59,739 bases of DNA from the NCBI GenBank assembly GCA_947174415.1, contig CAMWIW010000009.1:1-59739 (forward strand), read 5' to 3'. How positions within the stretch are numbered: position 1 is the first letter of the stretch; each line of letters opens with the position of its first letter. This DNA is from an uncultured Clostridia bacterium. Its GTDB lineage: Bacteria > Bacillota > Clostridia > Christensenellales > Borkfalkiaceae. The translations under genes and the position numbers were made by a program. The notes below the pieces were generated by a model. The model did not search any database. It saw nothing but the letters and a program-made list of their open reading frames with translations, and had not been told where the DNA came from. Positions 1-59,739 of the stretch are shown one piece after another.

Positions 1-344
1 GCCATTTGAACTATTCGTCTAAATTGAACGTGGCAAACACGCTAACGAGCGTTTTTGGTGGCGAAACTATGGTTTCAGGGAAACAAGAATCCACCGAAGC
101 ACAGGCCTTGCTAACGGCTCTCTTTCGCGGATCGGAACACAAACAAGCAGACGGCTTAACAAAGCCCGTAAAAGCCATTACAAACGAGATTACGCCCGTT
201 TTTGACGAGGGACTCGATGAGACGGATAAAACAGATTTCGATGACGATTTAACCGTTTTAAAATACAAACAGGCGAAAGCTGATATGGAACGGCTCGGCT
301 TTACCGACTATGACGAATATCTTGACTATCTCGAATTTACTTAA
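1..344 (+). CDS. hypothetical protein, 5' end outside window
   Basis: The reading frame is open from the window edge and ends at a TAA at 342-344. No start with a ribosome binding site is visible, so this is probably the C-terminal part of a longer protein; a TTG at position 6 is the first possible start in view. The visible 112 or so residues are hydrophilic and acidic, with runs of Asp/Glu in the middle and a C-terminus ending in a Tyr/Asp-rich stretch (DYDEYLDYLEFT). No membrane segment, signal peptide or catalytic motif is seen and I do not recognise a family. It faces the unknown gene at 386-1060, and both lie on the 3' side of tRNA-Ser, where integrated elements are often found; a link to such an element is only a guess. 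A competing minus-strand frame at 11-268 looks like a shadow. Confidence 0.45.
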   Translation, partial: HLNYSSKLNVANTLTSVFGGETMVSGKQESTEAQALLTALFRGSEHKQADGLTKPVKAITNEITPVFDEGLDETDKTDFDDDLTVLKYKQAKADMERLGFTDYDEYLDYLEFT

Positions 345-385
345 AGGAAAGTTGCAAGGAAAAACGATATGGAAATGTAAAAGAT

Positions 386-1060
386 TTATTCTTTTAAATA
401 AGCATCAAATGTCTTATAACAACTATTAAAGTTCCTAATCAAATCATTAATTGAAATCCCCATATCATTATATATTATGTTTTTATTCTTATCTTTTTTA
501 GAAGATACGGTAAACACGCACGGCTCATTTTGACCTATCCTAATATAGATTGGATTAACCGCACTATGCTTTAATGAATTTGAAAGATTGTTTACAGTTT
601 TCAAATAGTCAAGGTGTGCTTTAAATTCTGAAAATTTGTCTATTTGGTTAATAAGTTCTCCGATACTTTCAAGAGGAGTTCCTGTATCGTTAAATTTTTG
701 TTTTGCAACACAGTAGAGCGCAATACAATCATCGATTAGCTTTCTTAAATGCATAATTAATTCTTCTTGCTGAAATAACGAATAAGTTAATTTATGCTCC
801 CATTCTCTATGAGCTATATTTGATTGCATAAATTTTTCAGGGGTTGAATTATCAAATTTAGGAGAATTAATGGTTTCCTGCCAATATTTATGTTGTGTAG
901 GAATAACAATTCGATTTAAGTACAGCATTCGATTTATCATGGACATATGCTTTAATGAAAAGCTCAAGAACAAATTATACTTTGGCTCAGAATATTTAGG
1001 AGGTAAATATCTGGAATTGTACTCATCGCAGACAATATCAATTATTTCTATTAGTTCCAT
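386..1060 (-). CDS. hypothetical mostly helical protein, possibly HEPN-like
   Basis: A 224-residue protein. The frame is open farther upstream, but that extension runs through tRNA-Ser and is spurious (it gives the peptide [19 protein letters not shown], a translated tRNA). The ATG at 1060 is preceded by AGGAAAAAGGAATTACTACA, which holds a usable RBS. The protein looks largely alpha-helical, has no signal peptide or clear membrane segment, and carries an Asn-Ser-Leu-Lys-His stretch near residue 170 that recalls the R/N-x4-6-H motif of HEPN ribonucleases; this resemblance is weak and I do not assign a function. Its A+T content is clearly above that of the genes from 1.7 kb onward, which together with its place next to a tRNA 3' end suggests acquired DNA. 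It ends 41 bp from the convergent gene at the window edge. Confidence 0.7.
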   Translation of the reverse strand: MELIEIIDIVCDEYNSRYLPPKYSEPKYNLFLSFSLKHMSMINRMLYLNRIVIPTQHKYWQETINSPKFDNSTPEKFMQSNIAHREWEHKLTYSLFQQEELIMHLRKLIDDCIALYCVAKQKFNDTGTPLESIGELINQIDKFSEFKAHLDYLKTVNNLSNSLKHSAVNPIYIRIGQNEPCVFTVSSKKDKNKNIIYNDMGISINDLIRNFNSCYKTFDAYLKE

Positions 1061-1137
1061 TGTAGTAATTCCTTTTTCCTTGGTATAAGTAATATTACAG
1101 CTCAAATTGCTATTTGTTAAGCTAATTTGAGCTGTAA

Positions 1138-1225
1138 TGGCGGAAGGAGAGGGATTCGAACCCCCGGAAGCTTTCACTTCAACGGTTTTCAAGACCGCCG
1201 CATTCGACCGCTCTGCCATCCTTCC
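1138..1225 (-). tRNA. tRNA-Ser (UGA), CCA encoded
   Basis: On the minus strand the sequence folds as a tRNA with a long variable arm: acceptor GGAAGGA pairs with TCCTTCC, the D arm contains GGCAGAGCGGTCGAATGC, the anticodon loop is CTTGAAA giving UGA (codon UCA), and the T arm contains GGTTCGAATCC. The long class II variable arm fits serine. The 3' CCA is present in the DNA (1138-1140). Part of this gene (1188-1220) is duplicated exactly at 1469-1501. Confidence 0.95.
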
Positions 1226-1468
1226 GTGTGGAAATATTAAGTTGTGAGGCGCAAAATCAAGAGAAAATGATTTTGTAGAAAAGTTTGTAGAATTCTACGT
1301 TTTAGCGTTTTTGTTGTAGAAATTCTTAACCGATTGATTGCTCACGATAATCTGCCGAAAACATATCGTTTTAGTCCGAAAATCAAGCGATTGGATAAGT
1401 TTCAAAGCAGTCAAGCAATCCTGTTGTAGAAAGATTTAGGGGAATAAACCCATCGAAATCAATCGCAT

Positions 1469-1501
1469 TTCAAGACCGCCGCATTCGACCGCTCTGCCAT
1501 C
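1469..1501 (-). repeat. tRNA-Ser fragment, exact 33-bp duplicate
   Basis: These 33 bp are identical to 1188-1220 inside tRNA-Ser and cover its D arm and the 5' side of the anticodon arm. The T arm, variable arm and 3' half are missing, so it is not a working tRNA. It leads directly into the tandem repeat that follows. Typical integration scars at tRNA genes duplicate the 3' half, so a 5'-half copy is unusual. Confidence 0.85.
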
Positions 1502-1673
1502 TCTGCAATTATTTATTAAGTTTTATCGGAGCGGGCGAATGCGGAGCATTCGTCGTACCGAAGGCATAGCCTTACCGCTCTGCCATCTCTGCAATTATAT
1601 TATTAAGTTTTGTCGGAGCGGGCGAATGCGGAGCATTCGTCGTACTGAAGGCATAGCCTTACCTCTCTGCCAT
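1488..1673 (-). repeat. 86-87 bp tandem repeat with tRNA-derived start and two mini-hairpins
   Basis: Two near-identical units begin at 1488 and 1574, and a third, truncated copy begins at 1661 (periods 86 and 87 bp). Each unit starts with a piece of the tRNA-Ser D arm (ACCGCTCTGCCAT on the plus strand), then an AT-rich stretch, then two short palindromes: GAATGC-GGA-GCATTC and AAGGC-ATA-GCCTT. The second unit differs by only a few substitutions and one or two indels. No open frame of interest spans it. The rest of the 1226-1731 gap holds four TTGTAGAA words (1270-1430) and no gene that I can see. Confidence 0.8.
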
Positions 1674-1731
1674 ACTTCCATATAAAAAGCATACCTATTT
1701 TAACAAACTTGAAGTCGCGTGTCAATTTGTT

Positions 1732-2475
1732 TTACTTTTTATTTTCAATTTCGTTCGCGTTTAATTTAAACTGATTGTCTATAATCTTTTTAAAGGAAAA
1801 TTCCCTTCTTATATAGTCAATCTTGCCCGAGGCGAAATAACTGTAAACGTTATTATCCGACGCGTATATACAGTGGTCGTACAAAACCACGTTGTTTATA
1901 CTGCATATCGCTTGCAGCTCTGCGGTAAACCTGTTGTCGTTAGCGGACGGAGTTGAATTCCCGCTTAAATGATTGTGAGCGACTAAAAGTCCGTAAGGGC
2001 ACGCGGTCGCGATAACGTTAGCTATTTTGCTGGTCCTCACCTCTACTTTGTTGCTTTCGGTGTCGGTATACGAAAAAATTCTTTTCAGCTTGCCGTTCTT
2101 TTCAAGGCAATAGAATTCCAGAACTTCCTCTGTCCGTCCGCGCATTCTGACAGCGGTAAAAGACTTAAAGTCCTCGAAATTTTTCAGAACGGCTATACCC
2201 GCATTAATCATTTGTATGCGCTTGGTGCAAAGGTCCACGCATTTAAGATAAAGCGCAACCTCCCTTCCGACGCCTTTTATTGTTTGGAGTTGCCCGATGT
2301 CAGCGTCGAATACGCCCGCAAGCGAGCCGAAAGAGTCGATAAGTTCGTGTGCAATCGGATTGGTATTCTTACGCGGAATTCCGTTAAAAAGTAAAATTTC
2401 CAACAGCTCGTGGTCGAATATGGTGTTATCCGATACCAATTTATCGTACATTCTTTGTCTGTGTCCTTCGTGCAT
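1732..2475 (-). CDS. radC: RadC-like JAB/MPN domain protein
   Basis: A 247-residue protein of the RadC family (JAB/MPN+ metalloprotein fold, often called a DNA repair protein, although its role is unsettled). The N-terminal part holds a helix-hairpin-helix-like stretch (IKGVGREVALYL near residue 67). The C-terminal domain has the JAMM-type metal ligands: Glu116 (in EEVLEF), His167 and His169 in HNHLSGNSTPSANDN, and Asp180. Length fits the family. The start at 2475 is preferred because GGGAG lies 7 nt upstream; a longer frame reaching 2580 has no RBS. The gene is divergent from the phosphatase gene at 2637. The usual HNHPSGDPTPS motif reads HNHLSGNSTPS here, a mild divergence that keeps all metal ligands. 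Confidence 0.88.
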   Translation of the reverse strand: MHEGHRQRMYDKLVSDNTIFDHELLEILLFNGIPRKNTNPIAHELIDSFGSLAGVFDADIGQLQTIKGVGREVALYLKCVDLCTKRIQMINAGIAVLKNFEDFKSFTAVRMRGRTEEVLEFYCLEKNGKLKRIFSYTDTESNKVEVRTSKIANVIATACPYGLLVAHNHLSGNSTPSANDNRFTAELQAICSINNVVLYDHCIYASDNNVYSYFASGKIDYIRREFSFKKIIDNQFKLNANEIENKK

Positions 2476-2636
2476 ACTTATCTCCCTGCAACGCGATTTC
2501 CTTCCGCGCAACCGCCTGTATTTATATTTTAACATACTCCAATCAACTTGGCAAAGAAAAAAAGCAAAAATAGCTTGCAATTTCCCATAGTATAATTTAA
2601 AATATCACTACTATAATTAAAGACGATACGGAAAAA

Positions 2637-4160
2637 ATGAAATTGAAATTACCGAAAAGCATAGCTTTTTATATTTTCGGCGCGTTCGTGCTTGCCGAAG
2701 CCGCAATTTATATAATTTTTCAAATTTACGACTTCGCTTTCGGTGAAAATCTCATTTTTCTTAAATACGCAGGGATATTGTTATGCCTTGCTTTTGCTGC
2801 GGCGGGGATATTCTTTTACAAAAAAGACGGCGTTTTAGTTGCCGTTGCCCTCGTGTTTACCGCTATAAGCGACCTTTTTATTCTTGTTTTAAACACGTAC
2901 TACGAGGTTGGAATAAGCACTTTTATCGTCGTTCAGGTTATTCATTTTTTCAGGATATATTTAATAAGCGGTAAAAAGCCTTATATTTCCTTAGCCGTCC
3001 GCGCGGGCGTCGTAGTCGTTCTTCTTACCGTTTTGGGCGCGCTGGGAATGTTGAATTCACCCGTAGTGGTTCTTTCGAGCATATACTTCCCTCAGCTTTT
3101 AATTAACGCGGTTGACAGCGCGTTTTTGATTAAAATAAATAAAAAGTACATACTGTTATTCGTGGGGCTGGTGCTGTTCACCGTCTGCGATATATGCGTG
3201 GGCATTGACAATACGAGTACCCTCGGGTTAAATATTTCCGCGGATATTCAAAATTTCGTACACGGCACTATCTGGACCGTATATCTCCCCGCGCAAGTGT
3301 GCATCGTTCTTTCCGAGAGAAAGACGGAATACCGCCCGATTTTTACAAAAAAGGAGCACGCCGTGAATATTCAAAAGTTAAAATTACAAAAGCTGAACAA
3401 CACGCGTGATTTGGGCGGTTTCCCCGTGGCGGACGGGCGTAGCATAAAATACGGAAAACTGATAAGAAGCGGCAGGCTGTATAAGCTGCCTAAATTGACC
3501 CTCTCCCACCTTGAAAATCTCGGGGTTACCACGGTTGTCGATATGCGCAACGAGCGCGAAAGGCTCGACTACCCCGACAGCAAGATTTCGGGCGCAAGAC
3601 AGGTTAATTTGCCGATAGAGCTTTCGGGTGCGGAGGGAATTACTTACACCAAAAGCCTTGCAAAGGTCTGGCGTGAAGAGAGCAAGCGCATTAAAAGCGA
3701 GTTCGGCACGGCGGACGCGTATATGTTCGACGTTTACGAACGGTTGCTGTTTACCGAGAAGTCGCAAAGCACGCTTAAAGAGTTTTTCTCACTCGTTACG
3801 GCGGACGAGAACTGCTTTTTATGGCATTGCAGCGCAGGCAAGGACAGAACGGGCATTGCGGCTATGCTTTTAGAGGCGGTGCTCGGCGTTAACGAAGAAC
3901 TTATTATCGAAGACTACGTTATCTCCAACAAATTTCAGCGAAACAAGCACGTACTGCAAAAAGCGGGGCTGTTTATAGTTCCCGCCGCCCGCGACTTCAA
4001 AAGGATACTTTACGCGCTTATGATTGCAAAACCCGAATATATAAAGCACGCCATAGAAAAGATTAAAGAACGCTACGGCAGTATCTTGGAATACTGCAAA
4101 CAGGCGTTGGAATTGACCGACGAAAATATAGAGCTTCTGAAAAACAAATATCTCGAATAA
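2637..4160 (+). CDS. membrane protein: YhhN-like domain fused to tyrosine phosphatase
   Basis: A 507-residue two-part protein. Residues 1 to about 235 form seven or eight hydrophobic segments with spaced Asp residues (AISDLFILV, FTVCDICVG) and a late VYLPAQ stretch, a pattern I know from the YhhN/TMEM86 lysoplasmalogenase family. Residues from about 250 to 480 are a DSP-type tyrosine phosphatase of the bacterial Y_phosphatase3 kind: NTRDLGGFPVADGR, the SGRL segment, and the P-loop HCSAGKDR with His397, Cys398 and Arg404. The phosphatase half would sit in the cytosol if the last membrane segment exits inward. Phosphatases of this family act on phosphotyrosine or phosphoinositides; the substrate here is unknown. 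A -10 box TATAAT lies at 2612-2617 and the RBS is weak. A shared terminator separates it from glmS. Confidence 0.85.
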   Translation: MKLKLPKSIAFYIFGAFVLAEAAIYIIFQIYDFAFGENLIFLKYAGILLCLAFAAAGIFFYKKDGVLVAVALVFTAISDLFILVLNTYYEVGISTFIVVQVIHFFRIYLISGKKPYISLAVRAGVVVVLLTVLGALGMLNSPVVVLSSIYFPQLLINAVDSAFLIKINKKYILLFVGLVLFTVCDICVGIDNTSTLGLNISADIQNFVHGTIWTVYLPAQVCIVLSERKTEYRPIFTKKEHAVNIQKLKLQKLNNTRDLGGFPVADGRSIKYGKLIRSGRLYKLPKLTLSHLENLGVTTVVDMRNERERLDYPDSKISGARQVNLPIELSGAEGITYTKSLAKVWREESKRIKSEFGTADAYMFDVYERLLFTEKSQSTLKEFFSLVTADENCFLWHCSAGKDRTGIAAMLLEAVLGVNEELIIEDYVISNKFQRNKHVLQKAGLFIVPAARDFKRILYALMIAKPEYIKHAIEKIKERYGSILEYCKQALELTDENIELLKNKYLE

Positions 4161-4161
4161 T

Positions 4162-4198
4162 AAAAGCCGTCCGACAAAAATCAGTCGGACGGCTTTTT
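4162..4198. terminator. bidirectional intrinsic terminator
   Basis: A 14-bp stem (AAAGCCGTCCGAC with GTCGGACGGCTTT) closes a short A-rich loop, flanked by A and T runs. It sits between the convergent phosphatase gene and glmS and can serve both. Confidence 0.9.
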
Positions 4199-5968
4199 CT
4201 ATTCCACCGTTACGCTTTTTGCAAGATTGCGCGGCTTATCGATCTCCCTGCTGAGCACCGCAGCCGCCTTATAGGCAAGCATTTGTACCGCAACAGCCGA
4301 TAAAAGCGGGGATAAATATTTATCGCACTTCGGCAACACGACCAAGGGCAACTTGCCCGAAAACTTTTCCTTTACTCCCTCTAAACTCGTAATTACGGCA
4401 ACCTTTCCGCCGCGGGACAGAACCTGCTCCACCGCGTTTCCGCTCTTGCCTGCAAGCTCCTCGTCCGTGATAATTACTACGGAAGTAGTATTCACGTCTA
4501 TAAGCGCGAGAGTGCCGTGCTTTAACTCGCCCGAGGGATACCCCTCACCCGCTACGTAAGATATTTCTTTGAGTTTCAGACTGCCTTCTAAGGCTACGGC
4601 GTAGTCCAAATCTCTGCCCAAAAAATATACCCCGCTTGAAGACGCGCAAACGTGAGCAAGTGAACGCATATCCAAGCTTTCAAGCGTAAGCGTCAAAAGG
4701 TTTGGAATCAGTCTGATTTTTTCGGCGCAGTCCGCATAGAACTTTTCACCCGCAAGCACGGCCGCCGAGAGGTACAGCGCTGCAATCTGACCCGTGTAGC
4801 TTTTGGTTGCGGCAACGCAGATTTCAGGTCCTGCGGCAACGGGCACTGACACGGTAGCAATGCGCGTAAGCTCGGAACGGTGGGAATTGGTTACGGCGAT
4901 AACCTTTGCACCCAAAGACAGCGCAAGCCGAGCCGCCTCTACAGTGTCCGCCGTTTCGCCGCTTTGACTGACGGCAAACACTGCGGTGTGTTCGTCTATT
5001 ACGGGATTTTTATAGCGGAACTCTCCCGCCGTTTCGCACTCCGCGGGGATACGCGCAAAGCACTCTATATACCTCTTGCCTATCAGCGCGGCGTGATATG
5101 CCGTTCCGCAACCCGTAAGTATTACCCGCCTTACGCCCGCAAGCTCTTCCCTAAACCGCTCCTTTACGCCCTCGAACGCGCGGGCAGTTGCCTCAACCGA
5201 GAGGGGCGTTTCGTTCAGCTCTTTAAGCATATAGTGAGGATACCCGTCAAGCCCGAGACTTGCCGAAACCGCAAGATTCGGTTCTTCATTGCGTGTAACG
5301 GGGTTAAAAAATCTGTCGAAAATTTTTACGCTTTTTTCGGAAATTTCGGCTATATCGCCGTCCTCCAAAATAGTAATAGTATTGCAAAGCCCCGCAAGGG
5401 CGGGCTCGTCGCTTGCGCAGAAATTTCCGTCCGCGCCGTAACCTATGATAAGCGGGCTTTTGTGCCGCGCCACTGCTATTCTTTGCTCGCTTTCGCATAT
5501 CGCCATAAGCGCATATGACCCTTTAAGCAACTTTACCGTTTCACGTAAAGCAAAAACCAAATCGCCGCGGTAGTTTTTTAAAAGAAGATGGGCGACGACT
5601 TCGCTGTCCGTGTCCGAAACGAATTTAGCCCCGCCCGAAATCAGCTCGGCTTTAAGCTCGGCGTAGTTTTCGATTATGCCGTTATGAACTACGGCTATAC
5701 CGCCCGCGCAGTGGGGGTGAGCGTTTATATCCGACGGTACGCCGTGGGTTGCCCAACGCGTGTGCCCTATGCCCGTGCGGGAATGAATTTCTTTCAGCAA
5801 GGGCGCAAGTTTTTCCACCCTGCCCTGTTTTTTTATAAGCTGAATTTTTCCGTCCGAAAGAAAAGCCGCTCCCGCAGAATCGTAGCCGCGGTATTCAAGC
5901 CGTTTAAGTCCGCCCAAAATTATTTCGGCGGCATTGCCGCCGCCCACGTAACCGATTATTCCGCACAC
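4199..5968 (-). CDS. glmS: glutamine--fructose-6-phosphate aminotransferase (isomerizing)
   Basis: GlmS makes glucosamine-6-phosphate from fructose-6-phosphate and glutamine, the first step toward UDP-GlcNAc for peptidoglycan. The 589-residue protein starts at a GTG preceded by GAGG. The N-terminal glutaminase opens with MCGIIGY, so Cys2 becomes the catalytic N-terminal Cys, followed by RLEYRGYDSAG and HTRWATHG. Two SIS isomerase domains follow (about 270-580), with SQSGETADT, a KEISYVAGEGYPSGELKHG stretch, and the conserved C-terminus DKPRNLAKSVTVE. Length is close to the usual 600. It lies 10 nt after glmM, whose stop codon overlaps the glmS RBS, so the two are co-transcribed and coupled. 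With that spacing there is no room for a glmS ribozyme in front of this gene. Confidence 0.97.
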   Translation of the reverse strand: MCGIIGYVGGGNAAEIILGGLKRLEYRGYDSAGAAFLSDGKIQLIKKQGRVEKLAPLLKEIHSRTGIGHTRWATHGVPSDINAHPHCAGGIAVVHNGIIENYAELKAELISGGAKFVSDTDSEVVAHLLLKNYRGDLVFALRETVKLLKGSYALMAICESEQRIAVARHKSPLIIGYGADGNFCASDEPALAGLCNTITILEDGDIAEISEKSVKIFDRFFNPVTRNEEPNLAVSASLGLDGYPHYMLKELNETPLSVEATARAFEGVKERFREELAGVRRVILTGCGTAYHAALIGKRYIECFARIPAECETAGEFRYKNPVIDEHTAVFAVSQSGETADTVEAARLALSLGAKVIAVTNSHRSELTRIATVSVPVAAGPEICVAATKSYTGQIAALYLSAAVLAGEKFYADCAEKIRLIPNLLTLTLESLDMRSLAHVCASSSGVYFLGRDLDYAVALEGSLKLKEISYVAGEGYPSGELKHGTLALIDVNTTSVVIITDEELAGKSGNAVEQVLSRGGKVAVITSLEGVKEKFSGKLPLVVLPKCDKYLSPLLSAVAVQMLAYKAAAVLSREIDKPRNLAKSVTVE

Positions 5969-5978
5969 TTTATTTACC

Positions 5979-7319
5979 TCAACCGTTTTCGCGTATTTTG
6001 CTTTCTATTATCTTGCAAGCCAAAGCGCACAGCTCCTCGCTTTCGCCCTCGGCAGTAACGCGGATTAAGCGCTCCGTGCCCGAAGGGCGGACTATGAGCC
6101 GGACTTTAAGTTCTTTTTTAAGTTTATCCGCAAGGAAATCCACGCCCGCCATTGCCCGCTCTTTATCCGAAACGGGAATATTGAGCGAAGTTTGCGGTAA
6201 GTTCTTATAGCCCTTTAAAAGCCCGCGCAATCCGCCGTTTTCAACGATAGCTTCCATTAGCATTACGGCGGTAACGAGTCCGTCGCCCGTGGTTTCATAC
6301 TTTGAAAAAACTATATGCCCGCTGCGCTCCCCGCCCAAGACCGCGCCCGTTTTGGCCATAGTGTCGCATACGGTTTTATCGCCTACGTCGCAGACCTCGC
6401 AGGTTATCCCGCGGGCGGCAAGACTGTCTATAAACCCGCCGTTGGAAAGCACGGTGCAGACGACCTTGGAGTGAGCAAGCTCACCGCGCGAGATAAGGTA
6501 GTTTGCCAGAATATACATCTCTTCGTCGCCCGTGATAACGTTGCCTTCCCCGTCAACCGCGATGCATCTGTCCGCGTCGCCGTCAAAGGCAAAACCTACG
6601 TCGAGAGCGTTCTTTTTAACCAAATCGCACAGCGCGCCGATATGGGTAGAACCCACGCCGTCGTTCACGTTAGTTCCGTTAGGCGTATCTCCGATCATAT
6701 AAGTTTTAGCGCCGAGAGTTTCGAACACGCTGCGCGCTATCTGAAACGCGCTGCCGTTAGCGCCGTCCAAGCCTATTTTAAAGCCCTTATAAGAACAGGT
6801 CGCAAGGGAAATAAGATGCCCGACGTAGCGGTTTCTTGCCGCTATATAGTCCACAGTGCGCCCGATTTCCCGCCCGCTCGCAAATGGTACGTCCCTGCCG
6901 CCGAGAGCGGTAAAATCGCCGTCAAGATAGCTTTCGATTACAGCTATAACGCCGTCGTCCATTTTCTCGCCGCGGTCGTTTAAAAGCTTAATGCCGTTAT
7001 CGCAGTACGGGTTGTGGCTTGCAGAAACCATTATGCCGCAATCGAACCCGTCGCATCGGGTAACGTACGAGACGGAGGGAGTGGTGGTAACGTGCAGGAT
7101 ATAGGCGTCCGCGCCCACCGACGTGAGTCCCGATGCAAGTGAATATTCAAGCATATAAGAGGAAAGGCGCGTGTCCTTGCCTATGACGGCGCGGCACTTA
7201 CGACCAAGGCGAACACCGAAGTACCAGCCTAAAATTTTACCCACTTTAAAAGCCTGTTCGGCGGTAATAGTAACGCCTGCCTCGCCCCTGAAACCGTCTG
7301 TTCCGAAATATTTTCCCGT
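5979..7319 (-). CDS. glmM: phosphoglucosamine mutase, apparent ACG start
   Basis: GlmM converts glucosamine-6-phosphate to glucosamine-1-phosphate, the step after GlmS. The protein has the family N-terminus GKYFGTDGFRGEAG, the phospho-serine loop VSASHNPYCDNGIK, the metal site DGDADRC, the sugar-binding GERSGH, and the phosphate-binding RPSGTE near the C-terminus. Family members begin M-G-K-Y-F-G-T-D-G; here the codon where Met is expected is ACG (7317-7319), 5 nt after a perfect AAGGAGG. From that codon the protein has 446 residues, the normal length. The only conventional in-frame start is a TTG at 7370, with no RBS and 17 residues foreign to the family. I therefore place the start at ACG; a base-calling error or a recent ATG-to-ACG change would look the same. 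First gene of the glmM-glmS operon. Confidence 0.92.
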   Translation of the reverse strand, partial: TGKYFGTDGFRGEAGVTITAEQAFKVGKILGWYFGVRLGRKCRAVIGKDTRLSSYMLEYSLASGLTSVGADAYILHVTTTPSVSYVTRCDGFDCGIMVSASHNPYCDNGIKLLNDRGEKMDDGVIAVIESYLDGDFTALGGRDVPFASGREIGRTVDYIAARNRYVGHLISLATCSYKGFKIGLDGANGSAFQIARSVFETLGAKTYMIGDTPNGTNVNDGVGSTHIGALCDLVKKNALDVGFAFDGDADRCIAVDGEGNVITGDEEMYILANYLISRGELAHSKVVCTVLSNGGFIDSLAARGITCEVCDVGDKTVCDTMAKTGAVLGGERSGHIVFSKYETTGDGLVTAVMLMEAIVENGGLRGLLKGYKNLPQTSLNIPVSDKERAMAGVDFLADKLKKELKVRLIVRPSGTERLIRVTAEGESEELCALACKIIESKIRENG

Positions 7320-7762
7320 AAATGCCTCCTTCCCGCATATCGGCGGCTCTTCATTTGTGCGGAAAAACAAGTCAATTGAAATACATTTCAGCGGAGGCGC
7401 ATATATAAAAGAAGCGGCGTCCCCCTCCGCTAACGCAAAAAAAAGCGGAAAAACGGCAAATTTCCATTCGACAAATTTCGTCTTTTAGCCTCTTATTCCC
7501 CCTCCACCCGACTTTTTCCTGCCGTTCAGACGCATATGTTTTTAATTTTATATGTAAAAAATCTCAAATGCATAAAAATGCTTGCATCGTTAAAAATATC
7601 AGCCGCGGCAAATATGTGCGCCGCCGCAAAATCCGTAATAAAGCATATGCGCCGAAAAATATTTGTGTTACGGAACACACGACCTCCTCCACCGTCCGTT
7701 TGCCGCCTCCGCGCATATATCAAAAATGCCGTTATTTATGGCATATATGGGGTGCAATTGTA
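7320..7762. other. intergenic region with clustered GCATAT words
   Basis: This 443-bp gap between divergent glmM and ktrB holds no convincing gene; the small frames in it lack RBS and overlap each other. It does contain a cluster of GCATAT/ATATGC words at about 7335, 7400, 7531, 7639, 7711 and 7740, with another at 7779 in the ktrB promoter. Several are palindromic (GCATATGC). A GCGGAGG/CCTCCGC inverted repeat spans 7391-7430. It presumably holds the glmM promoter, but I could not pick a clear one. Confidence 0.4.
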
Positions 7763-7791
7763 TTGACAACGTAATTTGCATATGCTAAAAT
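7763..7791 (+). promoter_or_regulatory. sigma-A promoter for ktrB-ktrA
   Basis: TTGACA at 7763-7768, a 17-nt spacer, and TAAAAT at 7786-7791. The predicted transcript starts near 7798, giving a leader of about 16 nt. Confidence 0.8.
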
Positions 7792-7813
7792 TAAGCCAAT
7801 TTCGGATAACTAA

Positions 7814-9160
7814 ATGAAGAAAAAATTCAAATTAAAACTTTCCGTGTGGCAAATACTTGCCCTTGCTTATCTTGCGGGCACTGTAATAGGCAGCGTGTTC
7901 CTGATTTTGCCTTGCGCCACACAGGACGGTCAGCAAACTTCATATATAGACGCTCTGTTTACGGCGGCTTCGGCAGTCTGCATAACGGGGCTCTCCCCTT
8001 ACGACGTCGCGACACACTGGTCTCTTTTCGGTCAGTTGGTAATTCTGTTTTTGGTTCAGGCGAGCGGATTGGGGTTTATGACCCTCGTTTCGGCGGCTTT
8101 CCTCATTTTTAAACACGGCTTGGGCTTTAACAGCCGCAACGCGTTTATGCTTGACTCCCGAGGCAAATACACGGGTATAAAGACGCTTCTTATGCGCATA
8201 GTTGTCGGCACGGCTATTATCGAAACGCTCGGCGCGCTCATTCTTATGATAAGGTTTATACCCGAATTCGGCGTTGGCGACGGAATTTATTACTCGGTTT
8301 GGCACTCCGTTTCGGCGTTCTGCAACGCAGGTTTCGACCTTATGGGCTCGAAGCACGGAGAGTTCGTATCTCTCACTAATTATGCAACAGACCCCCTCGT
8401 TTCGCTTACTTTAATTGCTCTTATAGTTTTAGGCGGGCTCGGTTTCGCCGTTTGGAGCGACGTTATCGACTGCAAATGCAACTTCAAAAAATTTCAGTTT
8501 AACACCAAAGTCGTACTTATAGTTAACGGGATTTTGATAATTTCGGGCACGGCGCTGTTCCTTTTATTTGAGAGAAACACCTATCAGGACTATAATTTCG
8601 GGGAGAAGCTGCTTGCGTCGTTTTTCGGCGCTGTTACGCCCCGTTCGGCAGGCTTTGCCACGACGGATATGACAAATCTTTCGCAAAGCGGATACCTTTT
8701 GACGGTGCTTTTAATGTTCATAGGCGGCGGCTCGGGCAGTACCGCGGGCGGTATCAGAGTCGGAACGTTTGCCGTAATTATAATGGGTATGTTCGCCGCT
8801 TTCCGAGGAAAACGGGATATAGATATCGGCAAAAAGCGAATAGACTACTCTCTTCTATCACAGGCGCTTGCAATTTTTGCGGCGTGCCTTATGATGGTAA
8901 TACTTTCTACCCTTATTATCTGCACCATAGAACCTGAAGACATGATGTTCAAAGCCATACTCTTCGAATGTGTTTCCGCGCTGAGCAACGCGGGACTGAG
9001 TATGTCTTTAACGCCCGAGCTTTCCGTAGCGTCCGAAGTGATAATAATACTTCTGATGTACGCAGGCAGGGTCGGTATCTTAACGCTTGCCCTCGCATTG
9101 GGCAAAAAACGCAACGCAGCGGAAATCCGTAAACCGATAGACACGCTTCTTATCGGATAA
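7814..9160 (+). CDS. ktrB: potassium uptake membrane subunit, Trk/Ktr family
   Basis: KtrB/TrkH-type K+ (often Na+-coupled) uptake channel in the cytoplasmic membrane. The 448-residue protein has four M1-P-M2 repeats whose selectivity filter glycines are visible: AVCITGL at residues 54-60, AFCNAGFDLMG near 168, TPRSAGFATTD near 275, and ALSNAGLSM near 395. The third membrane helix carries a Gly-rich break (FIGGGSGSTAGGI) that in KtrB acts as the intramembrane gating loop. The short form (about 450 aa) fits KtrB rather than the longer TrkH. It is followed after 19 nt by its cytosolic regulator ktrA, with AGAGG as the intervening RBS. The start has only a weak GGA upstream; the promoter lies 23 nt before it. 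Confidence 0.95.
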   Translation: MKKKFKLKLSVWQILALAYLAGTVIGSVFLILPCATQDGQQTSYIDALFTAASAVCITGLSPYDVATHWSLFGQLVILFLVQASGLGFMTLVSAAFLIFKHGLGFNSRNAFMLDSRGKYTGIKTLLMRIVVGTAIIETLGALILMIRFIPEFGVGDGIYYSVWHSVSAFCNAGFDLMGSKHGEFVSLTNYATDPLVSLTLIALIVLGGLGFAVWSDVIDCKCNFKKFQFNTKVVLIVNGILIISGTALFLLFERNTYQDYNFGEKLLASFFGAVTPRSAGFATTDMTNLSQSGYLLTVLLMFIGGGSGSTAGGIRVGTFAVIIMGMFAAFRGKRDIDIGKKRIDYSLLSQALAIFAACLMMVILSTLIICTIEPEDMMFKAILFECVSALSNAGLSMSLTPELSVASEVIIILLMYAGRVGILTLALALGKKRNAAEIRKPIDTLLIG

Positions 9161-9179
9161 AATATTTCAGAGGTTTTTT

Positions 9180-9833
9180 ATGAAATCTGTTTTAATAATA
9201 GGAATGGGTCAGTTCGGCCAGCTTTTGGGCGAAAAACTTATGAACCTTGGTAACGAGGTTATGATAGTGGACAAGGACGAGGATATAATCAATTCTCTTG
9301 CGCCCAAATATACGAACGCGGTTATAACCAACTGTATGAATTCGGACAACGTTAAAAGTCTTGACGTGCCCTCTTACGATGCTTGCGTAGTTACTATTGC
9401 GGACGACTTCCAAAGCTCTTTGGAAGTTACCTCAATATTGAAAGACCTCGGTGCGAAATACGTCGTTTCCAAGGCAAACACGGATATTCAAAGAAAGTTC
9501 CTTTTCCGCGTTGGCGCAGACCATGTAATCTACCCCAACCGCGATATAGCCGAAAAACTTGCGGTAAGGCTGAACGCTGAAAAGGTTTACGACTATATCG
9601 AGCTTGACGAAACGTACTCGCTTTTCGAGCTTGCCGTGCCTGAAAAGTGGATCGGTAAAACCATTCGCGAGGCAAACCCCCGCGCCGTTTACGAGCTCAA
9701 TATTTTGACCATTAAAAAGAACAACCGAATAATGCCCACCCCCACTCCCGATACGGTTTTCGAGGAGGGCGACAAAATGGTCGTTTTCGGCAATACGGAA
9801 AGTATACTTGCTTTCACTAATAAAAAGAAATAA
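9180..9833 (+). CDS. ktrA: potassium uptake regulatory subunit with RCK domain
   Basis: KtrA forms a cytosolic octameric ring that gates KtrB according to bound nucleotide (ATP/ADP, NAD(H)) and, in many Firmicutes, cyclic di-AMP on the C-domain. The 217-residue protein has an RCK_N Rossmann fold with GMGQFG at residues 8-13 and the acidic VDKDED at the end of the second strand, and an RCK_C domain from about 135 (SLFELAVPEKWIGKTIREANPR through GDKMVVFGNTESI). Length and order match ktrA exactly. It is co-transcribed with ktrB and closes with the terminator at 9848. Confidence 0.95.
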   Translation: MKSVLIIGMGQFGQLLGEKLMNLGNEVMIVDKDEDIINSLAPKYTNAVITNCMNSDNVKSLDVPSYDACVVTIADDFQSSLEVTSILKDLGAKYVVSKANTDIQRKFLFRVGADHVIYPNRDIAEKLAVRLNAEKVYDYIELDETYSLFELAVPEKWIGKTIREANPRAVYELNILTIKKNNRIMPTPTPDTVFEEGDKMVVFGNTESILAFTNKKK

Positions 9834-9847
9834 CCGTTCATAATTTA

Positions 9848-9886
9848 AGCCCCGCAGTGCAATTGCACGGCAGGGCTATTTTATTT
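9848..9886. terminator. intrinsic terminator between ktrA and comF
   Basis: AGCCC pairs with GGGCT around a perfect GTGCAATTGCAC core, followed by a T-rich tail on the plus strand. It ends ktrA and overlaps the stop codon of the convergent comF. Confidence 0.75.
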
Positions 9887-10583
9887 TGTACGCTACGGAA
9901 GCAACGGTTGCAAGGTACACGGTTTCCGCACCTGACTTTAAAAGTATTTTCGTGATTTCGTCGGCAGTTGCGCCCGTAGTAAGAACGTCGTCCACGACAA
10001 GCACGCGTTTGCCCTTCACCTCTTCCTTTTTGATTACCGCAAAGCAGCCCGCAAGGTTCTTACTCCGCTCCTTTCTTGTAAGAAATTTTTGTTCTCCCGT
10101 TTTCTTAATCTTTGCTATCGCGTTCTTTATAAAAGGCAAACCCGTTCTCGCGGCAACGGCTTTTCCCAAAAGCTCACTTTGGTTATAGTCTCGCTTTTTT
10201 TTGGCTCGTCGGGTCATAGGCACGCAGACTATGCAGTCGAATGTGGGAAAATTTTTAAGCTTTAAAAATATCCTGTCTGCGAAAAACTCCTTTAAATAAC
10301 CCGCGCCGCTCTTGAATTTCTTTATTAAATCAACCGCGCTACCTTCGTATAAAAATGCGGATACCGCCCGTTTGAAGCGAGGCGGCTTGTCCTTACACTC
10401 GATACAGGTTACTGAATGGACGGTCGCTCTGCCACACACGGGGCAAGTTTCCCTGTCGTTATAAACCAAAGTCTTTACGCAGTTCGTGCATAGGTTTGCG
10501 CCGAAAGTTTCCCGCCCGCAAATATCGCAGGTAACGCCCAAAGGAAAAAACTCATTCTTTAATTCTTTTAAAAGCCCATGCAC
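9876..10583 (-). CDS. comF: ComF family phosphoribosyltransferase-like protein
   Basis: ComF-type protein: an N-terminal zinc-ribbon (CDICGRETFG..CTNC and CPVCGRATVHSVTCIEC) followed by a phosphoribosyltransferase fold ending in the PRPP-loop-like VLVVDDVLTTGATADE. In naturally competent bacteria ComF acts in the cytosol during DNA uptake; in many genomes it is the only visible competence gene, so the role here is open. I place the start at GTG 10583, one base after the stop of the XRE gene, which suggests translational coupling; the frame is open to 10640 but the extra residues (MQTTSGKILTC...) lie inside the XRE coding region. The resulting 235 residues match the family length. Confidence 0.88.
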   Translation of the reverse strand: MHGLLKELKNEFFPLGVTCDICGRETFGANLCTNCVKTLVYNDRETCPVCGRATVHSVTCIECKDKPPRFKRAVSAFLYEGSAVDLIKKFKSGAGYLKEFFADRIFLKLKNFPTFDCIVCVPMTRRAKKKRDYNQSELLGKAVAARTGLPFIKNAIAKIKKTGEQKFLTRKERSKNLAGCFAVIKKEEVKGKRVLVVDDVLTTGATADEITKILLKSGAETVYLATVASVAYKIK

Positions 10584-10584
10584 T

Positions 10585-10806
10585 TTAAAATTCGCGCCTG
10601 CCGATAAGCACGTCAATATCTTCCCCGAAGTAGTCTGCAAATTTGCAAAGATACTCCAAAGTGATTTCCCGTTGTCCCGTCAGGTATCGCGAAATTGTCT
10701 GCTGAGGTATGCCCAACTCCCGCGAAAGCTCGCACTGCGTCAAGTTGTTTTCCCGCATAAGCGAAATTAAATTCTGTGAAAACGCTTTCGTATATTTACT
10801 CGCCAT
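10585..10806 (-). CDS. XRE family transcriptional regulator
   Basis: A 73-residue Cro/C1-type helix-turn-helix protein: LISLMRENNLTQCELSRELGIPQQTISRYLTGQ fills the HTH with the turn around Gly-Ile-Pro, and the C-terminus ends in DIDVLIGRR, typical for single-domain XRE regulators. The ATG at 10806 is favoured; the -10 box TATAAT ends 6 nt before it and there is no Shine-Dalgarno, so the mRNA is probably leaderless. Two 14-bp palindromes flank the promoter, pointing to autoregulation. comF follows one base after the stop. The oppositely directed small gene at 10998 may share the control region. Confidence 0.88.
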   Translation of the reverse strand: MASKYTKAFSQNLISLMRENNLTQCELSRELGIPQQTISRYLTGQREITLEYLCKFADYFGEDIDVLIGRREF

Positions 10807-10812
10807 AACCAA

Positions 10813-10841
10813 ATTATACACCAATCGGTGTTAATCGGCAA
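10813..10841 (-). promoter_or_regulatory. promoter of XRE-comF
   Basis: On the minus strand, TTGCCG (10841-10836), a 17-nt spacer and TATAAT (10818-10813). The predicted start of transcription coincides with the ATG at 10806. Confidence 0.65.
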
Positions 10842-10861
10842 ATCATAACACCGCACGGTGT
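10818..10861. promoter_or_regulatory. double operator, ACACC-N4-GGTGT palindromes
   Basis: Two 14-bp palindromes lie at 10818-10831 (ACACCAATCGGTGT) and 10848-10861 (ACACCGCACGGTGT). Their centres are 30 bp apart, about three helical turns. The first covers the start of the -10 box, the second lies just upstream of the -35 box of the XRE promoter. This is the layout of a self-repressing regulator; binding by the XRE protein is inferred. Confidence 0.75.
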
Positions 10862-10997
10862 GATACGGAAACATACAAAAATGGAGAAAAACGGACAAAA
10901 AATCGTTACAAGAATGGAGATTATTTTTTGTGCGCAAGTGATATAGTTATGTCGAAGAAACGCGAAAAATGTAAAAAGAATTACAAGGAGAGCAAAA

Positions 10998-11270
10998 ATG
11001 CACAACAAAATGTCTGCCACGGGAGTTTTGGCATACTTAATTTACATATTGGAAATGAACTTGACAGAGCTGATTTCCGCCGAGCATAAAAACGAATACA
11101 TTTTGGGCAGTTGGGAAGCTTGCATAGAATGTCTTGAAATTATCGGCTGTTGGACGCGTGCGAAAGATTACGGTTTGAATTACAACCCCGAAATTAAATA
11201 TGAATTATTTAATCGGGAAACGGCGAGGTGTTTTTGCTCACCAACAAAAACACCTCGCCGCCAAAAATAA
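10998..11270 (+). CDS. small hypothetical protein, reads through a hairpin
   Basis: A 90-residue frame with a strong RBS (AAGGAG, 8 nt before the ATG) and a possible extended -10 TGATATAGT at 10939-10947. The protein is Cys- and Trp-containing (SWEACIECLEIIGCW), has no signal peptide, and I do not recognise it. It is divergent from the XRE regulator, an arrangement repeated at 39.8-40.4 kb with a different small protein. Its last 17 codons (RCFCSPTKTPRRQK) are encoded by the perfect hairpin at 11221-11260, which suggests that the natural C-terminus has been replaced or frameshifted by that hairpin. Confidence 0.6.
   Translation: MHNKMSATGVLAYLIYILEMNLTELISAEHKNEYILGSWEACIECLEIIGCWTRAKDYGLNYNPEIKYELFNRETARCFCSPTKTPRRQK
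11221..11260. terminator. long perfect hairpin between convergent genes
   Basis: A 16-bp perfect stem (CGGCGAGGTGTTTTTG and its complement) around an 8-nt loop. On the minus strand it follows the kinase stop by 15 nt and is followed by TTTCCCG, so it is likely the kinase terminator. It also lies inside the last codons of the plus-strand small gene. Confidence 0.65.
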
Positions 11271-11274
11271 AACT

Positions 11275-12741
11275 TTACACGTTATCTAAAACAATGAGTT
11301 CAACGGTAACACCCTTGCGTGCGGCGCAGGTTGCAACTACGCTTTCACGACAAGTGCGCACGAAAACCGAGCGCCGCCCATCGAAGGCAATTTCTATAAA
11401 CTTTGTAAATCCCAAACACTGCGGAGCTTCGTCAAGCGTAAAACTTGCTCCGTACTTTTCCAAAATTTCAAAAACCGTAAAAAGTCCTATACCGTTTCCG
11501 CCGACGCCCGCGCGGGTAGTAACTTGCTCCAAGCCAAGTTTTTCAAGCACTTTTTCGTCGAACTGTTCACCGCTGTCGTAAATGCATATAAGCGGCTTTT
11601 GGTTTTCCGTTGCACCAAGCTCCACTCGCACTTTTGCATTTGGTGAGCCAAGGGCGGAAATCATGGCGTTATCGCATAGATAGCTAAGCAGAATATGTAT
11701 ATCGTCTTTATCTAAATTGCTTTCGGTAAACCAACCTTCAACGTTTGTGGAAATATTTGCGCTTACGTTAACGTTTTTTCGTTCCGCCGCAGTAAACAAC
11801 TGAATTATAGGAACGTCGATTAACCTCACGCCAGTTTGCGGAATATTTTGCAAACTGCTCTTTTCATTTGTAACGTTCAGTTCGCGCATAATACTTTGCA
11901 ACATATCCCGAACGGCGCACGCGTCCGCGCAACCTGTTTGTTCTGCGGCGCGTTCCGCAAGGAGGGCGCAATCGGGCACGGCTTTATTCAGATAGTGCAA
12001 AAGTTTAGCGCACAAGGCAACTTGTAAATCATTTTCGACAGAGCTTAATTTATACTCCTCTATTGTATCTTCCATACGGTTGACGGTTTGTTGTTTTACC
12101 GCCTCGCGGTAATTGTAGGTAATATGCCTCCTCCACCATAAAATTAGCAACAGACCGAATAGCGCAATGATAAGCAGAACTGTTTCATATATAGAGTAGG
12201 TTACATTTTTTGTATATACAATCATTAATGTAAAAATACAGCCTACACTGAAAAATAACAGAATTTCAAATGTTGCAGTTTCACCTTTCGGGTTAACACC
12301 GCTTTGCAGTCTTTTAATTTTAAATAGAAGAAATACAAAAGCAATTTGAATTATGCTAACGATTAATTGCGCAATAATTGTTCTGACAGCTTCTACTTCT
12401 ATTAGGTACAATGCCGGTGCTATAAAAAAGCCTACAAGAAAAGATGGCAACATTAAAACTATTGATATGCCAAGCGCAATAGTACCTACCGTAACCGTTT
12501 CGTAAAAAGTTTTTCTAAACAGCAAAAACAAAAATGCAACACTGAATAAAAGGAAACCTATCGGCACAAGTATTTTCACGTATACCGTTACGAAATATAA
12601 GACTGCGGATAAAGCTATAAACAGCGGAATATCCAACAAATCCCAAGCTTTTAACTTTATACGCAGCAGTTTGCTATAAGCGTATAAAATGCATATAAAT
12701 ATGCAGGTGTATTTGATCAAACAGATAATAAATTCATTCAT
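11275..12741 (-). CDS. GHKL sensor histidine kinase (AgrC-like)
   Basis: A 488-residue membrane kinase. Residues 1 to about 210 make six or seven hydrophobic segments with no large extracellular domain, as in peptide-sensing AgrC-type kinases. A helical linker follows, then a GHKL ATPase: N-box around LLSYLCDNAMISA, G1 at IYDSGEQFD, and G2 at AGVGGNGIGLFTVFEILEKYG. The phospho-acceptor motif of AgrC (RHD) is not seen; a His in the helix AKLLHYLNKAVPD is the only candidate. A C-terminal tail of about 35 residues extends past the ATPase. TATAAT lies 6 nt before the ATG with no RBS (leaderless candidate). It is next to the tiny gene at 12842 and the Spo0A-like regulator at 12947, and I infer a sensor-regulator pair. 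Confidence 0.88.
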   Translation of the reverse strand: MNEFIICLIKYTCIFICILYAYSKLLRIKLKAWDLLDIPLFIALSAVLYFVTVYVKILVPIGFLLFSVAFLFLLFRKTFYETVTVGTIALGISIVLMLPSFLVGFFIAPALYLIEVEAVRTIIAQLIVSIIQIAFVFLLFKIKRLQSGVNPKGETATFEILLFFSVGCIFTLMIVYTKNVTYSIYETVLLIIALFGLLLILWWRRHITYNYREAVKQQTVNRMEDTIEEYKLSSVENDLQVALCAKLLHYLNKAVPDCALLAERAAEQTGCADACAVRDMLQSIMRELNVTNEKSSLQNIPQTGVRLIDVPIIQLFTAAERKNVNVSANISTNVEGWFTESNLDKDDIHILLSYLCDNAMISALGSPNAKVRVELGATENQKPLICIYDSGEQFDEKVLEKLGLEQVTTRAGVGGNGIGLFTVFEILEKYGASFTLDEAPQCLGFTKFIEIAFDGRRSVFVRTCRESVVATCAARKGVTVELIVLDNV

Positions 12742-12743
12742 AA

Positions 12744-12772
12744 TTGAATTATAACACAATATTAGTTAAAAT
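12744..12772 (+). promoter_or_regulatory. promoter of the Trp-rich peptide gene
   Basis: TTGAAT (12744-12749), a 17-nt spacer, and TAAAAT (12767-12772). It overlaps the minus-strand -10 box of the kinase (12748-12753), so the two divergent transcripts should interfere or be co-regulated. The leader to the peptide gene would be about 60 nt. Confidence 0.55.
12748..12753 (-). promoter_or_regulatory. -10 box of the kinase gene
   Basis: TATAAT on the minus strand, separated from the kinase ATG by TCAATT only. No clear -35 box is seen. The layout predicts a leaderless mRNA. Confidence 0.55.
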
Positions 12773-12841
12773 TCGATAAAACCTCCTAAAATTTAACAGG
12801 CGTTCTTTTTTTACACTTTAAAGAAAAGGAGGGCGCTACAT

Positions 12842-12901
12842 ATGTTTTGGAGTTTTCTTAAAAACGTTTGGCACTGGTACTTAACTTTATGGAGCTATTA
12901 A
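12842..12901 (+). CDS. 19-residue Trp-rich peptide in a two-component locus
   Basis: A short frame encodes MFWSFLKNVWHWYLTLWSY and stops at TAA. It is preceded by AAAAGGAGGGCGCTACAT, one of the best Shine-Dalgarno sequences in the window, has a plausible promoter at 12744-12772, and is followed 10 nt later by an intrinsic terminator. The peptide is very hydrophobic with four Trp, two Phe and two Tyr, and one Lys. It has no Cys, so it is not a classic AgrD thiolactone precursor, and no leader/protease site is evident. It sits between an AgrC-like kinase and a Spo0A-like response regulator, both on the opposite strand. Possible roles are a signal peptide sensed by the kinase, a small membrane partner of the kinase, or a toxin-like peptide. 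It is too short to judge by coding statistics; the flanking signals carry the call. Confidence 0.6.
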   Translation: MFWSFLKNVWHWYLTLWSY

Positions 12902-12911
12902 TCTCTAAACA

Positions 12912-12943
12912 AAAAGCGGGTTGCAAAATTGCAACCCGCTTTT
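12912..12943. terminator. intrinsic terminator after peptide gene and regulator
   Basis: AAAAGCGGGTTGCAA pairs with TTGCAACCCGCTTTT, flanked by A and T runs on both sides. It can end the peptide transcript (plus) and the response regulator transcript (minus). Confidence 0.9.
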
Positions 12944-12946
12944 ACT

Positions 12947-13729
12947 TTATTTATTAAAGTGGCTTAACAGTTTTTGTTTGTAGAAAAAGACAAACTCGTT
13001 AGTGGTCGGCACGTATTTATCTTTACGCAACGGAGCGGTATAATGCTTTTGTAAGTTATTTATATCCGCGTTGTTCCAAGTATTGTTTATCGCGTACTGC
13101 ATTGCGTGAGTAACGCCGTTTTCGCTTTTTCCAATCTTCGCACCTATTATTTTGCCCCAGTTCTGATTTTCACCGTTTGCAGCCAAAATAACTGCGTCAA
13201 CTAAGTAATTATATCCGATATTTTTTACGCTTACGCCTAACTTATTGAACTCGGATTGAATAAAGTCGCACATTTGGTTTTCTAATCGAAATCCTGAAGT
13301 CGGTGCTGGCGGTTCTTCTTCGTAACCCAAAATTTCGGGCATAACTCTAAGCAGCAGTTCAATCACCATTTTGGGAGAATAACCTTTTTGCCATTTTGCA
13401 AATTCGTAATCCGCTCCCAATCTCTTTGCGCTGTTACGGGTAATTTTACTCGGGCTGTTTGTGTTAACTACAATGTACGGCTTAGGGCAAATAATCATGG
13501 AGTTCAGCTTTTCTAAAAGGTCCAAGCCGTCGCCGATTCCGCCCTGAAGCTCCAAATCCAATATTATCGCGTGCACGGTATGGTTGCGGATATAGGCGAG
13601 CGCGTCGTTTGAAGAAGTAAACACTTCTGCAAGGCAAAGCTTATCCTCGTTTGCTTTAACCTCTGCAACCAAGGCCTTGCTGTCGTTTGCGTCGTCTTCA
13701 ACAATAAGTACGTTAAGTTTATTTGTCAT
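12947..13729 (-). CDS. response regulator with Spo0A-like DNA-binding domain
   Basis: A 260-residue response regulator. The receiver domain (1 to about 130) shows LIVEDD with Asp12/Asp13, the phospho-acceptor Asp58 in IILDLEL, and a Lys near 114. The C-terminal part (about 150-260) matches the Spo0A effector domain: a GYNYLVDAVILAAN helix, then GVTHAMQYAINNTW corresponding to the Spo0A recognition region (VERAIRHAIEVAW), and VPTTNEFVF corresponding to KPTNSEFIA. The stretch between these helices is shorter than in Spo0A of Bacillus. It is therefore a paralogue or derivative rather than the sporulation master regulator itself, whose usual neighbour spoIVB is not here. GGAG precedes the ATG. 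It is likely the partner of the GHKL kinase. Confidence 0.85.
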   Translation of the reverse strand: MTNKLNVLIVEDDANDSKALVAEVKANEDKLCLAEVFTSSNDALAYIRNHTVHAIILDLELQGGIGDGLDLLEKLNSMIICPKPYIVVNTNSPSKITRNSAKRLGADYEFAKWQKGYSPKMVIELLLRVMPEILGYEEEPPAPTSGFRLENQMCDFIQSEFNKLGVSVKNIGYNYLVDAVILAANGENQNWGKIIGAKIGKSENGVTHAMQYAINNTWNNADINNLQKHYTAPLRKDKYVPTTNEFVFFYKQKLLSHFNK

Positions 13730-13761
13730 AAGTGCTCCGATAACTTTCGCTTAGTTTAAAT

Positions 13762-13785
13762 AAAGACAAGCAAAAGCTTGTCTTT
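13762..13785 (-). terminator. terminator of tRNA-Gln
   Basis: AAAGACAAGC and its complement around a 4-nt loop, just after the CCA end of tRNA-Gln on the minus strand and followed by ATTTAAAC. Confidence 0.75.
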
Positions 13786-13788
13786 TTC

Positions 13789-13863
13789 TGGCTGGGGCGA
13801 AGTGATTCGAACACCCGAATGACGGAGTCAGAGTCCGTTGCCTTACCGCTTGGCGACGCCCCA
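13789..13863 (-). tRNA. tRNA-Gln (CUG), CCA encoded
   Basis: On the minus strand: acceptor TGGGGCG pairing with CGCCCCA, D arm GCC-AAGCGGTAA-GGC, anticodon stem ACGGA/TCCGT closing the loop CTCTGAC (anticodon CUG, codon CAG), T arm with GGTGTTCGAATCACT, then GCCA. The U1-A72 pair is typical of bacterial tRNA-Gln. Confidence 0.93.
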
Positions 13864-13975
13864 ATATTAAGTTTACTGCATTAGCCAAAGCTTCCGTAGC
13901 TTTTTTATTATAAATTACATTTAGAAAAATTACAAGCGTTTTTTAACGCGTTTTGTTTTTTTATAAAAATTTAAG

Positions 13976-14001
13976 GCGGGGACTTTTCTTTGCCCCCGCC
14001 G
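13976..14001. terminator. intrinsic terminator of the SGNH gene
   Basis: GGCGGGG pairs with CCCCGCC around an 11-12 nt loop. On the minus strand it is followed by TTAAATTTTT; on the plus strand by a run of seven T. Confidence 0.75.
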
Positions 14002-14017
14002 ATTTTTTTACTTTAGT

Positions 14018-15685
14018 TTACTCGCCTGCAAATGTTCCAGTAACTTCAAATGAAAGTTCTGAAAATTCGACGACAAGTCCACGATTCGCAAACATGCACA
14101 CGTACATGTTATCAAAGTCAACAGATTTAAATGCATAATCAGTATAAATTTCGGTATAAGTAGCCGTAACAGCACCTTGAGCGTTAAGTGTTTTTAAAGT
14201 TGCTGTTATAATCTGCCCGTTGCGCTCCAAACTCATTTCATATTGAGCGCCCTGTACAACCGAAACAGTACCTGACTTCGTAGTAATAGCTGTTTCACTG
14301 GTACGACTTAGAAACATTGCACTGCCGTCCCCCAAAGCACTTGCTGAAACAAATCTGCTTCTAAGGCTCGCGGAATACTCATTTACATAAATATCATCCC
14401 GAAGCATTATACCAAAGGCCGATTGATTGTTAGCGCTTGTTCCCTTGGACACGATTTTAGCTTTCGCGCTAACGATAAAATTACTGTCAGAAGAAATCTG
14501 CGTAAACGCCGCACCAAAACCATCCTGTGTTGCAGCAAATTTTCCGTTATTACTATTATTACTTACGGTGAACTTACTGTCCGCGTAATTAATCGTGATA
14601 GTATCTAATTTACTTGCTCCGCCGACTTCACCCATAACTGTTGAATACCAATTTGCGGTCGTATCGTTTTGAGTAGTTGTTGTCAATTTTTTAGCCGGTG
14701 TGTTTGACTCATCAAAAGCAACGTAATTAGGTTTTACGTAATCAATTTTGACTGCCTCGGCAAAATCATTTTCATACGTAGGTGCGGCAATGTTAGTTTT
14801 TACGCTATTTTTAAGCGTGCAGCCCGTGTTTAAAAGTGCTTGCGAAAGTTGATAACAAACCATCTTTGCGCCGTACATATTTATATGAGTGGCATCAAGC
14901 CCGTCAGGTTTTTTAGTCGTTCCATCTGTATCCAGCGAATAAGTTGTATGCGCATGATAATTAGCCGCGGCAGCATTATCTGCCTGATAAACCGCTTTCG
15001 TCAGGGAGGTTAAATCTAAGACAGTAGTATCCGTTTCTTGCCCAAGATCTATTATAGCCTGCTTGTAATCACCGTAACTTGTAGCGTGAACCTTATCTCC
15101 GCTATAAGAGTTAGAAGAATCGTATCTTACGATAGGTGTGCAAAGAATAGGTGTTGCTCCCTTTTCTGTTGCTAATTTTATATAATATTCATTAAGATTG
15201 TACTTGAACGACCCTTCTGTTGTTGTAGACTCATTAGCTGAAGCAAAAGTTGCCGTACCTGACTTTTCATCGTTATGTCCGAATCCGATTATTAAATAAT
15301 CACCTGCATTTATATTGTTTTTAAGCGTGCTGTAGTTGCTTTCAGAATAAAAAGTTATTGTGCTTCTACCCGAAAGTGCAAGATTAACAATTTGAGAAGG
15401 ATCACTATTAATATAATTGTAAAGTTGTGTACCGTAACCGTAGCGAGGAAGATAATAATTATCTCCTCCCTGTGTTGCCACGAAATCACAAACAGTAGAA
15501 TCTCCTACAAGATAAATTTTGCCAGTAAGCTTAGTAGAGGTATCTTCAATGGGCACTTCCTCTTCGATTGGCGGCGTTCCGCCTTCCCCTTCGCCTTCGC
15601 CGCTGTCAGGGTTACAGCCCGCAAGGGCTACCGGAACTATCATTGCGGCGGACATTAACAGCGCAAGCCATTTCTTTGATTTCAT
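14018..15685 (-). CDS. SGNH/GDSL hydrolase lipoprotein
   Basis: A 555-residue lipoprotein. The signal peptide ends in the lipobox LAGC (Cys24), followed by a Gly/Glu/Pro-rich linker. An SGNH hydrolase domain spans roughly 55-290 with IYLVGDSTVCDF (block I, nucleophile Ser), a SGRSTITF stretch (block II Gly), GHND (block III Asn) and DATHINMYGAK (block V Asp/His). This layout is closest to rhamnogalacturonan or other carbohydrate acetylesterases, which remove acetyl groups from plant cell wall polymers; the substrate is inferred. The last 200 or so residues look like a beta-sandwich binding domain. ATG 15685 has AAGGAG in front; the frame is open a little further, without RBS. A consensus promoter lies at 15779-15807, and the leader contains two perfect hairpins. 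Confidence 0.88.
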   Translation of the reverse strand: MKSKKWLALLMSAAMIVPVALAGCNPDSGEGEGEGGTPPIEEEVPIEDTSTKLTGKIYLVGDSTVCDFVATQGGDNYYLPRYGYGTQLYNYINSDPSQIVNLALSGRSTITFYSESNYSTLKNNINAGDYLIIGFGHNDEKSGTATFASANESTTTEGSFKYNLNEYYIKLATEKGATPILCTPIVRYDSSNSYSGDKVHATSYGDYKQAIIDLGQETDTTVLDLTSLTKAVYQADNAAAANYHAHTTYSLDTDGTTKKPDGLDATHINMYGAKMVCYQLSQALLNTGCTLKNSVKTNIAAPTYENDFAEAVKIDYVKPNYVAFDESNTPAKKLTTTTQNDTTANWYSTVMGEVGGASKLDTITINYADSKFTVSNNSNNGKFAATQDGFGAAFTQISSDSNFIVSAKAKIVSKGTSANNQSAFGIMLRDDIYVNEYSASLRSRFVSASALGDGSAMFLSRTSETAITTKSGTVSVVQGAQYEMSLERNGQIITATLKTLNAQGAVTATYTEIYTDYAFKSVDFDNMYVCMFANRGLVVEFSELSFEVTGTFAGE

Positions 15686-15716
15686 AAATCTTCTCCTTAC
15701 CATTCATTTAAAGTAA

Positions 15717-15755
15717 TTATGCGTTACGAAGTAACGCATAAGGGGGCAGCCCCCT
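15717..15755. repeat. pair of perfect tri-loop/short-loop hairpins in leader
   Basis: Two adjacent palindromes: an 11-bp stem around GAA (15717-15741, core GCGTTAC-GAA-GTAACGC) and AGGGGGC-A-GCCCCCT (15741-15755). They lie in the 5' leader of the SGNH gene. Similar pairs are seen at 1535-1575, 38918-39002, and a single one at 33308. Confidence 0.8.
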
Positions 15756-15778
15756 GTACTTTATTTTTAACGTTAACA

Positions 15779-15807
15779 ATTATACAACCGAAAAACGGGT
15801 TTGTCAA
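15779..15807 (-). promoter_or_regulatory. consensus sigma-A promoter of SGNH gene
   Basis: On the minus strand TTGACA (15807-15802), exactly 17 nt, TATAAT (15784-15779). Both hexamers match the consensus fully, so the gene should be strongly transcribed unless the leader hairpins or a regulator limit it. Confidence 0.88.
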
Positions 15808-15829
15808 TAGGCGCAAAGCCGTAAATCGC

Positions 15830-15857
15830 TTGACTGTTGTTCGGTTTAAGATATAAT
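15830..15857 (+). promoter_or_regulatory. promoter of pnuC
   Basis: TTGACT (15830-15835), 16-nt spacer, TATAAT (15852-15857). Transcription would start about 8 nt before the pnuC ATG; no RBS fits in that leader. Confidence 0.7.
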
Positions 15858-15871
15858 TTAGTTATTACCGT

Positions 15872-16597
15872 ATGAAAAAATTACGCAATCCGTTTAAATC
15901 TTTGAATATTTTCGAGTGGATACTTTGGACTTGCTCTCTCGGTGCGATAATAGCGTCTTTCTTTGCTGTGGGAAGCGGTGATTACGCTAACCTTGCCGCA
16001 TCAATGCTTGGGGTAACTTCGCTTATTTTTGCCGCCAAGGGGGACGCGTTCGGGCTGATGATTATGCTTGTTTTCAGCCTGACTTACTCATTCGTTTCGT
16101 TTTCGTTCGGGTACTACGGCGAAATGATAATTTACCTCGGAATGCAGTTGCCGTGCTGTACCGTTTCGCTTGTAAATTGGCTGAGAAACCCGTCCGACAA
16201 GGGCAGTGCCGAGGTAAAAATCGGCAAGTTTAACAAGAAGCACCTTGCCGTACTAATTCCGCTTGCGGCTGTCATAACTACGGCGTTTTATTTTATTTTG
16301 CAAGCTTTTAATACTGCGAACCTTATCGTCAGTACCGTTTCCGTAGCCACGAGTTTCGTAGCGTTATATTTAATGGCGCTGAGAATACCCGCATACGCGA
16401 TAGCGTTTATTTTCAACGATATAGTTTTAATAGTACTTTGGTCGCTTGCCTGCACCGAGAATTTGGGCTATTTGCCGCTTGCGGTGTCCTTCGGGATATT
16501 TTTAATAAACGATACCTACACCTTTATTTGTTGGACTAAACGAAAAAAACGGGCGGAAGAAAAAGCAAACGCTGAAACCTGTTCTGATAAAATATAA
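15872..16597 (+). CDS. pnuC: PnuC-type nicotinamide riboside/vitamin transporter
   Basis: A 241-residue membrane protein with about seven hydrophobic segments, positively charged at both ends (KRKKR near the C-terminus). The segments GYYGEMIIYLGMQLP and FIFNDIVLIVLW match the PnuC family, which moves nicotinamide riboside (or a related vitamin such as thiamine or riboflavin in PnuT/PnuX) by facilitated diffusion driven by phosphorylation inside the cell. Nicotinamide riboside is the likely substrate given the NAD biosynthesis operon 4 kb away, but the substrate is not proven by sequence. It is a single-gene unit with its own promoter and terminator. I see no NiaR-type site at its promoter. 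Confidence 0.88.
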   Translation: MKKLRNPFKSLNIFEWILWTCSLGAIIASFFAVGSGDYANLAASMLGVTSLIFAAKGDAFGLMIMLVFSLTYSFVSFSFGYYGEMIIYLGMQLPCCTVSLVNWLRNPSDKGSAEVKIGKFNKKHLAVLIPLAAVITTAFYFILQAFNTANLIVSTVSVATSFVALYLMALRIPAYAIAFIFNDIVLIVLWSLACTENLGYLPLAVSFGIFLINDTYTFICWTKRKKRAEEKANAETCSDKI

Positions 16598-16598
16598 T

Positions 16599-16637
16599 TA
16601 AAAGTCCCGCAGCGCATTAAGCGCTGCGGGACTTTTA
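16599..16637. terminator. bidirectional terminator, pnuC / LRR gene
   Basis: AAAAGTCCCGCAGCGC and its exact complement around a 5-nt loop, between convergent pnuC and the LRR protein gene. Confidence 0.9.
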
Positions 16638-16658
16638 TAATGGTGAATATTGGTGGTC

Positions 16659-19433
16659 TTAATTAATTACTGAGCCGTCCTTCGCCAAAGTGCCGTCTAT
16701 ACATTTCACAACATAATCGCCCGTAGCCCAATCCCAAGTTTCGCCGTCCTTTTCAACGGCTACCCACTCTGCCATTGTTCCGCCGAAATTAATCTCTTGA
16801 AGATTAGAACACCCGTAGAATGCTTGGAAATTGATAGCCGTTACCGATTTAGGTATAGTTACGCTTTGAAGGCTGGTACAATTTTGGAACATTTCGTTGT
16901 TTACACACGTCAAATTAGACGTAAATACTATACTTTTCAAAGAAGGGCATTCAGCAAATACTCCAATATCAAGTCCCACTAACGATGAAGGCAATACCAC
17001 TTCTTCCAAATTCTCACAGGACAAGAATACACCTTTGCCAAGCATTTCCAATCCTTCGGGCAGTACTATTCTTGTCAGTTCATTACAATTGTTAAATGCA
17101 TATTCATCAATTTGGGTTAAATTATTTGAAAGAACAATACTTGTTAAGGTGCTTAAAGAAAAAGCATTGTTACGTATCTGCCATACGCTGTCGGGAATAG
17201 TAATGGATTGTATTTCACAACCATAGAAAGCATAAGAATCTATAATTTCAACGCTACCGTCGTCAGGAATAATGCTTTCCTTACAGCCGAAGACAAGAAC
17301 TTTATTTTCTGTATCTATTAAACAGTTACCGGCACTGTGGTAGAAACGATTGTTTTCGTCAACGGTTATTTGTGTAATAGAAGTACACTCCTGAAAAGCG
17401 GTTGAATCTATCCACGTAACATTTTTAGGGATATGGACTTTCTTAAGATTATTACAATATTGGAAAGCCTCATACCAGATCATTTCCAAAGTCGAAGGTA
17501 ACGACAGTTCACTAAGAATGTAATTGTTTGAAAATGCTGCTGAACCGATTGTGGTTAATCCTTCCGGTAAGCTCAAAGATCTCAAACTGTTTTTATAAAA
17601 TGCGGTATCCGAAATTTTTGTTATACCGGAAGGCAACTCTATTTCTTGAAGCCCCACGTCCCAAAACGCGCTTTTACCTATAACTGTTACGCTGCCGTCT
17701 GCAGGGATTTTACTGGTTTTGCAACCCGCAACAAGAGTTTTAGATTCCGTTTCTATTAAACAGTTATCCTTGCTGTGATAAACGGAATTATTCGCGTCTA
17801 CCGTAATGCTTTCAAGTCTAGCACACCCTGCGAAAACCCCGGTACCAAGATACGTTACACTTGCGGGAATTTCCACAGTTTTAAGCGACGTACACTCAAA
17901 AAAGACATCTGCATCAATATATTGCGCGTTAGAAGGTATAATAACTTTTGTAATTTTATTACAACATTCAAAAGCTTTAAAGCCAATTGAAATTAAGTTA
18001 TCAGGCAGATTTATTTCAAGTAGATTACTGCAGTTGCTAAATGCTTGATAGCCTATCTTTGTAAGTGATGTTGGAAGTTGCACGCTTTCTAACGCCTTAC
18101 CCCAATAAAAAGCCAAATTACCTATTTCCTGAATACCCTCACTTATTACTAACTTTTTAGCCTTTAATTTGTTGTTGAACGCCGAGTTTCTGATGCTTAC
18201 AACCGGCATACCGTCAATGGATGACGGTATTATTAAATTTTCAGGCATTGACAGATTGGCATTGTAGCCGTTAATCGAGCAAGTTCCGTCATCATTTTTA
18301 ACGTAAGTAAAGAACCCGTTTTCTTCAAGGAAGTATTCAAGTCCGTCGGTTGTTGTCTGAACTGTGAACTTACCTCTGTTTTCTCCCATTGTGTAGTTCA
18401 CATCAAATAAATTATCTTCCGTTCTGCCCGTTATATTGAAGACCCCGTTGCTTTCCTCATTGTCTTTAACGTCTATTACCAACTCCTCATCCGAAGGTTT
18501 GTAAGCAACGGCTTCACCAAGAGTCTCCCCACCCTTCACTATTTTATAGGAATAACTCCGTATCGCCACGCCGTCAATCTCTTCATAGTCGAGTTCCATT
18601 AAAGCATAAGTAGTCTTATCAGCCAAGTTGGGATAGGCGTAAAGCGTCAATGCTGTTTCCTCAGCATCAACAGCTTCAGAAGATAAGGTGCGTTCACCTA
18701 CCAACGAAAACTTACCAAAATTAACGTTATGAATATCATCGATGAAGTCCGAAAACTGAATGACTCCTTCAAGGTAATAATTTACAGGGTCGCCGTCGAC
18801 ATAATCATTACTCTGAATTTTATACTCGGTATAGTACATTCCGTACTTAAATTTATCTCCGCTTACGCGCTGACCCGAAAAAACAACCGAATTTGCGTAT
18901 TTCTCCGTAGAGGTTTGGTCGGATATATCAAAACCTTCGCCAAGGAAGCAATCAAGTGCCGAAAAATAAGTACCGAATTCACTGAAATCGTCAGTGGAAA
19001 CAGTGCGTGCTGTCATTGTCTTAGCCGTTGTTGCAGCAGTTTCGGCAGTACCTAAAAAGCTTTCGGCAAGTCTTGCGGTGGTTACTGCGCCTATTGCGTA
19101 ATCTTTGCGAAGATCTATATCGACTACAACCTTGTCTCCGCCGTCGCCTATGGGCGGAATTGACAGCCCGCCGTCGTATTTGCCGCTTAAAGCTATGGGC
19201 AATGCTATTGCAAGGCACACTGCGGCAACAGACGCAAGCGTAGTTATTGCTATCGCTTTGCGGTTAACTCCGCCGAGGGCAACCGTTTCACCGTCCGAAT
19301 AAACTTGTTCGTCGTTATTATTATTGTTAAAAAGCCCTTGCGCGTTTGCGGCAAAAATCACTTTATCGTAAACGTCGGGAACTTTATTTTCACTTTCTTC
19401 GTTTATTTTTCTAATTAAATCTTTCTCTTCCAT
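16659..19433 (-). CDS. single-pass membrane protein, anti-sigma-like N-terminus, BspA-type LRR outside
   Basis: A 924-residue type II membrane protein. The first 60 residues are charged and cytosolic (EEKDLIRKINEESENKVPDVYDK), one membrane helix follows (about 61-83, AIAITTLASVAAVCLAIALPIAL), and the rest is predicted outside: about 300 residues of unknown fold, then roughly 500 residues of BspA/LRR_5 repeats (units such as SLTKIGYQAFSNCSNLLEINLP). LRR_5 proteins often bind host or surface ligands. ATG 19433 follows AGGAGG by 7 nt, and this RBS overlaps the end of the ECF sigma gene, so the two are coupled. Genes in this position are usually anti-sigma factors, so I infer that this protein holds the sigma factor until the LRR domain senses something. 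There is no sortase motif or C-terminal anchor. Confidence 0.85.
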   Translation of the reverse strand: MEEKDLIRKINEESENKVPDVYDKVIFAANAQGLFNNNNNDEQVYSDGETVALGGVNRKAIAITTLASVAAVCLAIALPIALSGKYDGGLSIPPIGDGGDKVVVDIDLRKDYAIGAVTTARLAESFLGTAETAATTAKTMTARTVSTDDFSEFGTYFSALDCFLGEGFDISDQTSTEKYANSVVFSGQRVSGDKFKYGMYYTEYKIQSNDYVDGDPVNYYLEGVIQFSDFIDDIHNVNFGKFSLVGERTLSSEAVDAEETALTLYAYPNLADKTTYALMELDYEEIDGVAIRSYSYKIVKGGETLGEAVAYKPSDEELVIDVKDNEESNGVFNITGRTEDNLFDVNYTMGENRGKFTVQTTTDGLEYFLEENGFFTYVKNDDGTCSINGYNANLSMPENLIIPSSIDGMPVVSIRNSAFNNKLKAKKLVISEGIQEIGNLAFYWGKALESVQLPTSLTKIGYQAFSNCSNLLEINLPDNLISIGFKAFECCNKITKVIIPSNAQYIDADVFFECTSLKTVEIPASVTYLGTGVFAGCARLESITVDANNSVYHSKDNCLIETESKTLVAGCKTSKIPADGSVTVIGKSAFWDVGLQEIELPSGITKISDTAFYKNSLRSLSLPEGLTTIGSAAFSNNYILSELSLPSTLEMIWYEAFQYCNNLKKVHIPKNVTWIDSTAFQECTSITQITVDENNRFYHSAGNCLIDTENKVLVFGCKESIIPDDGSVEIIDSYAFYGCEIQSITIPDSVWQIRNNAFSLSTLTSIVLSNNLTQIDEYAFNNCNELTRIVLPEGLEMLGKGVFLSCENLEEVVLPSSLVGLDIGVFAECPSLKSIVFTSNLTCVNNEMFQNCTSLQSVTIPKSVTAINFQAFYGCSNLQEINFGGTMAEWVAVEKDGETWDWATGDYVVKCIDGTLAKDGSVIN

Positions 19434-19445
19434 TTTTTCCACCTC

Positions 19446-19955
19446 CTAATCCTGCAAAGCCTTAATCATTTTGCCTGTTGCACAGTTTAGCTTGTAAGTT
19501 ACCGTGGAAAGCGGTATGTTCATAAGTTCGGAAATTTCTTTCCGTTTGTAGCCTGCGGCAGAAACGAGAATCAAAACTTCGAATTCGTCCTGCGGAAGAG
19601 TTTTTCGCGCAAGATCTATTAATAGCCCGTAATCGTCGGTCTGTTCCGTACCGAATGCAGCTACGTTTGCTCTTTCGTCAACGTACGTCTCGTGCCCGCG
19701 CTTCTTCATTAAGTTCAAAGCTTCATTGCGGCAGATACGCTTTATCCAAGCTACAGCATCCGTGCCTTGCCTGTACGAGCTTGCATTTTTTATCACCTTT
19801 AAATAGGTGTTCTGCATTACGTCTTCCGCCAAAGAGCGGTCTTTTAAAATAGACAGCGCAGTATAATACACTGTCTTTTTGGTTTTTTTATAAACGCCTT
19901 CAAACGCGGCCGCGTCTCCGCGCGAAAGTTGCTTCATTTGCTTGTCAAGCGACAT
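19446..19955 (-). CDS. ECF-type RNA polymerase sigma factor
   Basis: A 169-residue sigma-70 family factor with region 2 (FEGVYKKTKKTVYYTALSILKDRSLAEDVMQNTYLKV, then WIKRICRNEALNLMKKR) and region 4 (LPQDEFEVLILVSAAGYKRKEISELMNIPLSTVTYKL). The length and absence of regions 1 and 3 fit extracytoplasmic function factors, which direct RNA polymerase to a small regulon on an outside signal. The start ATG has GGAG about 10 nt upstream, and TATAAT with an imperfect -35 lies near 19995. It is translationally coupled to the LRR membrane protein, its probable anti-sigma partner. I could not identify its target promoters by eye. Confidence 0.93.
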   Translation of the reverse strand: MSLDKQMKQLSRGDAAAFEGVYKKTKKTVYYTALSILKDRSLAEDVMQNTYLKVIKNASSYRQGTDAVAWIKRICRNEALNLMKKRGHETYVDERANVAAFGTEQTDDYGLLIDLARKTLPQDEFEVLILVSAAGYKRKEISELMNIPLSTVTYKLNCATGKMIKALQD

Positions 19956-20087
19956 TTAAGTGTTTCTCCGATATCGTATTTTCAGCGCTTTCATTATTAT
20001 AAACAACTCAAGTCGCCGTTTTTTCAGTAAAAAGAAAAAGATTTTTTCAATTTTTTTTAGTATGGGCTTCCCTGACTTAAAAATTGC

Positions 20088-20113
20088 GCCGCCCGCTGTA
20101 AGAAGCGGACGGC
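20088..20113 (-). terminator. terminator of the nadB-nadC-niaR operon
   Basis: GCCGTCCGCT pairs with AGCGGGCGGC (one G-T type mismatch) on the minus strand and is followed by GCAATTTTT, 9 nt after the niaR stop. Confidence 0.8.
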
Positions 20114-20121
20114 GTCTATAA

Positions 20122-20631
20122 CTATATTTCTATTAAGAACCCGCGCGAACGGAGTTTATTTTCTATCTCGTTCAAAACCTCTTCGCTCTCTGCCGAAACG
20201 GTGTGGTAGTGATAACCGTCCGTTACGCTCATAAGCGGCTTGGACGCGCCCGACACGAGCGAGCGGTACAGCTCCTCTACGTGCGTTCTGTTAATTAAAT
20301 CGAGGCGTGAGGAAATTCTGCCGTAAACGCGGTGATTTACGAAAATATCCTCAACTCTTCCGCCCGCCTCTATTATCAACACGCCTTCGTCAACGATTTC
20401 ATCGAATGAGTGCCTGCACTTAAAAATCCGCGTAGCCTGAATTTTTACGTTTAAAACGTAGCCGCGATTAGTTGCCGTTACGTTGTATCCGTTGGCACGG
20501 AGAATTGCCACGTCCTGCACGATTACCTGTCGGGACACGTTGAATTTCTCCGCAAGCACGTTTGCCGGAATGGGATTTTCCGCATTGCCTATGAGACTTA
20601 AAATTTCTTCCCGCCTTTTTTCGGCTTTCAT
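20122..20631 (-). CDS. niaR: niacin-responsive transcriptional repressor NiaR
   Basis: A 169-residue regulator with an N-terminal HTH_11 winged helix (IPANVLAEKFNVSRQVIVQDVAILRANGYNV) and a C-terminal 3H domain whose three conserved His-containing segments are visible: KCRHSFDEIVDE, FVNHRVYG and TDGYHYHTV. NiaR (YrxA) binds nicotinic acid through the 3H domain, with a bound metal, and represses NAD synthesis and niacin uptake genes. It is the last gene of nadB-nadC-niaR; its ATG overlaps the nadC stop (ATGA), so the operon carries its own repressor. A matching operator lies in the nadB promoter. Confidence 0.93.
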   Translation of the reverse strand: MKAEKRREEILSLIGNAENPIPANVLAEKFNVSRQVIVQDVAILRANGYNVTATNRGYVLNVKIQATRIFKCRHSFDEIVDEGVLIIEAGGRVEDIFVNHRVYGRISSRLDLINRTHVEELYRSLVSGASKPLMSVTDGYHYHTVSAESEEVLNEIENKLRSRGFLIEI

Positions 20632-21491
20632 ACTTCCTCCACGGGATGAAGATTTTTCAAAGACAAATCGAGAATGGGCGCGGAATGGGTCAGCGCGCCG
20701 CTTGAAACGAAATCGACGCCCGTAGATATAATATTCTTTATATTATCTTTGGTAACGTTGCCACTGCACTCGGTTAAAGCTCTTCCGCCTATATACTTAA
20801 CCGCGGCGGTCATTTCTTCAACCGACATATTGTCAAGCATTATTATATCCGCTCCGGCTTCTACCGCCTCTTTCACGCCTTCAAGCGTTTCAACTTCCAC
20901 CTCGATTTTCCTGACGAAAGAGGAATACTCCTTTGCGGCTTTGACGGCGTTTTTTATCCCGCCTGCCGCGCCTATATGATTATCCTTTAAAAGAACACCG
21001 TCCGAAAGGTTATAGCGGTGGTTATTGCCGCCGCCCGCTTTAACGGCGTACTTCTCGAAAATCCTCATATTCGGCGTGGTCTTGCGCGTATCCAAAAGCT
21101 TAGTTTTGCTACCGCTTAAAAGATTTACAACCTGCGCGGTATAAGTTGCTATGCCGCTCATTCTCTGAAGGTAATTCAAAGCCGTCCTTTCGCCCTGCAA
21201 AATAACGCGCATATCTCCCGCTATTTCGGCTATATGTTGGGACTTACCGACTTTTTCTCCCTCTTTCACAAAGAACTTTATTTCAATGTTTTTATCAAGA
21301 AGAGTGAATACCCTTTCAAACACGGGAAGTCCGCAAATCACGCCGTCCTGTTTACAAATAAGGTCGGCCTTGCCGCGTTTATACTCCTTTAAAACGGCGT
21401 TAGTACTTACGTCCTCGTTTGAAATATCCTCTTTCAACGCCATTTTTATAAGCTCGTCCGCATTCAGCAATAAAGATACGCTATCTAACAT
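20628..21491 (-). CDS. nadC: nicotinate-nucleotide diphosphorylase (carboxylating)
   Basis: NadC (quinolinate phosphoribosyltransferase) joins quinolinate and PRPP to give nicotinate mononucleotide, releasing CO2. The 287-residue protein shows LQGERTALNYLQRMSGIAT, the LDTRKTTPNMR active site segment, KAGGGNNHRYNLSDGVLLKDNH, and VEVETLEGVKEAVEAGADIIMLDNM. Length is normal. The start at 21491 has GAGGAGG 9 nt upstream; it overlaps the end of nadB by 11 bp. The operon lacks nadA (quinolinate synthase), which must be elsewhere if the de novo route is complete. Confidence 0.96.
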   Translation of the reverse strand: MLDSVSLLLNADELIKMALKEDISNEDVSTNAVLKEYKRGKADLICKQDGVICGLPVFERVFTLLDKNIEIKFFVKEGEKVGKSQHIAEIAGDMRVILQGERTALNYLQRMSGIATYTAQVVNLLSGSKTKLLDTRKTTPNMRIFEKYAVKAGGGNNHRYNLSDGVLLKDNHIGAAGGIKNAVKAAKEYSSFVRKIEVEVETLEGVKEAVEAGADIIMLDNMSVEEMTAAVKYIGGRALTECSGNVTKDNIKNIISTGVDFVSSGALTHSAPILDLSLKNLHPVEEV

Positions 21492-22791
21492 TATTTTTAG
21501 CCTCCTCAATCGATTTAAGTAAAGTAAGTTTATATCCGTCTAATAATCCGTTCGGGTCTGAATAATCACCAAAAATTGCGTTATTTAAGGCATATTCGGT
21601 GGTCAACGGATTTTCAGAAACAAAATTCCTCTCAATATCCAACGCCGCGCGTTTAGCAAACAGCAAGCTTTCGAGAAGGGAATTCGACGCAAGCCTGTTC
21701 GCCCCGTGCACTCCGTTACAGCAAGTTTCGCCAACGGCGTAAAGCCTGCGCATCGTGGTTTTACCGTCCAAATCACTCCTTACCCCGCCCATAAAATAGT
21801 GCTGTGCGGGCACTACGGGAACGGGCGTAGAGAAAACGTCGTATCCCTCTTCAGCGCATCTTTCCACTATGCCGGGGAAATGGGAAGAAAGCTCTTCCCT
21901 TCCGACGGGGCGCATATCGAGAAGAACGAACGGCGTACCGTCATCTTCCATTTTCTTTTTGATTGCCGCGGTTACGACGTCGCGCGGCTGCAACTCGTCG
22001 CAAAATCGGTTGCCGTTTTTATCGAGTAAATGTGCGCCCTCTCCGCGGACGGATTCGGAAATTAAAAAGCATCTTTTCCCTTTAACGGGCGAATAAAGCG
22101 TTGTGGGGTGAATTTGGATATAATCTACGTGATCCACTGCAACGCCGCGCTTTAAGCAGATAGCAACGCCGTCCCCCGTCAAAAGACGGAAGTTGGTTGA
22201 GTGTTGAAAAATCCCTCCTATTCCGCCCGTTGCAAGCACGGTGTAGTCGGCAACGATTTTTTTAACGCAACCCGATTTATTATCGAGAACGACAGCACCC
22301 ATACACTCGTTTTCGCTGCAAATTAGGTCTAACAGGGTTGTTTGTGAGCAAATTTCAACGTTTTTAAGCTTTGTTACGGCTTGCATAAGCTTCGTCGTAA
22401 TTTCCTTACCCGTGCAGTCCTTATGAAAACAAATGCGGTTTTTGGAGTGCCCACCTTCTCGCGTGGCGGCAAGCTTGCCGTCCGCGTCGCGCGCAAAGTC
22501 AACGCCGACCGAAATCAATTCGTCTATAACATCTGGCGACGACTTAATCATACACTCCACGGCGGCAGGATTATTCTCGTCGTGTCCTGCACTCATCGTG
22601 TCCGTATAATAGCTTTTATAATCCTCTTCACCCTGTAAGCGGCAAATTCCGCCTTGCGCTAGATAACTGTCGCTCTCTTCGGGCGTGCCCTTACAAATTA
22701 TAAGAATGTTTTTATCCTTGGGCAGGTGCAAAGCGCAATTGAGCCCCGCTACCCCCGCGCCAACGATTATAACGTCGTATTTTTCTTTCAA
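21481..22791 (-). CDS. nadB: L-aspartate oxidase, short form
   Basis: NadB oxidises L-aspartate to iminoaspartate with FAD, the first step of de novo NAD synthesis; in anaerobes fumarate can be the electron acceptor. The 436-residue protein begins at TTG with AGAAGG 6 nt upstream and shows the FAD motif GAGVAGLNC at 11-19, SYLAQGGI, a REGGHSKNRI segment with catalytic Arg, RGEGAHLLDKNGNRF and NGVHGANRLASNSLLE. It lacks about 80-100 residues of the C-terminal helical domain of long NadB proteins, as in some clostridial forms. A 19-bp word near its 3' end (21581-21599) recurs in the 3' region at 31941. Confidence 0.93.
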   Translation of the reverse strand: MKEKYDVIIVGAGVAGLNCALHLPKDKNILIICKGTPEESDSYLAQGGICRLQGEEDYKSYYTDTMSAGHDENNPAAVECMIKSSPDVIDELISVGVDFARDADGKLAATREGGHSKNRICFHKDCTGKEITTKLMQAVTKLKNVEICSQTTLLDLICSENECMGAVVLDNKSGCVKKIVADYTVLATGGIGGIFQHSTNFRLLTGDGVAICLKRGVAVDHVDYIQIHPTTLYSPVKGKRCFLISESVRGEGAHLLDKNGNRFCDELQPRDVVTAAIKKKMEDDGTPFVLLDMRPVGREELSSHFPGIVERCAEEGYDVFSTPVPVVPAQHYFMGGVRSDLDGKTTMRRLYAVGETCCNGVHGANRLASNSLLESLLFAKRAALDIERNFVSENPLTTEYALNNAIFGDYSDPNGLLDGYKLTLLKSIEEAKNNVR

Positions 22792-22821
22792 GTTAAGCCT
22801 TCTTTATTGATCGTTTAAAAA

Positions 22822-22850
22822 AGTTTACATCAAAACTTTACACCTGTCAA
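22822..22850 (-). promoter_or_regulatory. nadB promoter with probable NiaR operator
   Basis: On the minus strand TTGACA (22850-22845), 17 nt, TAAACT (22827-22822). The 14-bp sequence 22837-22850 (TTTACACCTGTCAA on plus) fits T-NN-ACA-NN-TGT-NN-A, the form I recall for NiaR sites, and overlaps the -35 box. A wider TTTACAT...ATGTAAA inverted pair (22824 and 22856) brackets it. Repressor binding here would block polymerase. Confidence 0.65.
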
Positions 22851-22994
22851 GTCATATGTAAAGGTTAGACAAAATAATATACGCCCAAGCGCAAGGTTTA
22901 TGATAGTTCTTCGACAAAATTATATATTTTTATCTGTGTTAACGGCAAGGCGGCGGTAATAAGATAAAGTGTAACCGAGTCAAGGAGTAAAAAT

Positions 22995-23504
22995 ATGAAC
23001 GTTTCATTATTGTACGGCAAGAAGGTTTTGAGCACCGAGGGCAGAAAGGGATACGTGATTTCCGTAAACGCGGCAGCGGGAAGGATAGAATGTCTTACCT
23101 GCGCTGACGAAAACGAAAACGAGTTTTGGGTGGATATGAAAAACGTATTAAAGGTGGGCGATACGATTCTTTTCGAAGACAGGGAAAAGGCAATAAAGAC
23201 GGCAAAGCCCGTACGCCTCGGAAGAGCAAGTTACGACGATAAGGGAATGTACCTCGGCAATTTAGAGGATATGACCTATACGGGTAGCAGAATTTTGAAA
23301 GTGAAAATCGGCAAAAAAAATTACCCCGCCGGTGAGCTTATATACGGCGACGTTGTTATAGCAAAAAAAGTTGCAAGGCTTAAAAGCGACGTTATAAAGG
23401 ACGGGAAAATTATAATAAAAAAGGGAACGCCGTTAAGCGAAGGCGTGCTGTCTGCGGCGGAAAAAGAGGGCGAATATATCCAGACGAATTTAAAATCTCT
23501 CTAA
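22995..23504 (+). CDS. PRC-barrel-like domain protein
   Basis: A 169-residue soluble protein with AAGGAG 8 nt before the ATG. The pattern KKVLSTEGRKGYVISVNAAAGRIECLTCADENENEFWV, then GRASYDDKGMYLGNLEDM, suggests two PRC-barrel type beta-barrels in tandem; the C-terminal KKGTPLSEGVLSAAEKEGEYIQTNL resembles the tail of sporulation-linked YlmC/YmxH-like or other adaptor proteins only loosely. PRC barrels are found in RNA processing and sporulation proteins, so no role is assigned. It stands alone, divergent from nadB, with a gap of about 200 bp that contains AT-rich promoter-like DNA but no gene. Confidence 0.65.
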   Translation: MNVSLLYGKKVLSTEGRKGYVISVNAAAGRIECLTCADENENEFWVDMKNVLKVGDTILFEDREKAIKTAKPVRLGRASYDDKGMYLGNLEDMTYTGSRILKVKIGKKNYPAGELIYGDVVIAKKVARLKSDVIKDGKIIIKKGTPLSEGVLSAAEKEGEYIQTNLKSL

Positions 23505-23572
23505 TTAAGCCGACAATTACAAAAACAGCGTTATTTCGACCATATTCGCCACCCTTTGCACAATTTTAAGGC

Positions 23573-23578
23573 TATAAT
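23573..23578 (+). promoter_or_regulatory. -10 box, 7 nt before start of membrane gene
   Basis: TATAAT followed by TAAACTG and then the ATG at 23586. No Shine-Dalgarno is present and no good -35 box is seen. Confidence 0.5.
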
Positions 23579-23585
23579 TAAACTG

Positions 23586-24209
23586 ATGTTTTCTGATTTT
23601 TTCAATAAATTTTACGACTGGTTCGACGGCCTTCCGTTTGACGCTTTAATATACTTTATATGGGGTTCGTACCTTGCGGTATTTTTGGTCGCGTTCGTTG
23701 CGACGCTGTGTTCGACAAAGTTTAAAGCGGCGTCAAAAAAACCGTTTTTATGTTTAACAAACGCTTATGCAGCCATATCGCTTGCGGCGTTTATGCTGCA
23801 ATGCGGGCTCGCGCAATCGATTACTGCAACAGTTGCTTTTTGGGTAGTAGGCTACGTACTATACGGTTCACTTTGCGCGTTTAATAAACAGCATTTGCGC
23901 AAGGAGAAAGCCACAACCTCCGCAGCGGTGGCAACGCCCGTACCCGTACAGCCTATGCGCGCAATGAGAGGCGACGCCCCCGCACCCATACCCGCCGCGA
24001 AAAACGGCGTAAGGCTTGAACATGCAGTTGCCGTAACCGACAAGCTTTTGACGAAAAATCTTGCCAAAACCGACAGACAGGAGCTTGAAAAGCTGAAAAA
24101 TACGCTTGCGGTTTTGAAAATCAAGGGAACTTTGAACCCAACCGAAGCGGATATTTTAAACGATAACTTCAACGCACTGTTAAAACTTATGGCAAAATAT
24201 AATGTTTAA
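23586..24209 (+). CDS. hypothetical small membrane protein
   Basis: A 207-residue protein of unknown function. Three hydrophobic segments lie in the N-terminal half (about 13-40, 55-75 and 80-98), followed by an Ala/Pro-rich linker (TSAAVATPVPVQP) and a soluble helical C-terminal domain of about 75 residues (LEHAVAVTDKLLTKNLAKTDRQELEKLKNTL). The last segment looks able to form a coiled coil. The start at ATG 23586 is chosen because the -10 box ends 7 nt before it; an upstream TTG frame would lie in front of the promoter. The gene ends with the terminator shared with addA. Confidence 0.7.
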   Translation: MFSDFFNKFYDWFDGLPFDALIYFIWGSYLAVFLVAFVATLCSTKFKAASKKPFLCLTNAYAAISLAAFMLQCGLAQSITATVAFWVVGYVLYGSLCAFNKQHLRKEKATTSAAVATPVPVQPMRAMRGDAPAPIPAAKNGVRLEHAVAVTDKLLTKNLAKTDRQELEKLKNTLAVLKIKGTLNPTEADILNDNFNALLKLMAKYNV

Positions 24210-24229
24210 ACCGTTTCGTAAAACGAAAG

Positions 24230-24263
24230 CGCCGCCCGCGGAAATTCCGCGGGCGGCGTTTTT
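24230..24263. terminator. bidirectional terminator before addA end
   Basis: CGCCGCCCGCGGAA and its exact complement, followed by TTTTT on the plus strand. It overlaps the last bases of addA on the minus strand. Confidence 0.88.
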
Positions 24264-27200
24264 AATCTAAATCAATCTGACGGCGTGTATGGATATTTAT
24301 TATAGTAGTACTTATCTTTGCCGGCGAGCAGTGCAAAATCGCCGCCGTTGCCTTCTTGTATAGACTTAGCTGCGAACTATAGGTTTTTACGAGCTGTTCG
24401 TCCGATTTGCGGGAATACTTATAATCGATTATCTTTACTCCGAACTCGCCTACGGCAAGAAGGTCTATCGCGCCCTGCACCAACACAAAGTCCTCTTCTG
24501 CCGTATCCAAAATTTCGTTTGCTTTAAGTCTGCATAAAAATTCCCGCTCCCTGTAAAGCTCCGCACCGCCAAGGTCTGCAAAGACGGGCATATTTAAAAT
24601 CTGAGACAGCTCTTCGGCATTTAATAAGTCAAACTGCGCCTTGGAAATCCTTTGTGAAGTTAAAAAGTTAAGCTTTTCGCACTCTATTTCCTCCGCGGAT
24701 TTTTTAGAGAAATCGCATAGTTCTAAAAATCTGTGATACGCAGAACCCTTTTCCGTTCCCGTTTCACCTTCGCCGCTGAAAAGAGTGTGCGTTGCCTCGT
24801 AAGGCTCGCCGTCCCTCAGCCTCAGAATAGCCGACGCAGAGCTTTTAACGGGCAAATCGACACTTCCCGAATAGGCGTAGCCGCGCGCAAACTGTCCCTC
24901 TATGCTTTCAACTAACTTATCGTCGGGAGCGTAAAGCATCGCGCCGCCGTATTCCGACGGAGTAAAGTCAGTTAAATTTTCCTTTTCTTCGTGCAAGAAC
25001 CGAGATATGTCGAAAAGGTCGGCATAACACTTTGCGTCGGAAAAGTTTCCGTCAAACGGCTTAACGGTTTCGGCAAGAATATGCAAATTGCACATTGCGC
25101 GGGTGCACGCCACGTAGAAAAGGTTAAGTTCGTTGCAAAGCTCTTCCCCGTCTTTTTTCGATTTTATAAGTCGTCTTAAAACCGTCTTGTGCGCAAGCAT
25201 GTTTTCTCTGTCGTAAGATTTGGGCGCAAAGCCGAAATGTTCGTCAAACGGCACTTCCTCGTAATCCTGCCCCTTGAAGGTCTTACAAATATCGGCAATA
25301 ATAACGACAGGGAATTCAAGCCCCTTCGAGGCGTGCATTGACATTATTTTAATACTGTCCGACGGAGCGGGTGCGGGCGCGGGAACGTCGTATCCGCCCG
25401 CCTTTATCTTTTGCAGGAACGCGGCAAGAGGGAGGCTTGCGCCCTCTTCTCTTAGGCGCAAAACGTTTTTGACCTTTATCTCTCCGCCTGCGCCGTAACC
25501 GCTTTCCAAACCGAAAGTTTCCAAAAGCTCGTCAATAAGCTCACCTGTAGGCAAAACGTCCGCCAAATCCCTTAATTTTTGCAATTGCCCCCCGAATATA
25601 TGCAACTTTCGCGAGATTTCACCGGGGAGAGCAGCGTATTTTTCACAGCACTTTCTGAACGGCAGAGGGGACTTTGCGTTCTGAAAAGCTATTCTTATTT
25701 CGGCAAGTTCGTCTTCGCAAAACCCGCCCAACGGGGACAAAAGTGCTGAAACAAGAGGTACGTCCTGCTCAGCGTTGTCTATAAGCGAAAGAATATCGAG
25801 CATTTGCTTAACTTCAGCAAGCTCGCAGATATTAGCTTCCTGCGCGCCCGCAACCGCGTAACCTTGGTCGGTCAAAGCGCGCACTATTCCCTCGACGGAA
25901 TCACCCTTGTTTTTGCGCGTCAGAATGCATATGTCGCCGCGCTGTGTGGGAACGAATTCCCCCTTTTTAAGGTCGAAATGGGTGCTTTGAAGCTCCTTTT
26001 CGACTATTTCAAGCACGGCAAGTCCCTCGCGAGTATGGCGCGTTTCCTTCCTACCGTTTAATACCGAATAAACTTCAAGTTCGCCCGTTTCGTCCTCTTC
26101 CTTGCCGAAAACGTGAATTTTAGCCTCGCCATAGCCCGCGGGATACTGTCCGCCCGCGCGCATAACCGAACCGTTTGCGTAGTCCACGCCGCAAGTATCG
26201 GGACGCATAACAGTAGTGAACAGTTCGTTCGCAAAGTCTAACACCCCGTCCGAACTGCGGAAATTGCTTGAAAGCTTTAAAGCGTTTCCGAAGCCCTTTT
26301 CGAAATTTTCGAATTTTTTTGTGAAAAATACCGACTTGCTGCCGCGAAATCCGTAAATCGACTGCTTGACGTCGCCGACGAGAAACGTTTCGCCCGTAAA
26401 GGAAGAAATAATTTCCTCTTGCACGGGGTTAACGTCCTGATACTCGTCAACAAAGACGTATTTAAAGCCCGAATTTATTTCGCCTTTTATGCGCTCGTCG
26501 CTTAAAAGTTGCAACGTCAAATGCTCTAAATCGTTGTAGTCAAGCTTGTTCTCTTCCGCCTTAACTGCGGCATATTCCCTATCCAATCGCAATAATACGC
26601 TTGAAAACGCTACGGCAACTTCCCCGCTTTTAAAGAACTTTTCGCGCTCTTTCTCCTCGGTTTCCAAATCGGGACAAAGTGCGGCGTATTTCTTGCCTAA
26701 GCTGTCCTTGAACGCCTTGAATGAAGCACCTGCCTCCTTGTCCTCGGGCGCGTCAACGGGTTTCCTTGTTACCGTTAAAGCAGGCTTTGCGCCGAAAAGA
26801 CCTACGGTTTCGTAAATCTTTAACGCGCACTCCATTTCGGTAAAAAGCTGATTGTATATTGCCGCCTTTTTCGTTACGGGAAATTCGCTTTTAAAGCGTT
26901 CAACGGCACATATAAGGGGGGCAATCTTGTTTTTTAAGGTTGAAAAATACCCGTCGCATACCGTTTTAAAGCCGTCATCGGTATACAGATTTTTCGTATT
27001 TTCCAAAATCTGCGCATAGCGTGCAACCGAGCGAACCTCTGAATACGCTTCCCATAAAAGCTTCTTTAAAGAGGCGTCGTTGCGCTTTTTCATAAAGCAA
27101 GATAAAAGCAACTTAAAGTCTTTACCGTCCTCGTCGTACAGCTTTTCGAAAAGACTGTCTGCGGCACGGGCTTTTAAATCACGCGCGACGGCATCGTCGG

Positions 27201-27573
27201 AAGAAATGATATCGAAGCTTGCGTCTACACCGTCCAAAGCGTAAAAATAAGTTCTTATAAGCCTTGCGCAAAGCGAGTGAATGGTCGATATGTTAGCCGA
27301 AGAGATTTTGGATAGCTGAGCTTTCAGGCGGGTTTTTTCTTCACCCGCGTTTTCCACCCTCTTTATGATTGCCGAGCGCAACTTTTCTTTCATCTGCGCC
27401 GCCGCCTTTTTGGTAAAGGTTACGGCGAGCACGTCGTCCAAATCGACGCCGTTAGCCACGGCGTTAACGAGCTTTTCAATCATTACGAAAGTTTTGCCGC
27501 TGCCCGCAGAGGCGGAAACAATCGTCTTGCCGCGCGAAGATATTGCTGCGACCTGTTCGTCAGTCAGTTGCAT
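24262..27573 (-). CDS. addA: ATP-dependent helicase/nuclease subunit A
   Basis: AddA is the UvrD-type 3'-5' helicase and nuclease subunit of AddAB, which resects double-strand breaks and loads RecA. The 1103-residue protein has Walker A ASAGSGKT at 21-28, the SF1 motif VFVDEYQDVNPVQ near 370, DVKQSIYGFRGS, a SMHASKGLEFPVV segment, and the C-terminal PD-(D/E)xK nuclease with GAIDLLA and KIIDYKYSRKSDEQL. It is somewhat shorter than Bacillus AddA (about 1230). The ATG is preceded by AGGGGGACGGA and overlaps the end of addB by 14 bp, so both are coupled. Confidence 0.95.
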   Translation of the reverse strand: MQLTDEQVAAISSRGKTIVSASAGSGKTFVMIEKLVNAVANGVDLDDVLAVTFTKKAAAQMKEKLRSAIIKRVENAGEEKTRLKAQLSKISSANISTIHSLCARLIRTYFYALDGVDASFDIISSDDAVARDLKARAADSLFEKLYDEDGKDFKLLLSCFMKKRNDASLKKLLWEAYSEVRSVARYAQILENTKNLYTDDGFKTVCDGYFSTLKNKIAPLICAVERFKSEFPVTKKAAIYNQLFTEMECALKIYETVGLFGAKPALTVTRKPVDAPEDKEAGASFKAFKDSLGKKYAALCPDLETEEKEREKFFKSGEVAVAFSSVLLRLDREYAAVKAEENKLDYNDLEHLTLQLLSDERIKGEINSGFKYVFVDEYQDVNPVQEEIISSFTGETFLVGDVKQSIYGFRGSKSVFFTKKFENFEKGFGNALKLSSNFRSSDGVLDFANELFTTVMRPDTCGVDYANGSVMRAGGQYPAGYGEAKIHVFGKEEDETGELEVYSVLNGRKETRHTREGLAVLEIVEKELQSTHFDLKKGEFVPTQRGDICILTRKNKGDSVEGIVRALTDQGYAVAGAQEANICELAEVKQMLDILSLIDNAEQDVPLVSALLSPLGGFCEDELAEIRIAFQNAKSPLPFRKCCEKYAALPGEISRKLHIFGGQLQKLRDLADVLPTGELIDELLETFGLESGYGAGGEIKVKNVLRLREEGASLPLAAFLQKIKAGGYDVPAPAPAPSDSIKIMSMHASKGLEFPVVIIADICKTFKGQDYEEVPFDEHFGFAPKSYDRENMLAHKTVLRRLIKSKKDGEELCNELNLFYVACTRAMCNLHILAETVKPFDGNFSDAKCYADLFDISRFLHEEKENLTDFTPSEYGGAMLYAPDDKLVESIEGQFARGYAYSGSVDLPVKSSASAILRLRDGEPYEATHTLFSGEGETGTEKGSAYHRFLELCDFSKKSAEEIECEKLNFLTSQRISKAQFDLLNAEELSQILNMPVFADLGGAELYREREFLCRLKANEILDTAEEDFVLVQGAIDLLAVGEFGVKIIDYKYSRKSDEQLVKTYSSQLSLYKKATAAILHCSPAKISTTIINIHTRRQIDLD

Positions 27574-30500
27574 TTCCGTCCCCCTTGACTTTTCTTACAA
27601 GCTCGGCTATCTGCGAGCATTTGACGGACTTGGGCTTTCGCTCTTCCCCGTCCTTGCCAAGCGACACGCCGCAGCTTCCGCCCGCCTTGCAGTAGCGGCA
27701 AGTGCCCTCCGCAGGTGAGGGCGCTATGTTACCCGAAAGCATTTCGGTTGCGCCTACGCTTGCAACGAGCTTGGAATACTCCAAAAAGTCTGAAAAGTCA
27801 GACCTTGACATTGCGCTCTCCGACCGTCCGCCGCCGAGAAAAGCGTTCACGTAATCGCTCTTCATTTTGGGCTGAACGGTGCTGTCCGACGCAATAACCA
27901 CCTCGTCGCTGCCGTCCATAAAACCTTGAAGACGGAAAATCCCGTCCTTCTTGTCGCGGTACTCTACCGATGCGGGAAAGTAGTAAGCGCCTGCCGCACG
28001 CTTTCCTTCGGATACGGCAAGCAGATAAAGCGGCAGTTGCAGCTTTGCGCCCGTATAGTATTTTGAGGCGGTCGCATCGATGCTGCCCGTCTTGTAATCG
28101 ATTATTCTGACCAAGTCTCCGCTTTCGTCCACGCGGTCGATGCGTCCGTAAATTTTAACGCCCGAAAGCTGCACCTCGCAACCGCACTCCGCCTTTGACG
28201 GCGTGAACGAAGAATTTTTTATTTGCTCATACATTCCGCCGGAAATTTTGACTGCTTCGGATAGAAGTTCTTCTGATAAGTATTTACCGCTCTTGCTGTC
28301 CACGAGAGACGAATAGGGCGGCTTTGAAAGTTTTTCTTCCGCGACTGAACGGGTGCGGACGGAAAACTCTTCCAATGATGCCGTTCCGCCAACTTCTTTT
28401 GCCATGTCCTGCAAAACCGAGTGAATAAAGTTACCCGTGTCAACCGCGCGTATAACGCCCTCTTCACGCTCTTGAACTTTCAGCCCCTGACGCATAAAGC
28501 CGAGATACGGGCAGGAAAAATAAGTCTCCAAAGCGGTGGGCGAAAGACTTGTTTTACCCGCCAAATACAGCCGTTGCCCACAGGATATGCCGCGTTTAAC
28601 GGGCATTTTGAGCGCGGCTGAGGCCTCGGTTTCAAATCCGCGTGAGGCTAAAACCTTGTATACCGACGGAGCGTATTCCGATGCTGCGTACTTCCTTAAA
28701 TACTTGATTGCGGGCAGCTTTTCGCTGCAATAATAGGGAATAGCTCTGTACAGCGTTTCCACTTTTTTAACTGAAACGGGCTCGATTGCCGCACCCTTCG
28801 GCGTTCTGAAGGCTGCCGCGGCGTACGAAATCAGCTCGCTTGCGCCGCTCTCTTCCCCGCCAGATTTTACGGGATAAGACAGATAAAGGCGGTTTCTGAA
28901 CGCGCAGATATTTAGTGCGCAAGTCTCACGCTTTCTTGCGTTGACTTGGCTTATCTTCGGGGATATGTTGAGGTTAACGTTTGAAAGCGCACTGATTTCC
29001 CTGTCTGTCAGAAGAGAAGTATCCGAGCTTACGCACGGCACTTCGCCCGTAAGCTGTGCGGCAAAAACGACGTTGCTGCCCGTGTTTGCGGTTGCAGCCA
29101 AATCGCCCACGAACACAGCGTCTGCCTTGGGCGGAATTAGGGAAATTTTCATTGCGGAAAGACCGCTTTTCAGTATTTTAACGAACTCGTTAAGACTTAC
29201 GCCGCCACCGGATATACTTTCCGCCTCATCCAAAACCGTCAAAAGACTTTCGTACGCGCGGGAAGAAAATTGTGCCGCGATGGGCATGGTGTCTTTATAC
29301 TTTTCGGAAAAGTCTTTTAGCGTATTTTCTACCTTAAAATAGGTTAAAAGTGCGCGTAGACCCCCACATATGCTTGAAATACCGCCTTTTACGGCTATAA
29401 AATCGAGACCTTTTAAAAACTCTTTTCTTACACATTCCACCGCTTCTTTGTCAAATCCGAGGTTTGAAAGCGCTTCATCTTTGGGCGTGCGTTTTACTCC
29501 GCCGCGATAGGGCGCAAGTCTTAAAAGATAGTTTCTGAAAAGATCTTTTTGTGCACGCTCGGCAGGGAAATAAGGCGAGGCAACGATAGCGTCAACTTCG
29601 GGGAACTGACAGCCCGTAACCGCGCAGACGAGATAATTTATAACGAACGCGCATAGAGAATGTTCGGACAGAGACAGTCTTTTGTCCGCATAATAGGGAA
29701 TTTTATAACGCGCAAAAACGCGTGCAAGGGCGCGCTCGCCGTTCTCCAAATCGGGCAGCATTACGGAAATTTTCGCGTATCGTTCGCCCTGCGACACGTG
29801 CTTTTTAATATTGACGGCGATAAACTCCAACTCCTCTTCGGTATCCGCCGCTTCGTAGATGTTCACTTTATCGGTTGCAAGAGGCTCGCCGTAAAAACAG
29901 TCAGCATTGTAGAGAGCTTGACAGAGAACCTGTGCTTCCTTTATTCGCCCGTCGTTGGCAGTGGAAATTTCCGCCCCGCCGAACTCGTTTGCAATCGCGA
30001 TAAAAGCAGAGCTTGCCTCGTTCACATACACGTCTTCCGCGCCGCCGATAAACAGCCCGTAAACGCTTTCAGCCGCGGAGCAAGCCGCGCGAACGCACTC
30101 AGCAGAGGTACACGTAAAGGCTTGAAAACCAAGAAAGACGACCGAGTTGCCCTTGATTTTATTGCTTTCGGCAACCACTTCGCCGAGTTGGCGCAGGTAT
30201 GCGTTTCTGTCCTCCTTGCCGCTCTCTTTGAGATATTTTTCGTATTCTGCGTAAATTATCGCAAGGTCGTGCAGCTTTCCGCCAAGGATACCGCCGCCCT
30301 CAGCCGCTTTTGCCGCGTCTTCAGCAGACACACGCGATGAATATAATAGGGCTATCGTATCGTACACGGCCTGCGCCGCGCCGGAAACGGACAGTTTTTT
30401 AAACAGAGTAAGCTCGTTTTTGTTATCCTCGATAATTTTTCGCACCGCCATAGCCGAGCCCTGACTTGAAAGAACGTTTTCAGCCTTGCCCCTTTCGCTC

Positions 30501-30700
30501 GATAAAAACCGCGCCAACGTAAAAACAGAGGTCAAAAAAGTACCCTCTACCGCGCTGCACACCGTGCGTTCTGCGGCGAGAGAAAGCCTGTCCTCACAAA
30601 AAATTACTGTTTTTCGACCGTTTTCTTCGTTTTTTACGACGATTTTTTTCAGTTGTTCAAGCGCGACTGACAAAGCCGCGCAGTTGACGGTGTAAATCAT
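27560..30700 (-). CDS. addB: AddB-like nuclease subunit with Fe-S nuclease domain
   Basis: AddB partner of AddA: 1046 residues with a helicase-like body and a C-terminal Fe-S-bound nuclease. Visible are the first cluster Cys in YFSCPYLGFMRQGL (near 728), the nuclease core GRIDRVDESGDLVRIIDYKTGS, and the final Cys group TCRYCKAGGSCG near 1000, giving four Cys spaced as in AddB. The N-terminus lacks a Walker A (GxxGxGKT) motif that Bacillus AddB has, so it resembles RexB-type subunits that do not hydrolyse ATP. The -10 box TATAAT with an extended TG lies only 7 nt before the ATG and there is no RBS: a leaderless candidate. It begins the addB-addA operon. Confidence 0.9.
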   Translation of the reverse strand: MIYTVNCAALSVALEQLKKIVVKNEENGRKTVIFCEDRLSLAAERTVCSAVEGTFLTSVFTLARFLSSERGKAENVLSSQGSAMAVRKIIEDNKNELTLFKKLSVSGAAQAVYDTIALLYSSRVSAEDAAKAAEGGGILGGKLHDLAIIYAEYEKYLKESGKEDRNAYLRQLGEVVAESNKIKGNSVVFLGFQAFTCTSAECVRAACSAAESVYGLFIGGAEDVYVNEASSAFIAIANEFGGAEISTANDGRIKEAQVLCQALYNADCFYGEPLATDKVNIYEAADTEEELEFIAVNIKKHVSQGERYAKISVMLPDLENGERALARVFARYKIPYYADKRLSLSEHSLCAFVINYLVCAVTGCQFPEVDAIVASPYFPAERAQKDLFRNYLLRLAPYRGGVKRTPKDEALSNLGFDKEAVECVRKEFLKGLDFIAVKGGISSICGGLRALLTYFKVENTLKDFSEKYKDTMPIAAQFSSRAYESLLTVLDEAESISGGGVSLNEFVKILKSGLSAMKISLIPPKADAVFVGDLAATANTGSNVVFAAQLTGEVPCVSSDTSLLTDREISALSNVNLNISPKISQVNARKRETCALNICAFRNRLYLSYPVKSGGEESGASELISYAAAAFRTPKGAAIEPVSVKKVETLYRAIPYYCSEKLPAIKYLRKYAASEYAPSVYKVLASRGFETEASAALKMPVKRGISCGQRLYLAGKTSLSPTALETYFSCPYLGFMRQGLKVQEREEGVIRAVDTGNFIHSVLQDMAKEVGGTASLEEFSVRTRSVAEEKLSKPPYSSLVDSKSGKYLSEELLSEAVKISGGMYEQIKNSSFTPSKAECGCEVQLSGVKIYGRIDRVDESGDLVRIIDYKTGSIDATASKYYTGAKLQLPLYLLAVSEGKRAAGAYYFPASVEYRDKKDGIFRLQGFMDGSDEVVIASDSTVQPKMKSDYVNAFLGGGRSESAMSRSDFSDFLEYSKLVASVGATEMLSGNIAPSPAEGTCRYCKAGGSCGVSLGKDGEERKPKSVKCSQIAELVRKVKGDGNATD

Positions 30701-30707
30701 TGATTTG

Positions 30708-30716
30708 ATTATATCA
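30708..30716 (-). promoter_or_regulatory. extended -10 promoter of addB
   Basis: TGATATAAT on the minus strand; TTAAAT 17 nt further upstream may serve as -35. The transcript start is predicted at the addB ATG. Confidence 0.55.
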
Positions 30717-30756
30717 TAAAGTCGGTCGGAATTTAAATAATTTAGGCATAAAAGTT

Positions 30757-30785
30757 TTTACAAAATCAAAATTATATGCTATAAT
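30757..30785 (+). promoter_or_regulatory. promoter of lipoprotein gene
   Basis: TTTACA (30757-30762), 17 nt, TATAAT (30780-30785) with an extended TG one base upstream. The leader is about 23 nt. Confidence 0.8.
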
Positions 30786-30814
30786 AACCGTAATTCTAAT
30801 AATAAGGGTATTTT

Positions 30815-31891
30815 ATGAAGAAACGATTTGGCGTTGTTGCGCTTGCCGCAGCGGCGGGCTGTGCGGTAATATTCGCGGGTTGCACGGGTTGCGGTTCGAA
30901 CGGAAAGGCGAACGAGGCGGCTTTCAGCTCGAACTGGTATGCGGATACGAGTTTTAGATATATTCAACCCAAGTTCGTCGGCGCGGAAAATGCGGAAGTT
31001 TTAAAATACGGCGTTAAGTTCGACGGCTCTGCGGCGGGCAACACAAGTTACTCCGTGAACTACGCAGACGGCACTTATACGACAAGCTTCTACGCAACTA
31101 CCTTCAATAAAAACATAATCGACGAAGATTACAGGGACGCTTACCCCGACAATTTACAGGTTTACTGCTACGCTACCGAACTTGAAATTCCCTCGGTTAC
31201 GTTCACAGTCGGTGAAGATAGCAAGACTTTTGACGGCAACACCGTACAGACTTTAAGCTTTTTCCTTGACGTAAGCAACCATTTACAGCCGCTCTATTCC
31301 GAGCAGCATATAAGTATGGTTTCCCCCACCGACTATCAGGTAAGCAAACTCGAAGACGCGTATTTGTCGGTCAAGCAGGACATTAAGACCTCTTACAAAT
31401 ACGACGGCACGGCGGCTAAAACCGTTATAGAAGGCGACGACGCCACGGAGTTCACTACAAACGACCTTAACAAAACGGACAACTCCTTGGTTGACGTATG
31501 CGGACTGAATATTGCGGTAAGAGCAATGCAGCTCGGCTCTGGTATGTCGCAGGTTATTAGCGTTTACTCCCCTGCGGGAAAAATGCAGAACTACACTTTT
31601 GCGGGCTCGTCCTCGGCTTTGAGCGAAGACGAGAGAAAAGCTTACGAAACCATATTGGAAGGCAAAAACTTATACGTTTCGGGCGAGGACAAAACCTTAA
31701 ACACCGTTTGCGTAACGGCAACGCTTAACGCTGATATGCGCGGCGTTTCGCAGAAGTATTGGTTCGCGGCTATTGACAACGCGAAAAACAACCGCGGCAG
31801 GGCAACTATGGTAAAGATGTCCGTACCCCTCACTTTCAGCCTAGGCACGTTAAATTATACGCTTGAAGAAATTCAAAGCACGTTATACTAA
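30815..31891 (+). CDS. hypothetical lipoprotein
   Basis: A 358-residue lipoprotein: a positively charged start (MKKRFG), a hydrophobic stretch, and a lipobox FAGC with Cys23, followed by a second Cys pair (TGCG). The mature part is polar, rich in Thr, Tyr, Asp and Asn, and probably beta-rich. No enzyme motif is seen and I do not recognise the family. It would sit on the outer face of the membrane. RBS is weak (AGGG, 6 nt). It has its own promoter and terminator, so it is a single-gene unit, oriented away from addB. Confidence 0.78.
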   Translation: MKKRFGVVALAAAAGCAVIFAGCTGCGSNGKANEAAFSSNWYADTSFRYIQPKFVGAENAEVLKYGVKFDGSAAGNTSYSVNYADGTYTTSFYATTFNKNIIDEDYRDAYPDNLQVYCYATELEIPSVTFTVGEDSKTFDGNTVQTLSFFLDVSNHLQPLYSEQHISMVSPTDYQVSKLEDAYLSVKQDIKTSYKYDGTAAKTVIEGDDATEFTTNDLNKTDNSLVDVCGLNIAVRAMQLGSGMSQVISVYSPAGKMQNYTFAGSSSALSEDERKAYETILEGKNLYVSGEDKTLNTVCVTATLNADMRGVSQKYWFAAIDNAKNNRGRATMVKMSVPLTFSLGTLNYTLEEIQSTLY

Positions 31892-31903
31892 TATCAATAA
31901 AAG

Positions 31904-31936
31904 AAGCCCCGCGGCATTCGCCGCGGGGCTTTATTT
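31904..31936. terminator. bidirectional terminator, lipoprotein / dehydrogenase
   Basis: AAGCCCCGCGGC and its complement around a 4-nt loop, followed by TATTTTT on the plus strand; it lies between convergent genes. Confidence 0.9.
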
Positions 31937-31971
31937 TTCATTATTTAAGGCATATTCGGGGGTCTACGGGA

Positions 31972-32922
31972 TTATTTGCTGACAACGTTTCTCGGCTTAC
32001 CGTCGATATAAGCCTTCAAATTGCCAGCCACAATCCCCAAAAGTCTTTGCCGAGTTTCCCTCGGAGTCCAGCCGATATGAGGCGTTATAAGACAATTCTT
32101 TGCGCCAAGCAAAGGGTTGTCGGCAAGCATCGGTTCTACCGCGACGGTATCGAGACACGCGCCCGCAATCCTGCCCTCGTTAAGCGCCTTTGCAAGCGCG
32201 GCTTCGTCTACAAGCCCGCCGCGGGCGGTGTTGATTAAGACGGCGTTTTTCTTCATAAGGCTTAACGCCTTTCCGTCAATCAGCTTCGCCGTCTTTTCGT
32301 TGAGCGGGCAGTGCAGAGAAACTATATCGCTCCTTTTCAACAGCTCCTCGAAGCTTACCGACTCGTAGGGGCAATCCTTGGGCGGCGTGCGCGTGGAAAC
32401 CACCACGTTTGCGCCGAACGCCGCGGCAATCTGCGCAACCGATTTGCCTATGTTGCCGTAGCCGAACACTCCGAAGGTTTTGCCGTGCAGCTCGTAAGTG
32501 GGATAAGGGAAATAGCAGAAGGTTTTGCTGCGCGTCCAATCCCCTGCGGCGACCGACGAGGTATACTCGGCAATTTTGCCGTAGAAGTTCAAAAGCAGCG
32601 CAAACACAAGCTGACTTACCGAATGTGTGGAATAGTCGGGTGCGTTGCAGACGGTTACTCCGCGGCGGCGGCAAGCCTCTATATCCACGACGTTATAGCC
32701 CGTGGCGAAAGTGCCGACGTACTTCAAGTCGGGGCAGGCGGCAAGCAAAGCTTCGTCCACCTCCACCTTGTTTACTATGAGCGCGTCTCTGTCTGCACAA
32801 AGCGCAAAAAGCTCTTCGCGGGGAATTTCGCCGAAGTATTTAACTTCGCCAAGTCCCTCGAATACCGAAAAATCTACGTCGTCATTATAGGATATTGCGC
32901 TCGTGTTTATTGCTATCTTCAT
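31972..32922 (-). CDS. D-2-hydroxyacid dehydrogenase (glycerate dehydrogenase-like)
   Basis: A 316-residue NAD(P)-dependent D-2-hydroxyacid dehydrogenase. It has the Rossmann motif FGYGNIGKSVA, the catalytic Arg in NTARGGLVDE, Glu in CLDTVAVEP and His in PHIGWTPRETR, in the standard order. The substrate-side sequence (FATGYNVVDIEACRRRGVTVCNAPDYST) is most like hydroxypyruvate/glycerate dehydrogenases, but related enzymes act on lactate or phosphoglycerate, so the substrate is open. The start overlaps the stop of the small upstream gene (ATGA), so they form a two-gene operon. With KDG kinase next door it may serve sugar-acid metabolism; that is inference. Confidence 0.9.
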   Translation of the reverse strand: MKIAINTSAISYNDDVDFSVFEGLGEVKYFGEIPREELFALCADRDALIVNKVEVDEALLAACPDLKYVGTFATGYNVVDIEACRRRGVTVCNAPDYSTHSVSQLVFALLLNFYGKIAEYTSSVAAGDWTRSKTFCYFPYPTYELHGKTFGVFGYGNIGKSVAQIAAAFGANVVVSTRTPPKDCPYESVSFEELLKRSDIVSLHCPLNEKTAKLIDGKALSLMKKNAVLINTARGGLVDEAALAKALNEGRIAGACLDTVAVEPMLADNPLLGAKNCLITPHIGWTPRETRQRLLGIVAGNLKAYIDGKPRNVVSK

Positions 32923-33209
32923 TTGTCCTCCAATATAAGTTCAAAAGTAAAATCGTCCTCGCCGAGGCTTGTATCGCGGTGAAATTTCGCCGTATTGCCG
33001 TTTTCGTCAAGCACGAAGAAATGCGCAACCCCGCCTTCCATAAGTCTGAAACAGAGACTGCCTTCTATAATATCGTCGATTATAATACGGAAAAAAGGCA
33101 AGCGGAAAATTTCTTCTAAACGGTACTCACCCCGCTCGGCGGAAATAATCTGCTCGCCGCCGTATTCGCAATCGTTCGCAACGGAATTTACGGTAATTTT
33201 TAACTGCAT
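32919..33209 (-). CDS. small hypothetical protein upstream of dehydrogenase
   Basis: A 96-residue acidic protein (MQLKITVNSVAND...), predicted beta-rich and cytosolic, of no family I know. The ATG at 33209 is preferred over upstream starts (the frame is open to 33275) because a -10-like TATACT ends 9 nt before it, with TTGCTT 17 nt further upstream; no RBS is visible. Translation ends in an ATGA overlap with the dehydrogenase, suggesting a joint role, perhaps as a binding or regulatory partner. Confidence 0.6.
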   Translation of the reverse strand: MQLKITVNSVANDCEYGGEQIISAERGEYRLEEIFRLPFFRIIIDDIIEGSLCFRLMEGGVAHFFVLDENGNTAKFHRDTSLGEDDFTFELILEDK

Positions 33210-33268
33210 TTGTTCATTAGTATAACAATTTTCACACAAAAAAGCAATAGAATTTTTACGATTGGGTA

Positions 33269-33297
33269 TGTACAAATAAAATAATAAGTGATATAAT
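33269..33297 (+). promoter_or_regulatory. promoter of KDG kinase gene
   Basis: TGTACA (33269-33274), 17 nt, and extended -10 TGATATAAT (33289-33297). It is divergent from the dehydrogenase operon. Confidence 0.7.
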
Positions 33298-33307
33298 GTA
33301 AATTGAT

Positions 33308-33322
33308 AACCGCAAAGCGGTT
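33308..33322 (+). repeat. short tri-loop hairpin in kdgK leader
   Basis: AACCGC-AAA-GCGGTT, perfect 6-bp stem, ending a few bases before the AGGGGGG ribosome binding site. It may tune translation. Confidence 0.6.
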
Positions 33323-33334
33323 CAGGGGGGAATT

Positions 33335-34369
33335 ATGTCAAATATCGGCGACGTAAGATTTATAACTTTGGGCGAATTGTTACTTCGGCTTTCGCCCCCG
33401 AACTATGAAAAAATACGAACCACGGACGAATTCAAGGTAACTTACGGCGGCGCGGAGGCGAACGTTGCGGCGTCCCTTTCCAACCTCGGCGTGGACTCCT
33501 CGTATTTTACCGTCGTGCCCGACAGCTCTATCGGCAAGGCGGCAATAAGGTATCTGCGTTCCAACGACGTACACTGCTCGCCCTGCATTTACTCGGACGA
33601 GGGCAGAATGGGCATATACTTTTTGGAAGAGGGCTTTGGCGTGCGTTCCTCGAAGGTTACTTACGACCGCAAGGACAGCGCGTTCGCAAAATACGACTAT
33701 TCCAAAATAGACTTTAAAGAAAAGCTTAAAGGCTTTACTTGGCTGCACACCTCGGGCATAACTCCCGCCCTTTCGGAAAATTGCCGTAAGCTCGTTTTTT
33801 ACGCGCTTAAAGCCGCGAAAGAACTCGGAATGACCGTCAGCTTCGACTGCAACTTCCGCTCCGCGCTGTGGGGCTGGCAGGAGGCGCGCGATTGCATTAC
33901 GGAATATCTTCCTTTCGTTGACGTGCTGTTCGGCATAGAGCCCATTAACCTGCGCGACGAGAACGGCAAGGACTTAAAAGACGGGCTGACAATGAACCCC
34001 TCTTACAAAGAACAGGACAGAATATTCAGAGAGCTGCACAAGCGCTATAACTTTAAGGCGATAGGCAGACACGTCAGATACGTACATTCGGGCAGTGAAA
34101 ACAGTCTGAAAGCGTTTATGTGGTACGACGGTGAAACTTACGAAAGCCGCACCTTCCGCTTTAATATTTTGGACAGAGTCGGCGGTGGCGACGCGTTTGC
34201 AAGCGGTATGATTTACGCCATTATGCGCGGAATGAAACCCGACGAAATCGTTAACTTTGCGGTTGCGTCGTCCGTAATTAAGCACACTATGCACGGCGAC
34301 TTTAACATAACCGACGACGAAGAGTCCATAATAAAACTTATGAACCAAGAGTTCGAAATAAGAAGATAA
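33335..34369 (+). CDS. kdgK: 2-dehydro-3-deoxygluconokinase (PfkB family)
   Basis: KDG kinase phosphorylates 2-keto-3-deoxygluconate to KDPG in the breakdown of uronic acids from pectin and similar polymers. The 344-residue PfkB protein has the sugar-binding FKVTYGGAEANVAASLSNLG, the FDCNFRSALW and LFGIEPINLRD segments that mark KdgK, and the ATP-site motif DRVGGGDAFASG near 283 with catalytic Asp. It starts behind a strong AGGGGGG. No KDPG aldolase is next to it. The SGNH esterase at 14-15.7 kb would fit the same plant polymer diet, but no regulatory link is visible. Confidence 0.9.
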   Translation: MSNIGDVRFITLGELLLRLSPPNYEKIRTTDEFKVTYGGAEANVAASLSNLGVDSSYFTVVPDSSIGKAAIRYLRSNDVHCSPCIYSDEGRMGIYFLEEGFGVRSSKVTYDRKDSAFAKYDYSKIDFKEKLKGFTWLHTSGITPALSENCRKLVFYALKAAKELGMTVSFDCNFRSALWGWQEARDCITEYLPFVDVLFGIEPINLRDENGKDLKDGLTMNPSYKEQDRIFRELHKRYNFKAIGRHVRYVHSGSENSLKAFMWYDGETYESRTFRFNILDRVGGGDAFASGMIYAIMRGMKPDEIVNFAVASSVIKHTMHGDFNITDDEESIIKLMNQEFEIRR

Positions 34370-34435
34370 ACGTTCCGTTTAATCAAGTATCTTAATTGCA
34401 ATTGCGGAATACCAAATAAACTCATATCAATTGTA

Positions 34436-34469
34436 AAAGCCGCCGCGGGCATTTGCCCGCGGCGGCTTT
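34436..34469. terminator. bidirectional terminator, kdgK / lipoprotein
   Basis: AAAGCCGCCGCGGGC and its exact complement around ATTT; lies between convergent genes. Confidence 0.9.
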
Positions 34470-34474
34470 GTATT

Positions 34475-34861
34475 TTAACCGTAAGTTTGTTCCCAAGTTA
34501 AGTAAATCACTACGTCGTAAATGCTGTTATTTGCGTTCCAACGGGAAAAATGCAACATTAAGGAATTTTCTCCGATAACCTCGTACGCTACTCCCTCGTT
34601 AATCACTAAGCAACGCCCGTCAACGAAAACGTACTCGGTATCTTCGTCTACCCGTACCGAGAAACTTAATATAGTTCCCCAATCTTTATATTCGTAGTTT
34701 AATATATCGTCCAAATATTTTACTCCCGTTTCTTCGGTCAATATATTCGTAACGATAGCTTTTTCAAATCCGTACGCTCCCGTTTTTAAAGGATAAGACG
34801 GACTATTGCAAGCACATAAAAAAATTGCCGCCAACAACGGTAAAATAATTAATACTTTCAC
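34475..34861 (-). CDS. small hypothetical lipoprotein
   Basis: A 128-residue lipoprotein starting at GTG with AAGG upstream. The signal peptide ends in the lipobox LCAC with Cys18, followed by SPSYPLKTGAYGF. The mature part is a small beta-rich domain with a WNANNSIYDVVIYLTWEQ end; the family is unknown to me. It is lower in G+C than its neighbours. It has a good promoter (34891-34919) and shares a terminator with kdgK. Confidence 0.75.
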   Translation of the reverse strand: MKVLIILPLLAAIFLCACNSPSYPLKTGAYGFEKAIVTNILTEETGVKYLDDILNYEYKDWGTILSFSVRVDEDTEYVFVDGRCLVINEGVAYEVIGENSLMLHFSRWNANNSIYDVVIYLTWEQTYG

Positions 34862-34890
34862 AAAATATACCTTGTATGCATATTGTTTAT

Positions 34891-34919
34891 ATTTTATCCG
34901 TTAAAAATTGACTTGTCAA
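34891..34919 (-). promoter_or_regulatory. promoter of small lipoprotein gene
   Basis: On the minus strand TTGACA (34919-34914), 17 nt, TAAAAT (34896-34891). Confidence 0.82.
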
Positions 34920-34949
34920 GCATAATTATTACACACAATTCATATTTAA

Positions 34950-34977
34950 TTGAATAAATATGCTTTAAAATTATAAT
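34950..34977 (+). promoter_or_regulatory. promoter of XRE gene at 34988
   Basis: TTGAAT (34950-34955), 16 nt, TATAAT (34972-34977). The -10 box ends 10 nt before the ATG, so the leader would be about 4 nt and lacks an RBS. Confidence 0.6.
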
Positions 34978-34987
34978 TCTACTTGTA

Positions 34988-35323
34988 ATGAATAATATAG
35001 AAGAATTAAGAAGGGCAAAAAATTATACCCAACAACAATTAGGTAAAATAATGGGAATATCCCAAACAAGCATTTGCAGATGGGAAAGCGGTAACGTACT
35101 GCCTGAAACAGAAAATCTTATTAAGCTATCTGAAATACTTGATGCGTCTATCGACTATATTTTAGGTAAATCCAAATATTATTACCCCGAAGATTTGGGC
35201 AACGGGATTTATACAACCGAAGAAAGACAGCTTATTGAAAAATACAGAAAACTTCCGCCTGAATTGCAAAAGACAATTCAAAACACCTTAAACACGTTTG
35301 CAAACTCAGTTGAAACGAAATAA
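34988..35323 (+). CDS. XRE family transcriptional regulator
   Basis: A 111-residue regulator. The N-terminal Cro/C1 helix-turn-helix (RRAKNYTQQQLGKIMGISQTSICRWESGNVLPE) is followed by the usual LSEILDASIDYILGK helix and a C-terminal extension of about 45 residues (ERQLIEKYRKLPPELQKTIQNTL) that could be a dimerisation helix. Probably a repressor, target unknown. There is no Shine-Dalgarno before the ATG and the promoter predicts a nearly leaderless mRNA. It stands alone between the divergent lipoprotein gene and the convergent hppA. Confidence 0.88.
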   Translation: MNNIEELRRAKNYTQQQLGKIMGISQTSICRWESGNVLPETENLIKLSEILDASIDYILGKSKYYYPEDLGNGIYTTEERQLIEKYRKLPPELQKTIQNTLNTFANSVETK

Positions 35324-35326
35324 AAC

Positions 35327-35361
35327 AAATCCGCCCCGCGAATTTTTCGCGGGGCGGATTT
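35327..35361. terminator. bidirectional terminator, XRE / hppA
   Basis: AAATCCGCCCCGCGA and its complement around a 5-nt T-rich loop, between convergent genes. Confidence 0.9.
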
Positions 35362-35369
35362 TAATTGCT

Positions 35370-37607
35370 TTAAAGTCCCAAAAGATTGAACAGATTGTAT
35401 TCGCTGAATACAACTACCGCAACGAGTGAGATTGTTGACATTATCTTTATGAGAATGTCAAGAGACGGTCCGACGGTGTCCTTTAAAGGGTCGCCTACGG
35501 TATCGCCTACTACTGCCGCGTCGTGAGCAGGTGAACCTTTACCGACGTTCTCGGTTTCGGTAGCCGCTGCTTCGGCGTTTTCTTTTTCGATTTTTTCGAT
35601 TTCGGCTTTTATTTCGTTCAAGCCGCCCGCCTCGATATACTTCTTTGCGTTATCCCACGCGCCGCCCGAATTGCCGCAGAAGAGCGCAAGCATTATCGCA
35701 GTTATCGTCGCGCCGATAAGCACGCCGCCTACGAATTCAGGTCCGAACACGAAGCCCGTTATAAGCGGGAACAGTATGCAGAATATGCAGGGTACGCGCA
35801 TTTCTTTGAGCGCGCCTTGTGAAGAAATTTCGATACAGGTTTTATAGTCGGGCTTTTCAGTGCCGCCGAGTATTCCGGGGTACTCCCTGAACTGTCTGCG
35901 CACTTCGTCTACCATCTTTCTCGCTGCCTTTGCAACTGCCTTTATCAAAAGTCCCGAGAAGAAGAACGGCAACGCCGCGCCGCAAAGTGCACCGCAAAGC
36001 GTAATCGGCTCTATAAGGTTTAAAAGCAGGTCTCCGCCCGTGAACGCGTAGAGATACGAAGTCATAAGCGAGAGCGCCGCAAACGCCGCAGAACCTATCG
36101 CAAAGCCCTTGCCTATCGCTGCGGTGGTGTTGCCTACGCTGTCAAGCTTGTCGGTGATTTCACGCACTTCGGGGTCGAGCTCGCTCATTTCCGCGATTCC
36201 GCCCGCGTTGTCTGAAATAGGTCCGTAAGTATCAACCGAAACGGTTGCAGCAACGAACGAAAGCATACCGAGAGCTGCGCACGCAACGCCGTACATACCC
36301 GCAAGCTCGTAAGAGCCGAAGATTGCAAGCGCGAGAACGACTACGGGCAACATACAGCTAATCATACCCGTTGCAAGTCCCTGCGTTACGGTGAGCGCAG
36401 GACCTTCTTTCGAGGACTGAGCTATGCCCTGCGTGGGCTTGTAGTCGTAGCTGGTATAGTATTCAGAAATAACGCCTATTATTATTCCCGCTGCAATTCC
36501 GCAGACGGCGGCAAGCCAAGGCGAAAACTCTCCGACGTTGAAGCCTACCCACTTGTACATTTCGTCCCACGAAACGTCTTTAAACATAAAGTAGCTAAGC
36601 ACTGCGCCCACGGCGACGGTTACTCCCGCCGCTATCCAAGTGGCTATGTTCAGCTCCATATGTACGTTTTTGGAGAGTTTGGGCTTTATTACTATGTAGG
36701 AAATGCCGATTACACAGGCAAGAAGTCCGCAGCCCGCGAACACTATGGGGAAGAGCATTAGCCTTTGCAAGAAAGCCGCGTCCGTAAAATCTACGGTGTG
36801 AGTGTACAGCTCGCAAGCAAGCATAACGGCTGCCAAAATAGAGCCGACGTAGCTTTCCAAAAGGTCGCTGCCCAAACCCGCCACGTCGCCGACGTTGTCG
36901 CCGACGTTGTCCGCGATAGTTGCGGGGTTGCGGGGGTCGTCCTCGGGAATGTGCGCCTCGGTTTTACCTACGAGGTCCGCGCCCATATCCGCGGCTTTGG
37001 TGTAGATGCCGCCTCCGACGCGGTTGAACATTGCGATAATCGAACAGCCCAAAGCGTAGCCCGATAAAGTCATAGTGAACGATGCGGGCAAGCCCGTTAT
37101 GAAGTTCTTCGAGATTTCGCCCGAAACGATTTCGTCAATCTGCTTTGCGGCAAGTCCGAAGATTAAATAGACGATAACCACGCCCAAGAGCGCAAAGCCC
37201 GCAACGCAAAGTCCCATTACCGAGCCGCCCTTGAACGCGACTTTAAGGGTCTTGCCGACGTCCTTTGTCTTTCTCGCGGTGTTGGTAACGCGTACGTTGG
37301 AATAGGTTGCTATTTTCATGCCTACCCAACCTGCGGAAGCGCTCATAACCGCGCCGATAACGAAAGCTATCGCAGCCTGCCAGCTTATTACCACGAACAC
37401 GAGAACGGCTATAACCGCGCCGATAATGGCAACAAGCTTGTATTCGTACTTAATGAACGCGTTTGCGCCTATTCTTATCGCGCCCGCTATTTCACCCATT
37501 TTTTCAGTGCCCTCTTCCAGCTTTTTGACGCAGAAGTAGTTAAACACCGCATAGGAAATTGCAAGAATTATTGCAACACCCGCCACAATCAGCAACAAAT
37601 TTTCCAT
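35370..37607 (-). CDS. hppA: K+-dependent membrane-bound pyrophosphatase
   Basis: Membrane PPase pumps H+ and/or Na+ out of the cell using pyrophosphate. The 745-residue protein has about 16 membrane helices and the signature active-site loops: DDPRNPATIADNVGDNVGDVAGLGSDLLES, the GAWDNAKKYIE segment and KGSPAHDAAVVGDTVGDPLKDTVGPSLDILIKI. The GNTTAAIGKG stretch has Ala where K+-independent enzymes have Lys, so this is the K+-dependent class. Whether it pumps Na+, H+ or both cannot be told by eye. RBS AGAGG. An insertion of about 30 residues (EIEKIEKENAEAAATE) before the last loop is common in clostridial forms. Energy saving through PPi fits the fermentative life shown by hydABC. Confidence 0.95.
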   Translation of the reverse strand: MENLLLIVAGVAIILAISYAVFNYFCVKKLEEGTEKMGEIAGAIRIGANAFIKYEYKLVAIIGAVIAVLVFVVISWQAAIAFVIGAVMSASAGWVGMKIATYSNVRVTNTARKTKDVGKTLKVAFKGGSVMGLCVAGFALLGVVIVYLIFGLAAKQIDEIVSGEISKNFITGLPASFTMTLSGYALGCSIIAMFNRVGGGIYTKAADMGADLVGKTEAHIPEDDPRNPATIADNVGDNVGDVAGLGSDLLESYVGSILAAVMLACELYTHTVDFTDAAFLQRLMLFPIVFAGCGLLACVIGISYIVIKPKLSKNVHMELNIATWIAAGVTVAVGAVLSYFMFKDVSWDEMYKWVGFNVGEFSPWLAAVCGIAAGIIIGVISEYYTSYDYKPTQGIAQSSKEGPALTVTQGLATGMISCMLPVVVLALAIFGSYELAGMYGVACAALGMLSFVAATVSVDTYGPISDNAGGIAEMSELDPEVREITDKLDSVGNTTAAIGKGFAIGSAAFAALSLMTSYLYAFTGGDLLLNLIEPITLCGALCGAALPFFFSGLLIKAVAKAARKMVDEVRRQFREYPGILGGTEKPDYKTCIEISSQGALKEMRVPCIFCILFPLITGFVFGPEFVGGVLIGATITAIMLALFCGNSGGAWDNAKKYIEAGGLNEIKAEIEKIEKENAEAAATETENVGKGSPAHDAAVVGDTVGDPLKDTVGPSLDILIKIMSTISLVAVVVFSEYNLFNLLGL

Positions 37608-37631
37608 ATTTACCTCTTTCGTATTATATGC

Positions 37632-38858
37632 TTAATCCTTCGGTAAGGATTTTAAATAAGCGTCCATTGCAAACGCGACGCGCTTTGCGGTGTCTACCGC
37701 TTCGACTACCGTCTTTGCGCCGCGCACTACGTCGCCTGCCGCAAACAGCCCTTCACGCGTAGTAGAACCGTCGGGGTTGATTTTGGCAAGACCGCGCTCG
37801 TTGGTTTCAAGCCCATCGGTCTGCGTGAGAATAAGGTTGGACGGGCGCTGTGATATGCATATCATTACGCTGTCCGCTTTCATGAGCGTAGTAGTTTCGG
37901 AAGTGCTTAAAATCTTGCCGTCCTCGTCGCAAACGGTGTCCTTAAACAGAACGCCTTCGTCAGTGATTTCAACGGGTTGTTTGTTGAATACGAACTGCGC
38001 GCCCTCTATTTCCGCGTACTCCCTCTCTTCGTCGCTTGCGGAAACCTTGTCGCTTCTGACTGTAATAAATACGTCCTTAACGCCCTTTCGAAGAGCCGTA
38101 CGCGCGACGTCCATTGCTACGTTGCCCGCGCCGATAATGACCATACTTTGACCGAGCTTGTAAACGTCGGGGCGTTCGAGGAAATGCACGCCGTAGTGAA
38201 CGTGTCCGAGCGTTTCGCCCTTTATGTTGAGCGCGATTGGCCACGTTACGCCCGTGCCTATCGAAATAGCTTTAAAGCCGTCGCGGAAAAGCTCTTCAAC
38301 GCCGAAAGCCTTGCCTATGGTTACGTTGTATTTGATTTTAACGCCGAGCTTATTCAAAAGCACTTCGTACTTGTCCACGATTGCTTTGGGAAGACGGAAT
38401 TCGGGTATGCCGTATCTCAAAACGCCGCCGATTTCGGTTTTGCTTTCGAAGATAGTTACGTCGTAGCCGAGCTGGGCCATTTTTATTGAAATGGTTATGC
38501 CCGCAGGGCCTGCGCCCACGACGGCGACTTTAATGCCGTTGGGTTCAGCCTTTTCGAGATGCAAGCTGTCAAGATAGTGCGAAGAAACGAAGTTTTCTAT
38601 CGTGCTGATTTCGACGGGTTCGCCCTTAATGCCGCGGACGCAATGACCTTGGCACTGATTGCCGTGATTACACACAATCGAGCAGACTACGGACAGAGGG
38701 TTGTTATCGAATACGATTTGTCCCGCCTTTTTTATATCTCCGTTTAAAAAAGTTGAAATCATTTCGGGAATGGGCGTGTTGACGGGACAGCCCTGTCTGC
38801 ATAAAGGTTTTTTGCAGGTTAAACATCTTTTAGCTTCGGCAATTACGTTATGTGCCAT
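37632..38858 (-). CDS. GltD/NfnB-like NAD(P)-linked flavoprotein
   Basis: A 408-residue flavoprotein of the glutamate synthase small-subunit family. The N-terminal cysteine-rich domain (CLTCKKPLCRQGCPVNTPIPEM, and SVVCSIVCNHGNQCQGHCVRG) binds two Fe-S clusters, then two dinucleotide-binding domains follow: VAVVGAGPAGITISIKMAQLGYDVTIFE (FAD) and VIIGAGNVAMDVARTA (NAD(P)H), and a final LFAAGDVVRGAKTVVEAV. Without a GltB large subunit beside it, it is not ordinary glutamate synthase; NfnB-like transhydrogenase or SudA-like roles are options, and this short form (about 410 aa) is common as a lone gene in Clostridia. AAAGGAG precedes the ATG. It ends 24 nt before the hppA start, so it may lead that operon. 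Confidence 0.85.
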   Translation of the reverse strand: MAHNVIAEAKRCLTCKKPLCRQGCPVNTPIPEMISTFLNGDIKKAGQIVFDNNPLSVVCSIVCNHGNQCQGHCVRGIKGEPVEISTIENFVSSHYLDSLHLEKAEPNGIKVAVVGAGPAGITISIKMAQLGYDVTIFESKTEIGGVLRYGIPEFRLPKAIVDKYEVLLNKLGVKIKYNVTIGKAFGVEELFRDGFKAISIGTGVTWPIALNIKGETLGHVHYGVHFLERPDVYKLGQSMVIIGAGNVAMDVARTALRKGVKDVFITVRSDKVSASDEEREYAEIEGAQFVFNKQPVEITDEGVLFKDTVCDEDGKILSTSETTTLMKADSVMICISQRPSNLILTQTDGLETNERGLAKINPDGSTTREGLFAAGDVVRGAKTVVEAVDTAKRVAFAMDAYLKSLPKD

Positions 38859-38880
38859 AAATATCTCCTTTCACAAAAAT

Positions 38881-39058
38881 CTCGGCTATTCTGCGCCTAC
38901 GATTTTCTGTGATTTGCGGAGGCTCTGCCTCCCTACCCGCAATTTTCGGGGCACACACATACATAATCGCGGGCATTCCCTCCGCTGAGGTGGCATAGCC
39001 ACAAATTGGGTGCGCTAACCAAAAAGCGCGGTTTTTGGTTGCGCCGTTTATCATTAAA
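38881..39058. repeat. hairpin-rich intergenic element
   Basis: This gap between the HIT gene and the GltD-like gene has no RBS-backed gene, although a minus-strand frame is open. It holds three perfect palindromes: GGAGGC-TCT-GCCTCC (38918-38932), GTGGC-ATA-GCCAC (38990-39002) and AACCAAAAA-N6-TTTTTGGTT (39017-39040, inside a larger GCGC...GCGC pair). The GGCATAGCC core is also found in the tandem repeat at 1.5 kb. It looks like a dispersed, possibly mobile or REP-like, element. Confidence 0.55.
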
Positions 39059-39061
39059 TAA

Positions 39062-39481
39062 TTATAATGCGGATTTTATATCCTCTATCATTTGCGCGTA
39101 CTCTTCGTCCGTAAGATAAACCTTTTGCGGGTTCATTGTGAAAGTGCCGCCCCATTCGTCCCCGCCCGAGTATTTGGGGCAGAGGTGCATATGAAGGTGG
39201 CAGCCCGTGTCGCCGTACGCGCCGTAGTTTAACTTATCGGGCTTGAATACCTTGTGGATTGCCTTTGCGGCGCGGTTCACGTCCGCAAAGAACGCGTTCC
39301 TCTCCTCGTCGGAAATATTGACGATTTCGCTGACGTGGTCTTTATACGCAACGATGCATCTGCCGCGTTTGGACTGCTCTTTGAAGAGTATCAGTTGGCT
39401 TACCGATAAATCGCATATTTTTATGCCGAACTTTGCAAGCGGTTCTCCGCCGACGCAGTATCCGCAATTACAGTCTTTCAT
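39062..39481 (-). CDS. HIT family hydrolase
   Basis: A 139-residue histidine triad protein: the triad HLHMHL (in GCHLHMHLCPKY) sits near residue 108, and the GRCIVAYKDHVSEI segment marks the N-terminal part of the fold. HIT proteins hydrolyse dinucleoside polyphosphates or nucleoside phosphoramidates in the cytosol. The N-terminus MKDCNCGYCVGG has four Cys in eight positions, suggesting a metal-binding knuckle, which some bacterial HIT proteins have. RBS AAGGGGG. It is likely the last gene of its own unit. Confidence 0.9.
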   Translation of the reverse strand: MKDCNCGYCVGGEPLAKFGIKICDLSVSQLILFKEQSKRGRCIVAYKDHVSEIVNISDEERNAFFADVNRAAKAIHKVFKPDKLNYGAYGDTGCHLHMHLCPKYSGGDEWGGTFTMNPQKVYLTDEEYAQMIEDIKSAL

Positions 39482-39551
39482 ATAGTATTCCCCCTTTTAA
39501 CAGTAATATTTTAACACACGGTTTTTCAATATTCAAGGGGGAAATTTAAAA

Positions 39552-39755
39552 TTAATCGGTTCTGCCGATTAAATAATCTACCGTCGTGTTAAATAAATTT
39601 GCGATTTTTATAAGCATATCGAAGCTACATTCACGCTTACCGCTTTCCCAATAGTATATAAGCCTTACCGTAACCCCGAGCTTTTCCGCTAACGCTTTCG
39701 TCGTATACCCACTCTCTAAACGGAGTTCTTTAATTCTTTGACTGAAACAATTCAT
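39552..39755 (-). CDS. XRE family regulator, single domain
   Basis: A 67-residue Cro/C1 helix-turn-helix protein: RIKELRLESGYTTKALAEKLGVTVRLIYYWESGKRECS, ending DYLIGRTD. No RBS is visible before the ATG. It lies 32 bp after another XRE gene in the same direction and may be co-transcribed with it. Two small XRE regulators in tandem suggest a remnant of a mobile element or a repressor/antirepressor pair; neither is shown by the sequence. Confidence 0.82.
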   Translation of the reverse strand: MNCFSQRIKELRLESGYTTKALAEKLGVTVRLIYYWESGKRECSFDMLIKIANLFNTTVDYLIGRTD

Positions 39756-39787
39756 AAGATTACTAAAATAAAATGAGTTGAATAAAT

Positions 39788-40012
39788 TTAATCCGCCCCG
39801 AAAAGGTCGTTCGGTTGAATTTCCAAAGCCAACATTATTTTGTAAATATCAATTATACTTGGCTCTCTTCTTCCCTGCTCCCAATTTGCATACGTGCTGA
39901 CAGCAATACCCAATTTATCAGCTAATTGCTTTTGACTGAATTGCTTTTCATTTCTCAATAATTTTAATCTGTTACCAAAAATTTCAGAAACGTTATCAAT
40001 ATCGATTTTCAC
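39788..40012 (-). CDS. XRE family regulator with divergent operator
   Basis: A 74-residue Cro/C1 regulator starting at GTG with AGAGG 7 nt upstream: FGNRLKLLRNEKQFSQKQLADKLGIAVSTYANWEQGRREPS is the HTH. It faces away from the small gene at 40104, and two 13-bp palindromes lie between them. I infer that it represses both genes. A -35-like TTGACT (40049-40044) and TATAGA 17 nt further on could drive it. Confidence 0.87.
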   Translation of the reverse strand: MKIDIDNVSEIFGNRLKLLRNEKQFSQKQLADKLGIAVSTYANWEQGRREPSIIDIYKIMLALEIQPNDLFGAD

Positions 40013-40043
40013 TGTTTACCTCTATAAAATAATAACAAGTTGT

Positions 40044-40077
40044 AGTCAAAATGACTTGACAATAGTCAATATGACTA
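40044..40077. promoter_or_regulatory. double operator, AGTCA-N3-TGACT palindromes
   Basis: AGTCAAAATGACT (40044-40056) and AGTCAATATGACT (40064-40076, extended by T and A to 15 bp) are perfect palindromes with centres 20 bp apart, two helical turns. One touches the -35 box and the other fills the spacer of the promoter at 40056-40084, the classic position for repression. The XRE protein at 39788 is the likely ligand. Confidence 0.82.
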
Positions 40078-40084
40078 CTATAAT
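40056..40084 (+). promoter_or_regulatory. consensus promoter of small gene at 40104
   Basis: TTGACA (40056-40061), 17 nt, TATAAT (40079-40084): a perfect sigma-A promoter, which would be very strong if not repressed by the overlapping operators. Confidence 0.9.
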
Positions 40085-40103
40085 TTTGTTAGAGAGGTAG
40101 TCT

Positions 40104-40379
40104 ATGGATAAATCTATGATATTGGAGCTTGCGTACAGCAACTATTATTGTTCCGATAAAATAAAATTGTATGATAATAAGGAATACCAAAAAAATTACA
40201 ATGCTTTATTTGAGATTTTCGAGGAGCTTTGCAAAGATATGTGCGATAAAGAAAAGCGGGAAATTTCAAACAAGGTATTCAACGCGCACTGCGGTGCGGA
40301 AGTTATTGCCGCGGACGAACACTTTAAAGAGGGCTTTAAGCTTGGGCTGATTATCGGCGCGCAAAATTTTTTGGACTGA
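40104..40379 (+). CDS. small hypothetical protein, DUF6809-like
   Basis: A 91-residue protein with a good RBS (AGAGAGG). It is helical and acidic and ends in EHFKEGFKLGLIIGAQNFLD; the LY..EY...Y....E.L and FxxGFxLG pattern is what I recall for the DUF6809-type small proteins of gut Clostridia and their phages, with modest certainty. It is under a repressed-looking consensus promoter opposite an XRE gene, the layout of a lysogeny-like or toxin/antitoxin-like switch. Its function is unknown. Confidence 0.75.
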   Translation: MDKSMILELAYSNYYCSDKIKLYDNKEYQKNYNALFEIFEELCKDMCDKEKREISNKVFNAHCGAEVIAADEHFKEGFKLGLIIGAQNFLD

Positions 40380-40380
40380 A

Positions 40381-40413
40381 AAGCCCGCCCGCGAAACATT
40401 CGCGGGCGGGCTT
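40381..40413. terminator. bidirectional terminator, small gene / hydA
   Basis: AAGCCCGCCCGCGAA and its exact complement around ACA, between convergent genes. Confidence 0.9.
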
Positions 40414-40430
40414 AAATTTATGCGTTTAAA

Positions 40431-42155
40431 TTAGTACTTTTCTCTCTTTGCGTAGGAGGTATGCAACAGCTCGTGAGCCTTGTGGGAATTGGGTGTACCG
40501 AAAAATTCTTTATACAACACTTCCACAGCGGGGGTATCGTGTGAGCAGCGCAGCTTGCTGTCCTTGTCGTAATCGTACAGTGCTTGCGCGCGAACCGCCT
40601 TCAAGTCGATATTGTTGCGCACCTCGTCGTGTACGTAGGGCTGACCGCCGCCGTTTATACAGCCGCCGGGGCAAGCCATAATTTCAACGAACGTATAATT
40701 CTTTTCGCCGCTTTTTATATCTTCAAGAACTTTTCTTGCGTTGCCGAGCCCGCTTGCTACCGCCACCTTAACGGTGGTTTTGCCGACGGTATACTCCGCC
40801 TCTTTGACGCCCGCAGTACCGCGCACTTCTTTAAACTCCAACGGTGCGCCCTTGCCGCCCAACTTCATTGCAGCCGTACGAAGCGCCGCCTCCATTACAC
40901 CGCCCGTCGCGCCGAAAATCGCGCCTGCGCCCGATGCCGTACCGAAAGGCGCGTCGAATTCGCCGTCCGCAAGGTTAGCAAAGTCTATGCCCGCCTCCTT
41001 TATCATTTTGGCAAGCTCGCGCGTGGTGAGCGCCGCATCCGTATAGCCGCCCAACTCTTCGTGGGTGATTTCAAACTTTTTAGCCGTGCAGGGAATAACC
41101 GAAACTACGTATAAATTCTTGGGGTCTATGCCGTTCTTTTCGCAGTAATAGGTTTTAAGAAGCGCCGAAAACATTTCCTGCGGGGATTTGCATGTGGAGA
41201 TATTGGGAAGAATTTCGGGGTAATAATGTTCCGCAAATTTCACCCAACCGGGGCAACAGCTTGTAAACATAGGCGTGGGTTTGCCCGTATTTAACCTGTC
41301 CAAAAGCTCGTTCGCCTCCTCCATTATCGTGAGGTCGGCGGTTATATCCATATTGAAACACTTGACGTCGCCGAGCTGCTTGATTGCCGTAACCATTTTG
41401 CCTTCAACGTTAGTGCCTGCGGGCAACCCGAAAGCTTCGCCAAGCGTTGCGCGTACGGACGGAGCTGTGTAAAACACGACTTGCTTGTCGGGGTCTACAA
41501 TCGCGCCCCAAACGTCTGCAACGGCGGACTTTTCGTAAAGCGCGCCGACGGGACACGCAACGACGCACTGTCCGCAGTTTACGCAGGGCGTAAAGGCAAG
41601 CGAAACGTCGTACGGCGAACCTATCACCTTAGCATAACCGCGGTTTTTAGGGCCTATTGCGCCAATAGTCTGCTTTTCGCACGCGGCGACGCAGCGGGTA
41701 CACATTATGCACTTACTGTTATCTCTTACCACCGACGCGGATAAGTCGTCAATGGGCTTTAAGTCGTGGTCTGTGCCGAACCTGTCCTCTTCGGCGTTAT
41801 ATTCCAAAGCAAGCTTCTGAAGCTCGCAGTTCATAGAGCGGACGCAAGATAAACACTTTTTCTTATGCGTTGAAAGAATAAGCTCTATCGTGGTCTTGCG
41901 CGATTTTCTTACGCGCGGGGTGTTCGTGCGGACTTCCATTCCCTCCGAAACGGGATATACGCACGCCGCAACGAGCCCTCTTGCGCCCGTAGCCTCGACG
42001 AGGCAAAGGCGGCACGAGCCTACGCACTGCACGTCCTTCAAATAGCACAGGGTGGGTATTCTTACGTTGGCAAGCTTCGCCGCCTGTAAAATAGTCGAAC
42101 CTTCGGGTACGCTGACCTGTACGCCGTTAATTTTCAAATTAATAAGTTTTTCCAT
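40431..42155 (-). CDS. hydA: [FeFe] hydrogenase catalytic subunit
   Basis: HydA of a NAD(H)/ferredoxin-linked [FeFe] hydrogenase makes or oxidises H2. The 574-residue protein has an N-terminal [2Fe-2S] domain (CYLKDVQCVGSCRLCLVEA), a His-ligated cluster segment (HKKKCLSCVRSMNCELQ), two [4Fe-4S] ferredoxin motifs (CIMCTRCVAACEKQ and CVNCGQCVVACPVGA), and the H-cluster motifs TSCCPGWV (L1), PCTAKKFE (L2) and EIMACPGGCINGGGQP (L3) with all ligand Cys. Together with hydB and hydC it forms a group A trimeric, probably electron-bifurcating, enzyme that disposes of electrons from NADH and reduced ferredoxin. It is the last gene of hydCBA, 12 nt after hydB. Confidence 0.95.
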   Translation of the reverse strand: MEKLINLKINGVQVSVPEGSTILQAAKLANVRIPTLCYLKDVQCVGSCRLCLVEATGARGLVAACVYPVSEGMEVRTNTPRVRKSRKTTIELILSTHKKKCLSCVRSMNCELQKLALEYNAEEDRFGTDHDLKPIDDLSASVVRDNSKCIMCTRCVAACEKQTIGAIGPKNRGYAKVIGSPYDVSLAFTPCVNCGQCVVACPVGALYEKSAVADVWGAIVDPDKQVVFYTAPSVRATLGEAFGLPAGTNVEGKMVTAIKQLGDVKCFNMDITADLTIMEEANELLDRLNTGKPTPMFTSCCPGWVKFAEHYYPEILPNISTCKSPQEMFSALLKTYYCEKNGIDPKNLYVVSVIPCTAKKFEITHEELGGYTDAALTTRELAKMIKEAGIDFANLADGEFDAPFGTASGAGAIFGATGGVMEAALRTAAMKLGGKGAPLEFKEVRGTAGVKEAEYTVGKTTVKVAVASGLGNARKVLEDIKSGEKNYTFVEIMACPGGCINGGGQPYVHDEVRNNIDLKAVRAQALYDYDKDSKLRCSHDTPAVEVLYKEFFGTPNSHKAHELLHTSYAKREKY

Positions 42156-42167
42156 ACAGCCCTCCCC

Positions 42168-44060
42168 TTACTTCTTTATTATCGCGTTAAATCTGCAATG
42201 CGCTATACACTGTCCGCACTTAATGCACTTGGAAGTGTCAATTTCGTGTACGCTCTTGACCGCGCCCGAAATAGCGTTTGCGGGGCAATTCCTTGCGCAA
42301 AGAGTACAGCCGCGGCATTTGTCGGGCTCGATATAATAATTAAGCAACGACTTGCACACGCCCGCAGGGCATTTCTTTTCGTAGATGTGCGCGGTATACT
42401 CGTCGCCGAAATGCTCCATTGCCGAAAGTATGGGGTTGGGAGCAGACTGTCCTAACGCGCAGAGGGAAGAAGACTTCATATGCTCCGCGATTTCCTTGAT
42501 TTTTTCAAGGTCGGCGGGTTCGCCTTTACCGCTGCAAATTTTATCAAGAGTTTCCAAAAGCCGTTTAGTGCCTATGCGGCAGGGCGTGCATTTGCCGCAG
42601 CTTTCGTCCGCGGTAAATTCGAGATAGAACTTTGCTATATCCACCATACAGGTGTCTTCGTCCATAACGATAAGTCCGCCCGAGCCCATCATCGAGCCAA
42701 TTGCGACTAAGTTGTCGAAGTCCATACCTATATCTATATGTGAAGCGGGAATACAGCCGCCCGAAGGTCCGCCCGTCTGCGCGGCTTTGAACTTTTTGCC
42801 GTGCGGGATACCTCCGCCTATATCGTAAACGATGGTTTTAAGGGGCGTGCCCATGGGAACTTCTACTAAGCCCACGTTATTTATTTTGCCGCCTACCGCA
42901 AACACCTTAGTGCCCTTGCTGCGTTCCGTTCCTATGGCAGAGAACCAAGCATAGCCGTTATTGATAATGGGCGCGATATTTGCCCAAGTTTCTACGTTAT
43001 TTAAAACCGTGGGTTTTTTGAACAGTCCGCACTGTGCCGAGAACGGCGGACGGGGACGGGGTTCGCCCCTGTGTCCTTCGATACTTGCCATAAGCGCGGT
43101 TTCTTCGCCGCACACGAACGCGCCTGCACCGAGGCGGATATGTATATCGAAGTTAAAGCCGCTGCCTAAAATATTGTTGCCTAACAGACCGTATTGCCTT
43201 GCCTGATTAATAGCGATGTTGAGCCTTTCAACGGCAATGGGATACTCAGCGCGGACGTAGATATAGCCTTCCTGAGCGCCCACTGCGTAGCCCGCAATAG
43301 CCATTGCCTCCAACACGCAATGGGGGTCGCCTTCGAGTACGGACCTGTCCATGAACGCGCCGGGGTCGCCCTCGTCGGCGTTGCAGCAAACGTACTTTTT
43401 ATCGCCCTTGGCGTCGCGGGTGAACTTCCATTTTAGGCCCGTGGGGAAGCCTGCGCCGCCCCTGCCGCGCAAGCCCGACTTCTGAATTTCTTCTATAACT
43501 TTATCGGGCGTCATTTCAAACAGTGCCCGTGAAAGCGCGGAATAGTCGCCCGCGCCGATAGCCTCTTCTATGCTTTCAGCTGCGATAACGCCGCAGTTTC
43601 TCAAAGCGATACGCATCTGATGCTTGTAGAAAGGGATTTCCGAAAACGGAATTACGCTGCCGTCAGCGTGGACGGTTTCTGCATACAAAAGCTCTTTAAC
43701 CGTCTGACCGCCCTTGATAAGGTGTTTTTCGGCAACGGTTTTTGCGTGCTCGGGGGTCATCTGCGAATAGAACGCACCCTCGGGATAAACTATCATTATA
43801 GGACCGAGAGCGCAAAGACCGAAACAGCCCGTCTTGACGATTAATACGTCGTCGATTTTAAGTTCTTTAAAGGACTTTTCAAGCTGCTCGATAACTTTTA
43901 TGGAGTGCGACGAAGTACAGCCCGTGCCGCCGCAGACTAAAACCTGCTTTCTGTAACCCGTTTTGGCTGCAAGCTTTTCGGCTTGCTCGCGAACTATTCT
44001 CCTAACGTTTATGAGCGCCGCTTTTTCCGCGGCAATTTTTTTAAGTTCTTCTACCGTCAT
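42168..44060 (-). CDS. hydB: NADH-binding subunit of [FeFe] hydrogenase (NuoF-like)
   Basis: HydB binds NAD(H) and FMN and passes electrons through Fe-S clusters; in bifurcating enzymes it is the site of electron splitting. The 630-residue protein has an N-terminal thioredoxin-like [2Fe-2S] domain (CGGTGCTSSHS, KTGCFGLCALGP), the NuoF core (GRGGAGFPTGLKW, CNADEGDPGAFMDRSVLEGDPH, GAGAFVCGEETALMASIEG), a SLBB/Fe-S part with ESCGKCTPCRIGTKR, and two C-terminal [4Fe-4S] motifs (CRGCTLCARNCPANA and CIKCGQCIAHCRFNA). The ATG at 44060 follows GAGGTGG; it overlaps the hydC stop region. Length fits HydB. Confidence 0.95.
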   Translation of the reverse strand: MTVEELKKIAAEKAALINVRRIVREQAEKLAAKTGYRKQVLVCGGTGCTSSHSIKVIEQLEKSFKELKIDDVLIVKTGCFGLCALGPIMIVYPEGAFYSQMTPEHAKTVAEKHLIKGGQTVKELLYAETVHADGSVIPFSEIPFYKHQMRIALRNCGVIAAESIEEAIGAGDYSALSRALFEMTPDKVIEEIQKSGLRGRGGAGFPTGLKWKFTRDAKGDKKYVCCNADEGDPGAFMDRSVLEGDPHCVLEAMAIAGYAVGAQEGYIYVRAEYPIAVERLNIAINQARQYGLLGNNILGSGFNFDIHIRLGAGAFVCGEETALMASIEGHRGEPRPRPPFSAQCGLFKKPTVLNNVETWANIAPIINNGYAWFSAIGTERSKGTKVFAVGGKINNVGLVEVPMGTPLKTIVYDIGGGIPHGKKFKAAQTGGPSGGCIPASHIDIGMDFDNLVAIGSMMGSGGLIVMDEDTCMVDIAKFYLEFTADESCGKCTPCRIGTKRLLETLDKICSGKGEPADLEKIKEIAEHMKSSSLCALGQSAPNPILSAMEHFGDEYTAHIYEKKCPAGVCKSLLNYYIEPDKCRGCTLCARNCPANAISGAVKSVHEIDTSKCIKCGQCIAHCRFNAIIKK

Positions 44061-44068
44061 TTTCCACC

Positions 44069-44557
44069 TCAATCCTGAATGTACTTATCGAGAATGCCTT
44101 TTACGTCCGCGGGAGAGAGCCTGCCGTAAACTTCGCCGTCGATTATCATGACGGGGGCAAGTCCGCACGCGCCGACGCAGCGGCAGCTTTCAATCGAGAA
44201 TTTTTTATCGGGAGTACATTCCCCGCACTTTATTCTCAGTTCGTGTTCGACGGCTTCCAGAATTTTATCCGAACCCTTTACATAGCAGGCCGTGCCGAGG
44301 CAAATGCTTATTTTGTGCTTGCCCTTGGGGTTAAGAGAAAATTGCGAATAGAACGTTGCAACGCCGTATACTTCCGCAAGCGGGATATTCAACTCTTCCG
44401 CGATAACCGTTTGTACTTCTGCGGGAAGATAACCGTAAATATCCTGCGCCGCGTGAAGAACGGGCATAAGCGCTCCCGCCTCGTCGCGGTGTTCTTCTAT
44501 GCAGGACAAAAGCTCGGACATCTGTTCCTTAGTACCCTCAAATACGTTTTGTGCCAT
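44069..44557 (-). CDS. hydC: NuoE-like [2Fe-2S] subunit of [FeFe] hydrogenase
   Basis: HydC, 162 residues, is the thioredoxin-like [2Fe-2S] subunit (NuoE type). An N-terminal helical bundle (LMPVLHAAQDIYGYLPAEVQ) is followed by the cluster ligands CLGTACYVKG and CRCVGACGLAPVM, giving the C-x4-C and C-x3-C pairs. First gene of hydCBA with AGGAG in front of the ATG and an extended -10 promoter about 42 nt upstream. All three subunits have normal lengths and intact ligands, so the enzyme should be functional. Confidence 0.93.
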   Translation of the reverse strand: MAQNVFEGTKEQMSELLSCIEEHRDEAGALMPVLHAAQDIYGYLPAEVQTVIAEELNIPLAEVYGVATFYSQFSLNPKGKHKISICLGTACYVKGSDKILEAVEHELRIKCGECTPDKKFSIESCRCVGACGLAPVMIIDGEVYGRLSPADVKGILDKYIQD

Positions 44558-44598
44558 TATCTCACTCCTAAAATACGTGAATTGATAAACCGATACTT

Positions 44599-44607
44599 AT
44601 TATATCA
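44599..44607 (-). promoter_or_regulatory. extended -10 promoter of hydCBA
   Basis: TGATATAAT on the minus strand; only a weak TTTATT is seen at -35. The leader of about 35 nt ends in a good RBS. Confidence 0.6.
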
Positions 44608-44691
44608 TTTGTTTATTACAAAATAAAACGATTTTCGTATAATTATTTCAATTTTTTTTGAGTAAAATTTTTACAGCCTAATCTAAAAAGA

Positions 44692-44724
44692 AAAAGCCCC
44701 GCGGCGTTTTGCCGCAGAGCTTTT
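44692..44724. terminator. imperfect terminator after the giant repeat protein
   Basis: GCCCCGCGGC and GCCGCAGAGC pair with two mismatches, flanked by A and T runs. It lies 10 nt after the stop of the 2198-residue protein on the minus strand. Confidence 0.7.
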
Positions 44725-44733
44725 ATTGGTTTA

Positions 44734-47700
44734 TTATGCGTTGCCGCCTTCGGGGTCAGTGCCGTCGCCGTTGTCGTCGTCATCGTCCTTACCCGTTTGT
44801 TCGCCGCTTTCTCCGCTTACGGGAGGGGTTGCGGGATTTTCGGGGTCGGAGGTTTCGCCGTCAGCGTCGCCGCCCTCTTGTGCGGGAGGGTCGGTGGGAT
44901 CGGTTTCGCCGCCGTCGTCGGGGTCAACAGGGTTGGGGTTAGCGGGTTCTTCGGGTTCGGTAGGGTCAGTTTCGCCCTCTCCTTCACCGCCGCCTACGGG
45001 AGGATTGACGGGTTCTTCAGGTTCGGTTTCGGTTTTAACTTCAACCCAACCGCCGAGTCCGTCGTTGGCATCCCAATCCCACTCCCATTCGGTTGCAGTA
45101 TCGGGAACGATTTTAAACGTGGTTTGCGTATCGCCCGTCAAAACGAAGTTGTCTGATTCCAACGCTACCGTTGCCGTGTATTCGTCCACTTCCTTGCCTG
45201 CGCCTTCTACGGCGAGGGTTATGGTAATCTGTCGGCCGTTGCCGTCCTCATACTCGAACCACGCCTTAGGCGCTTGCTCTGAGCCGTTGTAAGTAAAGAT
45301 TATTTCACCTTCGGAGTTCTTACCGCCCCACTGAACGGATACCTCCATAGCTTTAACGATAATCTTAACTTCGTTTACGGATTCCGAGTCAATCTTATAG
45401 TTCTTATCGGAAGGGGTTACCGTCAAGGTGTACTCGCCCGCGTTTATAATCGCGCCGACCGTTTCATCACCGCACTTAATAACGTAGTTCAACTTAACAA
45501 CATTGCCGTCAGCGTCCTTAGCGACTACTTCGGGCATTTGCGTAATGCCGTTATAAGTGTACGTGTAGGTTATAGAACCGTCCTCGCCTTCCGCGCCGTC
45601 GGTCCACTCGACCGTTACCTCGTTTTCCGTAATGCTGTAAGGCTGCTTGAACTTAGCTTCGGGGAAGTCGTAGTTATCGAAGACGTCTCTAAGCTCCGCA
45701 AGGTGCTCGCCACCGCTTGCCGAACCGCCGATTACGGGGATTTCAACCCAAACGTCGTTGACGTCCTTGAACCAAGCCGTAGGGCAGTGTACCGTGCCGT
45801 CGTACGCCCAATCGAAATCGCTTTCACTGTCGTTCTCGCCTTTCCATGTTACGCTTACGGTTTTTGCAAGAATTACGAAACGCATTTCGGATTCAACTAT
45901 AACGACTCCGTCTTCGTCCTTAGCAAATTCGTAGTTGTCGGAATTTGCAAGTATAGCCGTTGCCGTATATTCGCCCTTATTTACTGCCGCGCCGAGAACG
46001 GTGAGAACTTCGCCCGTTGACGCTATTTTTGCAGTAGGCTTGTGATATTCGCCGTCATACGTAAATTCGTAGTAGGTGTTGCCGTCTTCGTCAACCTTTT
46101 CGGTTGCGCCTTCGAATTCCCAAATAATATCGTAAACGATTTTCTTGGTAACCTCGAATTCGCACTTGCTGTTATCTTCGTCAGCCCATTCACAGTCGGT
46201 GGGAAGAAGCGCAACAGCCGTGTATTTACCCGCATAGATGCCTGCGCCGACTACTTCGAGCTCACCGCCCTTAGAACCGTCGTCAAGCTGAATGTAAGCT
46301 TTGGGTACGTACGTAGCGCCGTCGCCTTCATACTGCCAGCTGAATGTTTCGGTTGTAGTACCGTCTTCGTTTTCTATAACGTTACCTTCCCAGATAACGG
46401 TAATGACTCTGCCTTTAATTACGAATTCCTGCTTTGCGTTGGAAATTACGTAATTGTCGTTATCTATAACCGCAACAGCCGTGTAAGTGCCCACGTTTAC
46501 TTCCGCGCCCTTTACGGTTATTTCAAGACCTTCAACGGAAGTTTCAGCCTTGGGTGCGTGTTCTTCGCCGTCGTACTTCCATTCGAAGTCGCTGTCGCTG
46601 TCATCCACGCCAAGCCATTCTACCGTTATTTCTCTCTTATTGATAATAAAGTCGTGAGAGATGCCGCCGTCCGTAACTTTAAAGTTGACGTTTATAAGAT
46701 TTAATTCGCTTGTGTAAGTTCCCGCATTGGTGTAACCCGATACAGTGTAGTCCTTTCCGAGCGTAAGAGTAACTTCGACTTCGGTTTGGCTGCCGTCGTC
46801 GCCCGTTACGGTTTCGTAGAAGGTTACTTCGGGAGCGCGCTCCGTGCCGTTATAATTAACGGTGGTTTTATCCCATTCAACTTTAAGTTCTTTTGCCTTT
46901 ATGGTAAATACTATCGTTTTGCTGTTAGAAGCCGTAATATCGTCGGTAACGCACGCTACGTAGTTTCCTGCATTAGTGCCGCTGCCTACGACAGTGAGCT
47001 CAACGCGGTTGCCTTCGCCGTCAATATAGTAAGCCTTGGGCAAGTATTCGTTGCCGTCGTATTCGCGGATAATTTCGCCGTCGTCGTTAGCGTCTTCCCA
47101 AACGATTTCTATGGAATCACGGATTATTTCGAACTTCAATCTTGCGATATCCATTTTATAGTTTGAGTTAGCATAATCGGTACTGTCAAGGGTTACGTAC
47201 GCATAGTGCGTACCTGCCTTAGAAGTACTACCGGTGATTACGAGCTTGATTTCAACGGGGTCTGCACCCTCTACGAACACAACCTCCAATTTTGCCGTAG
47301 GCTTGTGCTCGTTGCCGTCGTATTCCCAAACGAAGTAGTCAACGCCGTCAATACCCGTCTTTATTTCGCCTTCATCGCCCGTCTCGAAACCCCAAACGAT
47401 ATCGTCAACGGAGAGTTTCAACTGTTCGATTGTGTATTCTACGAAATTGTCGTTGGTAATTTCGTAGTTGTCGCTCGTTTCGGCAATTGCAAAATAAGTA
47501 CCGGCGTCGGTGTATCCTGCGACATCAACGTATATTTTGTCGCCGTTTTCATCGAGAACCGCATTGCCGCTTGCGTCAACCCAGTAAGCTTTGGGCGCTT
47601 GTTCTTCGCCGTTGTAAGTGAAGATAATGTTGCCGTCTTCGTCCTTGTCTTCCCAAGCAATTATTATTTCAAGGGGCTTGATTACGAACATAAACTCGGA

Positions 47701-50700
47701 ATCTTCTTCCTTGATTTCATAAGTTGCCGTAGGGTCGGGGATTATGTAAGCGTAATACGTGCCCGCATCCGTCCTTGCGCCGCCGACGTTAAGAACCTCG
47801 AAAGTATCGGGGTCAAGGTCGTCGGGGTCGTAAGCGGAACTTAAAATTCTTATAGCTACGGGAGCTATTTCGTCTCCGCTATACGTGAATTCGTAACCTT
47901 CCGTAAGAACGACGTGCTTGCCGTTTACTTCTATAACCCATTTAATCTGAGCTACGCTCGCGCTGTGGGTGATAGCCGTAACTTCGAACTCTATTTCGTC
48001 GTTTATACCGAGGGGCATATAGCAAGCGTCGTTAGTCATATCCGTGCTTGAAAGCGTTGCATTTGCAGTATACGTTCCAAGCTCCGTCCAATAACCTGCC
48101 GAATATTTGGGATACGTTACGTTGAGCGTGATAAGCTCGTTGTCCGCAGCAGTCCAACCGATGCTTGCATCAGCGGGCTTTAACACGCCGTATGCGGAAA
48201 GCCTTGCGCCCTCTTGCCCGTATACCGAAATGTATTCGTAGCTGGGTTTAACACCGTCTGCAACGGGTTCTGTTGCACCGAATTCGTACCAGAGTACGCT
48301 TGCAACTTCACTCTTTATAACATTGAAAGATACTTCTAAATCTCCGTCTAAAATATAGTTGGAATTGTCAAGCGAAGCAACCGTTCTATAACCGTTTCCA
48401 ACGCTCTTGCCCGAGCCCGTAACGGTAAGCTTCATATCTTCCGCCGTTGCGGTGGGCTGATGAGCCTTGCCGTTGTAAAGATACGTGTAAACGCCGTTTA
48501 TTTCAACTGCTGTATCGCCGAAGTCCCACTCAACCGTTACGGTTTTTGCAGTGATTTCAAACGTTGCAGTGTATTCGGTTTGCGCAACGTTAGCCTCATC
48601 AACTTCTACTTTTAAAATATACTTACCGACGTTTACGGGCAGTTCTTCCGAATAATCACCGATAACGTTTCCGTTTTCGTCAACGGGCGCGTAAGTTACG
48701 GTATAGTCAAGCTCGTTGCCGAGTTCGTCCTTTACGCTTTCAAGAGGCGACTTGCCCTCACCGTCGTATTCGCCGTCGAAGTTTGTATCAAGCGAAACTT
48801 CAAGGTCTGCTTTGGCTATAGTGAAAGTCTCTTCGGTTTTGCCCGTAAGCTTATAGTTTTTATCCGTTGCAGAACTGGACTTCAAAGCAATCACTACTTT
48901 ATAGTCGCCCGCGTCCACGGGAAGTGAAGTAAGCTCGTTACCTCTTGCGTCGTAATAAGTGTATTCGACGTCCGCGGAAAGATCCGCGCCGTTCAAGCCT
49001 TCGAGGGCAACTTCAACTTGCTTTTCGTCGCCGTCGAATTTTAAATCTATTTCGTCCCAAACAGCTTCAACCTCTTTCTGTAAAATTACGTATTCCTTTG
49101 AAAGAGTGCTTTCGGTGAGTTCGTAATTTTCGTATCCCGTAGCGGGAAGAGCGGTCGTTGCCGTGTAAGTACCGGCGTCGGTGGTTTCGGGCATCGTAAC
49201 GGTTAAATTAACCTGATTGCCTTCGCCGTCCACGAAGTATGCCGTAAGCCCGTGCGCCGTACCGTCGTATTCAAACTCGGAATTGCTCCAAATAACGTCA
49301 ACTTTCTTTGAGCCGATAGTGAAATAAGTTTCATATCTTCTGGAAAGCTCGTAATTGTCGTCTTCAAGCGTAATCCTTGCAACGTATTTGCCCACGTCCT
49401 CAGGGTCGCACTCCGTTACTCCGTCCTCTAAGTAATACTTAACCGTAAGGTTAACTTCGTCGTCGCCTTTAAGACCTTCGGGGAATACTTCAATGCCCTG
49501 CACTCCGCCGTTGTAGGTAAGAGATAAAATACCGTAGCGCACGCCGAGTTTAGCTTTCTGAATTTCGAACGTGCCTTCTACAGAGCCCGTATAATTACCC
49601 AAAGCGCTAATTATAACAGTGCCTTCGCCCGCGTTGACGTTATTATCGTAGCTTAGCTCATAATCTTTGTTTTCTTCAAGCAAAACACCGTTTAAGAAAA
49701 CTTTTACGCTTGTGGAAAGCTCTTCGCCCGTGTAAGTTACGGGGTCGGTCTTTATAGTTACGTTTTCTTCGCTTATATCAGCGGGAAGAATTTCAAATAT
49801 AAAGAAGGGATTTTCATAGTTTGCCGCATTTGCAGGCTTCACGTTTAAGAAATAAGTGCCCACGTTAACAAAGTTAGTTATGGGTTTACCCTTTTCGTCA
49901 ACCGCAGTTGCAGTTCCGTCCGTTATCGCATCGAATACGAACGGCTCTCCCGTATAAGTTACGGACTGAGAGTACTTGCCGTCCTCAGGAGTAACCGTTG
50001 CTCCTGACGAGGTGAACGACCAATCCACGTTATCCTTTACAACCGGTGTGGAAACCCCGACAATATATATTTCACTGCCTGACAATTCAACGGTGTGGTC
50101 GTCGGTATCGCACGCGAAATAACTTGCAAATTTACTTGCGTTGTTACCGCTTGACGTGTAACCGCTTGTGATTTGACCTCTGGTAACGTAACTTGTATCG
50201 AAACTGATAAACGCACCTTCGGATAACTTTCCGGCAATAAATACCAAATTTTCAGTGATAAGGTTACTTTTTTCACCGTTTTCCGTATAGTTGCCGTAAA
50301 TTATACCGCCTGAAAAATCAAACTCCAACTCATCTACAACACCGCCGCCGGCTTCACCTGCGATATTGCCCGTAATTTCACCGCCGTTCATTTCAAAAAT
50401 GCCTCGGTTATAAACACCGGCGCATGCCGGAGCCGTGTTGCCGCTGATTATGCCGCCGTTCATAATAAAAGTACTGTCATTCTCCACACCGCCGCCGCCA
50501 GATTCACTTGCATCATTGCCTGAAATTTCACCGCCGTTCATTGTGAACTCGCTGCTACCGTTGATGAGCACACCGCCGGCGGAGTCTTTTGCCGTGTTGC
50601 TGCTGATTGCACCGCCGTTCATTTCAAATGTGCAATCGAATATGCACACTCCGCCGCCGTACCCATCAGCTGCATTGTTGTTGCTGATTTCGCCGCCATT

Positions 50701-51330
50701 CATAGTAAACTCGCCTGTGTAAACATACACTCCACCGCCGTGGCGTCCTGTATTTCCGCTGATAGAACCGCCGTTAAGCGTTAAATAGCCTCCTTCACAA
50801 TAAATAGCGCCAGCGCCGTGAGAGGTAATCGTATGACCGTAAGCACCGGTTATTACGCCCGTTCCGTTTTTGGAACTGTCGCATATTTCCAGCGTGCCGG
50901 AACTTTCAATGTATATTACATTGCTGTATGAAATAGACGTTTCCAAAGCGCGGTCTATGGTATGACCATTTAAGTCGAGAACGATATTAGCGTCTGTCGG
51001 AACGTAAATTCTGCCTCGATCAAAGCCTACGCCCAAACCAAAAGCCGTTGTATAAGTAGTATCTGACGCCGCTGTCCAGTCGGCAGGTAAGGTAAAGGTT
51101 ACCTGTTTGCCCGTATCTATACTTTCCTGCACAGCGGAAGACCACAGAGAAGCAATTTCTTCTGCGGTGTATGTTTGCGTAGTAATATCGGTAGTCGTTT
51201 CGGCGTATGCCGAAATTACTCCGCTTTCTTCGTTTAAGCAAAGCTGAGTAATTGCTACCGCTGAACTGCACGATAACGCTGCAACAAGTGCGATAACTGC
51301 ACCTACTTTTCCTTTTCTTGCTTTTTTCAT
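44734..51330 (-). CDS. giant secreted repeat protein, no membrane anchor
   Basis: A 2198-residue secreted protein. It starts with a Sec signal peptide (KKARKGKVG, hydrophobic stretch, likely cut after AYA near residue 43). Residues about 130-360 carry repeats of the MNGGEISGNTA type, a right-handed beta-helix pattern as in polymorphic outer membrane/pectate-lyase-like proteins. From about 430 to 2090 there are some 18-20 Ig-like repeats of 75-90 residues (VxW..., F.YDG..H.PKA, AGTYTA, NY...), which I recognise as MBG/YDG-type domains. The last 90 residues are a Pro/Glu/Gly/Asp tail ending in DDDDDNGDGTDPEGGNA, with no LPXTG and no membrane helix. Likely an adhesin or cell surface matrix component. 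SD GAGG. It follows the anchored relative by 77 bp. Confidence 0.85.
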   Translation of the reverse strand: MKKARKGKVGAVIALVAALSCSSAVAITQLCLNEESGVISAYAETTTDITTQTYTAEEIASLWSSAVQESIDTGKQVTFTLPADWTAASDTTYTTAFGLGVGFDRGRIYVPTDANIVLDLNGHTIDRALETSISYSNVIYIESSGTLEICDSSKNGTGVITGAYGHTITSHGAGAIYCEGGYLTLNGGSISGNTGRHGGGVYVYTGEFTMNGGEISNNNAADGYGGGVCIFDCTFEMNGGAISSNTAKDSAGGVLINGSSEFTMNGGEISGNDASESGGGGVENDSTFIMNGGIISGNTAPACAGVYNRGIFEMNGGEITGNIAGEAGGGVVDELEFDFSGGIIYGNYTENGEKSNLITENLVFIAGKLSEGAFISFDTSYVTRGQITSGYTSSGNNASKFASYFACDTDDHTVELSGSEIYIVGVSTPVVKDNVDWSFTSSGATVTPEDGKYSQSVTYTGEPFVFDAITDGTATAVDEKGKPITNFVNVGTYFLNVKPANAANYENPFFIFEILPADISEENVTIKTDPVTYTGEELSTSVKVFLNGVLLEENKDYELSYDNNVNAGEGTVIISALGNYTGSVEGTFEIQKAKLGVRYGILSLTYNGGVQGIEVFPEGLKGDDEVNLTVKYYLEDGVTECDPEDVGKYVARITLEDDNYELSRRYETYFTIGSKKVDVIWSNSEFEYDGTAHGLTAYFVDGEGNQVNLTVTMPETTDAGTYTATTALPATGYENYELTESTLSKEYVILQKEVEAVWDEIDLKFDGDEKQVEVALEGLNGADLSADVEYTYYDARGNELTSLPVDAGDYKVVIALKSSSATDKNYKLTGKTEETFTIAKADLEVSLDTNFDGEYDGEGKSPLESVKDELGNELDYTVTYAPVDENGNVIGDYSEELPVNVGKYILKVEVDEANVAQTEYTATFEITAKTVTVEWDFGDTAVEINGVYTYLYNGKAHQPTATAEDMKLTVTGSGKSVGNGYRTVASLDNSNYILDGDLEVSFNVIKSEVASVLWYEFGATEPVADGVKPSYEYISVYGQEGARLSAYGVLKPADASIGWTAADNELITLNVTYPKYSAGYWTELGTYTANATLSSTDMTNDACYMPLGINDEIEFEVTAITHSASVAQIKWVIEVNGKHVVLTEGYEFTYSGDEIAPVAIRILSSAYDPDDLDPDTFEVLNVGGARTDAGTYYAYIIPDPTATYEIKEEDSEFMFVIKPLEIIIAWEDKDEDGNIIFTYNGEEQAPKAYWVDASGNAVLDENGDKIYVDVAGYTDAGTYFAIAETSDNYEITNDNFVEYTIEQLKLSVDDIVWGFETGDEGEIKTGIDGVDYFVWEYDGNEHKPTAKLEVVFVEGADPVEIKLVITGSTSKAGTHYAYVTLDSTDYANSNYKMDIARLKFEIIRDSIEIVWEDANDDGEIIREYDGNEYLPKAYYIDGEGNRVELTVVGSGTNAGNYVACVTDDITASNSKTIVFTIKAKELKVEWDKTTVNYNGTERAPEVTFYETVTGDDGSQTEVEVTLTLGKDYTVSGYTNAGTYTSELNLINVNFKVTDGGISHDFIINKREITVEWLGVDDSDSDFEWKYDGEEHAPKAETSVEGLEITVKGAEVNVGTYTAVAVIDNDNYVISNAKQEFVIKGRVITVIWEGNVIENEDGTTTETFSWQYEGDGATYVPKAYIQLDDGSKGGELEVVGAGIYAGKYTAVALLPTDCEWADEDNSKCEFEVTKKIVYDIIWEFEGATEKVDEDGNTYYEFTYDGEYHKPTAKIASTGEVLTVLGAAVNKGEYTATAILANSDNYEFAKDEDGVVIVESEMRFVILAKTVSVTWKGENDSESDFDWAYDGTVHCPTAWFKDVNDVWVEIPVIGGSASGGEHLAELRDVFDNYDFPEAKFKQPYSITENEVTVEWTDGAEGEDGSITYTYTYNGITQMPEVVAKDADGNVVKLNYVIKCGDETVGAIINAGEYTLTVTPSDKNYKIDSESVNEVKIIVKAMEVSVQWGGKNSEGEIIFTYNGSEQAPKAWFEYEDGNGRQITITLAVEGAGKEVDEYTATVALESDNFVLTGDTQTTFKIVPDTATEWEWDWDANDGLGGWVEVKTETEPEEPVNPPVGGGEGEGETDPTEPEEPANPNPVDPDDGGETDPTDPPAQEGGDADGETSDPENPATPPVSGESGEQTGKDDDDDNGDGTDPEGGNA
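45090..50040 (-). repeat. MBG/YDG-type Ig-like repeat array (protein 1)
   Basis: Imperfect DNA and protein repeats of about 230-270 bp per unit. Each unit has a Val-x-Trp strand, a FxYDGxxH/APKA core, an AGTYTA turn and an NY strand. The array makes up three quarters of the gene and should be prone to recombination and assembly collapse. Confidence 0.75.
50280..50880 (-). repeat. GG-type beta-helix repeats (protein 1)
   Basis: About eight copies of a 25-28 residue unit with the core MNGGxISGNTA/GGGV, coded by the plus-strand word TTCACCGCCGTTCAT. The same unit recurs at 58.9-59.7 kb. Confidence 0.8.
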
Positions 51331-51407
51331 AATTTATACCTCACTTTTTCCCCGTCCCCCACCCCTTCACAGGGGTGAGGGGGAGAATTGTGTTTCTTTA
51401 AAAAGCC
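51331..51407. other. 77-bp spacer between the two giant genes with GC hairpin
   Basis: On the minus strand it holds CCCCCTCACCCC-TGTGA-AGGGGTGGGGG, a strong hairpin not followed by a T run, then the RBS GTGAGG. It may be an mRNA processing or attenuation structure rather than a terminator, so co-transcription is likely. Confidence 0.5.
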
Positions 51408-54400
51408 TTATAAATTACTCTCGTCAACGGGATCGTAGAAGCCGTCGTCGTCGCCTGCCTGTCTGCGCTTAACGAGTACTATTACCAAAATGAGAATTAT
51501 AAGTAACAGTATTATCGCCGCTGCAATGATAAGCCAAAGCTGCCAATCTTCAAGTCCTACACCCGCGCTTACACCGGGAGCGGGTACTTCGGTTGCGGGT
51601 TCGGTAATGGATACCGAGCAAAGGGCGTTTTCTTCGTCGATTGTGAAGTTTTCGTCCTCTACCGCTACGTGAACGCTGTGTCCGCCTGCGGCGGTGAAGT
51701 CGCCGTCTACCGTAACGATAAGTTTAACCGTTTCACCGTTTACGGTTATAAGGTTTTCGCCTACCGTAAGCGTTACGGGGTTACCGTATTCGTCGGTTAC
51801 GCCTTTCAAGGTTATTACAGGCATATGCGTTTCACCGTCAAAGGTGTAGTTAAGGTTATCTGCATCGCCCCAGTCTATTTCGAGTACGAATTTCGTTATT
51901 TCGATATAGACGTGCTTGGAGTCGTTAACGTGAATACCGTACTTCTCGGGTGCTTCACTGCTTAAACCGAATACAACTTTGTAAGTACCTACGCCGAGCT
52001 TGCCGGTAACAACGTTATTGTCTTCGTCGAATACCGTTGCGGTTACCCATTTAAGGAAGATTTCCTCGGTAACTGCTTCGGGACTGATGTCGCTGTCGTA
52101 ACCTGCGTAGTTCTCTGTGAAGAGCCACTTTGCAAGTCCGTCCGTAACTTCAAATTCGCCGTAAGATTTTTCGACGTTGCCCTTTACCGTTACGTAAAGA
52201 ACGTTTTCTTTATCCACCGCTTTAACGAGGAGCGTTCCCGTGAATTCTTCGTGGTTGTCTACGACAATCTTGAAGAGGAATACGTATTCGCCCGCTTCGG
52301 TTATGCTTGCAGGTCTGTCGTTGGTGAATTCGAAGCCTTCCAAGGAAGGTTCTTCGCCCTTTACAAACGCTTCACTGAAACGGATTGTTACGTCTGCGCC
52401 CTGATAGCCCGCGATACCTATGAAGTCTTCGGGGTTATCGAGGAAGTCGCATTCATGCTGCCCGTTGGTAAGGATAATGTAATCGTTGAAGTAGTAGTTG
52501 CCGCTCTTGTCAAGGTTAACCTCGATTTCGGCTTTTGCTAATTCGGAGGTAAAGATTTCAGCATCGTTTTCAACGTCTGTGATTTTCTCTTCTCCGGCTA
52601 CAACGGTTATCGTGTAGTTTTCGCCGAAGTCTTCACTGTTCCACCTGATTTTAATCGTGTAAGAACCTGCGTTAAGGAATCCGTTTTCGAAGCTTTCGAC
52701 GATTTCAAGCTTAATGCCGAGGTCGTCGCCTGCCAAAGGCTTGGTGCTGCCGATTAAGTATCCTATGTCAATGCCGAGAAGTTCTGCAACAGTCTCGTCG
52801 GAAACGTCGCCGTACTTCCATTCTGCAAATCCGTCAACGTTAAGGTTAATAACGATTTCACGCTTAACGATTTCGAACTTAACGCCCGAGTTTGCAAATT
52901 CGTAGCCGCCCATTTCTGTGATAATGTTGCCTTCGTTGTCAACTATTACTGCGTAGTACGTATCAACTTCCTTAGCCTCGAAGTCGGGGTCGGTAATTAC
53001 CGTGTAAGTTCCCGTAGCTTCATCGTACGTTGCAAGTTTTACGTAGTCGTTGAGGTAGTGCTTTTCGTTGCCTACGAAGTAGTAAACCTTAGGAAGCTTA
53101 TTCGTGCCGTCGTAAGTGAATACGGGGTAAGAATTGCCGGCCTCGTCCTCTACGTACTTGTCAGCAACCCATACGAGTTCGCCGTCAACGGGGTTAACCG
53201 TAAGTAAGCCGTTTACGCCGACTACTTTATAGTTCGCGAGAAGGTTATCGTTCAGCCAATCCACATCAACGAATATGGTGTATTCGCCGGGCTCGGAGTA
53301 CTGTACGTACCAGCAGATGAGCCACTGTTTGAGGCTTTCTTTAAGCTCTTCCGTGATATCCGCAGCTTCGTCGGCGAGAAGTCCTGAAATAACTACGTCG
53401 TCGATTGTAAGCGTAAGCTTGTCGCCGAAGTTGACTTCCTTATCGTCAGCCGCCGTTATCGTAATTTCTTTTCTGTTGATATTGAAGACGTATTCGTCTG
53501 TATCAAGCTGATAGTTTGCTGCCGCAGGACCTTCGAGCCATACTTTAACGGTATACTCGCCTGCATTTTTAACCTTTTTGTCGTTTTCGTCAGTGCCTGC
53601 AACGACGTTGCCGTCCTTGTCGGTAATTTCGTAAACGATTCTCGTGATATCGTCCTTTTCCGCGGAGGTAAGAACAATTTTAGGTAAAGATGCGTGCGCA
53701 GTGCCGTCGTACTCGAACTCGTTATCGCTCCATTCAACCTTTATGGTCTTTGCGGTTATTTCGAAGTCTTTCGTAATATCCGTGCCGAGAACGTAGTTCG
53801 TATTGGAAGGCTGCGAAGCCGTTGCGGTATAAGTTGCGCCTGCGTTAGCGCTGTTACCTACAACCGTTACTTCAAGTTCAACCTTATTGCCGTCAACGTC
53901 TGTGTAGTAAGCCTTAGGCATCTGGTTTTCGCCGTTGTAGATAAGTTCGCTTTCGTCCCATTCTACTTCGACCGTTCTTGCCGTAACTACTACAGTTATC
54001 TCTTCAAGTCCGTCGGGAATCTTGTAGTTTCCGTCGCGCGAAGATACTGTAACTTTGTAAGTTCCGACTTCGGTTATCGAGAGAACCGTTGTTTCCGAGC
54101 CGTCGTCGTTTACTTTGACTATCGTCGTGTTGAATTCGAGACCGTCAACGCTTGAAGAAGGTATGGGCAAGTTGTTGTCGCCGCTGTACTCGTAAGTGAA
54201 CGTGAAACCGTCTGTTGCATTGCCTGTAACTTCTGCGCCCTCCGCATTCCACTCGAAGTTAGTTGCTTCTTTTTCGTTGATAGTGAAGTTCTTAGTAATT
54301 TCCGCATCGCTCGCAAAGTCGTAGTTAACGAAAGTATCAACAACCTGTGCGGAGTGCGTACCTATTTCGTTTGACGCACCGCTTACTTCCACTTTGATAG

Positions 54401-57400
54401 GCTTGTTATCTTCGTCAAGAAGAAGCTGCAAGTCGCCGTTAGCGTCCTTATAAGCGAGGTATGCCGTAGGAACGGTGTTCTCTCCGCCGTAAGTCCATTC
54501 GAAGTCGGTCGTATCGTCGTTGTCGATGCCGCCTGCGCCGTACCAGATTACGTAAACGGTCTTGGGAACTATTACGTAAGTCATAGAAGCGTCGCTTGCG
54601 TCTGCAAACGTGTAGTTGCCGTCGTTCTGCATTACGGTTAAGGTGTGAGTACCCGCATCCGTTTCAATGCCCGTAACGGTAAGCTCTGCGCCGTTCGTTC
54701 CATCAGCGTTCTTAATGTACGCCTTAGGCGTTACGCTGTCGCCGTAAGTCCATTCGTAATAAGTGTTGCCTTCCGCGTCAACCTTTGCGGTTGCGCCCGT
54801 GAAGTCCCAATTAACTTCTATGGTGGCTTCCATTATGAAGAACTTATGCGTGTTGTCGCCGGTGAAGTTGTATTCCGAAGGTACAACTGCGGTTGCTGTG
54901 TAAGCAGCTTTGCGTGCGTTGGTTTCAGCGCCGTAAACGTCAAGCTCGATATCGTTGCCGTTTTCGTCCTGAATACGGTTGCCGTCTGCGTCCGCAAGGT
55001 ACGCTTTGGGTGCGTGTTCGTCGCCGTCATACGACCAGAAGTAGTACGTTTCGCCGTTTTCGTCAACGCCTGTCTGCGCGCCGCTCCAATCCCAATCTAT
55101 GGTTACTGAAACAGACTTAATGACGTATTCCATTTCAACTTCGAAGACGAAGTTGTCTGTTATGTCTACGCCGTTCAGTGTTGCAGACTTGATTACAGCC
55201 GTTACCTTGTGATTGCCTACCGTAGATGCCGCACCGATATATTCTATTTCGAATACTACGTCAACACCGTCAATTGCATAATTGATAGTAACTTCGGGGT
55301 GGTGCTCGTCGCCGTCGTACTCCCAGAAATAACTGTCGGTATCCGCGTCGTAGCCGTCCGTAGTATCCCAAGCGAATTCGTTATCGGTAAGTTCAATCTT
55401 CTTGATTTCGAAGTCGAACGTCTTAACGGTGTCCGCGCAAGTGTAGTTGTTATTGAGGAATTTAATTTCAGCCGTGTGCTTACCCGCGTTGGTGAAGCCT
55501 ACGATTTCGTAGTCAACGCCTTCGACGAGAGTGTAGCCGTCCGCGCCCGTTGAAAGGGTTACGGAAGGTGCTTGCTCTTCACCGTTGAAGGTAAGTTCGG
55601 TGTCTCCGTCCCACTCTACCGTGATTTCCATAGCCTCGATTTTGAAGGTGCAGGAAGGCATAGCCGAATCGAAGTCAAGGTCGGAAGAAACGTAAGCCGT
55701 GTAAGTGCCCGCGTCAACCGCCGTACCGCCGATTACCGTTACGGTGAGGTAAACCTTGTTGCCGTCTTCGTCAACGTAGTAAGCCTTAGGCGCTTGACCG
55801 TTAACGTCGCCGTTGAAGGTAAACACAAGACCCGTGTCGCCGCCCTTGCCGTCCTCATAGGTGTGGCCCGAAGCGTCTTCCCAATAAACCTGACCCGCCT
55901 TGACCTGAACGATTTCAAACGAAGTTTCAGCCGTTCCGATAAGGTAGAAGTTATTGTGCGCCGTAAGGCTGCTGTTGAGAACAGCGTATGCGCTGTGCGT
56001 TCCGATTTCGGAAGTTTTACCGGTTACTACGAGTTCGAGCTCGATACCCAAAGAGCTTATGGTTATCTTAGCCGTGGGTGCGTGGTCGTTACCGTCGTAA
56101 ATCCAGTACCAACCGTTCGTCGCATCGCCCGACGCGCCTGCGTTCGAGAAATCCCAAACGACGAGACCTGCGTCAAGACCGAGCTTGGAGATTGTGTAAA
56201 CCTGTGTTTTGCCGCTTGTGATATTGAAGTTACCGTTCACGACTGCCGTTGCAGGATAAGTGCCCGCGTTGGTTTTGCCCTTTACGGTAATATCGATATC
56301 GAAGTCGTAAGTGCCAAGTACGTATGCATAAGGCGCTTGTTCATTGCCGTTATATACGTAATTGAACGTTGTGTTACTGTCGTACTGACCGTCCTGCCAA
56401 CTGATTACTATATCGAGTTTCTTAATTTCGTAATCGCAGGTGAAGTCCTCTTCGCTTATGTTGTATACGGAAGAAGGTTTAATTCTTGCGGTGTATTTGC
56501 CCGCATTCTTACCGATACTGTTAGGTTGAAGCTCGAGCACTTCGTAATCGACGCCGTTATCCTTAATATATATAGGCGTAGGATACTGAACCTTGTCGTT
56601 ATATACGAATCCGCCGTCGTTTAAGTACTGATCGAGTAATACGTAGTCGTTATCATTGATAAATACTACCCACGTTACGTCAATAGGCGTCTTGAAACCG
56701 CCAACCGACTTGATAAAGAACGTTATCGAGAAGTACTCCGCGCCGTCAGCAAACTCGTAGTTTGCCGCGTCAGCCGACGAAAGTTTAGCGTAAGCTATGT
56801 AGCCTACCGTTTCGTCAACTACCCAGTCGCCCGTGTAAGTCTTGTTGTAAGTAACTTCAAGGGAAACCGTTCCGTTGCCTAACGCCGTGAACGCAGGTCC
56901 GTTTACTCCGCTTATCGAACCGAAGTCGTATTCAGGCGTATCGTCCGAATCGAACTTCTGATTGAGCTTATCAGTCCACTCTACCGCATTGATTACGGCT
57001 TTGCGTACTTCGTAAACCTGCGAAGCGGAATTTTCGAAGTAGAAGTTTGCGTTGAACGTGTTGTTCAGAAGAACTACCGTTGCCGTTGCCGAACCGACGG
57101 TTACGAGTTTGGTGCGCGCGTCCGTACGCTCAAAGCCGAGGGTGGAAATTATTGCGCCGTTCTGGTAAACGTCAAGTCCGAGCAAGCTTATTTCAGCTTC
57201 CAAATCGTGTTCGTTGCCGTCGTACTCCCAGAAGTAAACGTCCTTATCGGGGTCGTAAGTTGCGCCGCTCCAAGTGATCGTTACTCCGAGTTTTTCAATC
57301 GTGAACTTCTGCGTTGCCGTATCTGCATCCAGAACGTAGTTCGCGTCGGGATTGTTGAGGGTTACACGCACGATGTAGTTGCCCGCATTTACGGGTTGCG

Positions 57401-59612
57401 TCGTCGTGTACTGACCGATATTGCCGTTTGAAGCAACGGGTGCGTACTCGATTTTGTAAGGCTCGTTAAGCTCTTCGCCCGTGTAAGGATTGATAATGCT
57501 TACGACAGGTCCTTTGCCCAAGCCGTTGAACGTCCATACGAACGTACCGTCCGTGTTGGGCTGCCACTGAACCGCAACCTCTTTTTGGGTAATTACTATC
57601 TGACAGGTATAAGTTTTGTCGAATACGTAGTTGTAGCAATCTGCGGGAAGCTTAACGGTTGCCGTGTAATAGCCGACTGCCGTGGGAGCTTCGCTCAATA
57701 TCTTGCCCGAACGCGTTGCATAGGTTATATAAGCGCCTACAACGTCGCCCGTAATAACTCCGTTCAATATGAAGTCTACGCCGTGAGGCTCGTTATCATA
57801 TTCGAACGTGAACTCGTCGCCACTGTTGCCGTCCTCGTCTACCCATTCAAGGGAAAGAGTTACTGCGTTAATTTTGAACGTTACCGTAGTGTTGGAAAGA
57901 ACTACATTGGGGTCAGCGTTCTGCAATCCGACCGTAAGAGTATACGTGCCCGCGAAAGCCTGCGCCGACGAATAGCCCGTTGTTCCGTTCCACAAGTAGC
58001 CGTACGAAAGGTCAATGCCCGCAAGCTCGCTGCTTACACCGTTAAGTACAGCTATGGGCGTATGTACAAGACCGTTGTAGTTCCAATAGTAACCGTCGGT
58101 TGCATTGCCGAGCGCGTCGCCGAAGTTCCAATCAACTGTAATATATCTTGTAGTAATTTTGAAGTTCAGCGTAGGATTTTCGTAGAGGTCTACGTCATCC
58201 ACAGTGTATTCGTAATCGCCTACATCCTTCATCGTATCGGCGAACGACTGAATTACTACATAACCGTTATCGTATACGCAAGCACGTACCTGATAGGTTG
58301 CACTCGTATAGACGAGGCTATTGGAAGTAATATCAAGCCACGTTCTGCCTTCATCTGTAGAATACTGCCAGAAGAGCTGTGCGGGAAGAACCTCGAACGT
58401 GAGCGAAGGGTTGAGATAATCTTCGCTGTTGATAACGAACTTGTAAGAACCGATACCGCTGAACGAGTTCGCGTTGATATCGCCGTTCGCGTCAGTTGCC
58501 CAGGTGAAAGGTATTACGTTACCTTCGCCGTCAAGCGCACGTACTGCGTACGTTTCACCCGCTTTGTATCTGAGCGAGTAGTAAGGCGCGTCAACCGTTA
58601 TCCAGCTTGCTCCGCCGTCCTTGCTGACTTGCCATACAAGCGAGGTTTGCGAGTAATCGTTTGTTACCAGAACCGCTTCGCCGTCTTCAAGGCTTACCAT
58701 ATAATCGGTATTATCCGAGAAGAACACCGTTTCGGGTCTTAAATCGGGGTTGTAATCCGAGTTGTGAGAAGCAAAGCCCAAAGTAAATTTCTTTTTAGAG
58801 GGGTCTGCCATAGTTACGCCGAGGTAAGCAATCATACCGTTCACGGCAAGCATACCGGTTACCGCAATAGTTTTTGCGTCAACGAGGTAGATGTTATTTT
58901 CATCACCGTTCGCGGAGTTGCCGTAAACCATAGGTGAACCGCTGAGATCAAGCGTCGCCTCAGACGTTACATAAATACCGCCGCCGAGCGAAGTAGCCCT
59001 GTTTTCGGTTATCGTACCACCCGAGAGAATAAACATGCCTTTATTGTAGACGCCGCCGCCGTTCGCAGCGATGTTATTTGTAATTTCGCCATCGGTCATA
59101 GTGAACGTCGTATAAGGGTCTGCAAATACTGCACCGCCGTTGCCGGTTGCCGTGTTACCGCTGATTTTACCGCCGTTCATATTGAATTTAGCTGTTAAAG
59201 CTGAATCGGTTAACCCTGCGTAGTTGTTAAGATATATCGCGCCGCCTTGGGTTGCGGTATTACCGCTGATTTCACCGCCGTTCATATTGAACGTAGCGCC
59301 GTTTACGCTAATCGCACCGCCCGCTTGGTTCATCTCAGTATTGTTTGCTATTAATCCGCCGTTCATTGTGAAAACGGAAGTGGGGTGAAGGTAGATAGCG
59401 CCACCGCTTGAAGATCCAACAGTTGTATTTCCGGTAATTTTGCCGTCGTTCATCGTGAACAAACCGCCATTGTACACACTCACAGCAGCTGCTCCGTTAT
59501 TTACCACGTGTCCGGTAATTTCGCCGCCGTTCATTTCAAACGTGCCGTCCGTATAAACGTATACACCGCCACCTCCAAGAGCACCGTTACCGCTTATCGT
59601 CCCACCATTCAT
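51408..59612 (-). CDS. giant membrane-anchored repeat protein, 5' end cut by a stop
   Basis: The frame from 59612 encodes 2734 residues and its natural N-terminus (signal peptide) is outside the window or lost. Residues 1 to about 290 are GG-type repeats (TFEMNGGTISGNGALGGGGVYVY), then some 25 MBG/YDG-type Ig-like repeats reach to about 2670, then a short Ser/Pro linker, one membrane helix (WQLWLIIAAAIILLLIIL) and a basic/acidic tail KRRQAGDDDGFYDPVDESNL. This gives a long rod held by a C-terminal membrane anchor. It is a tandem paralogue of the secreted protein downstream, with the same domain order; both are probably co-transcribed. An in-frame TAA lies 20 codons upstream of the first ATG and the frame is again open beyond it, so the gene in this assembly is interrupted (see the entry at 59613). 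Confidence 0.8.
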   Translation of the reverse strand: MNGGTISGNGALGGGGVYVYTDGTFEMNGGEITGHVVNNGAAAVSVYNGGLFTMNDGKITGNTTVGSSSGGAIYLHPTSVFTMNGGLIANNTEMNQAGGAISVNGATFNMNGGEISGNTATQGGAIYLNNYAGLTDSALTAKFNMNGGKISGNTATGNGGAVFADPYTTFTMTDGEITNNIAANGGGVYNKGMFILSGGTITENRATSLGGGIYVTSEATLDLSGSPMVYGNSANGDENNIYLVDAKTIAVTGMLAVNGMIAYLGVTMADPSKKKFTLGFASHNSDYNPDLRPETVFFSDNTDYMVSLEDGEAVLVTNDYSQTSLVWQVSKDGGASWITVDAPYYSLRYKAGETYAVRALDGEGNVIPFTWATDANGDINANSFSGIGSYKFVINSEDYLNPSLTFEVLPAQLFWQYSTDEGRTWLDITSNSLVYTSATYQVRACVYDNGYVVIQSFADTMKDVGDYEYTVDDVDLYENPTLNFKITTRYITVDWNFGDALGNATDGYYWNYNGLVHTPIAVLNGVSSELAGIDLSYGYLWNGTTGYSSAQAFAGTYTLTVGLQNADPNVVLSNTTVTFKINAVTLSLEWVDEDGNSGDEFTFEYDNEPHGVDFILNGVITGDVVGAYITYATRSGKILSEAPTAVGYYTATVKLPADCYNYVFDKTYTCQIVITQKEVAVQWQPNTDGTFVWTFNGLGKGPVVSIINPYTGEELNEPYKIEYAPVASNGNIGQYTTTQPVNAGNYIVRVTLNNPDANYVLDADTATQKFTIEKLGVTITWSGATYDPDKDVYFWEYDGNEHDLEAEISLLGLDVYQNGAIISTLGFERTDARTKLVTVGSATATVVLLNNTFNANFYFENSASQVYEVRKAVINAVEWTDKLNQKFDSDDTPEYDFGSISGVNGPAFTALGNGTVSLEVTYNKTYTGDWVVDETVGYIAYAKLSSADAANYEFADGAEYFSITFFIKSVGGFKTPIDVTWVVFINDNDYVLLDQYLNDGGFVYNDKVQYPTPIYIKDNGVDYEVLELQPNSIGKNAGKYTARIKPSSVYNISEEDFTCDYEIKKLDIVISWQDGQYDSNTTFNYVYNGNEQAPYAYVLGTYDFDIDITVKGKTNAGTYPATAVVNGNFNITSGKTQVYTISKLGLDAGLVVWDFSNAGASGDATNGWYWIYDGNDHAPTAKITISSLGIELELVVTGKTSEIGTHSAYAVLNSSLTAHNNFYLIGTAETSFEIVQVKAGQVYWEDASGHTYEDGKGGDTGLVFTFNGDVNGQAPKAYYVDEDGNKVYLTVTVIGGTAVDAGTYTAYVSSDLDFDSAMPSCTFKIEAMEITVEWDGDTELTFNGEEQAPSVTLSTGADGYTLVEGVDYEIVGFTNAGKHTAEIKFLNNNYTCADTVKTFDFEIKKIELTDNEFAWDTTDGYDADTDSYFWEYDGDEHHPEVTINYAIDGVDVVFEIEYIGAASTVGNHKVTAVIKSATLNGVDITDNFVFEVEMEYVIKSVSVTIDWDWSGAQTGVDENGETYYFWSYDGDEHAPKAYLADADGNRIQDENGNDIELDVYGAETNARKAAYTATAVVPSEYNFTGDNTHKFFIMEATIEVNWDFTGATAKVDAEGNTYYEWTYGDSVTPKAYIKNADGTNGAELTVTGIETDAGTHTLTVMQNDGNYTFADASDASMTYVIVPKTVYVIWYGAGGIDNDDTTDFEWTYGGENTVPTAYLAYKDANGDLQLLLDEDNKPIKVEVSGASNEIGTHSAQVVDTFVNYDFASDAEITKNFTINEKEATNFEWNAEGAEVTGNATDGFTFTYEYSGDNNLPIPSSSVDGLEFNTTIVKVNDDGSETTVLSITEVGTYKVTVSSRDGNYKIPDGLEEITVVVTARTVEVEWDESELIYNGENQMPKAYYTDVDGNKVELEVTVVGNSANAGATYTATASQPSNTNYVLGTDITKDFEITAKTIKVEWSDNEFEYDGTAHASLPKIVLTSAEKDDITRIVYEITDKDGNVVAGTDENDKKVKNAGEYTVKVWLEGPAAANYQLDTDEYVFNINRKEITITAADDKEVNFGDKLTLTIDDVVISGLLADEAADITEELKESLKQWLICWYVQYSEPGEYTIFVDVDWLNDNLLANYKVVGVNGLLTVNPVDGELVWVADKYVEDEAGNSYPVFTYDGTNKLPKVYYFVGNEKHYLNDYVKLATYDEATGTYTVITDPDFEAKEVDTYYAVIVDNEGNIITEMGGYEFANSGVKFEIVKREIVINLNVDGFAEWKYGDVSDETVAELLGIDIGYLIGSTKPLAGDDLGIKLEIVESFENGFLNAGSYTIKIRWNSEDFGENYTITVVAGEEKITDVENDAEIFTSELAKAEIEVNLDKSGNYYFNDYIILTNGQHECDFLDNPEDFIGIAGYQGADVTIRFSEAFVKGEEPSLEGFEFTNDRPASITEAGEYVFLFKIVVDNHEEFTGTLLVKAVDKENVLYVTVKGNVEKSYGEFEVTDGLAKWLFTENYAGYDSDISPEAVTEEIFLKWVTATVFDEDNNVVTGKLGVGTYKVVFGLSSEAPEKYGIHVNDSKHVYIEITKFVLEIDWGDADNLNYTFDGETHMPVITLKGVTDEYGNPVTLTVGENLITVNGETVKLIVTVDGDFTAAGGHSVHVAVEDENFTIDEENALCSVSITEPATEVPAPGVSAGVGLEDWQLWLIIAAAIILLLIILILVIVLVKRRQAGDDDGFYDPVDESNL
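51620..58660 (-). repeat. MBG/YDG-type Ig-like repeat array (protein 2)
   Basis: About 25 imperfect units of the same type as in protein 1. Some units (EWDAEG/VEWDF...YEWTYGDSVTPKAY) are closely similar between the two genes, a sign of shared origin or gene conversion. Confidence 0.7.
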
Positions 59613-59739
59613 TTCAAACGTGCCGCTATGGACATAAAAGCCGCCACCAAGATCTTCACCGTTGTCGATGATTTAACCGCCGTTCATCGTGAACAAAATG
59701 CCTATTGTTAAATACACAACACCTCCACAATAATCGTTT
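58870..59739 (-). repeat. GG-type beta-helix repeats (protein 2)
   Basis: About ten copies of the MNGGxISGNTA unit, reaching the window edge. Cores such as MNGGEISGNTATQGGAIYL show the Gly-Gly/Asn ladder of right-handed beta-helices. Confidence 0.75.
59613..59739 (-). pseudogene. upstream part of giant gene, in-frame TAA at 59673-59675
   Basis: Reading the minus strand in the frame of the giant gene, codons 59738-59676 give a normal repeat (GVVYLTIGILFTMNGG), then TAA at 59675-59673, then IIDNGEDLGGGFYVHSGTFE leading into the ATG at 59612. A repeat unit should read MNGG-E/T-I-I-D-N at this place, so a single change (GAA to TAA) explains the stop. The reading frame is intact on both sides, so this is a nonsense mutation, a phase-variable or recoded site, or a base error. 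Confidence 0.8.

What the first reader, a model, noticed from the sequence alone, without database searches (positions are those of the whole stretch)
11275..13729. AgrC-like kinase, tiny Trp-rich peptide and Spo0A-like regulator as one signalling locus
Seen: a GHKL kinase with a polytopic sensor, a 19-codon gene (MFWSFLKNVWHWYLTLWSY) with consensus-like promoter, AAAAGGAGG RBS and its own terminator, and a response regulator with a Spo0A-type effector domain, all within 2.5 kb. The peptide and kinase promoters overlap head to head. Known: AgrC kinases sense secreted peptides, but their partners use LytTR regulators and AgrB/AgrD; here there is no AgrB and the regulator is Spo0A-like. Inference: a new type of peptide-linked two-component system, with the peptide as signal or as membrane modulator of the kinase.
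Basis: partly seen in the sequence, partly recalled or inferred. Interest (0 to 1): 0.82.

Follow-up and report, generated by a model that had tools for sequence, protein, structure and literature searches.

The report
Tiny helical peptide with a sensor-kinase switch
Some Clostridia carry a gene for a 12-21-residue, tryptophan-rich helical peptide beside a membrane sensor kinase, usually with a Spo0A-like regulator as well, which looks like an undescribed and unusually simple way for bacteria to sense a peptide.

Summary
The 19-codon Trp-rich ORF (+12842-12901) lies between a Spo0A_C-type response regulator and a polytopic GHKL-type kinase. A comparable ORF with a ribosome site occurs at the kinase in 73 of 79 script-testable loci, about 2.4 expected by chance; two of the six misses have a Trp-less peptide there. 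It is antisense to the kinase in the window's genus, sense in a class-level genus, and stays with the kinase in both genomes checked where the regulator is elsewhere. Over 61 peptides the pattern is an amphipathic helix (moment 0.57 vs 0.26 shuffled), so the product is a protein. Antisense-type promoters carry direct repeats phased at 10/20/30 bp and 0A-box-like cores, pointing to the regulator controlling its own peptide. AgrB was not found in the window's genome; no exporter recurs nearby. Best reading: leaderless peptide to kinase to Spo0A-paralogous regulator to peptide promoter, an autoinducing loop. Ligand binding, export and sign are inferred. Distribution is patchy. I judge it a new variant of peptide-sensing two-component systems; the open-access searches made here found no description.

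The parts
12842..12901 (+). 19-codon peptide gene, MFWSFLKNVWHWYLTLWSY
   Evidence: Read; comparable ORF at 73 of 79 script-testable kinase loci; 13 close orthologues all open, K7 and W12 invariant
12824..12833 (+). Ribosome-binding site AAAAGGAGGG of the peptide
   Evidence: comparable sites in the upstream regions printed
12812..12817 (+). Likely -10 (TACACT) of the peptide promoter; no good -35
   Evidence: TACACT, TATACT or TATATT in close relatives, TATAAT in several more distant ones; by eye
12769..12798 (+). Candidate regulator-binding block: two boxes (TTCGATA 12772-12778, TTTAACA 12792-12798) 20 bp apart, between the two divergent promoters
   Evidence: Only match in G000 at up to 3 mismatches; 0A-like core enriched; repeats at 10/20/30 bp over antisense-type peptide promoters
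12912..12943 (+). Intrinsic terminator of the peptide gene, near-symmetric, so probably also of the regulator
   Evidence: similar hairpins in several relatives, by eye
11275..12741 (-). Polytopic GHKL-type histidine kinase; H249/N252 H-box, N358 N-box, glycine-rich box
   Evidence: hydrophobic segments
12748..12753 (-). -10 (TATAAT, extended: TGTTATAAT) of the kinase, 6 nt from its ATG: predicted leaderless mRNA
   Evidence: Sequence, same spacing in close relatives looked at; by eye, inference
12947..13729 (-). Response regulator, receiver (D58) + Spo0A_C effector domain, paralogue of Spo0A
10998..11270 (+). Small conserved protein (about 70 aa conserved) convergent with the kinase; link to the system unknown
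   Evidence: Related ORF in 6 of 29 flanks compared, the window included

Best explanation
A self-contained peptide-sensing two-component switch. The peptide gene makes a leaderless, probably N-formylated 12-21-residue amphipathic helix that sits at or crosses the membrane. The membrane part of the kinase (about seven hydrophobic segments) reads it. The kinase phosphorylates the adjacent Spo0A-paralogous regulator, which binds helically phased 0A-like boxes between the divergent promoters and switches the peptide (and probably the kinase) promoter, closing an autoregulatory, most likely autoinducing, loop. Shown: the triad, its conservation on either strand, the peptide-kinase linkage, the helix periodicity, the phased repeats in antisense-type promoters, no AgrB match in the window's genome. 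Inferred: peptide binding to the kinase, kinase-regulator pairing (from gene order), DNA binding, export, positive sign, quorum-type use.
For: 73 of 79 script-testable loci have the ORF, about 2.4 expected; first set 35 of 38 against 0.53 expected; the same ORF rule on 28 further loci of a class-level genus 26, control 0 hits. The peptide is present at both regulator-less kinases examined, G023 and G007, and absent at 7 regulator loci lacking this kinase. 38 hits antisense, 34 sense, 1 both. Amphipathic helix, z 17.9 on 61 peptides, z 6.0-8.6 in three groups separately. Repeats at lags 10, 20, 30 in 34 antisense-type promoters; TTCGACA-like core in 18 of 30 against 3.9 in shuffles, 0 of 30 in the other orientation. 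AgrB over cut-off in 0 of the 16 same-genus carriers searched, 3 of all 25. Regulator in 25 of 29 flanks, upstream and adjacent in 67 of 79 loci, Spo0A_C in 17 of 17 scanned.
Against: No biochemical evidence. No exporter or peptidase recurs at the locus. Peptide divergence does not track sensor divergence beyond chance in the one set tested (n=9, partial r 0.11, p 0.29). L096, L109, L145 and L179 have a kinase without a recognisable peptide. The 0A-like count includes 12 close orthologues, so it is not 30 independent cases. Sense-type loci show no 10-bp phasing of ACAA words. The system is patchy: 9 of 396 genomes of the order, 10 of 391 of the class, 1 of 398 (the window's own) of a phylum-wide sample.
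Confidence: 0.6

Rival explanations
1. The peptide is not exported but is an in-cis membrane modulator: it inserts beside the kinase and sets its activity, as small membrane proteins such as MgrB or SafA do for PhoQ (recalled), making a homeostatic loop rather than cell-cell signalling.
For: No recurring exporter in the flanks, no AgrB in G000; strong amphipathicity; peptide follows kinase, not regulator.
Against: Short leaderless peptides can also be released: SIP of S. pyogenes is 8 aa, leaderless and secreted (PMC6565748, abstract and passages). Nothing here separates the two.
Confidence: 0.22
2. The peptide is the output, a membrane-active effector like phenol-soluble modulins or a leaderless bacteriocin, driven by the regulator, and the kinase senses something else.
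For: Amphipathic, Trp-rich, own promoter and terminator, regulator-type boxes upstream. Delta-toxin is likewise encoded divergently from agr (recalled).
Against: An output should follow its regulator, but the peptide stays with the kinase in the 2 genomes examined where the regulator is elsewhere and was not seen at 7 regulator loci without this kinase, within the flanks held. At 12-21 aa the products are short for such effectors (recalled).
Confidence: 0.1
3. A Trp-codon leader/attenuator: short Trp-rich frame followed by a terminator, as in trp operon leaders.
For: Short Trp-rich frame plus terminator; in the class-level genus it precedes the kinase in the same direction.
Against: In the window the next genes beyond the terminator (regulator, tRNA, GDSL protein) run the other way; two peptides in place have no Trp (L092, L170); amphipathic periodicity is not explained.
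Confidence: 0.02
4. Chance short frame in a conserved promoter region, or a non-coding RNA.
For: At 19 codons a single instance could be chance; pN/pS is only moderately below 1 (0.81).
Against: 73 of 79 against about 2.4 expected; helix periodicity in each of three separate groups.
Confidence: 0.02

Closest known systems
Agr (AgrBDCA)
   Same: Polytopic GHKL-type kinase, small peptide gene beside it, regulator controlling the peptide promoter (Agr details recalled)
   Different: No AgrB match in G000; no AgrD-like precursor seen; 8 of 61 peptides have a Cys, so no general thiolactone; Spo0A_C instead of LytTR
ComCDE/Blp pheromone systems
   Same: Amphipathic peptide, polytopic kinase, autoinduction (recalled; the ComD paper PMC4873836 was seen in a search listing only)
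   Different: No double-glycine leader (12-21 aa in all), no ABC exporter recurring at a fixed place in the flanks, regulator not LytTR
Leaderless SIP/RopB and SHP/Rgg
   Same: Tiny leaderless or short hydrophobic peptide as signal, positive feedback (SIP: PMC6565748, abstract and passages; SHP recalled)
   Different: Receptor there is a cytosolic regulator; here a membrane kinase
Spo0A
   Same: Receiver + Spo0A_C domain; best solved-structure match of the family profile is the Spo0A DNA-binding domain 1lq1; 0A-like boxes
   Different: Separate clade (split support 1.0); scores 54.5 of 200 bits while a true Spo0A exists in the same genome

Membership tests
Agr quorum sensing | AgrB peptidase | tested here: not met
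   0 matches in G000 (95.65% complete); over cut-off in 3 of 25 carriers searched, none of the window's genus; those 3 lie on other contigs than the kinase
Agr quorum sensing | LytTR regulator | tested here: not met
   17 of 17 regulators scanned match Spo0A_C; LytTR is not among the 7 families listed
Agr quorum sensing | GHKL-type kinase with polytopic sensor | tested here: met
   HATPase_c in 31 and HATPase_c_5 in 19 of 32 members at E 0.01; seven hydrophobic segments in the window kinase, 4-7 in others by simple hydropathy
Agr quorum sensing | Cyclic peptide from an AgrD-type precursor | tested here: not met
   12-21 aa products without leader; Cys in 8 of 61
ComCDE-type pheromone system | Double-glycine leader and dedicated exporter | tested here: not met
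   Peptide sequences; among the 18 largest groups of flank ORFs only the kinase and regulator recur widely in one arrangement; one 9-locus group includes an ABC ATPase (L075) at varied distances and is absent from the window
Spo0A (TIGR02875) | Curated score of 200 bits | tested here: not met
   54.5 bits, 55.5
Spo0A_C-domain response regulators | Receiver with Asp plus Spo0A_C domain | tested here: met
Peptide-sensing two-component systems | Peptide binds and switches the kinase | not testable with these tools

The most novel reading that the evidence does not exclude
An undescribed class of 'minimal' peptide signalling, scattered over several lineages of Clostridia: the translated peptide itself, without leader, processing enzyme or dedicated exporter, is the ligand of a GHKL-type membrane kinase that acts through a regulator branch split off from Spo0A, with ligand-receptor pairs diversifying between species and between paralogues in one genome.
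Probability: 0.5. Interest if true: 0.9.

Novelty: new variant of a known kind. Interest (0 to 1): 0.8.

Why it matters
Known Gram-positive peptide systems mostly need a precursor, an exporter or peptidase and a receptor (recalled); this one would need only the receptor pair and a gene of about 60 bp, short enough to be missed by routine annotation. It would also show that the Spo0A DNA-binding fold was recruited for peptide sensing apart from sporulation. The peptides are short enough to synthesise, so the idea is cheap to test, and it would give little-studied Clostridia a readable set of signal-receptor pairs.

Tried and rejected
Attenuator reading: rejected for the antisense arrangement. 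Peptide as regulator output: disfavoured. Chance ORF: rejected by the controls. Agr-type processing: no AgrB in G000. Mobile-element origin: with one regulator (L097) as query, matches in plasmids and phages are distant (5 and 11 records, all under 60% identity; the three annotated plasmid ones are named Spo0A); a viral-contig scan with the regulator alignment found no relative, the kinase could not be scanned there. Coevolution test inconclusive. Regulon search: only one full-length copy of the block in G000; shorter half-sites were not searched.

Criteria changes: in the class-level genus I first read sense peptides by eye in five loci, and the rule, whose Shine-Dalgarno list was set after that, found them in six. 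One search then used that ORF rule on 28 loci: 30 were held of 39 matches, two were already known, and one (L152) is the contig-end locus already seen as L112. For the Lachnospiraceae-family set the rule gave 8 of 15 (which also re-tried L145, a miss). By eye I then saw peptides missed because they overlapped the regulator's 3' end or had a longer SD spacing, so widened the region by 60 bp and the SD window, recomputed the control, and gave 13 of 15. One of these 13 (L180, beside a tandem distant kinase) may be chance. L087 and L033 were not testable by script but carry peptides by eye. For the moment test I chose the start codon by eye for L113 and L147.

Full report
WHAT IS THERE. On the minus strand lie a response regulator (12947-13729) and, downstream, a kinase (11275-12741); in the 205-bp gap, on the plus strand, lies a 19-codon frame, MFWSFLKNVWHWYLTLWSY (12842-12901), with AAAAGGAGGG and a terminator-like hairpin at 12912-12943. 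The regulator is Response_reg + Spo0A_C; the kinase has a HATPase_c domain over cut-off and a weaker GHKL-domain match, with invariant H249, N252, N358 and glycine-rich box over 20 homologues, and seven hydrophobic segments before it by simple hydropathy (4-7 in the other members). A tRNA-Gln lies upstream of the regulator.

IS THE PEPTIDE REAL. A search of the window's genome and 60 relatives gave nine full-length kinase homologues (G000, G004, G036, G009, G020 twice, G019, G023, G007) and seven weak partial matches that I did not examine. The nine all have such a frame: divergent from the kinase, or for G009, whose kinase is on another contig, beside the regulator. Genus-wide, 16 of 93 genomes hold the kinase. 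A scan of named genomes gave 28 loci, MAG or uncultured records titled Clostridia, Clostridiales, Christensenella, Ruminococcus or Lachnospiraceae; many are the same contigs as those above. Counting W-containing frames of 11-22 aa with a Shine-Dalgarno site, 35 of 38 loci, six of them class-level, have one in the gap; the rest of the same loci (15 hits in 604,920 strand-bases) predicts 0.53 in total. In a class-level genus (39 of 77 genomes carry the kinase) the peptide is on the sense strand: 26 of 28 further loci have it by the same ORF rule, control 0 hits in 104,800 strand-bases. In the family of the Lachnospiraceae MAG L097, 15 of 299 genomes carry the kinase. With one widened rule over all sets: 28 of 31, 32 of 33 and 13 of 15, together 73 of 79; expected 0.71 + 0.48 + 1.22. 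Of 82 loci listed, three could not be tested by the script. The 73 hits comprise 71 distinct peptides, 38 antisense, 34 sense and one locus with both. Misses: L092 and L170 have a Trp-less peptide in place (MIAFLIEFLQRYFYEI, MSDLIDFIISIINPKTKG); L096, L109, L145 and L179 have none that I recognise. Loci are not independent: several are close relatives.

HOW WIDE. The kinase (E 1e-30) was found in 9 of 396 genomes of the order (5 of 142 genera), 10 of 391 of the class (3 of 222 genera) and only in the window's own genome among 398 sampled over the phylum. It is patchy.

PROTEIN-LEVEL SELECTION. Across 13 close orthologues the frame is open in all, K7 and W12 are invariant, the C-terminal half varies more, pN/pS 0.81. 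Over 61 peptides the mean hydrophobic moment at 100 degrees is 0.57 against 0.26 after shuffling (z 17.9), and an angle scan peaks at 105 degrees; the window clade (13), the other antisense loci (18) and the Lachnospiraceae-family set (13) each show it alone, z 7.7, 8.6 and 6.0. So the product is most likely an amphipathic alpha helix, rich in Trp (18.7% of residues after the first), with no leader.

WHICH PARTNER. In G023 and G007 the kinase has the peptide but no regulator of this family beside it, while seven regulator loci without this kinase (G014, G029, G015, G002, G032, G023:C2, G007:C31) show no such peptide in the flanks held, some of which are cut by contig ends (one unrelated W-containing ORF turned up in the G015 locus). 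The peptide therefore belongs with the kinase. The regulator is in 25 of 29 flanks compared (L079, L086, L088 and L095 are the others, L079 and L095 being cut by contig ends) and directly upstream of the kinase in 67 of 79 loci; in L174 it lies downstream.

HOW IT MAY BE CONTROLLED. Upstream of the peptide's -10 the close relatives share a block whose only match in G000, at up to 3 mismatches, is this one. TTCGACA, the complement of the 0A-box core TGTCGAA (core taken from PMC3485338, passages), occurs within one mismatch in 18 of 30 antisense-type promoters against 3.9 in shuffles (exact: 5 against 0.1), and in 0 of 30 in the other orientation (shuffles 2.3); 12 of the 30 are one close clade. 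Over 34 thinned antisense-type promoters (L175, with a long run of 10-bp repeats, left out) self-similarity is raised by more than 3 sd only at lags 10, 20 and 30 bp (z 3.2, 4.3, 3.1; lags 6-33 tested). The Spo0A DNA-binding domain binds tandem boxes 10 bp apart (recalled); the best solved relative of the regulator family's effector domain is that domain, 1lq1 (the window protein alone found nothing at E 1e-4). The boxes lie near the -35 positions of both divergent promoters, so I infer joint activation. Sense-type loci show other words (ACCAT/ACCGT 13 against 4.1) and no ACAA phasing.

NOT AGR, NOT SPO0A. AgrB is over cut-off in 3 of 25 carriers searched, all in the class-level genus; none of the 16 genomes of the window's genus passes (one weak hit under cut-off in G079). 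These are draft genomes, so single absences are weak. In the flanks no exporter recurs in a fixed place: among the 18 largest groups of related ORFs shown, one of 9 loci includes an ABC ATPase (L075) at varied distances, and the window is not in it. Regulators of this kind and Spo0A form two sides of a split with support 1.0 (41 and 17 sequences, two labels at locus L037/L125 being swapped and sorted by position). G000 has its own Spo0A at C4:50171-50920, 231 bits. [quoted passage not shown]

MECHANISM. Most likely: peptide at the membrane switches the kinase; the phosphorylated regulator drives peptide and kinase promoters. Shown are linkage, coding, periodicity and promoter repeats; ligand action, kinase-regulator pairing, DNA binding, export and sign are inferred. 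In-cis membrane modulation is the main rival and nothing here excludes it. A test of whether peptide and sensor diverge together was not significant (n=9).

PRIOR WORK. Searches (open-access papers only; two returned no paper; for the others the listings were read, and three papers in all were opened for passages) gave no description of this triad; subscription papers and preprints were not searched. NCBIfam has no family for the two peptides long enough to scan, and Pfam none for the window peptide.

Noticed in passing
window 12739-12760 (-): The kinase -10 (extended, TGTTATAAT) ends 6 nt before its ATG with no Shine-Dalgarno site, and the close relatives looked at keep this spacing: probably a leaderless kinase mRNA.
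   Followed up: partly
window 10998-11270: Small protein without Pfam match, conserved over about 70 aa and convergent with the kinase in five close relatives; its tail runs into a hairpin.
   Followed up: partly
L037:3406-5140: In G023 the Spo0A-like regulator that has no kinase beside it lies next to the canonical Spo0A, on opposite strands.
   Followed up: no
L006, L009, L011, L012: Regulator homologues without this kinase lie beside a conserved 216-217-aa protein (MSFFSNFQSDKCPGAISG...), function not looked up.
   Followed up: no
L096, L179/L180: Tandem kinases of this family without a clear peptide gene; perhaps heteromeric sensors that lost or moved the peptide.
   Followed up: no
L175 upstream of the peptide: About ten near head-to-tail 10-bp repeats of an ACAAAAATCC type in one peptide promoter, a good substrate for a footprint.
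   Followed up: partly
G020 and G096: Two paralogous peptide-kinase pairs in one genome with different peptides, useful for testing specificity.
   Followed up: no
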